34,287 nt of DNA from Tissierellia bacterium (GTDB lineage Bacteria > Bacillota > Clostridia > Tissierellales > Tepidimicrobiaceae): NCBI GenBank assembly GCA_012518955.1, contig JAAYRD010000041.1:1-34287 (forward strand). Direction: 5' to 3'. Positions 1 to 34,287 of the stretch are shown here, in pieces; position 1 is the first letter of the stretch; each line of letters opens with the position of its first letter. The translations under genes were made by a program, and so were the position numbers. A model generated the notes under the pieces. The model ran no database searches. It was not told where the DNA came from and was given only the letters and a program-made list of their open reading frames with translations.

Positions 1-146
1 ATAGGTTCTGATACTTCCATACATTGAATAGTGGGAATTATATTTAAATGCAATTTCCTAAGATTTTCAAATATTTCTAAAGATACTCTACCATCAATTA
101 TAACCGTATTCCCAGTTTTCTTCGGTATAAATGGATTAATATTCAT
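1..146 (-). CDS. N-terminal part of an unknown protein (possibly DUF6873-like), cut by the window edge
   Basis: The minus strand opens at an ATG at 146 and stays open for 48 codons to the window edge. It begins MNINPFIPKKTGNTVIIDGR and continues with a helix-like stretch and a beta strand. A purine-rich GTGGTG lies just upstream of the ATG. The start (short basic lead, then a VIIDGR strand) resembles what I recall of the clostridial DUF6873 family, but only about 48 residues are visible, so the family name is a guess. The gene lies downstream of the tRNA operon terminator and is read in the same direction. Function unknown. Confidence 0.5.
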   Translation of the reverse strand, partial: MNINPFIPKKTGNTVIIDGRVSLEIFENLRKLHLNIIPTIQCMEVSEP

Positions 147-173
147 AAAATTCACCACTTTTACAAAAAAATT

Positions 174-196
174 AAACCTTCTATAGTAGAAGGTTT
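174..196 (-). terminator. Rho-independent terminator of the tRNA operon
   Basis: AAACCTTCTA and TAGAAGGTTT form a 10-bp stem around a TAG loop. On the minus strand the hairpin is followed by a run of T residues (complement of the A-tract at about 164-170). It lies 2 nt past the CCA end of tRNA-Cys, so it closes the minus-strand tRNA operon. Confidence 0.85.
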
Positions 197-197
197 A

Positions 198-271
<74 letters not shown>

Positions 272-300
272 ATAAAAAGATTTATTAATAAAAGAACTTA

Positions 301-323
301 CTACCAACTCCAACGACTCCGAC
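301..323 (-). pseudogene. Possible 5' fragment of a tRNA-Leu gene
   Basis: On the minus strand this reads GTCGGAGTCGTTGGAGTTGG then TAG. It resembles the first 20 or so bases of bacterial tRNA-Leu (acceptor 5' strand, TG, D arm ending in TTGGTAG). No anticodon arm, variable arm or T arm follows; the sequence runs into AT-rich DNA. The match rests on remembered tRNA-Leu consensus, so it could be chance. Confidence 0.35.
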
Positions 324-371
324 TAAGTGATTCACACAAAATCAAAATATACGATTTTGGTTCTCTACTTA

Positions 372-396
372 TGCCTTACCACTTGGCTATGCCACC
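372..396 (-). pseudogene. Degenerate 5' half of a tRNA-Cys-like gene
   Basis: The minus strand reads GGTGGCATAGCCAAGTGGTA then AGGCA. This matches the first 25 nt of the intact tRNA-Cys in the same operon with a single C-to-T change. After the D arm the similarity is lost and no anticodon or T arm can be drawn. The fragment lies inside the transcribed operon between tRNA-Gly and tRNA-Cys. It looks like a partial duplication of tRNA-Cys that has decayed. Confidence 0.65.
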
Positions 397-407
397 TATA
401 TCTTAAA

Positions 408-482
408 TGGAGCGGAAAACGGGATTCGAACCCGCGACCCTCGCCTTGGCAAGGCGATGCTCTACCACTGAGCCATTTCCGC
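408..482 (-). tRNA. tRNA-Gly (GCC)
   Basis: The minus strand gives the acceptor GCGGAAA, a D arm GCTCAGTGGTAGAGC, and an anticodon arm CGCCTTGCCAAGGCG with anticodon GCC. The T arm has GTTCGAATC, and the gene ends TTTCCGCTCCA with CCA encoded. It is the second gene of the operon, 32 nt downstream of tRNA-Phe. Confidence 0.95.
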
Positions 483-514
483 ATTACAAAAGATATATTA
501 AATATAGTTGCGTG

Positions 515-590
515 TGGTGCCCAGAGGCGGAATCGAACCACCGACACGGGGATTTTCAGTCCCCTGCTCTACCTACTGAGCTATCTGGGC
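515..590 (-). tRNA. tRNA-Phe (GAA)
   Basis: The minus strand starts GCCCAGATAGCTCAGTAGGT. The anticodon arm GGGGACTGAAAATCCCC gives anticodon GAA. The T arm has GTTCGATTC, and the acceptor closes with CTGGGCACCA, CCA encoded. It is the first gene of the tRNA operon, about 19 nt downstream of the promoter -10. Confidence 0.95.
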
Positions 591-609
591 CTACGCATCA
601 ACAATATTT

Positions 610-638
610 AGTATATAAGATTCTAGCTATAAAGTCAA
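610..638 (-). promoter_or_regulatory. Housekeeping sigma promoter of the tRNA operon
   Basis: The minus strand has TTGACT (638-633), a 17-nt spacer and TATACT (615-610). This is close to the sigma-A consensus and about 20 nt upstream of tRNA-Phe. The -35 box overlaps the last codons of hslO. A second TTGACT lies directly upstream at 645-640 but has no equally well placed -10. Confidence 0.8.
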
Positions 639-1510
639 TAGTCAATTAATTTTAATAGTTCATCCTTTGAAAATTGATACTTTTCATTGCAAAAATGACA
701 TACTATCTCCGCCTGACCATCTTCTTCTATTATATTAGAAATTTCTTTTTTACCAATGCTTAACAATATCTTCTCTATCTTATCTCTTTGGCAATTACAT
801 TTATACTCTATATGCTTTTTATCTAAAATTTCCATCTCAAATTGACCAAATAACTCTTCCATTACATCTTCTGGTGTCAGCCCTTCATCTATCAATGTGG
901 ATATGGGTTTTGCTTCGCTTAATATTTTCTCTATTTCATCTATATCCTCTTCCTCCACTCCAGGAAGAAGTTGTAATATATATCCTCCAGCTGCCTTTAC
1001 TGAAATATCTGTATCTACTAAAACTCCTAAATTTATTGCAGAGGGTTGCTGCTCAGATATATAAAAGTAATGGACTAGATCTTCGGCTATTTCTCCAGAT
1101 ACTAAATTGGATTGTCCCACATAAGGTTCTTTTAACCCCAAATCTCTAATAACAGCTATATGCCCATCCTTCCCTACTATCCCTCCAACATCTAATTTTC
1201 CATCCTCTCTGCTAGGTTTATCTGCATAGGGATGATCAGCATAACCTTTAACTTCACCTTTATTATTAGCTACAGTAACAATGCTTCCTATAGGGCCCTT
1301 TCCATTCAATTGAAAAGTTAAAGAGGCTTTTTCTTCCTTCATTGCAATTCCCATCATTGCTGCTGCTGTCAATGCCCTGCCTAAAGCAGCTGTAGCCGTA
1401 GGAGAAGTATTATGAATTGTTCTTGCCTTTTCTACTATATTGGTTGAGGAAGCCACAAATAGTCGTAGCGTTCCTTTTTTATTTATACCACGAATAATAT
1501 AATCCTTCAT
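635..1510 (-). CDS. hslO: Hsp33 redox-regulated chaperone
   Basis: This 291-residue protein has the full length of the Hsp33 family. Hsp33 is a cytosolic holdase that becomes active when its zinc-binding cysteines are oxidised. The N-terminal substrate-binding domain carries the family-type stretch TATAALGRALTAAAMMG. The C-terminal redox switch has all four cysteines as CNC (238/240) and CHFC (271/274). It starts at an ATG at 1510 with an AGGAG-type site upstream. A hairpin terminator at 1541-1561 separates it from the upstream cold-shock gene. No terminator follows it; its 3' end contains the tRNA promoter, so some read-through into the tRNA operon is possible. Confidence 0.95.
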   Translation of the reverse strand: MKDYIIRGINKKGTLRLFVASSTNIVEKARTIHNTSPTATAALGRALTAAAMMGIAMKEEKASLTFQLNGKGPIGSIVTVANNKGEVKGYADHPYADKPSREDGKLDVGGIVGKDGHIAVIRDLGLKEPYVGQSNLVSGEIAEDLVHYFYISEQQPSAINLGVLVDTDISVKAAGGYILQLLPGVEEEDIDEIEKILSEAKPISTLIDEGLTPEDVMEELFGQFEMEILDKKHIEYKCNCQRDKIEKILLSIGKKEISNIIEEDGQAEIVCHFCNEKYQFSKDELLKLIDY

Positions 1511-1540
1511 AGCTTACTCCTTTATATCCTAAAATATTTA

Positions 1541-1561
1541 AAGCCCCTTGACAAGGGGCTT
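1541..1561 (-). terminator. Terminator-like hairpin between the cold-shock gene and hslO
   Basis: AAGCCCCTT and AAGGGGCTT form a 9-bp GC-rich stem with a GAC loop. On the minus strand the tail is TAAATATTTT, only moderately T-rich. It lies 40 nt past the stop of the cold-shock gene and 30 nt before hslO, so it probably ends the former's transcript. Confidence 0.65.
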
Positions 1562-1600
1562 GATTGCTACTGTTAAAAACTATATAAAAGAGAATCAGGT

Positions 1601-1801
1601 TTATAGTTTAGTAACGTTAGTAGCTTGAGGACCTTTTTCTCCTTCAACTATTTCAAATTCAACTTCCTGTCCTTCATCTAAAGTTTTAAATCCTTCACCT
1701 TCTATTGCTGAGTAATGTACGAATACATCTTCTCCTTCTTCTGTGGAAATAAAACCATACCCTTTTGTGGCATTAAACCATTTTACAGTACCTTTTACCA
1801 T
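1601..1801 (-). CDS. Cold-shock protein, CspA/CspB family
   Basis: A 66-residue single cold-shock domain that binds single-stranded RNA/DNA and acts as an RNA chaperone. RNP1 (KGYGFIS) and RNP2 (VFVHYSAI) are intact, and the protein begins [18 protein letters not shown]. An in-frame ATG exists at 1810, but GGAGGA abuts it directly, leaving no room. The same GGAGG is about 10 nt from the ATG at 1801, the conserved start for this family, so 1801 is chosen. It has its own promoter-like sequence and a leader of about 60 nt. Confidence 0.95.
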
Positions 1802-1866
1802 TTGAAACATTCCTCCAATACAACAATTTAAATAGATGAATCCTATGTATCATCTACCTTTAACTT

Positions 1867-1896
1867 AGCTTACCATAGATTATATAGCCTTGTCAA
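1867..1896 (-). promoter_or_regulatory. Probable promoter of the cold-shock gene
   Basis: The minus strand has TTGACA (1896-1891), an 18-nt spacer and TAAGCT (1872-1867) preceded by TGG, an extended -10. The implied leader before the 1801 start is about 60 nt. The -10 match is imperfect and a TATAAT lies within the spacer, so the exact start is unsure. Confidence 0.45.
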
Positions 1897-1949
1897 ATAA
1901 TATTCCCAACCTTTTTAATAAATATTCTACTGGCTTTATTATATGTCTT

Positions 1950-2684
1950 TTAGCCTAAAGCTACAAAATTTATTCTTTCACTTTGTTCTCCTGGTTTATT
2001 AAAGGTAAATTCATCAAAACAATAAACCGTACTAAAACCAGCCTTTTCTAATAGTTCTCTTATTTCTTCTATTTGATAAGCTTTTTGTAGATGTTCTTCA
2101 TCAATCCGTCTGTATCTTCCATATTCATCAGCTATAAAAAAAGTGAGATAAAACTCTCCAATATTTTCACTATTATCAAAGTAGTTTTGCCATGTATAGT
2201 ATATGGTACCTCTATCTTCTATAAAAGTATTATTTCCAATTATATTTTTTAATTTATAATGGGAATTTATATCGAATATGAAGATCCCGTCCTTATGAAG
2301 ATGTTTTTTTACATTTCGAAAGACACTCAGCAAGTCTTCCTCATCAAGTATATAATTGATACTGTCACATATAGAAATAATGGCATCAAATTTTTCATTT
2401 ATTTTAAAATCAATCATATTTTGTTCTATAAGCCTTATATTATTGAACTGATTCAATTTATTATACGCCATAGATAACATATCCGACGATATATCAAAAC
2501 AGGTTAAATCGTATCCATTCATAGCTAAGTAGTAGGAAAGATTTCCAGTTCCACAAGCCATTTCCAGTATCTTTTTAGGTTCTTTACTAAATTTATCAAG
2601 CAACTTTTCAATATACAAATACCACTCTTTATAATCTATGTCATCCATTAGCTCATCATATAAAACTGCCATATTTTTATACAT
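1950..2684 (-). CDS. Class I SAM-dependent methyltransferase
   Basis: A 244-residue soluble protein with a Rossmann-type methyltransferase fold. Motif I is ILEMACGTGNLSYYLA (about residues 39-54). An acidic strand end (LTCFDIS) follows for ribose contact, then FDAIISICDSINYI as motif IV. The N-terminus (YDELMDDIDYKEW) resembles the YqeM-like group found near housekeeping genes in Firmicutes. The substrate cannot be inferred. The start ATG at 2684 has GGGG seven bases upstream. It lies 15 nt after the spore-protein gene and is probably co-transcribed with it. Confidence 0.85.
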   Translation of the reverse strand: MYKNMAVLYDELMDDIDYKEWYLYIEKLLDKFSKEPKKILEMACGTGNLSYYLAMNGYDLTCFDISSDMLSMAYNKLNQFNNIRLIEQNMIDFKINEKFDAIISICDSINYILDEEDLLSVFRNVKKHLHKDGIFIFDINSHYKLKNIIGNNTFIEDRGTIYYTWQNYFDNSENIGEFYLTFFIADEYGRYRRIDEEHLQKAYQIEEIRELLEKAGFSTVYCFDEFTFNKPGEQSERINFVALG

Positions 2685-2699
2685 AACATTGCCCCTTTT

Positions 2700-2894
2700 T
2701 TAATCCTTGTTTTTCTTTTTCTCTTTCATATCCCTTTTTCTTACTGTTATTAAACCACCAATTTTACCAGACTCCTTAGCTGTCAAGCCTCCCCATCCTA
2801 CCTTAGCTATTTTATCCATTAATCCTAATTCTTCTGCTATTTCATACTTTAACTTATCCTCTAATGTTTCCTTTTTCTTCTTTTTATTTTTCAT
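2700..2894 (-). CDS. Small acid-soluble spore protein, alpha/beta type (divergent)
   Basis: This 64-residue protein has the core of the alpha/beta SASP family, which coats and protects DNA in dormant spores. The helix KLKYEIAEELGL corresponds to the family's germination-protease region. GWGGLTAKESGKIGGLI corresponds to the second conserved block (usually ...GGxxGGxM/I). It differs from the second SASP in this window by very lysine-rich ends (KNKKKKKE, KEKKKNKD). The start at 2894 has an AGGAGG site. That site lies in one arm of an inverted repeat (2903-2925) that could mask it. Expression in the forespore is expected from the family; no sigma-G promoter was identified. Confidence 0.8.
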   Translation of the reverse strand: MKNKKKKKETLEDKLKYEIAEELGLMDKIAKVGWGGLTAKESGKIGGLITVRKRDMKEKKKNKD

Positions 2895-2902
2895 ATCTAT
2901 AC

Positions 2903-2925
2903 CTCCTAAAATCTATTATTAGGAG
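2903..2925 (-). promoter_or_regulatory. Inverted repeat enclosing the ribosome binding site of the SASP gene
   Basis: CTCCTAA (2903-2909) and TTAGGAG (2919-2925) form a 7-bp stem with a 9-nt loop. On the minus strand the second arm is TTAGGAG, containing the AGGAG that serves the ATG at 2894. It may sequester the site or act as a weak end for the upstream membrane-protease transcript. Confidence 0.4.
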
Positions 2926-2943
2926 AGTTGTAGTCTTTTATTC

Positions 2944-3900
2944 CTATCCAAATAAATATTTATAATTCCAAACCATAAACAATACTATTATTATAAATAC
3001 GGGAATACTGTCTATTATTCCCATACTCCTCTTTTTACTTGCAAAGTCCATTAGAGAATCTCCTAAAACAAAATTGTTAACCTCCATACCCTGATACTCA
3101 CCACTAGAGGGAAGATTTTTAATCAATTTATATACAATAATACCAAATATTAAAGCTACTATTCCTAGTCCTACTATTCCCATTAGGGCTTCACTCCCCT
3201 CTGGAAAAACAACTCCATCTATAGCTGGATCTATTTCATCTTCTAATCTATTGATAGTATAACCTATAGTCAATGCTATAGTATTATTTAATGTATGGCC
3301 TATTATTGTAGCTATCAAAGAATTGGTTTTATATGCTATTATTCCAAATAATAAGCCTAGAAAAATTGGACCTAATAAGTTTTGTGCATTGAAGTGAAAT
3401 ATTCCAAAAAGTATAGCAGAGTAAATAATTGCCTTCTTTCTTCCCAATTTATCATAAGAGCTCATAATCATACCTCTAAACATAATTTCCTCACATATTC
3501 CAGGGGTTAATGCTATCACTAAAAAGCTTATTAAATACTGTTTAAATGTAGATGGTATAGGTACAGTATTTGGTCTAACTTGAGCAAACTTATCTAACAG
3601 AAAGAGCCCTATAAAATTAAAAAAAATAGCTATGGGATAGGAAAAAACTACAATAAGAATTACAAATACTGCTTGTTTTAAATTTATACCGTTTAACCTT
3701 AAATTTTCTCTAATGGAATAGCCCTTAATTTTTAAAAAGAATAATGTTGGGAGCAATATAATCAAATATTCAGTAATCAATAATCCCATATATATATTTC
3801 CACTTTGAGCCTGTGCCCCTATTGTTATAAGAGCTATTCCTATAAGGAAATATAGGATATTAGCTTCCAATATTGATGGTTCTTTTCTATTTTTAATCAT
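2944..3900 (-). CDS. CPBP-family intramembrane metalloprotease (CAAX protease-like)
   Basis: A 318-residue polytopic membrane protein with about eight hydrophobic segments. The ABI/CPBP signatures are present: EEIMFRG (motif 1, Glu-Glu...Arg), then FHFNAQN (motif 2), then a third helix with HTLNN. These residues form the metal site of the family (Rce1, MroQ, SpdC relatives). Substrates range from prenylated proteins in eukaryotes to bacteriocin or quorum peptides in bacteria; none can be assigned here. It is divergent from asd, with about 120 nt between. The start ATG at 3900 has a GGTGGAGAG-type site upstream. Confidence 0.88.
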   Translation of the reverse strand: MIKNRKEPSILEANILYFLIGIALITIGAQAQSGNIYMGLLITEYLIILLPTLFFLKIKGYSIRENLRLNGINLKQAVFVILIVVFSYPIAIFFNFIGLFLLDKFAQVRPNTVPIPSTFKQYLISFLVIALTPGICEEIMFRGMIMSSYDKLGRKKAIIYSAILFGIFHFNAQNLLGPIFLGLLFGIIAYKTNSLIATIIGHTLNNTIALTIGYTINRLEDEIDPAIDGVVFPEGSEALMGIVGLGIVALIFGIIVYKLIKNLPSSGEYQGMEVNNFVLGDSLMDFASKKRSMGIIDSIPVFIIIVLFMVWNYKYLFG

Positions 3901-4035
3901 ATATGACTCTCCACCTTTCTTGCATATATTCTATACTTTTTAGCAGGTTAAATCAAATACACCTTTTATTAATAGGATTAATGTTGTATCATATATATTA
4001 ACCGATGTACAATTTTTCAGGAGGTGTATTTAAAA

Positions 4036-5019
4036 GTGGTTAATATAGGTATTGCAGGTGCAACGGGTATGGTTGGTAGAACTTTTTTAAAGGTAATGGA
4101 AGAGAGAAATTTTCCAGTGAATGAACTTTACCTTTTTGCATCTTCTAAGTCTAAAGGAACAACAATTGAATTTAATAATAAAAAATATGTGGTTGAGGAA
4201 CTTAATGAAAGCTCATTTGATAAACCAATGGACATTGTTTTATTTTCGGCTGGTGGGGATTTAAGTAAAAAATATGCTCCCATAGCAAAAGAAAAAGGTA
4301 TTGTAGTAGTAGATAACAGTAGTGCTTGGCGGATGGAAGATTGGGTACCATTGATAGTACCAGAAGTAAATGGTGATTCAATTTCTAAAAACAAAGGAAT
4401 TATTGCTAATCCCAATTGCTCTACTATTCAATCGGTAATACCATTGAAACCTTTAAATGACAGATATAAATTAAAGCGAGTTGTTTTTTCAACCTATCAA
4501 GCTGTATCAGGTTCAGGAGTTGCAGGATTAGAAGATTTAGAAAAAGGACTATCTTCTACTTATAATAATATATATCCTCACCCTATAGCATATAATGTAT
4601 TACCTCATATAGATAGTTTTCTAGATAATGGGTATACAAAAGAAGAGATGAAAATGATAGATGAGACTAAAAAAATACTGAATGATCAGGATATACAAAT
4701 AACTGCTACTACTGTTAGAGTTCCAGTAAAATATGGTCATGCCGTATCTGCTAATATAGAGCTTGAAAAAGAATTTGAACTAGATGATATATTTACACTC
4801 TTAAAAAATACCGATGGAATAGAGGTATTAGATGACCTAGATAATAATATATATCCTATGCCTATTCTTGCCGAAGGAAAAGATAAAGTATACGTAGGCA
4901 GAATAAGACGAGATTTCAGTATAAAGAATGGATTAAATATTTGGATTGTAGCAGATAATAGCCGTAAAGGTGCAGCTACTAATACAGTCCAAATAGCAGA
5001 ACTATTACTTAATAAATAG
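4036..5019 (+). CDS. asd: Aspartate-semialdehyde dehydrogenase
   Basis: Converts aspartyl phosphate to aspartate semialdehyde with NADPH, feeding lysine, threonine and diaminopimelate synthesis. The N-terminal NADP-binding motif is GIAGATGMVGRTF. The catalytic cysteine is in NPNCSTIQ (about residue 128) and the acid/base histidine in KYGHAVSANIE. I place the start at the GTG at 4036: AGGAGGTG at 4019-4026 lies 9 nt upstream, and the protein then begins MVNIGIAGATG. An in-frame GTG at 4024 lies inside that ribosome binding site. First gene of asd-dapA-dapB. No lysine (L-box) riboswitch is visible in the short leader. Confidence 0.95.
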   Translation: MVNIGIAGATGMVGRTFLKVMEERNFPVNELYLFASSKSKGTTIEFNNKKYVVEELNESSFDKPMDIVLFSAGGDLSKKYAPIAKEKGIVVVDNSSAWRMEDWVPLIVPEVNGDSISKNKGIIANPNCSTIQSVIPLKPLNDRYKLKRVVFSTYQAVSGSGVAGLEDLEKGLSSTYNNIYPHPIAYNVLPHIDSFLDNGYTKEEMKMIDETKKILNDQDIQITATTVRVPVKYGHAVSANIELEKEFELDDIFTLLKNTDGIEVLDDLDNNIYPMPILAEGKDKVYVGRIRRDFSIKNGLNIWIVADNSRKGAATNTVQIAELLLNK

Positions 5020-5031
5020 GAGGTATAAATT

Positions 5032-5916
5032 ATGTTTAAAGGTTCTGGAGTTGCAATAGTAACACCTTTTAGAGATGATCAAATTGATTTCCAAAAACTA
5101 GAGGAATTACTTGAATGGCATGTTGAAGAAGGTACTGATGCTATAATCATCTGTGGAACCACAGGTGAAGCTTCTACTATGTCCCTTGAGGAACAACAAC
5201 AAGCTATAAAATTTACAGTGGAAAAAATAAATAACAGAATCCCTGTTATAGCTGGAACAGGTAGCAATAACACTAAAAGCTCTATAGAATTAAGCAAATA
5301 CTCTGAGGAAGTCGGTGTAGATGGCTTATTGATCGTAACCCCTTATTACAATAAAACTACTCAGGCAGGTCTGATCAAACATTATACAACTATCGCCGAC
5401 AATGTTAGTATTCCAATTATAATATACAATGTTCCAGGAAGAACTGGGCTAAATATACTTCCAAGTACCATAGCTGAACTATCCAAGCATCCTAATATTA
5501 GAGGTGTCAAGGAAGCAAGTGGTGATATTGCTCAAGTTGCAGAGATAGCTAGATTATGTCCTGAAGACTTCTATATATATTCAGGGAATGACGATATGAT
5601 AGTTCCTCTATTAGCTTTAGGTGGAGTTGGGGTTATATCCGTTGTTGCAAATATACTTCCACAGGATACCCATAATATGGTCCAATACTTCTTGGATGGA
5701 GATATAAAAGCGTCTAAAGAACTTCAACTAAAGATGAAGCCATTAATCGATGCATTATTTATCGAAGTAAACCCAATCCCAGTAAGAGAAGCTATGAATA
5801 TATTAGGTATGGAAGTAGGTCCATGTAGATTACCTCTTGTTCCTATGGGAGAAACAAATAAGAATAAATTAATCGAAGAGATGTCCCTATATGGAATGAA
5901 TATAGGAGGTAAATAA
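5032..5916 (+). CDS. dapA: 4-hydroxy-tetrahydrodipicolinate synthase
   Basis: Condenses pyruvate with aspartate semialdehyde, the first committed step to lysine, diaminopimelate and (in spore formers) dipicolinate. The 294 residues match the family length. Seen are the [11 protein letters not shown] loop (41-51), the tyrosine in IYNVPGRTG, and the Schiff-base lysine in GVKEASGD (Lys160). AGGAGG lies 7 nt before the ATG. The gene follows asd by 12 nt and precedes dapB by 2 nt, so all three are one operon. Confidence 0.96.
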
Positions 5917-5918
5917 TC

Positions 5919-6677
5919 GTGATAAAGATATTAATTAGTGGATTTCTAGGCCAAATGGGCCAAGTAATCGAAAAACAAATAGAAAACAAAGACAATATGG
6001 AACTAGTAGGAGGTATAGATAAGAATATAGATTCTTATAAAGGAGAAATTAAGGTATATGACAATATAATGGATTTTGATGGTCCATGTGACGTTATAGT
6101 AGATTTCTCTCATCCAACTTCTTTAGACAGTCTATTGACATATGCAAAATCCAATAAAGTTGCCTTAGTCATTGGAACAACGGGCTATGAAGAAAAAGAA
6201 TATAATAAGCTTAAAGAAGCTGCAAAAGAAATTCCTATATTCCAATCTGCTAATATGTCTTTAGGAATAAATCTTTTACTGTCCTTAGTATATAAAGCTG
6301 CTACCATATTGGATGAAGATTTTGATATAGAAGTAATTGAAAAACATCATAATCAAAAAATTGATGCCCCTAGTGGAACTGCTTACATGATAGCTAACAA
6401 AATCAACGAAGCTTTTGACAATAATAAAGTATATACATTCGGCAGGCATACAAAAACTAACAAAAGAGCTCCAGAGGAAATTGGTATACACGCAATTCGA
6501 GGTGGAACCATAGTAGGAGAACACACTGTGTTATTTGCTGGATTAGATGAGGTTATAGAAATAAAACATGACGCTTCATCAAAAAATGTATTTGCGAAGG
6601 GTGCTTTAAGAGCTGCTGAGTTCATAACTACTAAAGACAAAGGTTTATTTAATATGGATGATTTAATCAATCAATAA
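5919..6677 (+). CDS. dapB: 4-hydroxy-tetrahydrodipicolinate reductase
   Basis: NAD(P)H-dependent reductase that follows DapA in the lysine/diaminopimelate route. The 252-residue protein has the nucleotide-binding start ILISGFLGQMGQ, the catalytic EKHHNQKIDAPSGTA block (His143/His144, Lys147) and the late GGTIVGEHTV stretch. It starts at GTG 5919, with AGGAGGT inside the last codons of dapA. A strong hairpin follows at 6681-6713. In spore formers the product also feeds dipicolinate, which suits the other sporulation genes here (inference). Confidence 0.95.
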   Translation: MIKILISGFLGQMGQVIEKQIENKDNMELVGGIDKNIDSYKGEIKVYDNIMDFDGPCDVIVDFSHPTSLDSLLTYAKSNKVALVIGTTGYEEKEYNKLKEAAKEIPIFQSANMSLGINLLLSLVYKAATILDEDFDIEVIEKHHNQKIDAPSGTAYMIANKINEAFDNNKVYTFGRHTKTNKRAPEEIGIHAIRGGTIVGEHTVLFAGLDEVIEIKHDASSKNVFAKGALRAAEFITTKDKGLFNMDDLINQ

Positions 6678-6680
6678 ATT

Positions 6681-6713
6681 AACAAAACCTGCAAATTTCT
6701 TGCAGGTTTTGTT
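6681..6713. terminator. Bidirectional terminator between dapB and hpt
   Basis: AACAAAACCTGCAA and TTGCAGGTTTTGTT form a perfect 14-bp stem with a 5-nt loop. T-rich ends in both directions fit termination of dapB (plus) and hpt (minus), which converge here. Confidence 0.9.
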
Positions 6714-6727
6714 AATGCCAAGTTTCA

Positions 6728-7255
6728 CTACTCATCAAAGGTAAAAATATATGGAGCATTCCTATAATACTCCCCATAATTAAGACCATAGCCCACTATA
6801 AAGACATCGGGAATAGTAAAACCTACATAATCTGGAGATATATCCGACTCCCTTCGACTAGGTTTATCTAGCATCACACAAATCTTAATAGATTTTGGCT
6901 CCTTTTTCTCAATAAATTCTACTACCTTCTTCATAGTATTTCCCGAATCCATAATATCATCAATTATCAACACATGTTTTCCTTTAACATCAGCTCTTAT
7001 ATCATTGATTATTTCCACTATACCAGACGACATTTCACCATGACCATAACTTGAAGTAGTCATAAAATCTACATTTACTGGTATTTTAAGTTCTCTTACT
7101 AGATCAGCGGTAAATACAAAACCTCCCCTAAGTAGACATATTGCTATAATATCATCTCCATAGAAATCTCTAGAGATTTTCTTCCCTAATTCTTTAACTT
7201 TTTCTGCTATTTGATTTTGATCAAATAATATCTTTGGTTGTTTGTTTCTTTCCAA
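6728..7255 (-). CDS. hpt: Hypoxanthine phosphoribosyltransferase
   Basis: Purine salvage enzyme that joins hypoxanthine or guanine to PRPP. The 175 residues fit the family. The PRPP-binding motif is VLIIDDIMDSGNTM, preceded by ICLLRGGFVF and followed by KPSRRE and the base-contact region YVGFTIPDVFIVGYGLNY. The start is a TTG at 7255 with AAAGGAG about 9 nt upstream; no ATG is better placed. That binding site sits in the last codons of the 48-codon membrane miniprotein gene, so the two are probably translated from one message. Confidence 0.95.
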   Translation of the reverse strand: MERNKQPKILFDQNQIAEKVKELGKKISRDFYGDDIIAICLLRGGFVFTADLVRELKIPVNVDFMTTSSYGHGEMSSGIVEIINDIRADVKGKHVLIIDDIMDSGNTMKKVVEFIEKKEPKSIKICVMLDKPSRRESDISPDYVGFTIPDVFIVGYGLNYGEYYRNAPYIFTFDE

Positions 7256-7261
7256 TCCTCG

Positions 7262-7408
7262 CTACTCCTTTCTTTTATCTCTATTGCGTAAACTCATTCC
7301 TAAATACCTTTTTATTTCTCTTATCTCCATCAGTATTTTATTTAGAGTAAATTGGAGACTGATCAATATTATCAGAAATACAATAATAATTATTATTTCT
7401 ATATACAT
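7262..7408 (-). CDS. Small single-span membrane protein upstream of hpt
   Basis: A 48-codon frame on the minus strand begins MYIEIIIIIVFLIILISL. It gives one hydrophobic helix (about residues 3-20), then a charged tail rich in Arg, Lys and Glu that ends RNRDKRKE. GAGGAG lies 7 nt before its ATG. Its stop (7262-7264) overlaps the hpt ribosome binding site region, 6 nt before the hpt TTG. The good binding site, tight coupling to hpt and typical N-out/C-in charge pattern argue that it is a real gene. Function unknown. Confidence 0.6.
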   Translation of the reverse strand: MYIEIIIIIVFLIILISLQFTLNKILMEIREIKRYLGMSLRNRDKRKE

Positions 7409-7529
7409 CCATATTCTCCTCGCCTCTAATGATTAATTATATAATCTAGATTATAACATATATTATAGGTTTATTAAAATAAAAATGAAAACATAGTTAT
7501 AATATTTTGCATTTCGATACAATAAAAAG

Positions 7530-7580
7530 CCACATTTTTCTATTATCCTTATATTCACATAATATAATAGAAAAATGTGG
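7530..7580 (-). terminator. Terminator of the SSB-like gene
   Basis: CCACATTTTTCTATTAT (7530-7546) and ATAATAGAAAAATGTGG (7564-7580) form a 17-bp perfect stem with a 17-nt loop. On the minus strand the hairpin is followed by CTTTTTATTG. It lies 90 nt past the stop of the gene at 7671. Confidence 0.8.
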
Positions 7581-7670
7581 TTAACTTAAATAACATATAT
7601 TATTGATTTATGAAATTTATATCAATCCTTTGCTACCAGCTTTTTGTTTTAATATACCTAAAGTTTATTT

Positions 7671-8342
7671 TTAATAATTCTCCAATCTGTTATTGTCATT
7701 CTCAATATACTCTAACCTAAATATTGACACTTCATAAGCTGTTTTGGTTTCTACATCATCATCATTGTATCTTTTCTGGTATTCCCTACTCTGAATCCTC
7801 CCCCATATTTTAATATGATCTCCTACCAATAGTTTTTCGCAAAATCTTGCATTCCTTCCCCAGGCAATACAAGGTATGTAATCAGATTTATTATAAGGTC
7901 TATTGACTGCTAAAAGCAAGTCTGTAATTTCCCTACCAAAAGGTGTTGTTCTGTATATAGGCTCCTTACAGATATAACCATCTAAATAAATTTCATTAGG
8001 ATGTTTTAATAACTCTTTTTTCTCATCTTCATCATCTAAAGTCCTTATTTCTCTGGTGAATACAGTTAAAATTAGTCTGCTAGCATTATCAATATATCTA
8101 TTATAGGACCGTAATTGACCACATATTTCCACATATGAGTCTATAGATAAATCCATATTTATAATTAGTCGTTCTGATACAGTAACCTGTAATATATCTA
8201 CTGAATCACTTAATCGTGGAACTTCCACCTTGAAGTTATAAAACCCTTCACCATACATTTCATGACTAAATTTAACTGGTGTTACTATTTTGCCTATAAT
8301 TTTAACAATATTTGATTCTAAAGTCTTATCATCCATAGACAA
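7671..8342 (-). CDS. SSB-like protein with two OB-fold halves
   Basis: This 223-residue protein looks like two single-strand-binding OB folds in tandem. The first half (about 8-100) has alternating strands with VDILQVTVSE and SYVEICGQLRSYNR. The second half (about 114-215) has EIYLDGYICKEPIYRTTPFGREITDLLLAVNR, IPCIAWGRNARFCEKLLVGDHIKIWGRIQSREY, the classic SSB/PriB pattern. Canonical bacterial SSB has one OB fold plus an acidic tail ending DIPF; that tail is absent (it ends NRLENY). A related clostridial SSB-like family exists; the role is probably DNA binding but is not shown. The TTG at 8342 has GGGGG 5 nt upstream; an ATG at 8336 is the alternative start. Confidence 0.75.
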   Translation of the reverse strand: MSMDDKTLESNIVKIIGKIVTPVKFSHEMYGEGFYNFKVEVPRLSDSVDILQVTVSERLIINMDLSIDSYVEICGQLRSYNRYIDNASRLILTVFTREIRTLDDEDEKKELLKHPNEIYLDGYICKEPIYRTTPFGREITDLLLAVNRPYNKSDYIPCIAWGRNARFCEKLLVGDHIKIWGRIQSREYQKRYNDDDVETKTAYEVSIFRLEYIENDNNRLENY

Positions 8343-8449
8343 CCAATCCCCCTTATTCTTATGTTTTTTAGAATCTATAATTATTTCTATTCAATTCTTA
8401 TGACTAATATGATAGATTGCAGCAATTTTATATATAAGGATTATTAGCC

Positions 8450-8499
8450 AAAGAAATAATAAAGCTGCTAATTTAAATTAGCAGCTTTATTATTTCTTT
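8450..8499 (-). terminator. Perfect 25-bp inverted repeat at the 3' end of the Mur-like gene
   Basis: The 50 bases form an exact palindrome centred at 8474/8475. Each arm contains AATAATAAAGCTGCTAATTT. The minus-strand 3' side ends CTTTATTATTTCTTT, so it can act as an intrinsic terminator for the gene at 8473-9525. It overlaps that gene's last nine codons or so. Confidence 0.8.
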
Positions 8500-9525
8500 A
8501 CCTTCTTTTAAGGATTCATTTCCTAATAATAATAGTAAATCCCCTTTTCCTAAAGTTCTTATAGAATTATAGATGCATTTTTCCAACTCAAAAAACATTT
8601 CATATTCAATTTTGCAATTATCCAATAGCAGTTTTATATTATTAATTATCAATTCTTCTTTTTTATCAATATAAAAAAATATTTTTTTAATATCCAATAT
8701 AGGTACCCAGTTCAAAATCACTTTTAAATTTTTTTTAATTGTATAGATCCCCTCATCTATTTCTATTCCATTTATAATATAAGCACTTTTATATTTTATG
8801 TTTTGAATTTCTTCTAAAGCCAAACTATAGTCTAATGGTGAACTACATCTATTGTCCACTATCATATAATCCCTTTCATATATTTTTTCCAAATATCTGC
8901 TTGTTCCCTTAATACTGAGTAAAGCATTTTTAATATCATTTATATCAATTCCACAGGTTAACCCACAAGCTATAGCTCCCAGCCCATAGTACATATTGGA
9001 TTTTCCTATTAAATTCAAGGTAACGGGTAATTCCATAGGTTCTATATTAACATCTTCTAAATTTTTATATTCTCTTTGCAAACACAAATTGAATTGACTA
9101 TTACTAGAAAAGTTAAAGCTTGATGCTGTTAATGTAGCTTTTTGATTAATTCCATAGGTAAGTATTAGACCATCTATATTATCATCTAAAATACATCTTG
9201 ATTCTTCATCATCTATGTTCATTATTATATATTTTGCTTTACTTGCAATTGTTTTTACAAAAGAATTTTCATAGTCTGCTATCTCTATACTCTTATGAAC
9301 TAATATATGTATATCTAATCCTAGATTATAAACATGATTGATAGTTTGTGGTGTTAGCTCTACTATTAAAATTAATGTTTGTTTATTAGCTAAAATAGAT
9401 ATCCTTTTGTTATCATAGATCACATCGTAATTACTCTTGATAAACATTTCCTTAATTATGTGATAAATGATATTGTCATTTTTTGAACCTAATACTCCAA
9501 TTGTAGTTAAACTTTGTTGTGTCAT
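8473..9525 (-). CDS. Mur-ligase-like protein lacking the ATP-binding and catalytic signatures
   Basis: A 350-residue protein whose middle and C-terminal parts follow the MurE/MurF-type ligase layout. LPVTLNLIGKSNMYYGLGAI (about 167-186) matches the family LPG.hN..N..AA block. GIDINDIKNALLSIKGTSRYLEKI is followed by MIVDNRCSSPLDY (221-233), where true ligases have DYAHTP or DYAHNP. The N-terminus has GVLGSKND (10-17) where the GTNGKT/S ATP loop should be, and the usual central catalytic residues are not visible. It is therefore probably not a working ligase; a binding or structural role is possible. It sits 28 nt downstream of the PdaB-like gene, which suggests a link to spore cortex or wall (inference). 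Confidence 0.65.
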   Translation of the reverse strand: MTQQSLTTIGVLGSKNDNIIYHIIKEMFIKSNYDVIYDNKRISILANKQTLILIVELTPQTINHVYNLGLDIHILVHKSIEIADYENSFVKTIASKAKYIIMNIDDEESRCILDDNIDGLILTYGINQKATLTASSFNFSSNSQFNLCLQREYKNLEDVNIEPMELPVTLNLIGKSNMYYGLGAIACGLTCGIDINDIKNALLSIKGTSRYLEKIYERDYMIVDNRCSSPLDYSLALEEIQNIKYKSAYIINGIEIDEGIYTIKKNLKVILNWVPILDIKKIFFYIDKKEELIINNIKLLLDNCKIEYEMFFELEKCIYNSIRTLGKGDLLLLLGNESLKEGKEIIKLLI

Positions 9526-9553
9526 AATTCGGCTCCTCTTATATAATTAAATT

Positions 9554-10324
9554 TTAATCATTTGGTATCTGTCTACCTGTATTATCCATATGAAAATCTT
9601 TTCTATAGATTAATTCAGATATAGGTACTATCTCATATCCTTCTTCCTGTAATCTTTCTATGATCATGGGAAGAAATTCTAAAATATATTTTGCATTGTT
9701 ATGAAACAATACAATAGAACCAGCATTCACATTTCTGGTAACTCTATCTACTACAGGCTGTACTCCTAATTCCTTCCAATCCAATGAGTCCACATCCCAT
9801 TGGATCACATAATAGTCATTCTCCCTGCAAATATTTATTAACTCATCATTATAGTCCCCAAAGGGCGGTCTAAATAAAATTGGTTTTTCTCCTGTTAGTT
9901 TTTTTATTTTGTCTCCTGTATCATTCAGCTCTTTTAAGACTTGTTCTTCTCCTATCTTTGACATATAGGGATGATTCGTAGAATGATTTCCTACATCATG
10001 TCCCCTCTTGTGTATTTCTTTGACATGTTCTGGATACTTGTCAACCCAAAATCCAACTAGGAAAAAAGTGCTTTTTATATCGTACTTATCTAATATATCC
10101 AATATGCCTATAGTAAATTCATCTCCCCAAGCTGCATCAAAACTTATAGCCACTTTCTTCTCCTCGGTACCCACGCTATATATAGGTAATTCTTTTTTTT
10201 GAGAAAATACTTTCACAATATTATTATTTGTTTTAATATTTGTATAAACAACAGAGAGCATAATGATACACATTACAATTAATAGTCTATATTTAATATT
10301 GCTTTTAAAATAAAACTTTTTCAA
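9554..10324 (-). CDS. Polysaccharide deacetylase, PdaB-like
   Basis: A 256-residue NodB-family protein with an N-terminal membrane anchor or signal (about residues 11-28). Catalytic motifs are in order: SFDAAWGDE (61-69; the variant of TFDDG seen in PdaB-like proteins), HSTNHP (114-119; metal histidines), RPPFGDYN (152-159) and SIVLFHNN. In B. subtilis PdaB is needed to keep spores stable, and the FDAAWG variant fits that group. It acts outside the membrane on peptidoglycan or a related glycan. AGGAGG is followed by GATAT and the ATG at 10324. The Mur-like gene follows it 28 nt downstream. Confidence 0.85.
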   Translation of the reverse strand: MKKFYFKSNIKYRLLIVMCIIMLSVVYTNIKTNNNIVKVFSQKKELPIYSVGTEEKKVAISFDAAWGDEFTIGILDILDKYDIKSTFFLVGFWVDKYPEHVKEIHKRGHDVGNHSTNHPYMSKIGEEQVLKELNDTGDKIKKLTGEKPILFRPPFGDYNDELINICRENDYYVIQWDVDSLDWKELGVQPVVDRVTRNVNAGSIVLFHNNAKYILEFLPMIIERLQEEGYEIVPISELIYRKDFHMDNTGRQIPND

Positions 10325-10599
10325 TATATCCCTCCTTTGAAATCTATATTAATATAATTTATTCTCAAAATTTTTTTATATTACTAAGACTGAAAATCCA
10401 TATGTTTCAATACTGCTATTTCTTAGTATTTCAGCAGTAATATTTTCTATATACTTATTTGATTTTAAAAAAGCAACAATTGTTGTCTTATTTGGTTTTT
10501 ACTATATTTGTATTCAATTCTTTCTAGAATACTTTTTTAATAAAAGGTTATTATAATAGTACAACAATTAAAATAATTGTTGTAAAGGAGGCTTTTAAA
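10325..10599. other. Intergenic region with several potential RNA hairpins
   Basis: No coding frame is seen in these 275 bases between the divergent pdaB-like and SASP genes. Potential structures include TACTAAGA (10382-10389) with TCTTAGTA (10421-10428), enclosing TGAAA/TTTCA (10391-10395/10405-10409). A competing pair is TACTGCT (10411-10417) with AGCAGTA (10433-10439). CAACAATTGTTG at 10474-10485 is a perfect palindrome. Sporulation promoters are expected here but I could not place them with confidence. Confidence 0.5.
10561..10583 (+). promoter_or_regulatory. Leader hairpin directly upstream of the SASP ribosome binding site
   Basis: ACAACAATTA and TAATTGTTGT form a 10-bp stem with an AAA loop. 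It ends only 2 nt before the AAGGAGG of the SASP gene. It could stabilise the spore transcript or influence initiation. The half sequence AACAATT recurs in the palindrome at 10474-10485. Confidence 0.5.
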
Positions 10600-10800
10600 A
10601 TGGCTAATAATAAAATAATAGTTCCAGAAGCTAGGCAAGCTCTAGATCAGTTAAAACTAGAAATCGCCAATGAGCTAGGAATCCAAAATTATAATAATAT
10701 AGATAAAGGGAATCTACCTTCAAGAACAAATGGATATGTAGGTGGATATATGGTTAAAAAACTAGTACAAGATGCACAAAATCAAATGGCAAACAAATAA
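10600..10800 (+). CDS. Small acid-soluble spore protein, alpha/beta type
   Basis: A canonical 66-residue alpha/beta SASP that binds and protects DNA in the spore core and is degraded at germination. It has VPEARQALDQLKLEIANELG, where LEIANELG holds the germination-protease cleavage region. NGYVGGYMVKKLVQDAQNQM is the second DNA-binding block. AAAGGAGG lies 9 nt before the ATG. A leader hairpin precedes it and a terminator follows at 10804-10838, so it is monocistronic. Forespore (sigma-G) expression is expected from the family. Confidence 0.95.
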   Translation: MANNKIIVPEARQALDQLKLEIANELGIQNYNNIDKGNLPSRTNGYVGGYMVKKLVQDAQNQMANK

Positions 10801-10803
10801 TGA

Positions 10804-10838
10804 AAAAGAGGTAAGCGAAAATTTCGCTTACCTCTTTT
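10804..10838 (+). terminator. Terminator of the SASP gene
   Basis: AAAAGAGGTAAGCGAAA and TTTCGCTTACCTCTTTT form a long perfect stem (in practice 14 bp around AAAATTT), ending in T-rich sequence. It begins 3 nt after the SASP stop codon. Confidence 0.9.
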
Positions 10839-10844
10839 ATATGG

Positions 10845-10850
10845 TATAAT
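10845..10850 (+). promoter_or_regulatory. Extended -10 promoter element of the DUF4364 gene
   Basis: TGGTATAAT is a perfect extended -10, 34 nt before the ATG at 10884. The -35 region would fall within the preceding terminator (TTCGCT-like) and is poor, as is common for extended -10 promoters. Confidence 0.55.
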
Positions 10851-10883
10851 TTAATAAAATATATTATTTGGAGAGGTGCAAAT

Positions 10884-11435
10884 ATGTTTATAGAAAATAC
10901 TGAAGAATTAGCTCAAAATAAATTGATATTATTATATATTATTGATCAATCCAATGTTCCACTAACTAATGAAGAAATTACTGAATTTATAATGGAAAAC
11001 AATTATATGAATTATTTCTTAATACAACAATATTTAACTGAATTGATTGAATCCGAGTTTATAAAATATATAGATAAAGAAGATAGTAAAAAATATACAT
11101 TGTCAAACAAAGGGAAAGTAACCTTATCCTATTTTAAAGATCGAATATCGGATAAAATCAAAAAAGAAATATCCAATAAGTTTTTAAAAATTGAAGAGGA
11201 AATAAAGAAGGCTGCTCAAGTTGTAGGAGAATACTTCAAAAAAAGTGATAGAGAATATGTGACTAATTTAAAGCTAATAGAGGGCAATGAAACCCTATTA
11301 AGTCTATCTCTCAAAGTAACAACAATTGAACAAGCTGAAAGAATTTGTAATACATGGAAAAATAATACTGAATACATATATAAAACCTTATTTAATATAT
11401 TAGCTGATGATAATATAGCATCAATTGAAGACTAA
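10884..11435 (+). CDS. DUF4364-family protein
   Basis: A 183-residue soluble protein. The N-terminal part (LAQNKLILLYIIDQSNVPLT, then NEEITEFI) and the LIQQYLTELIESEFI helix followed by KYTLSNKGKVTLSYF look like a winged-helix DNA-binding domain. The C-terminal half is alpha/beta with SLSLKVTTIEQAERIC. This order matches the clostridial DUF4364 family, thought to be PadR/MarR-like but not characterised to my knowledge. GGAGAGGTG lies upstream of the ATG. Its last 15 nt overlap the 3' end of the convergent beta-propeller gene. Confidence 0.75.
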   Translation: MFIENTEELAQNKLILLYIIDQSNVPLTNEEITEFIMENNYMNYFLIQQYLTELIESEFIKYIDKEDSKKYTLSNKGKVTLSYFKDRISDKIKKEISNKFLKIEEEIKKAAQVVGEYFKKSDREYVTNLKLIEGNETLLSLSLKVTTIEQAERICNTWKNNTEYIYKTLFNILADDNIASIED

Positions 11436-12359
11436 TATACCATTAGGCTCTTCTCCCACTTCTATATTATCTATTATTTTATTAGTATTCATATCAAATA
11501 ATGTTAATATATTGGTTGATATGTTGGTGATGAGAATTATACTATCTCCATCCCATTCTAACTTATTTGGCATTCCCTTTAAGTAGGTTTTGCTTAACAC
11601 ATTTCCTCTCTTCATATCCATTCTATAAAGATACCCATCACCAATTCCCGTTATAAATATTATTTCACTACCATTTATTTTCAACATGGTATTAAATATT
11701 CCACTGAAATCAATACTTTCCTGTATTCTATAAGTCTTCCTGTCCATGATGGAGATATTGCTCTTATTGCATATCCCATTATTTACAATCGATAATATAT
11801 ATATATATTCGTCTTCTAAGATTATCTTAATGGGATTATGGTCGAGCTTAACAACCCTATTTCCTGATTCTATTAAATCTATAATGCTAATATTATGCGA
11901 ATTGCTATTTGCTATATAAAGTTTCATATGCTCCCTATCTACTTCCATATCAATAGGCTTTTCTCCTACCGGTATGCTTTCAATTAAAGAAAATGTTTTT
12001 TCGCTTATTATAGAGATAGAATTAGAATCACTATTAGCTACAAAGATCTTGCCTTGAAAAGATTTTATGCAAGTGGGAAAACTTCCTACATATAAAACAT
12101 CTATAATTTTCTTATTCCTCATGTCCATTTTAAAAATTGAATTGCTATATACATTTGTACAATATAAATATCCTTCATTACTGTAGATCATATCATGGGG
12201 ACCTATCAAACTATTATCTATTAAAAACCTATTATCTTCCTTGTTATTAATAATCTTTTTTAAGTCTATGGTTTCCATGACTTTTCTATCTATCAAATCT
12301 ATAAAGGATAATGTATCCTCTCCAGTATTGGCAACTATTGCTTTCCCATCAAATATCAA
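11421..12359 (-). CDS. YncE-like beta-propeller (YVTN-type repeat) protein
   Basis: About 312 residues built of repeats of 40-45 residues, each with a pattern like VANSDSNSISIISEKTFSLI, then a turn and IPVGEKPIDM. Others are IANSNSHNISIIDL and LYCTNVYSNSIFKMDM. This is the YVTN/YncE seven-bladed propeller layout. No signal peptide or membrane segment is visible, so it is probably cytosolic. An ATG at 12380 is in frame, but GGAGGTGA lies within codons 4-6 of that frame and 7 nt before a TTG at 12359, so I choose TTG (first residues LIFDGKAIVANTGEDT). Function unknown. It converges with the DUF4364 gene, overlapping 15 nt at the 3' ends. Confidence 0.7.
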   Translation of the reverse strand: MIFDGKAIVANTGEDTLSFIDLIDRKVMETIDLKKIINNKEDNRFLIDNSLIGPHDMIYSNEGYLYCTNVYSNSIFKMDMRNKKIIDVLYVGSFPTCIKSFQGKIFVANSDSNSISIISEKTFSLIESIPVGEKPIDMEVDREHMKLYIANSNSHNISIIDLIESGNRVVKLDHNPIKIILEDEYIYILSIVNNGICNKSNISIMDRKTYRIQESIDFSGIFNTMLKINGSEIIFITGIGDGYLYRMDMKRGNVLSKTYLKGMPNKLEWDGDSIILITNISTNILTLFDMNTNKIIDNIEVGEEPNGILVFN

Positions 12360-12436
12360 TATCTCACCTCCATCTACCATATATAAATCAATCTATGCTA
12401 GATGATAGATTTAGGTGATAGAATAATGAGAAAACT

Positions 12437-12658
12437 TTATTTGTTAAAAATCCTCCTTACCAATAATGGCTTTTTTATTTTTAAATTTCTTCGTTTGATT
12501 TCTATTATTAGTTGATTTACTACATGTTTTCTCTTTTCATATTTTAATAAATTTTCATGTTTTGATAAAGTCTTTAGCTTATCCATTTCTTTTATAGTAC
12601 AATCTATTAACTGATCATTAGTTAAATTAATATAAGGATATAATTTTATTTTATTCAT
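12437..12658 (-). CDS. Small lysine-rich protein of unknown function
   Basis: A 73-residue frame starting MNKIKLYPYINLTNDQL and ending KKPLLVRRIFNK, very basic, with two probable amphipathic helices and no membrane segment. GGGGG lies about 7 nt before the ATG at 12658. I do not recognise a family. It lies after the folC terminator and before the propeller gene, both on the same strand. The ribosome binding site and start support it, but without homologues it could be spurious. Confidence 0.45.
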   Translation of the reverse strand: MNKIKLYPYINLTNDQLIDCTIKEMDKLKTLSKHENLLKYEKRKHVVNQLIIEIKRRNLKIKKPLLVRRIFNK

Positions 12659-12678
12659 AACAGAGCCCCCAATTTAAA

Positions 12679-12724
12679 AACCCTTCTATAGAATCTATAA
12701 ATATGTATATTCTATAAAAGGGTT
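12679..12724 (-). terminator. Terminator of folC
   Basis: AACCCTT-C-TATAGAAT pairs with ATTCTATA-A-AAGGGTT, a 15-bp stem with one mismatch. On the minus strand it is followed by TTTTAAATT. It lies 8 nt past the folC stop. Confidence 0.8.
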
Positions 12725-12732
12725 ACATATAA

Positions 12733-14028
12733 CTAATAATTCTTTAATAATATTTTCCTAACATCTCCTATTAGGTACAGGGAGCCTCCAAAGACTATCA
12801 AGTCTTCTTTGTCTGCTAATTGATATGTTTTAGCAATTGCTTCACCTATATTTTTTTCTATATAGGTCTTTTTGTTATATTTCCTTAGTTCTTTTTCTAA
12901 TAATTCTGCCTCCATCTTTCTAGGTATATTTACTTCCGTGATAACAATCTCATCTGCTAATGGTATTATTGTTTCTGCTATATGCTCTACATCCTTATCC
13001 TTAAGTATTCCAATTCCAAGTATCAATCTATTGTATTTAAACCTCTTCAAACTATCCACTAGCGTTTGTGCCCCTTGAAGGTTATGGGCCCCATCTATTA
13101 GAAATGTGGGATTTCTTTTTAGAATTTCCAGCCTACCCTTCCATTTAGTCTTTTGTAGTCCATTTCTAATATGCTCAGTCCCTATATCTATCAAACCTCT
13201 ATCTTTAAGTGTCAATATAGTCATCAAGGCCAGAGACGCATTATATATCTGATGTTTTCCAATTAATGTAACTTTTAAATTTTCATATATGGAATCTTTA
13301 TATTTAAAATCAAATACTCCACCATATTCTCCCAAATCTTTAATGTTGACATTTTCTATCGAGTATTCTACTAGATCTGCAGTTTTTTCCAAGCATACTC
13401 GTTTTATAATTTTACTCGCTTCTTTTTGTTGAGGATAGGATATAACAAGACCCCCATCCTTTATTATACCAGCCTTTTCATAAGCAATCTTTCCTAATGT
13501 ATCTCCCAAAACATCAACATGATCGTAATCTATAGTAGTTATAACAGAAGCTATAGAGTTCTCTATAATGTTTGTAGAATCTGCCCTCCCACCTAATCCT
13601 ACTTCTAATACAACGTAATCTAATTGTTCCTCTTTAAAATATACAAAAGCTATAGCCGTAACTATCTCAAAAGTTGTAGGATGCTCATATCCTTCATCTA
13701 TCATAATCTCTATTTTTTCCTTAATCTTACTCGTTATTTCCGCCAGTCTATCGTCGGGAATATCTTTCCCATTGATGGATATTCTCTCATTAAATCTTTC
13801 CAAATATGGTGAAATAAATAATCCTACCCTATATCCTGCTTCTTTCAGTGTAGTAGCTAAATAAGAAGAAGTAGATCCCTTTCCATTAGTTCCAGCAACA
13901 TGGATATATTTCATATCCAAATGAGGATTCCCGAGTAGTTCTAATAATTTGCCCATTACTTCTAATCCTAATCTTGAACCAAACTTATCTTTATCATTTA
14001 TATAGTTTAAAGCCTCTACATAGTTCAA
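12733..14028 (-). CDS. folC: Folylpolyglutamate synthase / dihydrofolate synthase
   Basis: A Mur-ligase-superfamily enzyme of 431 residues, the family length, that adds glutamate to folates and in many bacteria also makes dihydrofolate from dihydropteroate. The P-loop is HVAGTNGKGSTSSYL (43-57). The central block has TTIDYDHVDVLGDTLGKIAYEKAGIIK, the FolC signature with the metal-binding His. LIDGAHNLQGA marks the C-terminal domain. A TTG start at 14028 has GAGGGG 5-6 nt upstream. It follows valS by 79 nt on the same strand, a common Firmicute pairing, and probably shares the Val T-box transcript. Confidence 0.95.
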   Translation of the reverse strand: MNYVEALNYINDKDKFGSRLGLEVMGKLLELLGNPHLDMKYIHVAGTNGKGSTSSYLATTLKEAGYRVGLFISPYLERFNERISINGKDIPDDRLAEITSKIKEKIEIMIDEGYEHPTTFEIVTAIAFVYFKEEQLDYVVLEVGLGGRADSTNIIENSIASVITTIDYDHVDVLGDTLGKIAYEKAGIIKDGGLVISYPQQKEASKIIKRVCLEKTADLVEYSIENVNIKDLGEYGGVFDFKYKDSIYENLKVTLIGKHQIYNASLALMTILTLKDRGLIDIGTEHIRNGLQKTKWKGRLEILKRNPTFLIDGAHNLQGAQTLVDSLKRFKYNRLILGIGILKDKDVEHIAETIIPLADEIVITEVNIPRKMEAELLEKELRKYNKKTYIEKNIGEAIAKTYQLADKEDLIVFGGSLYLIGDVRKILLKNY

Positions 14029-14077
14029 ATTATCCCCTCATTTCTCATTTCGCTTATATTGTAGATTATAATGGCTT

Positions 14078-14102
14078 AATAGGGTGGTATATCCACCCTA
14101 TT
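14078..14102 (-). repeat. Hairpin between valS and folC
   Basis: AATAGGGTGG and CCACCCTATT form a 10-bp stem with a TATAT loop. On the minus strand no T-run follows (AAGCCATTATAA), so it is more likely a processing or attenuation hairpin than a full terminator. Confidence 0.55.
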
Positions 14103-14107
14103 ATTCT

Positions 14108-16756
14108 TTAATTGGATTTCAAGCTTTCAAGTCTTTCAATTACTTTACCCATCATATCCGTATACTTCTTTTCTTTTTCTCTTTCACCAGCTACTACATT
14201 TTCTGGTGCTTTGTTCACAAACCCTTCATTAGAAAGCTTACCCCTAACCCTCTTCAGTTCTAGTTCTAATTTTTCCTTTTCCTTTTCAAGTCTTTTTATT
14301 TCTTTATTATAATCTATTAAATCTTTTAATGGAATAAAGATCTCACATTTATCTAGTACAACTGATATATTATCATCCCCTAAAGTAGATCTATCTTCTA
14401 GGATTTTTATATCCTCAGCACTAGCTAAATTTATAAAATATCTTTTACCATAGCTTAAAATAGCCTTTACATCTTCATCCTGAGTTAAACATAATATTGG
14501 AGCCTTTTTAGACGGCGCTATATTCATCTCCTGTCTGGCATTTCTTATTCCTTTAATAGCAGTCATTATATAGGCCATCCGTTTTTCTACATCTGGATGA
14601 TAATCTTCTTCTTTATAAACTGGCCAATCACTTATAATAAGAGGTTTGTCTCTTTCAGGTAAGTGTTGCCATATCTCTTCTGTAATAAAAGGCATAAATG
14701 GATGTAGGAGTTTTAGTATATTCTCTAATACATATAGCAATACTTTTTCTGCTGTTTCTTTACTTTCTATATCTTCACCATATAACCTAGGCTTTACCAT
14801 TTCGATATACCAGTCGCAATATTCTTCCCATGTGAATTCATAGATCTTTTGAGCTGATATGCCTATCTCGTACTTTTCAAGGTTTTCTGTGGCTTCTTTA
14901 ATTACAGTATTTACTCGTGATAATATCCATTTATCCTCTTCTTCCAGAGTATCTAGATTTAAGCTATCTTTGGTTATGTTCTCGTCTAGATTCATAAGTA
15001 CAAACCTAGTGGCGTTCCATAACTTGTTTGCAAAATTTCTATTAGCCTCTACCCTTTCCATATAGAACCTCATATCATTTCCAGGAGTATTCCCTGTAAC
15101 AAGAGTAAATCTGAGAGCATCCGAACCATATTCATCAATTACATCTAAAGGATCTATACCGTTACCTAAAGACTTGCTCATTTTTCTTCCTTCTGCATCC
15201 CTTACAAGACCCGTTAAAAACACATCTTTAAAAGGTATTTCTCCTGTTTGTTCTATACTAGAAAATACCATCCTTACTACCCAAAAGAATATAATATCAT
15301 ATCCTGTAACTAATACATCCGTTGGAAAGAAGTATTTCATATCTTCCGTATCTTCTGGCCATCCTAAAGTAGAGAAAGGCCATAGGGCAGATGAAAACCA
15401 AGTATCCAATGTATCAGGATCTTGATAAATATTTACACTACCACATTTTGAGCATTTCTCAGGTGATTCTTTGGAAACCATTATTTCATCACAGTCTTCA
15501 CAATAATATACCGGTAATCTATGTCCCCACCATAATTGTCTAGAGATACACCAATCTCTAATGTTTTCAAGCCAATGAGTATAGATCTTTCCAAATCTAT
15601 CCGGTATAAAGTTTAAATTCTTATCATAATAAGCTTCCAACGCCGGTTTTGCCAAAGGCTTCATTTTTACAAACCATTGTTTTGATATTAAAGGTTCTAC
15701 TACAGTTTTACACCTTTCACAATGCCCAATGCTGTTTTCATGTTCCTTTACCTCAACTAAGTATCTTTCCTTTTCTAAATCCTCAACAATCTTCTTCCTT
15801 GCTTCATATCTATCTAACCTATTATAGTTGCCACCATTCTCATTTATAGTAGCATCCTCATTCAATATAATACATTGGCCTAGTCCATGTCTTTCTCCTA
15901 CCTCAAAGTCATTTGGATCGTGAGAAGGGGTTATTTTTACTGCTCCAGTACCAAATTCCATTTCTACATACTCATCTGCAATTATAGGTATTTCTCTATT
16001 TACTAGTGGCAGTATAGCAGTCTTACCTATTAAGTCCTTATACCTGTCATCTTCAGGGTTAACTGCAATGGCTAAATCCCCCAATATAGTTTCTGGCCTA
16101 GTAGTAGCTATAGTTATATAACCATCCTCATCTTTAATTGGATATCTAATATGCCAAATATATCCCATCGAATCTTCATGCTCTACCTCTGCGTCAGAAA
16201 TAGCAGTTCTACAATTTGGACACCAATTGATAATTCTATCCCCTCTATATATTAAACCCTTCTCATATAATCTAATAAATACTTCTTCTACTGCATTGCT
16301 TAACCCATCATCCAAAGTAAATCTTTCTCTACTCCAATCACAAGATATACCTAGCTTCTTAAGCTGGTTATTTATGCTTCCACCGTATTTTCTAGTCCAA
16401 TCCCAAGCTTCTTCAATAAACCCTTCCCTACCTAACTCATCCTTAGATTTGCCTTCAGCCTTTATCTTTTCAACTACCTTTGCTTCAGTGGATATGCTGG
16501 CGTGGTCTGTACCAGGTAGCCATAAGGCCTCATACCCTTCCATCCTTTTCCACCTTATGAGAATATCCTGAATTGTATTGTTTAATGCATGGCCCATATG
16601 CAATTCTCCAGTAACATTTGGTGGGGGCATCATTATAGTATAGGGTTTTTTATTTTTATCTACTCTTGCTTTAAAGTACCCCTTTTCACTCCAAAATTCA
16701 TATAATCTATCTTCAAAGCTTTTAGGATTATAAGTCTTAGGTAAATTTTCAATCAC
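14108..16756 (-). CDS. valS: Valyl-tRNA synthetase
   Basis: An 882-residue class Ia synthetase that charges tRNA-Val. The HIGH motif appears in [17 protein letters not shown] and KMSKS in [11 protein letters not shown]. The large editing domain lies between them (including [10 protein letters not shown]). The C-terminal coiled-coil tRNA-binding arm is present ([20 protein letters not shown]). The frame is open upstream to 16828, but AAAGGAGG is 8 nt before a GTG at 16756, giving a protein that begins [12 protein letters not shown]. The longer version would run through the T-box terminator hairpin, so GTG 16756 is the start. Controlled by the Val T-box. Confidence 0.97.
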
Positions 16757-16780
16757 TTTCAATTCCTCCTTTAAATAATA

Positions 16781-17015
16781 TAAACTCTTCATCCTATAAA
16801 AGGACGAAGAGTTTATTCGCGATACCACCTTAATTCCATAGACAATTATAGTCTATAGCACTTGAAAATTATAACGGTTCTATCCGTTCAAACCTACTTT
16901 CATTTCAGTTTGAATACTCAAAAGCTACCTTCGGTAAACATTGCCTAAAAAGGCCTTTCAACCTATGGACCTTTCTCTCTGTATAGGATAATTACCTACT
17001 CCTCTTCTTCACTGA
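16781..17015 (-). promoter_or_regulatory. T-box leader of valS (Val)
   Basis: On the minus strand the leader has a stem I with GAGTAGGTA, an AGAGAG loop and GAAGGTAGC. There GTA fits as the valine specifier codon. The T-box AAGGTGGTATCGCG (16831-16818) follows. The terminator hairpin at 16781-16815 pairs TAAACTCTTC-A-TCCT with AGGA-C-GAAGAGTTTA. Uncharged tRNA-Val would pair with the specifier and the T-box bulge and favour the antiterminator, switching on valS-folC. Stem borders are approximate. Confidence 0.9.
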
Positions 17016-17043
17016 ATTATATACAATTGTTAGTAATTATTAT

Positions 17044-17067
17044 ATATATATAATAATTTTTTGTCAA
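17044..17067 (-). promoter_or_regulatory. Promoter of the valS T-box transcript
   Basis: On the minus strand a perfect -35 TTGACA (17067-17062) is followed by an AT-only stretch. It holds overlapping -10 candidates: TAATAA at a 17-nt spacer and TATAAT at a 15-nt spacer. It lies about 30-50 nt upstream of T-box stem I. Confidence 0.6.
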
Positions 17068-17086
17068 ATAAAATAAAAATATTATA

Positions 17087-17623
17087 TTAATTTGTGCTTT
17101 TTTTGCTCCTCATACTTATGTATATGATTAAATAATTTAAAAAAGCTACTATATTCAATATCACGGTTACTGAAAATAATATCCTCATAACGATAGACGA
17201 TGTTTTAAAAATCACTGATAATATAGATGCATAAAAAAATAAAGTTGCCATTTTGCCAAATTTATTTGATGGTAAAACTTGATTCCCCTTAAATAAGTAT
17301 AATATAAGACCACCCGTAATCATTATTATTTCCTTTAATCCTATAATTAATAAAATCCAGCAAGGTATCAATTTTGCAGTAGTAAAACTAATTAATACAG
17401 CAAATGTCATTAACTTATCCGCAAGAGGATCTAAAACTACTCCTAAGTCTGTAATCTGATCATACTTTCGTGCTATATGCCCATCTAAAATATCTGTAAT
17501 CCCCGCAAGAATAAAAGCCGTTCCTGCATAAACCAAACGCTCCTCTCCTGTAGAGTAAAATAAGTATAGATATACTGGTACTAAAATAATTCTAAGTATT
17601 GTTAATACATTAGGTATGTTCAT
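17087..17623 (-). CDS. pgsA: CDP-diacylglycerol-glycerol-3-phosphate 3-phosphatidyltransferase
   Basis: A 178-residue integral membrane enzyme of phosphatidylglycerol synthesis. The CDP-alcohol phosphatidyltransferase motif is complete: DILDGHIARKYDQITDLGVV then LDPLADK, with the conserved aspartates. Hydrophobic helices precede and follow it, and the N-terminus NIPNVLTILRI is typical. The frame extends upstream to 17668, but AGAGG lies 7 nt before the ATG at 17623 and family members start MNIPN, so I use 17623. Divergent from the binding-protein gene; no partner gene adjoins. Confidence 0.93.
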   Translation of the reverse strand: MNIPNVLTILRIILVPVYLYLFYSTGEERLVYAGTAFILAGITDILDGHIARKYDQITDLGVVLDPLADKLMTFAVLISFTTAKLIPCWILLIIGLKEIIMITGGLILYLFKGNQVLPSNKFGKMATLFFYASILSVIFKTSSIVMRILFSVTVILNIVAFLNYLIIYISMRSKKSTN

Positions 17624-17717
17624 ATTTAAACCTCTTTTCAACAGTCTATTTGTCAGTTTTGTAACCAAATTATAAGAATAGAATAATATAACTATATAAT
17701 ATTATAGGAGGGATATG

Positions 17718-18734
17718 ATGTCAAAGGTATTTAAGTTAATTTCACTAATATTGATACTTACACTAGTAATTACCGTTGGCTTAACCGGATGTAAAACAAA
17801 TGATTTAGAAAAGGTAAGATTAGTAGAAGTAACCCACTCATTATTTTATACTCCTCAATATGTGGCATTAACGCAGGGATTCTTTGAAGAAGAAGGATTA
17901 GATGTAGAGATTAGAGATGGAAAGGGAGCAGATAAGGTTATGGCAGCCTTATTAAGTGGAGAAGCAGATATTGGGTTTATGGGACTAGAGGCTTCGGTAT
18001 ACGTATATAATCAAGGTAGAGAAGATTATGCTATTAACTTTGCCCAATTGACCCAAAGAGATGGCTCTTTCCTAGTCGGGCGAGAACCTGATCCAAACTT
18101 TACATTTGATAAACTTAAAGGAAAGGAAGTACTAGGAGGAAGAAAAGGTGGTATGCCTTTTATGACATTAGAATATGTGGTTAAAAACCATGGTCTTACT
18201 CCAGGGGAAGATGTAAACTTAAGAACAGATATCCAATTCGATGTATTAGCTGGAGCTTTTGTTGGCGGTGAAGGTGATTATGTCGCATTATTTGAACCTG
18301 TAGCTACTTCTTTGGAAAAGGAAGGCAAAGGTTATGTAGTTGCATCCATTGGTAAAGAAGGAGGATATATACCATATACTGGTTATTCAACAACTAGAAG
18401 CATATTAGAAGAGAAACCTGAAATGGTGCAAAAATTTACAAATGCTATATATAAGGGAATGCTTTGGGTCCAAGAACACTCATCAGAAGAAATTGCAGAA
18501 GCTGTAAAACCTCAGTTCCCTGATACAGATGATGAGGTATTAATAGCTTTAATCGATAGATATAGAGAACAGGACAGTTGGAAACCAGATTTAATCATCA
18601 CCGAGGAAGGACTGGACCATCTAATGAATATAATGGAAATGGCTGGGGAGTTAGATGAGAGAGTAGAATATGAGAAGATAGTAACTACTGAATTCGCTAA
18701 GAAAGCTATGGAAAATATAAAAAAATTAAATTAA
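17718..18734 (+). CDS. NMT1/THI5-like ABC substrate-binding lipoprotein
   Basis: About 338 residues with a lipoprotein signal: a hydrophobic segment, then LTGCKTN (lipobox, Cys about 26). The mature part is a periplasmic-binding-protein II fold of the SsuA/ThiY/NMT1 type. It has FYTPQYVALTQGFFEEEGLDVEI, a strong family signature, then LLSGEADIGFMG and GRKGGMPFMTLEYV. Such proteins bind thiamin precursors, sulfonates or nitrate; the ligand is not clear here. Two ATGs (17715, 17718) follow GGAGG; the second has the better 6-nt spacing. No permease or ATPase gene is beside it, and a terminator follows. Confidence 0.85.
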   Translation: MSKVFKLISLILILTLVITVGLTGCKTNDLEKVRLVEVTHSLFYTPQYVALTQGFFEEEGLDVEIRDGKGADKVMAALLSGEADIGFMGLEASVYVYNQGREDYAINFAQLTQRDGSFLVGREPDPNFTFDKLKGKEVLGGRKGGMPFMTLEYVVKNHGLTPGEDVNLRTDIQFDVLAGAFVGGEGDYVALFEPVATSLEKEGKGYVVASIGKEGGYIPYTGYSTTRSILEEKPEMVQKFTNAIYKGMLWVQEHSSEEIAEAVKPQFPDTDDEVLIALIDRYREQDSWKPDLIITEEGLDHLMNIMEMAGELDERVEYEKIVTTEFAKKAMENIKKLN

Positions 18735-18760
18735 AAGGGGCCTTGAGCCTCTTTTAATTT
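18728..18760. terminator. Bidirectional terminator between the binding protein and trpS
   Basis: AAATTAAAAGGGGC and GCCTCTTTTAATTT form a 14-bp stem with one G-T pair and a CTTGA loop. T-rich sequence lies at both ends. The gene's stop codon is in the left arm. Convergent trpS ends 37 nt away. Confidence 0.8.
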
Positions 18761-18796
18761 AAAAATATTCCATGATCATTAAAAAAAATTTCTTTA

Positions 18797-19789
18797 TTAT
18801 CTCTGTATAAACCCTACTTTTCTATATACTTTTCGTAATGTTTTTATTGCTGCATAATTAGCTTTTTCTGCTCCTTGTCTATAAACCTTTTCTAAATAAT
18901 CTTTATTTTTCATTAAATCATCATATCTTTTTTGTATTGGAGCTAAGCCAGATATAACTACCTCTGCTACATCTTCTTTAAATTTACCATAGCCTAATCC
19001 CTCATATCTATTTTCTATTACATCTATAGAATCTCCAGAAAACACACTATATATATTCATTAGGTTTTTAATCCCTAGCTGTTCATCATTGTATTTTACT
19101 TCTCCTATTGAATCTGTTACTGCTCTTTTAATCTTTCTTCTTATTACATCAGGCTTATCAAGTATTAGTATATAGCTATTCTCATTTTCATCTGATTTTG
19201 ACATTTTGTTTTCCGGGTTTTGAAGACTCATAATACGTGCTCCAAATTTTTGTATCAAAGGTTCTGGAATTTTGAAAGTTTCACTATATCTATTATTAAA
19301 TCTTTCTGCCAAATCCCTAGCTAATTCCAAATGCTGTTTTTGATCCTCTCCCACTGGGACAAATTCCGTTTGATACAACAGAATATCTGCAGCCATCAAT
19401 ACAGGATAGGTAAACAATGCTGCATTTAGATTTTCTTCAGATTTCTTAGATTTTTCTTTAAATTGGGTCATTCTATTTAATTGTCCCATATAAGAAATGG
19501 AATTCAATACCCAAGTTAGTTCGACATGAGCATCTACATGGGATTGAATGAACAACGTACACTTCTCAGGATCTAGACCACTAGCCAAATATATAGCCAA
19601 AACCTCCAAAGTATTTTTCCTCAAATCCTTTGGTATTTGAGGAACTGTTATAGCGTGTAAATCAACTATACAATAATAGCAATTATATTTTTCTTGCAAA
19701 TCCACAAAGTTTTTTATAGCACCTATATAATTTCCTATGGTCAAACCTCCAGAAGGTTGTACACCACTAAATACTACCTTTTTTTCCAT
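18797..19789 (-). CDS. trpS: Tryptophanyl-tRNA synthetase
   Basis: A 330-residue class Ic synthetase of family length. It has SGVQPSGGLTIGNYIGAIKN (HIGH-equivalent TIGN), the tryptophan-site stretch PVLMAADILLYQTEFVPVGEDQKQHLELARD, and NKMSKSDEN (KMSKS, about 197-205). AGGAGG is 7 nt before the ATG at 19789. It is the only gene behind the Trp T-box. Confidence 0.97.
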   Translation of the reverse strand: MEKKVVFSGVQPSGGLTIGNYIGAIKNFVDLQEKYNCYYCIVDLHAITVPQIPKDLRKNTLEVLAIYLASGLDPEKCTLFIQSHVDAHVELTWVLNSISYMGQLNRMTQFKEKSKKSEENLNAALFTYPVLMAADILLYQTEFVPVGEDQKQHLELARDLAERFNNRYSETFKIPEPLIQKFGARIMSLQNPENKMSKSDENENSYILILDKPDVIRRKIKRAVTDSIGEVKYNDEQLGIKNLMNIYSVFSGDSIDVIENRYEGLGYGKFKEDVAEVVISGLAPIQKRYDDLMKNKDYLEKVYRQGAEKANYAAIKTLRKVYRKVGFIQR

Positions 19790-19831
19790 TTATATACCTC
19801 CTATTGATTGTAAATATTATTTAAACGATAA

Positions 19832-20060
19832 AACCCTTCCATCTCCATGTAAGAGACGAAAGGGTTCCTTCCGCGGTACCACTCTAATTGACCTTAGTCC
19901 ACTTTAATCCAATAAGGGAGATAACCCCTAATACCTTACTTATATTTCAGATATTGACTCTCAAGTCCATTCAATATAATAGTATCATCAGGCTTCCACC
20001 CTTCCCGATTCGCTCTTGACCTTTATTATATCTACTACTCTTGATCCACGTCTTCCATTT
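19832..20060 (-). promoter_or_regulatory. T-box leader of trpS (Trp)
   Basis: On the minus strand, stem I includes GAGTAGTAGA (AGTA motif), AAGAGCGAA and, on its 3' side, TTGAATGGACTTG in which TGG is the tryptophan specifier. The T-box AGAGTGGTACCGCGG (19885-19871) precedes a terminator. The terminator pairs AACCCTTTCGTCTC with GAGATGGAAGGGTT (19866-19832) before T-rich sequence. Uncharged tRNA-Trp is expected to allow read-through into trpS. Confidence 0.93.
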
Positions 20061-20076
20061 TAAACTGTTATTTTAT

Positions 20077-20104
20077 ATTATACACAATTTGTTTAAAATG
20101 TAAA
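20077..20104 (-). promoter_or_regulatory. Promoter of the trpS T-box transcript
   Basis: TTTACA (20104-20099), a 16-nt spacer and a perfect TATAAT (20082-20077) on the minus strand, just upstream of stem I. The -35 lies next to the stop codon of cysE (20108). Confidence 0.65.
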
Positions 20105-20107
20105 CCA

Positions 20108-20656
20108 TTATATAACATACATTAAATAATCATCTTTGTTGGTTTTGACTACTTTAGCAGGTATACCGACAACAGTAGTATAGGGTGGAACATCCTTTAA
20201 CACAACAGCATTGGCACCTATCTTCGCACCTCTCCCTATAGTTATAGGGCCTAATATCTTTGCTCCTGCACCTATCATTACATTATCTTCAACTGTAGGA
20301 TGACGCTTTGTATTAGGCTCTCCTCCAGTTCCCCCTAATGTTACCCCGTGGTACATGGTAACATTGTCGCCTACCTCAGCGGTTTCACCTATGACAACTC
20401 CCATTCCATGATCAATAAATAGTTTTTCCCCGAGTTTAGCTCCAGGATGAATTTCTATTCCTGTTTTCCGCCTAGCTCTTTGAGAAACAATCCAAGATAA
20501 AGTATATTTCTTTTTATTATAAAGCCAATGGCTTAGCTTATGATAAAGTATAGCCTTTAAACTAGGATAGTAGAAAATAGCCTCGAATAAATTTTTTGCC
20601 GCCGGATCCTTCTCCATTATATTCCTAGCTTCTTTTATAATAAATTTGAACATCAT
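20108..20656 (-). CDS. cysE: Serine O-acetyltransferase
   Basis: Makes O-acetylserine from serine and acetyl-CoA for cysteine synthesis. About 182 residues: an N-terminal helical part, then a left-handed beta helix of hexapeptide repeats ([38 protein letters not shown]). The catalytic block is [12 protein letters not shown] with [11 protein letters not shown]. This is the short Firmicute form. The frame is open to a TTG at 20668, but GGAGAG overlaps that position, and the ATG at 20656 is 6 nt beyond it and one base after the cysK stop. Translationally coupled to cysK. Confidence 0.95.
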
Positions 20657-20657
20657 A

Positions 20658-21575
20658 TCACTCTCCAATAAATAAATCTGTAGATAGATACCTTTCTCCC
20701 GTATCAGGTAGAACTGTTACCACTCTCTTATTCTTACCCAATCTTTTAGCAATTACCTTCCCAGCAGCCAAATTAGCTCCAGATGATATTCCGCATAATA
20801 TTCCCTCTAGTTTCCCAAGGCTTTTCGCATGATAATAAGCATCGTCATCATCTATACTTATAACTTCATCTATAAAATTTCTATCCAAAATTTTCGGAAT
20901 AAAATTGGCTCCTATTCCTTGAATTCCATGGCTATTTGGGTCCCCTCCAGATAAAAGTGGAGATTTTTTTGGTTCTACTGCTACTATTAATATATCCGGA
21001 TTTATCTCTTTCAATCTTTTTCCTACTCCAGTTATAGTGCCTCCTGTTCCAACACCTGCCACAAAAGCATCTATTTGACCATCGGTATCTTCCAGTATTT
21101 CTATAGCAGTAGTTTCATAGTGGGCCTTTACATTGTTGCTATTTTCAAATTGATTCGGCATGAAATATCCCTTCTCATGGGCTAGTTTTTTTGCTAATTC
21201 CACAGATGCAGACATTCCATATTTACCTTCCGTTAATATTACTTCTGCCCCATAAGCCTCCATTAGCCTTTTTCTTTCCATACTCATAGTATCTGGCATT
21301 ACTATTATTACCTTATACCCTTTTGCCGCACCAATCATAGCCAAGGCAATTCCTGTGTTCCCACTAGTGGGCTCTATAATGGTTCCATCTTCTTTAAGAA
21401 TTCCCTTTTGTTCTGCATCATTGATCATATATAGAGCCGGTCTATCTTTTACACTTCCTCCAGGATTATTGGACTCTATTTTTACAAATATATCTGCCAT
21501 ATTCTCTGTTAAACTATTATTTAATTTTACCAAAGGGGTTTTCCCAATAGTTTTATAAATATTATTAAATTTCAT
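20658..21575 (-). CDS. cysK: Cysteine synthase A (O-acetylserine sulfhydrylase)
   Basis: A PLP enzyme of 305 residues that makes cysteine from O-acetylserine and sulfide. The PLP lysine is in [11 protein letters not shown] (about residue 43), the substrate loop is PTSGNTG, the phosphate loop is [10 protein letters not shown], and GISSGAN is near the C-terminus. The conserved start is [18 protein letters not shown] lies 7 nt before the ATG at 21575. cysK-cysE form an operon under the Cys T-box. CysE and CysK are known to form a complex, and the overlap of stop and start suits equal output. Confidence 0.97.
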
Positions 21576-21605
21576 TTGATTCCCTCCATTTTTAAAAAAT
21601 AAAAA

Positions 21606-21860
21606 AATCCCTTACCTCAAGTATATATAAATATACAGAGGCAAAGGATTAAGTTCGCGGTTCCACTCTGTTTAGGACATGGTCCTATCTCAATTCAAGT
21701 ACTTACATACTCTAGCTCTATAACGGGAGCCACCGTTAAAGTCTACTATACTTTCGACCCAAAGCTCCTTGGCGCACTTCAAACATATTTTGTATAGATT
21801 TCTTTCACCTATGAAACCCTCTCTGTAATACTGCATATGTTTTACTTTACCAGATCATTG
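21606..21860 (-). promoter_or_regulatory. T-box leader of cysK-cysE (Cys)
   Basis: On the minus strand, stem I includes TTACAGAGAGGG and, on its 3' side, TTGAAGTGCGCC with TGC as the cysteine specifier. The T-box CAGAGTGGAACCGCG (21671-21657) follows. The terminator at 21650-21606 pairs AATCC-TTTGCCTC with GAGGTAA-GGGATT and ends in TTTTTTTATTTTT. T-box control of cysteine genes is known in Firmicutes. Low charging of tRNA-Cys should turn on cysK and cysE. Confidence 0.93.
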
Positions 21861-21884
21861 CTTTTAAGTTCTATTTATAAAGTT

Positions 21885-21890
21885 ATTATA
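21885..21890 (-). promoter_or_regulatory. -10 element of the cysK T-box transcript
   Basis: A perfect TATAAT on the minus strand about 25-30 nt upstream of T-box stem I. No convincing -35 lies at 16-18 nt, so the promoter call is moderate. It sits right after the stop of the truncated YyaL-like gene. Confidence 0.45.
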
Positions 21891-21966
21891 CTCTAATATA
21901 GCATAAATGTTCATAATAGTAAATACATTTTAACACTTTAATGCAACTTTTTATAAAATTATTTTC

Positions 21967-22893
21967 CTAATCCCTAAATAGAAAATCAAATATCTTTTCA
22001 ACAACTTCCTTATAGAAAGATTCATTAGTTATTTCATAAGCTTTGATATAGGTAATAGCAAGCAATGCATTGTCATATAACATCTTTTCAAAGTGAGGAA
22101 CCAACCACTTCTCATCTACTGAATATCGATAAAAGCCAAAGCCTACATGATCAAAAATACCACCTTTATACATGTTTTTCAATGTAGTTTTAGCTATATC
22201 TAGTGATCTTTCATCGTTATTTTGTTCTCCATATTCTAATAGAAATAATGTATGCTGGGGTAAAGGAAACTTAGGTCTATGGCCAAAACCTCCATTTACT
22301 TCATCAAACATATCAATTAATTCTTCTTTTGTTTTTTCTAATATCTCAATACTTATATCACCTTTAGTATGGAAGTTATATCTATTCTCCACCTCATGTA
22401 AAATATACTCACTTTCTTTTATTATATTTTTACTGTCCTTTTCCCAGAGCTTATTAACTTTGCTCAATAAATCTATTAAACCGGTCATTCTACCCCTGGT
22501 CCTTTTAGGAAAATATGTTCCTGCAAAAAATGGTTTTTTTTCAGGAGTCAACAACAAATTTAAAGGCCATCCTGCTGATCCTGTCATGGCCTCGGCAAAG
22601 ATCATATATACCTTATCTATATCTGGCCTTTCTTCTCTATCTACTTTAATAGGCACATAATACCTATTCAATATCTCTGCTACTTCCCTATCTTGGAATG
22701 ATTCCCTATTCATATTATGGCACCATCTACAAGTAGAATATCCTATGGATAAAAATATAGGTTTGTTTTCTTCTTTCGCCTTATTAAATGCTTCAGATCC
22801 CCAGGGATACCAGTCTATTGGATTATGGGCATGTTGAAGCAAGTAAGGGGATTTTTGATATATCAATTTATTTGTGGTATTAATATTAACCAT
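21967..22893 (-). pseudogene. Truncated YyaL-like thioredoxin-domain protein (DUF255/SSP411)
   Basis: The 308 residues cover the N-terminal half of the YyaL/SSP411 family. They begin [24 protein letters not shown] and have the thioredoxin-like [16 protein letters not shown] (usual CHWCHVM). The start of the alpha/alpha toroid follows ([31 protein letters not shown]). The family is usually near 650-700 residues; here the frame ends at IFDFLFRD and the rest of the toroid is missing. The DNA downstream is AT-rich and passes directly into the cysK promoter. So the 3' half has been deleted. The N-terminal part keeps a good frame, so it may be recent or still expressed. Function of the family is unsettled. 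Confidence 0.8.
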
Positions 22894-22969
22894 CTTTTCT
22901 AATCAAACCCTTTCTTATTTATCATTATATATATTTTACCCATTGGGATTGGCTATATTCCAAAACTAT

Positions 22970-23431
22970 TTATCTACTTTCTATATCTAATAGATATTTT
23001 TTTATATCTAGACCTCCACCATATCCAACTAATTTACCATTTTTACCAATAACACGATGACAAGGTATAAATATAGGAATTGGATTTTTATTATTTGCCA
23101 TGCCTACCGCACGATAAGCCTTTGGATTTCCAATATTCTTTGCAACTTCAGCATAGCTACAGGTTTCACCATAAGGGATGTTTTCTAAAGCCTTCCAAAC
23201 CTTCTGCTGAAATTCTGTACCATTAGGTTCTAATGCAATGTGGAAATCCTCTCTTTTCCCTGCAAAATATTCATCTAATTGTTTTTTTGCTTCTCTTATT
23301 AATTCTGTTTCAACTACTTTGGCACTATTTGGAATGATACCACTAGCAAAATATAAGCCAATAATAGATCTTCCATTTTCTAATATAGATATCTTACCAA
23401 TTTCAGTTTCATAAAAGTATATACTTTTCAT
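22970..23431 (-). CDS. ogt: Methylated-DNA-protein-cysteine methyltransferase
   Basis: A suicide repair protein that removes alkyl groups from O6-alkylguanine. In 153 residues it has the winged-helix part VWKALENIPYGETCSYAEVA, the arginine finger region AYRAVGMANNKNP, and the active site IPCHRVIG (Cys about 124). GYGGGLDIKKYLL follows, typical of the Ogt type. The Ada DNA-binding domain is absent. The start at 23431 has a GGCTAGAAGGATG context. No operon partner is evident. Confidence 0.93.
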   Translation of the reverse strand: MKSIYFYETEIGKISILENGRSIIGLYFASGIIPNSAKVVETELIREAKKQLDEYFAGKREDFHIALEPNGTEFQQKVWKALENIPYGETCSYAEVAKNIGNPKAYRAVGMANNKNPIPIFIPCHRVIGKNGKLVGYGGGLDIKKYLLDIESR

Positions 23432-23469
23432 CCTTCTAGCCTCCGATAAATCATATGGTATTATAAAGA

Positions 23470-23940
23470 TTAGTCTTTTACTTTAACCTTAATATTTGAA
23501 TCTCCATCAATATTCATCTTAATTTCTCCTTTTGCCTCCTTGCCTACAAGTTTAATTCTGTTCGTTCCTTTCTTAAGTAAAATAGTTTGTCTTCTTTCTT
23601 CTGTACCGTTTATAATATTGATAATTTCATCATTTGGAGTTATTAATACTACTTTAAACTCACCCTTATCTATAACTGACTTAAAGTCAAGTACAATATC
23701 TACATCTTCTTCAACAAGCGCCTTCCATATAGTATCTGTACCTGAAAAAGAAGAAAATTTAATATCTATTTCATCTTCTCTAACAGAGCCTATTCTATCC
23801 TTATAACTATGACTATCACCTGATTTAATTATTTTGCTTTCTTCATTAAATATGCTCCTTTGATAATTCAATACAGAACTGCACCCGGTAATGGTCATAG
23901 TAAATAAAATAACCATAATTAATATAATATAATTTTTCAC
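23470..23940 (-). CDS. Lipoprotein of unknown function
   Basis: A 156-residue protein with a lipoprotein signal: IILIMVILFTMTITGCSS, Cys at about 20. The mature part is rich in charged residues and beta-strand pattern: DIVLDFKSVIDKGEFKVVLI and TILLKKGTNRIKLVGKEAKG, resembling a small beta-sandwich. I do not recognise a family. GGGAGG lies upstream of the ATG at 23940. It is anchored outside the membrane by inference. The 38-nt distance to the alkyltransferase gene allows co-transcription, but no shared function is suggested. Confidence 0.7.
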   Translation of the reverse strand: MKNYIILIMVILFTMTITGCSSVLNYQRSIFNEESKIIKSGDSHSYKDRIGSVREDEIDIKFSSFSGTDTIWKALVEEDVDIVLDFKSVIDKGEFKVVLITPNDEIINIINGTEERRQTILLKKGTNRIKLVGKEAKGEIKMNIDGDSNIKVKVKD

Positions 23941-24099
23941 TAAAAAACCTCCCTTTAATATTTTTTATAAGCTAACTCTTCTCTTTTATATACTGTTCAG
24001 CTGATATTATATAAATTATAACATTTTTATTTCCTAAATTAATATTTAAAACTCTTTCATAGAACATTATTAAAATAAAAAATATTTAAGAATTAAATA

Positions 24100-24143
24100 A
24101 AACTAGCCCACAACCAAAAACCTATTGGCTGTAGACTAGTTTT
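24100..24143 (-). terminator. Terminator of the universal stress protein gene
   Basis: AAACTAG (24100-24106) pairs with CTAGTTT (24136-24142), with further pairing CAACCAA/TTGGCTG inside. On the minus strand the hairpin is followed by TTTTATTTAATTC. It lies about 80 nt past the usp stop. Confidence 0.6.
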
Positions 24144-24222
24144 CTAATCAAAACCTCTTTTCCATACTTTTAACGCCTTAATCTTCTATATCACGTACAT
24201 CTTCTACCATCCTAGGAAAGAT

Positions 24223-24645
24223 TTATTTCACAATTAATACAGATTTTTTAATATGGTTTACTACTCTATTGGATACACTTCCTAAAAAGGTTCTAGAGAA
24301 GGTACCAAGACCTCTACTTCCCATTACGACCAAATCATAATCTCCTTCTTCAGCTTCTTCGATTATCTTTCCTCCTATATCACCATCTTTTAACACGGTA
24401 TCAACAGTTCCCGGATAATCTTTGAATCCCTCCAAGGCCTTCTTTAGGATATTCTCTCCGTACTCAATATTCTCTTTGCTTAATTTAACTTTAATTTCTG
24501 GATCCGTAACATAAGGGCTACCAAAAGTATTGATAACTGTTATTATCGTAATGTCGCTATTAGATAATGTTCCTATTTCCTTAGCCTTATCTAGAGCCTT
24601 TTTAGATTTTTCCGAACCATCAATGGCAACTAATATTTTTTTCAT
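24223..24645 (-). CDS. Universal stress protein, UspA family
   Basis: A single 140-residue Usp domain. The start KKILVAIDGSEKSKKALDKA and the ATP-binding signature GSRGLGTFSRTFLGSVSNRV (G-2X-G-9X-G-S pattern) are intact, so it is probably a nucleotide-binding Usp. GGGGGG lies before the ATG. It lies just downstream of the 2-oxoacid oxidoreductase genes but has a separate ribosome binding site and terminator. Role unknown beyond stress adaptation. Confidence 0.93.
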   Translation of the reverse strand: MKKILVAIDGSEKSKKALDKAKEIGTLSNSDITIITVINTFGSPYVTDPEIKVKLSKENIEYGENILKKALEGFKDYPGTVDTVLKDGDIGGKIIEEAEEGDYDLVVMGSRGLGTFSRTFLGSVSNRVVNHIKKSVLIVK

Positions 24646-24712
24646 TCAAATCCCCCCTGTTTGATGATTTTTATAAACTTTCTATTACTCCATATATACC
24701 CATTACTTAGAC

Positions 24713-25561
24713 TTAATAAAAGTTTTTCATTAGCTTTTCAGCATCCATAGGATTAAGTTTCCTATCTACCAATGGTTCCCCATTTTTAATGAACTGGAAC
24801 TTATCTTCGTAGGTCTCTTTCTCCACCTTATATAAAATACCTATAGGTATTTTATCACCGAATTCCGTGGCTTTTTCAAATGCTTTTTCTTTATTTGTAT
24901 AATCATAGTCTTCTGGAAGATGATATATCCTTTCTTTATACCAAGCAAAAGTATTTACCTTGTTCCAGACTACACAGGGTTGAAATATGTCTACTAGTGC
25001 ATAACCTTTATAGTTTATAGCCTCTTTCATAATTTCTACTAGATGAGGAATATCTCCTGAGAATCCACGAGCTACAAAACCTGCTCCCATAGTTAAAGCT
25101 AGTGCCAAAGGTTGTAATGGCTCCACCTTAACTCCATCAAATTGTAATGTAGTCTTTTGTCCCATAGCAGTAGTGGGTGAAGCTTGCCCTTTGGTCAATC
25201 CATATATCTGATTATCATGCACAAAATGTGCTATGTCTATATTTCGTCTTATGGTATGAATAAAATGGTTTCCACCTTCACCATAGGTATCTCCATCTCC
25301 AGATTCTACTATTACCTTTAAATTCTTATTAGCCATTTTTATGCCAATAGCTGGTGGTAACGCTCTACCATGTAATCCGTTAAATCCATTCACTTTTATA
25401 TAATGGGGCATTTTAGCTGCCTGACCTATACCTGAAGACAAAACTACTTCATGAGGCTCTAATTCTAGTTCTTCCAATGCCTGTTTTAATGCTGTTCTAA
25501 TCATATAATTGCCACAACCAGGGCACCAGGACGGTTCATAGAGTTTGTAATCATATTTCAT
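24713..25561 (-). CDS. 2-oxoacid:ferredoxin oxidoreductase, beta subunit
   Basis: A 282-residue TPP-binding subunit of a 2-oxoacid:ferredoxin oxidoreductase (2-oxoglutarate or related 2-oxoacid). Seen are the iron-sulfur/TPP start PSWCPGCGNYMIRTALKQAL and GLHGRALPPAIGIKMA. The TPP-metal motif is GDGDTYGEGGNHFIHTIRRN, and DNQIYGLTKGQASPTT follows. This is the KorB/VorB-like layout. The ATG at 25561 follows the alpha-gene stop with no gap, so the two are coupled. Substrate cannot be fixed from sequence alone. Such enzymes are oxygen-sensitive and reduce ferredoxin. Confidence 0.93.
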   Translation of the reverse strand: MKYDYKLYEPSWCPGCGNYMIRTALKQALEELELEPHEVVLSSGIGQAAKMPHYIKVNGFNGLHGRALPPAIGIKMANKNLKVIVESGDGDTYGEGGNHFIHTIRRNIDIAHFVHDNQIYGLTKGQASPTTAMGQKTTLQFDGVKVEPLQPLALALTMGAGFVARGFSGDIPHLVEIMKEAINYKGYALVDIFQPCVVWNKVNTFAWYKERIYHLPEDYDYTNKEKAFEKATEFGDKIPIGILYKVEKETYEDKFQFIKNGEPLVDRKLNPMDAEKLMKNFY

Positions 25562-27229
25562 TTACAATACCTCCTTTAATCTAGCATATAGTTCATCTCC
25601 ACTAAAAGGTCTACCATCATATTTAAGTATTTTTTCAGTAGATTTAATAAGAGCTTCTTCTCTTATTAAACTATCTAGTTGAGCAGTAGCATTTTGTTCA
25701 ATATCGATAATCTTTTTAGCCCCTTTGCCCATCTTTAATAATCTTTCCGTAGGAAATGGCCATATGTCTCCAAATACCAAAGCTCCTATAGATACATCTT
25801 CTTCCCTTAAGCTATCCACTGCTTCCTTCACCGCTCCATAGGTAGACCCCCAGCAAACTATTAGATTTTCTGGCTCCTCATCTCCTATAATCCACGGTTC
25901 CTGCACCTCAGACTTTAACCCCTCTAGTTTTTTCATTCTTTTATCAACCATTTTCGTTCTAATTTCATCGCTTTCAGTAATATGGCCCCATTCATCATGT
26001 TCGTCACTATCTATAAGTACTACTTGGCCTGGTACCTTTCCAGGTAAAATCCTAGGAGATATACCATTCTCTGTAATCTTGTATCTTTTATATTCTTTAT
26101 CGGTTATGGCCTCTGCTCCTGAAATATATCTTTCTATTTCAATTTTATTAAAATCAAAAGGTTTTGTAGTAGTTCTACAATCTGCTAAATACTGATCGCT
26201 TACTAATAATACTGGAATCTGATACTTTTCTGCTAAGTTGAAAGCTCTAGCTGTTTGATAAAATGCATCTTCTGGATTTCTTAATGCTATGACCATCCTT
26301 GGAAATTCTCCATGACCTGCATGGATCATAAACCTTAGATCTCCTTGCTCTGTTCTTGTAGGAAATCCTGTAGCCGGACCTGGTCTTTGTACATTAATTA
26401 ATACCACTGGAACCTCTATGATACCAGCTAAACTCAAGGCCTCTACCATTAGAGCAAATCCACCACCAGAGGAACCAGTCATAGCCCTTACTCCTGCATA
26501 AGATGCTCCTAGAGCCATATTAAGAGCGGCAACTTCATCCTCTACCTGATCCACAGCAATCTCCATCTCATCTGCGTGAGCTGCAATAAAGTTCAATACC
26601 CCAGTAGAAGGAGTCATAGGATATCCACAATAAAACTTACACCCTGCGGCAATTGCACCTAGACCTACTGCCTGGTTTCCATCTATTAATATATTTTTAT
26701 CTTCTAAGGTTTCAATATCATACTTCCTATTGACCATCTCATAGCCTGCATATAATGCTTTTATATTGATAGTGGCGATTTCTTCTTTAAACTCTTCTTC
26801 TATAATCTCCTCACTTGATTTTAAAGAAAGACCAAAATATTTAAGTATTGCACCTAATCCTATAGTGGTAAATACTCTAGAATTTTTTAAATCCCTTGCA
26901 GTATCCATTAAGGGTAGATGCACTATTTTACTGTCCCTAGCTATCTCCTTGTCAGCGATAATAATACCCTCTTCCTTTAATTTAGGACTATGCAATCTCA
27001 CACTTTCATCGTTTAATCCAAATACTACATCCACTTTTAAACTATACGAATATATTGGCTTATCTGAAAATCTGATATAGAAAAAATTGTGTCCTCCTCT
27101 TACCCTAGACATGTAATCGCTATGGGTGAATACATAAAACCCACACCGCTTCAATGTCTTCTCTAAGATATGGGCAAAAGTATCCATTCCCTGACCTGCC
27201 TCACCACCAACTAATATACTATAATCCAT
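25562..27229 (-). CDS. 2-oxoacid:ferredoxin oxidoreductase, fused gamma-alpha subunit
   Basis: A 555-residue protein with two parts. Residues 1-180 are the gamma domain (SILVGGEAGQGMDTFAHIL, then YMSRVRGGHNFFYIRFSD). About 185-555 is the alpha (pyrimidine-binding) domain, with GNQAVGLGAIAAGCKFYCGY, PMTPSTGV and GSSGGGFALMVEALSLAG. The gamma-alpha fusion is typical of KorA-type enzymes. No delta (2[4Fe-4S] ferredoxin) gene is next to it, also typical of two-subunit forms. GGGGG lies upstream of the ATG at 27229, and a TTGAGG-16-TATAAT promoter lies upstream of that. Confidence 0.93.
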   Translation of the reverse strand: MDYSILVGGEAGQGMDTFAHILEKTLKRCGFYVFTHSDYMSRVRGGHNFFYIRFSDKPIYSYSLKVDVVFGLNDESVRLHSPKLKEEGIIIADKEIARDSKIVHLPLMDTARDLKNSRVFTTIGLGAILKYFGLSLKSSEEIIEEEFKEEIATINIKALYAGYEMVNRKYDIETLEDKNILIDGNQAVGLGAIAAGCKFYCGYPMTPSTGVLNFIAAHADEMEIAVDQVEDEVAALNMALGASYAGVRAMTGSSGGGFALMVEALSLAGIIEVPVVLINVQRPGPATGFPTRTEQGDLRFMIHAGHGEFPRMVIALRNPEDAFYQTARAFNLAEKYQIPVLLVSDQYLADCRTTTKPFDFNKIEIERYISGAEAITDKEYKRYKITENGISPRILPGKVPGQVVLIDSDEHDEWGHITESDEIRTKMVDKRMKKLEGLKSEVQEPWIIGDEEPENLIVCWGSTYGAVKEAVDSLREEDVSIGALVFGDIWPFPTERLLKMGKGAKKIIDIEQNATAQLDSLIREEALIKSTEKILKYDGRPFSGDELYARLKEVL

Positions 27230-27255
27230 ATTTAAACCCCCTATTAAAGTTTAAT

Positions 27256-27283
27256 ATTATAGTTTAAATCTATGAGTCCTCAA
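27256..27283 (-). promoter_or_regulatory. Promoter of the 2-oxoacid oxidoreductase operon
   Basis: The minus strand has TTGAGG (27283-27278), a 16-nt spacer and TATAAT (27261-27256), about 27 nt before the ATG at 27229. Confidence 0.55.
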
Positions 27284-27380
27284 TATATTCTATACCCTAG
27301 TTTTATATTAGCAAACCGATCAGACTATAAAGCACTATAAAATTATCCTTTATAATGGATTAATAATTGGCTTATCCACA

Positions 27381-27998
27381 TTAGTTAAGGGATTTAATTA
27401 CCATTTTATAAGATAAATCCATGGCTCTTTCCATATCTATTTCTGGATATCGTTCTTTCATATTTACATAATCGGTAAAACCAGATAGGGAACTTTTTAT
27501 TACCATTCTTTTATAATATTGATCTTCGTTTACAGTTATTTTTCCTTCTTTAAACCCTATGTCCAATAAATTGTCGATCTCTTTCTCTACCCTCGAGATA
27601 TATAAAGGTATACTATATTGTTCATCTATCAAATATTCATAGAACTCTTCAAATCCACCTGCTGATAAGAGCATATTCATTGTAAAAAACTTGTTTTCCA
27701 AGTTTTCTGCAATTATATTTAACATCTCATAATATTTATCTTTGAATCCATGTTTTGAGGTTACTCTATCTATAGCATACTCTATTTCATTATTTATACT
27801 GTAGAGGATTGCTTTTGAAATAGCTTCCTCCTTTGTCTTAAAATAATCATATATTGTACCTTTGCCAATATCAGCTGCCTTAGCAATTTCTGACACAGTA
27901 ATAGAATAAAGATTAGCGCCATCTTTTATTAAATTTATTAAACCATTAAATATTGCCAGCTCTTTCTCAGAATATTTAATATTATCCATACTATTCAT
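27381..27998 (-). CDS. TetR/AcrR-family regulator of the RND exporter
   Basis: A 205-residue protein with an N-terminal TetR helix-turn-helix: ITVSEIAKAADIGKGTIYDY, then FKTKEEAISKAI (about residues 34-66). A helical ligand-binding domain follows with no recognisable signature. Its start overlaps the end of the exporter gene by 8 nt, so both are in one message. The 16-bp palindrome CCGACTG-GT-CAGTCGG at the exporter promoter is its likely operator (inference). The inducer is unknown. Confidence 0.9.
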   Translation of the reverse strand: MNSMDNIKYSEKELAIFNGLINLIKDGANLYSITVSEIAKAADIGKGTIYDYFKTKEEAISKAILYSINNEIEYAIDRVTSKHGFKDKYYEMLNIIAENLENKFFTMNMLLSAGGFEEFYEYLIDEQYSIPLYISRVEKEIDNLLDIGFKEGKITVNEDQYYKRMVIKSSLSGFTDYVNMKERYPEIDMERAMDLSYKMVIKSLN

Positions 27999-30900
27999 CC
28001 CCTTTATCTGAGGTTTTACCTAGCTTGTTTCTATGCAATATATCATACATTACAGGAACAAATATTAATGTTAATATAGTGGCATAGGTTAGCCCGCCTA
28101 TGGACGCTATTGCAAGAGGTTGCAACATCTCTGCTCCCATTCCTACTCCAAATGAAAGAGTAGATAGGCCAAGGATAGTGGTTATTGCTGTCATTAGAAT
28201 AGGCCTCATCCTTGTTTTTCCTGCCAGTATTAAGGACTCCGTTTTCTCCATGCCCGATTCTCTTAATTGATTAGTATAGTCCACAAATACTATTCCATTG
28301 TTTACAACAACTCCACTTAATACAAGAAACCCAAGCATGGATATTATGCTTAAATCGTATCCTGTAATTGCTAAGGCTAAAAATCCTCCGGTAAAAGCAA
28401 GGGGTATGGTAAACATTACGATAAATGGTGATAATAGGGATTGAAACTGTGCTACCATTATTAAGTAGATAAATGCTATGGCTAAAATCAGCATATAGAA
28501 TAGATCTTTCAAAGATTCATTAATCATTTCAGTTTCTCCCGAAATTTCAATTTTATATCCATCTGGTACCTTATAATCTTTTAATTTCTTTTCAAATTCT
28601 CGACTTACAAGACCTATGTTGTAATCATCATCAATATTAGCCGTAATTGATATATATCTCTCTTGGGAATCTCTTTTAATTGAAGAAAGTCCATGTTCTT
28701 GACTTACCTCTGCAATATCCATTAATTTGACAGAAGTCTCTTCTCCGTCTTTATCCAGCTCAATAGTTAAGTTTTCTAAATCACTTCTAGTCATGTTTTG
28801 ATTCTCTCCGTCTACTACAATAACCGGATAATCCTTATTGTTAACCGTAAGTGTAGTAGATGACTTTCCTTTAGATACTAGTGTATTTATATTTGAAAAT
28901 ACTTGTGCAACAGTCAAACCTTCCTCCATTGCTTTTTCTTTATCTACTACAACTCTTATCTCCATTACATTTTCATCTAATCCATCGGAGACCTCTGCAG
29001 TTCCTTCAGTTTCCTCAAGAATCTTTGCTACATCTCCCGAGATTTCACGCAGTTTATCAACTTCTCTACCTTTGACTATAGCCTCTATTCCTGTTCCCGC
29101 CAAAGCAGACATATCCATTGTGGATGTGTTAACATTTATAGTGCAATCAAGATCTTCCGTTAATTTTTTAATTTGTTTTCCAATTTCAGTATTACTAGAT
29201 ACCTTGTTTTCATCTAGGATTACATATATTGACATGGAATTATTATTTCCATTGTCTCCCATTCCTCCCATGGACTCCGCTCGAAAGGCACCTAAAGTTT
29301 CTATGCCATCTATATCGATTATCCTATCTACTACGGTATCCGTCATTAATTTGATATCTTCTGATGTGCTTTCTTTCGGTAATTCTATAGTAATAGACAT
29401 CTGTGGACTTTCCATTTCTGGTATAAATGATGTTCCCATTCTGATTCCTAAGAAACCACTTACTACAAGTAAAGCTATAACCCCTATTATTACTAGTCCT
29501 TTATGTTTCAATGACCATCTTAGTATTATCTCATATCGATTTACAAATCTATCAAATAGATTGTGTGATTTTTCTTTTGTATCCTTCAATATACTTGATG
29601 CCAAAGTAGGCACTAATGTAAGTGCAACTAATAGGCTTGCAAATAAGGAATATGCAATGGTTAATCCCATATCAGTAAATAGTTGTCTTGATATACCTTT
29701 TGTAAATACTATAGGTAGAAACACTACAGCAGTTGTCAATGTAGATGCCAAAAGTGCACCTGAAATCTCCCTTGCTCCTTCAATAGAAGCCTTTGTTGCT
29801 GACACACCTTTATTTCTTAGCCTATATATATTCTCGATAACTACTATTGAGTTATCGACTAACATTCCAACTCCCAAAGCCAATCCTGCTAATGAAATAA
29901 TATTTATGGTAACTCCTGTAAAATACATCATCGCTATAGCAAATATAATACTTATAGGTATGGATAATGCTATGATGAATGTTGGTCTTATATCCCTTAA
30001 AAACAATATTAATATTAATATTGCCAGAATTCCTCCATAAAGTAAATTTTTTAGAACCGAATCCACCACTATATCTATATAGATTCCTTGATCCATTAAA
30101 GGTGTTATGCTTATATCTTTATTATCTTTTGTAATCTCATCTATTTTTTCCCTAATACTATTAGATACTTCCGCCGTTGAATAATTACTCTGTTTTTGAA
30201 ATGTTAAAACAGCAGCGTCATTGCCATTAACTTTTGCATATATATTATCAGAGTTATCTATATTTTTTATATCTGCAACATCTGATAAGTATACCTTATC
30301 AACACCTTCTACACCTGTATCAAATAATAATAAGTTTTTTAACTCCTCTATGTCTTGAATCTTATCTCCAACTTTAACTAAATAATCGGTGTTATTTTCC
30401 GAAACATAGCCTGCTGGCATGGAAAAGTTTTGTGCTGATAATATGCCTGAAATCATCTCCTCAGTAACAACCCCATCCAAAGATGCATTCTTAAAGGCTT
30501 CCTCTTTGGCTGATTCCAGTTCAGACATTTTTTGATTTAATGTTGCCTCTCCAGATTGTAGTTGAGCTTTAGCCTTGTTCATCTCAGTTTTTAAAACTGC
30601 TTTCCCTTCTTTGATCTGTTCTTCTTGTTTGTTTAACTCTGTTTTTTGCGCCTCTATACCAGATTTTTGTTTTTCAAGTTCAGAGATTTTGTTAGTTATC
30701 GTATCCAAACCTGCATTTATTTCAATTTTATTCTGTGCAATAGTTTTTAAGCCTAGTTTGACTTTTTCTAATTCCTTTCTCTGCTCTTCAGATATATTTC
30801 CACCTAAGCTCTCAAGCTGTTTTTTAGCATTTAATAATTGTTCTTCTTCCCTATTTAAAACATTCATTGAAGTCTGTAATTCTTCCCTATTCTTTAATAA

Positions 30901-31698
30901 CTCTTCCTCACCTGATTTTATTGTCGATTCTACTGATGAAATTTGCTCTTTGCCCATGGCAATAGCTTTTTCACCTTCTGCCAATTTGGAACTCTGTTTT
31001 TTGTTTTCTGAATCCAATTTAGCTTTTCCAGTATCTATTTCCCTCTTTGCTTCTAATAACTTGTTCTCTGCCTTAGAAAGTTCTGAATCTATAGATGCTA
31101 AAATTTTTTGATTTAGCTTTTCTATTTTCTCTGGACTAATTATTACCTCTATGCTCTCCTCAATCAACCCAACCCCCTCTACAGATGCAACTCCACCTAT
31201 ACTTTCAAATTCTGGTATTATATTTTCACTTACCAACTTTGTAATCCCAGCTGCATCCATATCTTCTACATCAATAGACGCCACCATAATAGGTAACATA
31301 TCAGGATTTAACTTCATTATCATAGGTGTACCTATATCATCATTCCAATTCGGTTTGATTAGGTCCAAACTTCCATTTATCTCAATTATAGCCGAATCCA
31401 TATTTACATCATTATTAAATTCAAGTATTACAGTAGATGAATTCTCTCTAGAGATAGAACTCACATTTTCAATATTACTTGTAGTGGCCAACAACTGTTC
31501 AATTGGTTTAGTCACAACCATCTCTACCTCTTCAGGACTTGCACCTGGATAGGATGTCATAACCACAACATATGGTAAATCTATACTTGGTAACAGATCA
31601 GTCTTCAAATTCATAAATGAAACGGTACCTAATATAAGTACTAAAATTACTGCAACAATAATTGTAAAAGGTTTTTTCACACTAAATTTCGATAACAT
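27991..31698 (-). CDS. RND-family efflux permease with a long coiled-coil insertion
   Basis: A 1235-residue proton-driven exporter. RND landmarks: TM1 with DLLPSIDLPYVVV, YPGASPEEVE, and TM2 from about 552. TM4 is LGVGMLVDNSIVVIENIYRL (one acidic proton-relay Asp where many have two). A late helix contains GVVVNNGIVFVDYTNQLRE. It ends in a 12-TM layout. Typical members have about 1020-1060 residues. The extra length is a 200-residue segment (about 195-405) rich in Glu, Lys, Gln and heptads, with a turn near GGNISEEQ (299-306), inserted in the first extracytoplasmic domain just before QNFSMPAGYV. No membrane-fusion gene adjoins, as expected without an outer membrane. GGGGG precedes the ATG at 31698. 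Confidence 0.92.
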   Translation of the reverse strand: MLSKFSVKKPFTIIVAVILVLILGTVSFMNLKTDLLPSIDLPYVVVMTSYPGASPEEVEMVVTKPIEQLLATTSNIENVSSISRENSSTVILEFNNDVNMDSAIIEINGSLDLIKPNWNDDIGTPMIMKLNPDMLPIMVASIDVEDMDAAGITKLVSENIIPEFESIGGVASVEGVGLIEESIEVIISPEKIEKLNQKILASIDSELSKAENKLLEAKREIDTGKAKLDSENKKQSSKLAEGEKAIAMGKEQISSVESTIKSGEEELLKNREELQTSMNVLNREEEQLLNAKKQLESLGGNISEEQRKELEKVKLGLKTIAQNKIEINAGLDTITNKISELEKQKSGIEAQKTELNKQEEQIKEGKAVLKTEMNKAKAQLQSGEATLNQKMSELESAKEEAFKNASLDGVVTEEMISGILSAQNFSMPAGYVSENNTDYLVKVGDKIQDIEELKNLLLFDTGVEGVDKVYLSDVADIKNIDNSDNIYAKVNGNDAAVLTFQKQSNYSTAEVSNSIREKIDEITKDNKDISITPLMDQGIYIDIVVDSVLKNLLYGGILAILILILFLRDIRPTFIIALSIPISIIFAIAMMYFTGVTINIISLAGLALGVGMLVDNSIVVIENIYRLRNKGVSATKASIEGAREISGALLASTLTTAVVFLPIVFTKGISRQLFTDMGLTIAYSLFASLLVALTLVPTLASSILKDTKEKSHNLFDRFVNRYEIILRWSLKHKGLVIIGVIALLVVSGFLGIRMGTSFIPEMESPQMSITIELPKESTSEDIKLMTDTVVDRIIDIDGIETLGAFRAESMGGMGDNGNNNSMSIYVILDENKVSSNTEIGKQIKKLTEDLDCTINVNTSTMDMSALAGTGIEAIVKGREVDKLREISGDVAKILEETEGTAEVSDGLDENVMEIRVVVDKEKAMEEGLTVAQVFSNINTLVSKGKSSTTLTVNNKDYPVIVVDGENQNMTRSDLENLTIELDKDGEETSVKLMDIAEVSQEHGLSSIKRDSQERYISITANIDDDYNIGLVSREFEKKLKDYKVPDGYKIEISGETEMINESLKDLFYMLILAIAFIYLIMVAQFQSLLSPFIVMFTIPLAFTGGFLALAITGYDLSIISMLGFLVLSGVVVNNGIVFVDYTNQLRESGMEKTESLILAGKTRMRPILMTAITTILGLSTLSFGVGMGAEMLQPLAIASIGGLTYATILTLIFVPVMYDILHRNKLGKTSDKGDE

Positions 31699-31726
31699 AC
31701 TACGCCCCCTAAGTTTTATTATCTAC

Positions 31727-31742
31727 CCGACTGACCAGTCGG
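31727..31742. promoter_or_regulatory. Predicted TetR-type operator
   Basis: CCGACTG-AC-CAGTCGG is a perfect inverted repeat of 7-bp half sites with a 2-bp centre (reads CCGACTG-GT-CAGTCGG on the minus strand). It lies 10 nt downstream of the -10 box and upstream of the exporter start, well placed for repression by the TetR protein encoded in the same operon. Confidence 0.75.
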
Positions 31743-31752
31743 TCACCTTAAT

Positions 31753-31781
31753 AAAATACCACGTTTTTTTTATAGTGTCAA
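31753..31781 (-). promoter_or_regulatory. Promoter of the RND exporter-tetR operon
   Basis: The minus strand has a perfect TTGACA (31781-31776), a 17-nt spacer and TATTTT (31758-31753) preceded by TGG. The predicted start of transcription falls next to the palindromic operator. Confidence 0.75.
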
Positions 31782-31875
31782 TCCCACTCCACCTTAAGTT
31801 TGTATAAAAATCTATACTCATTGCTCTAAATTCCTAAGTTCAAATTTATCCAATTAAAATTTTGATCTACGCTCG

Positions 31876-32595
31876 TTATTTAAATATATGTTCACTTATA
31901 CATAGTAGCACCTGGGAAGGTAGATAGAATAGCCATATAGATATGGAAGATATATTATGCAATAGGTTTATATATTTACCCGCAGGTTCCATATATCCTA
32001 TTATATTGAAGAATCCTACATTTATATCACAGAATAAGAAAAATATCATACCTAAAGCTATCATCTGCCTATTTGGGCTAGGATACAACTTGTCTGTGCA
32101 CACCCTAATACCTCTTATAGTACTAGTTAGCAAACATATGATGTAGTAAATACTGATTACAAATATAAAATCAACTTCCATAGTAATATAGATAATGATT
32201 AATATTAAAAATATTGTTATAAAATTTATTATGGTTGCTTTAGTCCTATGAGAATCATATCTAATGGAATACAATATTTGAATTATACAAAATAAGGCTA
32301 TCCCTAATATATATTTTCTATTTAACACTAGTAAAAACAAATCTGCAAAAATGGTAAGAAATAGCCCTAATTGTAATAGAAATATACCTTTAGCGTTAAT
32401 AGCATATTCTTCTAACAAAAGAGAGATAATGAATGTAAGTATTATACTTATGAATTTAATTATATCCGTTGGGATAAATATTTGTATATTAAAAATATCC
32501 ATATATAAAAAAATAAGATATAGTATCCCTATAAACATTAGCAAAGTTTTTACTATTTTTAGTTTATAATTTTTAATTTGCATCCCTATCACCAT
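31876..32595 (-). CDS. Polytopic membrane protein, possibly YhhN/TMEM86-like
   Basis: A 239-residue protein with about seven or eight hydrophobic helices. LGLFLTIFADLFLLVLNRKY, then GIALFCIIQILYSIRY and ALGMIFFLFCDINVGFFNI, recall the YhhN (lysoplasmalogenase) pattern, with one Asp in each of two helices. The match is loose and the family is a guess. Neither start candidate (ATG 32595, or 32583 giving MQIKNYKL) has a strong ribosome binding site. It lies upstream of the RND operon on the same strand but is separated from it by a promoter and operator. Confidence 0.6.
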   Translation of the reverse strand: MVIGMQIKNYKLKIVKTLLMFIGILYLIFLYMDIFNIQIFIPTDIIKFISIILTFIISLLLEEYAINAKGIFLLQLGLFLTIFADLFLLVLNRKYILGIALFCIIQILYSIRYDSHRTKATIINFITIFLILIIIYITMEVDFIFVISIYYIICLLTSTIRGIRVCTDKLYPSPNRQMIALGMIFFLFCDINVGFFNIIGYMEPAGKYINLLHNISSISIWLFYLPSQVLLCISEHIFK

Positions 32596-33008
32596 AAAAA
32601 CTTCTATTGCTCTATATTAGTCAACTTTGTAAAATAATTTTCAATATAAGTTAATTTAGAGTTGCTTCTTCAGAGGCTACCTAACTCAAAGGCCATTTTA
32701 TCACCCCACTTTCCAAGTTAGGTTAACCAAAAATAAGCCCCATAATTCATAATATGCAATGCTAAAACTACCTAATTTATTTAGATATGTTAAATGATAA
32801 AAACTAATAGTTAAGCTCAGTGTCAAATAATTATAGGATAAAACAAAGATATATAGAGAATAATCCGTTATTTAATATAAGGCTATTCTCCAGTATTGTT
32901 TATTTCTACATCCTATAGCAATTTCCACTGTTCTGTCATCTGAATAATATCTTTATATAGAGGTATTTATAATAATTTAATTTTTATCCATGTTTACTAG
33001 ATAGAATA
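32596..33008. other. Intergenic region without a recognisable gene
   Basis: About 410 bases between the membrane-protein gene and mnmH. No long frame exists. CCTAACT (32680-32686) and AGTTAGG lie about 40 nt apart as an inverted repeat. GAGAATA (32856-32862) and TATTCTC (32884-32890) form another. A nine-codon frame (32696-32670, minus) beginning MAFELGSL has GGGGTGATAAA before it. I see no known riboswitch; the region may be the residue of a lost gene. Confidence 0.4.
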
Positions 33009-33062
33009 ATGATATATAATATATATATTATTTCTATTTTTAGCAAAGCAAAGGTGAGTTAT

Positions 33063-33866
33063 ATGTATGAAATATTCAAATATGAAGATATAGATAAAAA
33101 TAAAATAGATGGATCCTATGTTTTTATTGATGTTAGGAGCCCTGGCGAATATAGGTCAGAAACTATTCCAGATGCTATCAATATTCCCATCTTTGATGAT
33201 AAGGAAAGAAGTTTAATTGGAACAACATATATTCAAGATAGTGTAGAAAAGGCTAAAAAATTAGGAATAGAAGCTGCTGCAAATAAGCTTCCTAGTATCT
33301 ATAATCAAGTAGCAACCTTAGATAAGGAATACGATAACCTTATCTTTTTCTGTGCCAGAGGTGGCTTTAGAAGTAGTTCTCTAGTTTCTCTTTTTAAGAC
33401 CTTGGGAATCAATACATATAAACTTGATGGCGGGTACAAAAAATATAGAAAATACATCAACAGAACTCTTCCAGAAATAATCAAAGGAGTCCGATTTGTA
33501 GTTCTTTATGGAAATACTGGAACTGGGAAAACCCATATTTTAGAGTCCATAAAAAAAGAGGGTATGGATATTGTGGATCTAGAGGGCTGTGCAAATCATA
33601 GAGGTTCTCTTCTTGGGAGTGTAGGTCTTGGTGAACAAAATACGCAGAAGATGTTTGAAAGTATGTTATATGAATCTTTAAAAAATCGTAAAACCAATAT
33701 TGTATATATAGAAGGCGAGAGTAAAAGAATAGGAAAAGTTATAATTCCTAATTATATATATAATGCTATGAATAATGGAATAAGGATAAAAATAGAGGCT
33801 AGCCTTGAAACTAGAAAAGTATCTTATTACTTTCTATGGAATTTTAATAATATTGAAAGGATTTAA
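33063..33866 (+). pseudogene. mnmH: tRNA 2-selenouridine synthase, 3' end lost and fused to foreign sequence
   Basis: MnmH (YbbB/SelU) swaps sulfur for selenium at the wobble uridine of some tRNAs, using selenophosphate. Residues 1-130 are a rhodanese domain (FIDVRSPGEYRSETIPDAIN, catalytic CARGGFRS). The P-loop is LYGNTGTGKTHI (about 162-173), then DLEGCANHRGSLLG. The frame follows the family up to GIRIKIEASLETR (about residue 250), then changes to KVSYYFLWNFNNIERI and stops. The usual last 70-90 residues are missing. AAAGGTGAG lies 4 nt before the ATG at 33063; an upstream ATG at 33009 is in frame but has no binding site. Probably inactive. Confidence 0.85.
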
Positions 33867-34062
33867 TTTAAAAAGAAAGCACCTTATAGTTTTAACCTAT
33901 ATCATTAGTGCTTTAATATATATTACTGCATACTTTGTCTCAAAAAATCTTTTTATCCTTTTTAGGTTTTTAAATTATTATGCATATATATGTCTAATAA
34001 ACTTTGTTATAATTCCCTTTATAGTTTTCACTATATTTTTGGTTAAATTAAATCACAATTGA
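33814..34062 (+). pseudogene. C-terminal remnant of a probable spore germination permease (GerAB/YndE-like)
   Basis: In the +1 frame relative to mnmH the sequence runs from about EKYLITFYGILIILKGFNLK through KRKHLIVLTYIISALIYITA to FRFLNYYAYICLINFVIIPF and a stop at 34060-34062. Two or three membrane helices ending in a short charged tail (KLNHN) match the C-terminus of endospore germination permeases, as I recall them. The N-terminal two thirds are absent; upstream is mnmH in another frame. A deletion has therefore joined the two genes. An ATG at 33805 opens the frame but has no ribosome binding site. Confidence 0.55.
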
Positions 34063-34072
34063 CATAATATAA

Positions 34073-34108
34073 GAATACAAGGGAACATCTACTCGTCCCC
34101 TTGTATTC
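34073..34108. terminator. Terminator shared by the convergent ends near the window edge
   Basis: GAATACAAGGG (34073-34083) and CCCTTGTATTC (34098-34108) form an 11-bp stem. The plus side is followed by CTAATTTTC and the minus side by TTATATTATG. It lies between the germination-permease remnant (plus) and the ABC permease (minus). Confidence 0.75.
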
Positions 34109-34287
34109 CTAATTTTCTTGCTTCATACTTTCTACTATTATCTTATCATTGATCCTTCTTAAAGGATATGCTCCTGATAATAAAGCTATAATTGTGGCTC
34201 CTATACATGCTATGCCTATATTCTTCCAAGGTATGATCCATTCAAATGGTCTAAAATCAAATACTATCTTAAACATAATATAGGTTA
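34109..34287 (-). CDS. C-terminus of an FtsX-like ABC transporter permease (partial)
   Basis: The minus strand is open from the window edge to a TAG at 34111-34109, about 59 codons. It contains FKIVFDFRPFEWIIPWKNIG, then IACIGATIIALLSGAYPLRR and INDKIIVESMKQEN. A last hydrophobic helix followed by a LRR-type basic stretch and ...I.ESM at the end is the usual finish of FtsX/MacB-type permeases (compare P.RRA....P.EAL). The rest of the gene lies outside the window. Its stop codon is next to the shared terminator hairpin. Confidence 0.65.
   Translation of the reverse strand, partial: TYIMFKIVFDFRPFEWIIPWKNIGIACIGATIIALLSGAYPLRRINDKIIVESMKQEN

Follow-up and report, generated by a model that had tools for sequence, protein, structure and literature searches.

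A probable recombination scar joins a truncated mnmH to the tail of a germination permease gene in a relative of Tepidimicrobium

Introduction

MnmH/SelU/YbbB is the tRNA 2-selenouridine synthase (TIGR03167, NF008750), in which selenation depends on C97 and geranylation on the Walker motif (PMC4830565), and binding of geranyl pyrophosphate or nucleotide has been placed in its P-loop domain (PMC4830565, PMC12177912). Independent loss of the selenouridine trait is already established (PMC1273633, PMC5029168), including differential loss with selenocysteine use retained (PMC1273633). The second gene concerned here encodes a permease of the GerAB/YndE family (TIGR00912, PF03845).

Here, we describe a locus in a relative of Tepidimicrobium at which parts of these two genes meet. 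The host shares with described MnmH proteins their first 251 residues, including C97 of the rhodanese domain and Walker A, whereas the last ~95-105 residues are gone and an out-of-frame gerAB tail stands in their place. With GerAB permeases it shares the last 79 residues, 75-80% identical to two family members (that of genome G013 has 372 aa), whereas the first 293 codons, the start and the partner genes are missing. As in the differential losses described in PMC1273633, mnmH is lost and selD and selA are kept, a combination found also in the 7 of 20 family genomes that lack mnmH; unlike in those losses, the broken gene is still visible and the scar can be read at base resolution. The finding is an ordinary gene-loss scar, real and well resolved, and not a new system. 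Within a lineage keeping selD and selA, a single loss of the selenouridine trait can here be traced to the base, in line with the published view that retention and loss of the two selenium traits are independent of each other. The locus also carries a warning for annotation, as 251 of ~350 residues are enough to pass the cut-offs curated for two MnmH models, so that automatic counting would score this host as selenouridine-positive in error. Its wider interest is limited, as it concerns one pseudogene only.

Results

The window, that is, the whole stretch of DNA analysed, is the entire contig C109 (34,287 nucleotides) of a draft genome of 1.9 Mb in 200 contigs, 97% complete. The junction is known from this one assembly, in which C109 ends 470 bases past it. 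We compared the locus with two sister genomes, G001 and G002 (80-82% complete), of which G002 belongs to the same genus as the host. The MnmH C-terminus, the permease and GerA were joined as a single query in one whole-genome search, and matches were separated by query position. Coordinates are collected in Table 1.

Table 1. Features of the mnmH locus and its neighbours in the window
Feature	Position	Strand	Description
RND efflux gene	27991..31698	-	order as in G001
YhhN-family gene, left neighbour of mnmH	31876..32595	-	order as in G001
mnmH fragment, codons 1-251	33063..33815	+	Cys97-bearing rhodanese domain, then the start of the P-loop domain including Walker A (GNTGTGKT); NF008750/TIGR03167, alignment; residues 1-251 80% identical to G002 MnmH by direct comparison
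Left junction mnmH / gerAB	33815..33817	.	at most ~3 bases of overlap; three-way comparison of G002 mnmH and G013/G018 gerAB
Out-of-family tail	33816..33866	+	16 residues and stop; no match to MnmH relatives past R251
gerAB 3' fragment, homologous to codons 294-372 of 372, own stop	33817..34062	+	+1 frame; 75-80% aa identity to G013 and G018
Probable right junction zone	34054..34069	.	gerAB homology stops at 34053; likeness to G002 mnmH end from ~34068
Terminator-like hairpin of 18 pairs between convergent genes	34070..34111	.	resembles hairpin at G002 mnmH end
FtsX-type ABC permease, 3' end	34109..34287	-	runs on into C55 across 127-base overlap, frame intact, 876 aa

An earlier note on this DNA had stated that mnmH follows its family as far as the residues SLETR and then becomes unrelated, and our comparison bears this out. 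The open reading frame (33063-33866) encodes 267 aa, of which only residues 16-252 match the MnmH equivalog models (NF008750, 302 bits against a cut-off of 241, model positions 13-248 of 346; TIGR03167, 276 bits against a cut-off of 220, model positions 4-237 of 311). The homology ends at the invariant R251 (AGA, 33813-33815), and beyond it come 16 residues (KVSYYFLWNFNNIERI) unmatched among MnmH relatives, nearly all of which have open frames of ~340-370 codons. In the retained part, the alignment places Cys97 in an invariant column of the rhodanese domain (PF00581, E 2e-12) and Walker A at residues 150-157. The P-loop domain is incomplete, its homology stopping at R251 against an expected end at about residue 338-356, and the lost part holds the invariant Y306 and Y307 and the nearly invariant Y259, L302, D308 and Y311. 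In a predicted structure of the full-length G002 protein (pLDDT 89, pTM 0.85), the cut falls inside helix 248-258 and removes from the P-loop domain the subsequent helices, strand 320-323 and the closing helix 327-344.

The earlier note had made the loss of the enzyme conditional on the absence of other copies. When the C-terminus of G002 MnmH was searched against the host genome, only its first 20 residues matched, at the fragment itself, apart from one chance-level match (E 0.37), and no second mnmH was found in the host assembly. Codons 1-251 contain no internal stops and are no more diverged than those of G002, with 191/251 residues identical to G004 here and 176/251 in G002. Differences fall at codon positions 3/1/2 in numbers of 106/44/19, the third position dominating as expected under constraint.

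The earlier note had further read a GerAB C-terminus in the +1 frame from near 33808-33818 up to a stop, and direct comparison agreed. Positions 33817-34053 match residues 294-372 of a 372-aa GerAB, with 80% aa identity in G018 and 75% in G013 (E ~1e-34 to 1e-35), and the stop lies at 34062. The TIGR00912 profile alone gives E 0.00096 for this tail (positions 278-354 of 357) and a Pfam search of it gave no match, the assignment coming from TIGR00912 and direct comparison; the G013 and G018 homologues themselves exceed the PF03845 cut-off. Differences at codon positions 3/1/2 (30/16/9 and 29/10/9) again show the third-position excess typical of constraint. The fragment belongs to a third type of GerAB, the host genome carrying two further complete gerAB genes, on C12 and C56. 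A search of the host genome with the full G013 GerAB returned only the tail and a weak match to another gerAB, the N-terminal part being absent. Neither gerA nor gerC was found beside the fragment. G013 and G018 carry a gerA of the third type, whereas the only GerA detected in the host genome is 32% identical to it.

Neither sister genome (80-82% complete) yielded this GerAB type, and the fragment may therefore never have belonged to a resident receptor. The proposal that a germination receptor had been lost thus holds only conditionally, given also the two other intact gerAB genes. A lateral origin of the piece is possible; in the comparison with G018 it shows 80% identity, whereas the tail of a different Ger permease compared between the same two genomes reaches 61%.

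Among the 249 genomes of the order, this third, divergent GerAB type was seen in only six, including the host fragment; in its cluster gerC and gerA are transcribed leftwards and gerAB rightwards. Examples are locus L035 of G018 (13019-14105), where the gerAB copy appears frameshifted, and L036 of G013 (4748-5863), where an IS3-like transposase adjoins the gene. A fused or frameshifted joint mnmH-gerAB product was considered and rejected, as the only start available to the gerAB tail is a chance TTG inside mnmH, and the tail lies in a different frame.

The two genes are cut at one point, as had been proposed. The junction is sharp, and a search of the rest of the assembly did not recover the missing parts. 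As the assembly is 97% complete, the absent parts of mnmH and gerAB could sit in the remaining 3%. On the left, the codon of R251 is followed by one base and then by K294 of gerAB (AAG, 33817-33819). The parental sequences, as seen in relatives, share at most a few bases at this position, without extended homology, and from these sequences the join looks illegitimate.

On the right, the end of gerAB homology, the stop codon and the G002-like hairpin place the junction probably within ~34054-34069, which makes the foreign piece ~245 bases long. The hairpin scores as terminator-like in the minus (permease) direction. Aligned to the G002 mnmH end, its region scores 33 against a shuffle mean of 16, a value reached by 1 of 2000 dinucleotide shuffles, other mnmH ends scoring at most 25; this likeness is suggestive only.

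The flanks are those of the relatives. In G001, the RND, YhhN and mnmH genes are ordered as in the host, up to the point within mnmH where the G001 contig stops. In G002, a convergent FtsX-type permease gene lies 33 bp past mnmH, and an ATPase, a kinase and a response regulator come next, a run that matches C55. We read the overlap between the end of C109 and the start of C55 as a graph branch. With these flanks and a permease that stays open across C109 and C55, the locus matches its relatives in gene order everywhere but at the mnmH tail.

Further to the left in the window, a YyaL/DUF255 thioredoxin-domain protein (21967-22893, minus strand; PF03190, E 2e-74) has just 308 aa. Members of this family have ~650-690 aa, and given this difference in length the gene may be a second 3'-truncated gene of the window; ~390 bases without a clear gene separate it from cysK.

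Discussion

Origin of the scar

It is very probable that the locus is a recombination scar in which a gerAB patch has replaced the tail of mnmH while the flanking genes stayed unchanged, leaving mnmH as a 3'-truncated pseudogene. The patch would consist of the last 79 codons and the stop of a third-type gerAB. Illegitimate recombination would be the most likely route, in either of two forms: a single patch event, by template switch or end joining capturing a gerAB fragment, or the insertion of a gerC-gerA-gerAB cluster at the mnmH end and then a deletion reaching from codon 251 of mnmH to codon 293 of gerAB. The event was probably recent, judging from the mostly third-position differences and from an mnmH fragment that has no stop and changes no faster than in G002.

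The earlier note had explained the junction as one deletion event. In this explanation, a special case of the route above, an ancestor ordered mnmH, gerC, gerA, gerAB, permease would have lost ~3.5-4 kb between the same two codons, which we regard as possible but doubtful. In every relative whose cluster was read, gerAB is the outermost gene and points away from the leftward gerC and gerA, so that the expected remnant of such a deletion is precisely this tail, on the mnmH strand, and the absence of the matching gerA from the host genome agrees with it. However, the permease directly adjoins mnmH in G002, and no intact ger cluster was found between mnmH and the permease in any genome examined, so that an earlier insertion in the host lineage would be required. 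A ger cluster does lie near mnmH in G018 (~7 kb) and in G243/G246 (~20 kb), but in the wrong orientation. Old linkage between mnmH and the ger cluster was not counted as evidence, since the orientations in G018 and G243/G246 cannot give the junction and G013 has the two on separate contigs. What stands of the single-event claim is the join. A lone deletion between old neighbours is insufficient unless a ger cluster was first inserted, since the permease is still in place, and though it is possible, the conserved flanks have simpler readings. Comparison with the sisters thus upheld the truncation and amended the deletion-only account: the conserved permease downstream identifies the scar as a gerAB patch at the position of the mnmH tail and not simply two joined neighbours.

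An assembly chimera, with mnmH and an unrelated gerAB end brought together by an artefact of reads or amplification, is improbable. A draft genome of 200 contigs with a contig end nearby invites such a suspicion, but two false joins within ~250 bases would be required, the left one without long shared sequence; moreover, the sequences on the two sides come from one syntenic locus and the gerAB DNA was not found in any other contig of the assembly.

Functional consequence

With the recombination scar as the preferred reading, the loss of the P-loop part that includes Y306-Y307, together with the published role of this domain, makes a loss of MnmH activity likely on the evidence of sequence and structural model. 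Very improbably, the truncated protein, with its rhodanese domain and part of the P-loop domain, could be a working product kept by selection. The uninterrupted codons 1-251 without excess divergence would suit this, as would archaeal MnmH domains that are made as separate proteins (PMC4830565), but the archaeal enzymes require both halves (PMC4830565), and here the cut interrupts a helix inside the P-loop domain instead of falling at a domain boundary, and takes invariant residues with it. Selection after tail loss for a minimal selenium- or geranyl-handling rhodanese protein is more improbable still.

Without a working MnmH, neither geranylation nor selenation of wobble 2-thiouridine would take place, and selenophosphate would still be made and used for selenocysteine. 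Indeed, selD, for which the earlier note had proposed a search, is intact in the host, as is selA, both on one contig, so that selenocysteine use probably remains and only the selenouridine branch is affected.

The selD gene carries one in-frame TGA in 20/20 family genomes (in the host at G000 C197:4604-5527), so that SelD is itself probably a selenoprotein.

Distribution of mnmH loss

Every one of the 20 family genomes has both selD and selA. Twelve of them, the host included, carry mnmH whole or for the most part, and one has a contig-end piece. Across the order mnmH was detected in 119/249 genomes (E 1e-20), and it is absent from 7/20 genomes of the family and roughly half of those of the order, which indicates that loss is common. 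Possibly broken copies were seen elsewhere in the order: G100 carries an in-frame TAG, and G034 holds two partial pieces (C2:420579-421127, residues 69-251; C8:65371-65706, residues 4-115).
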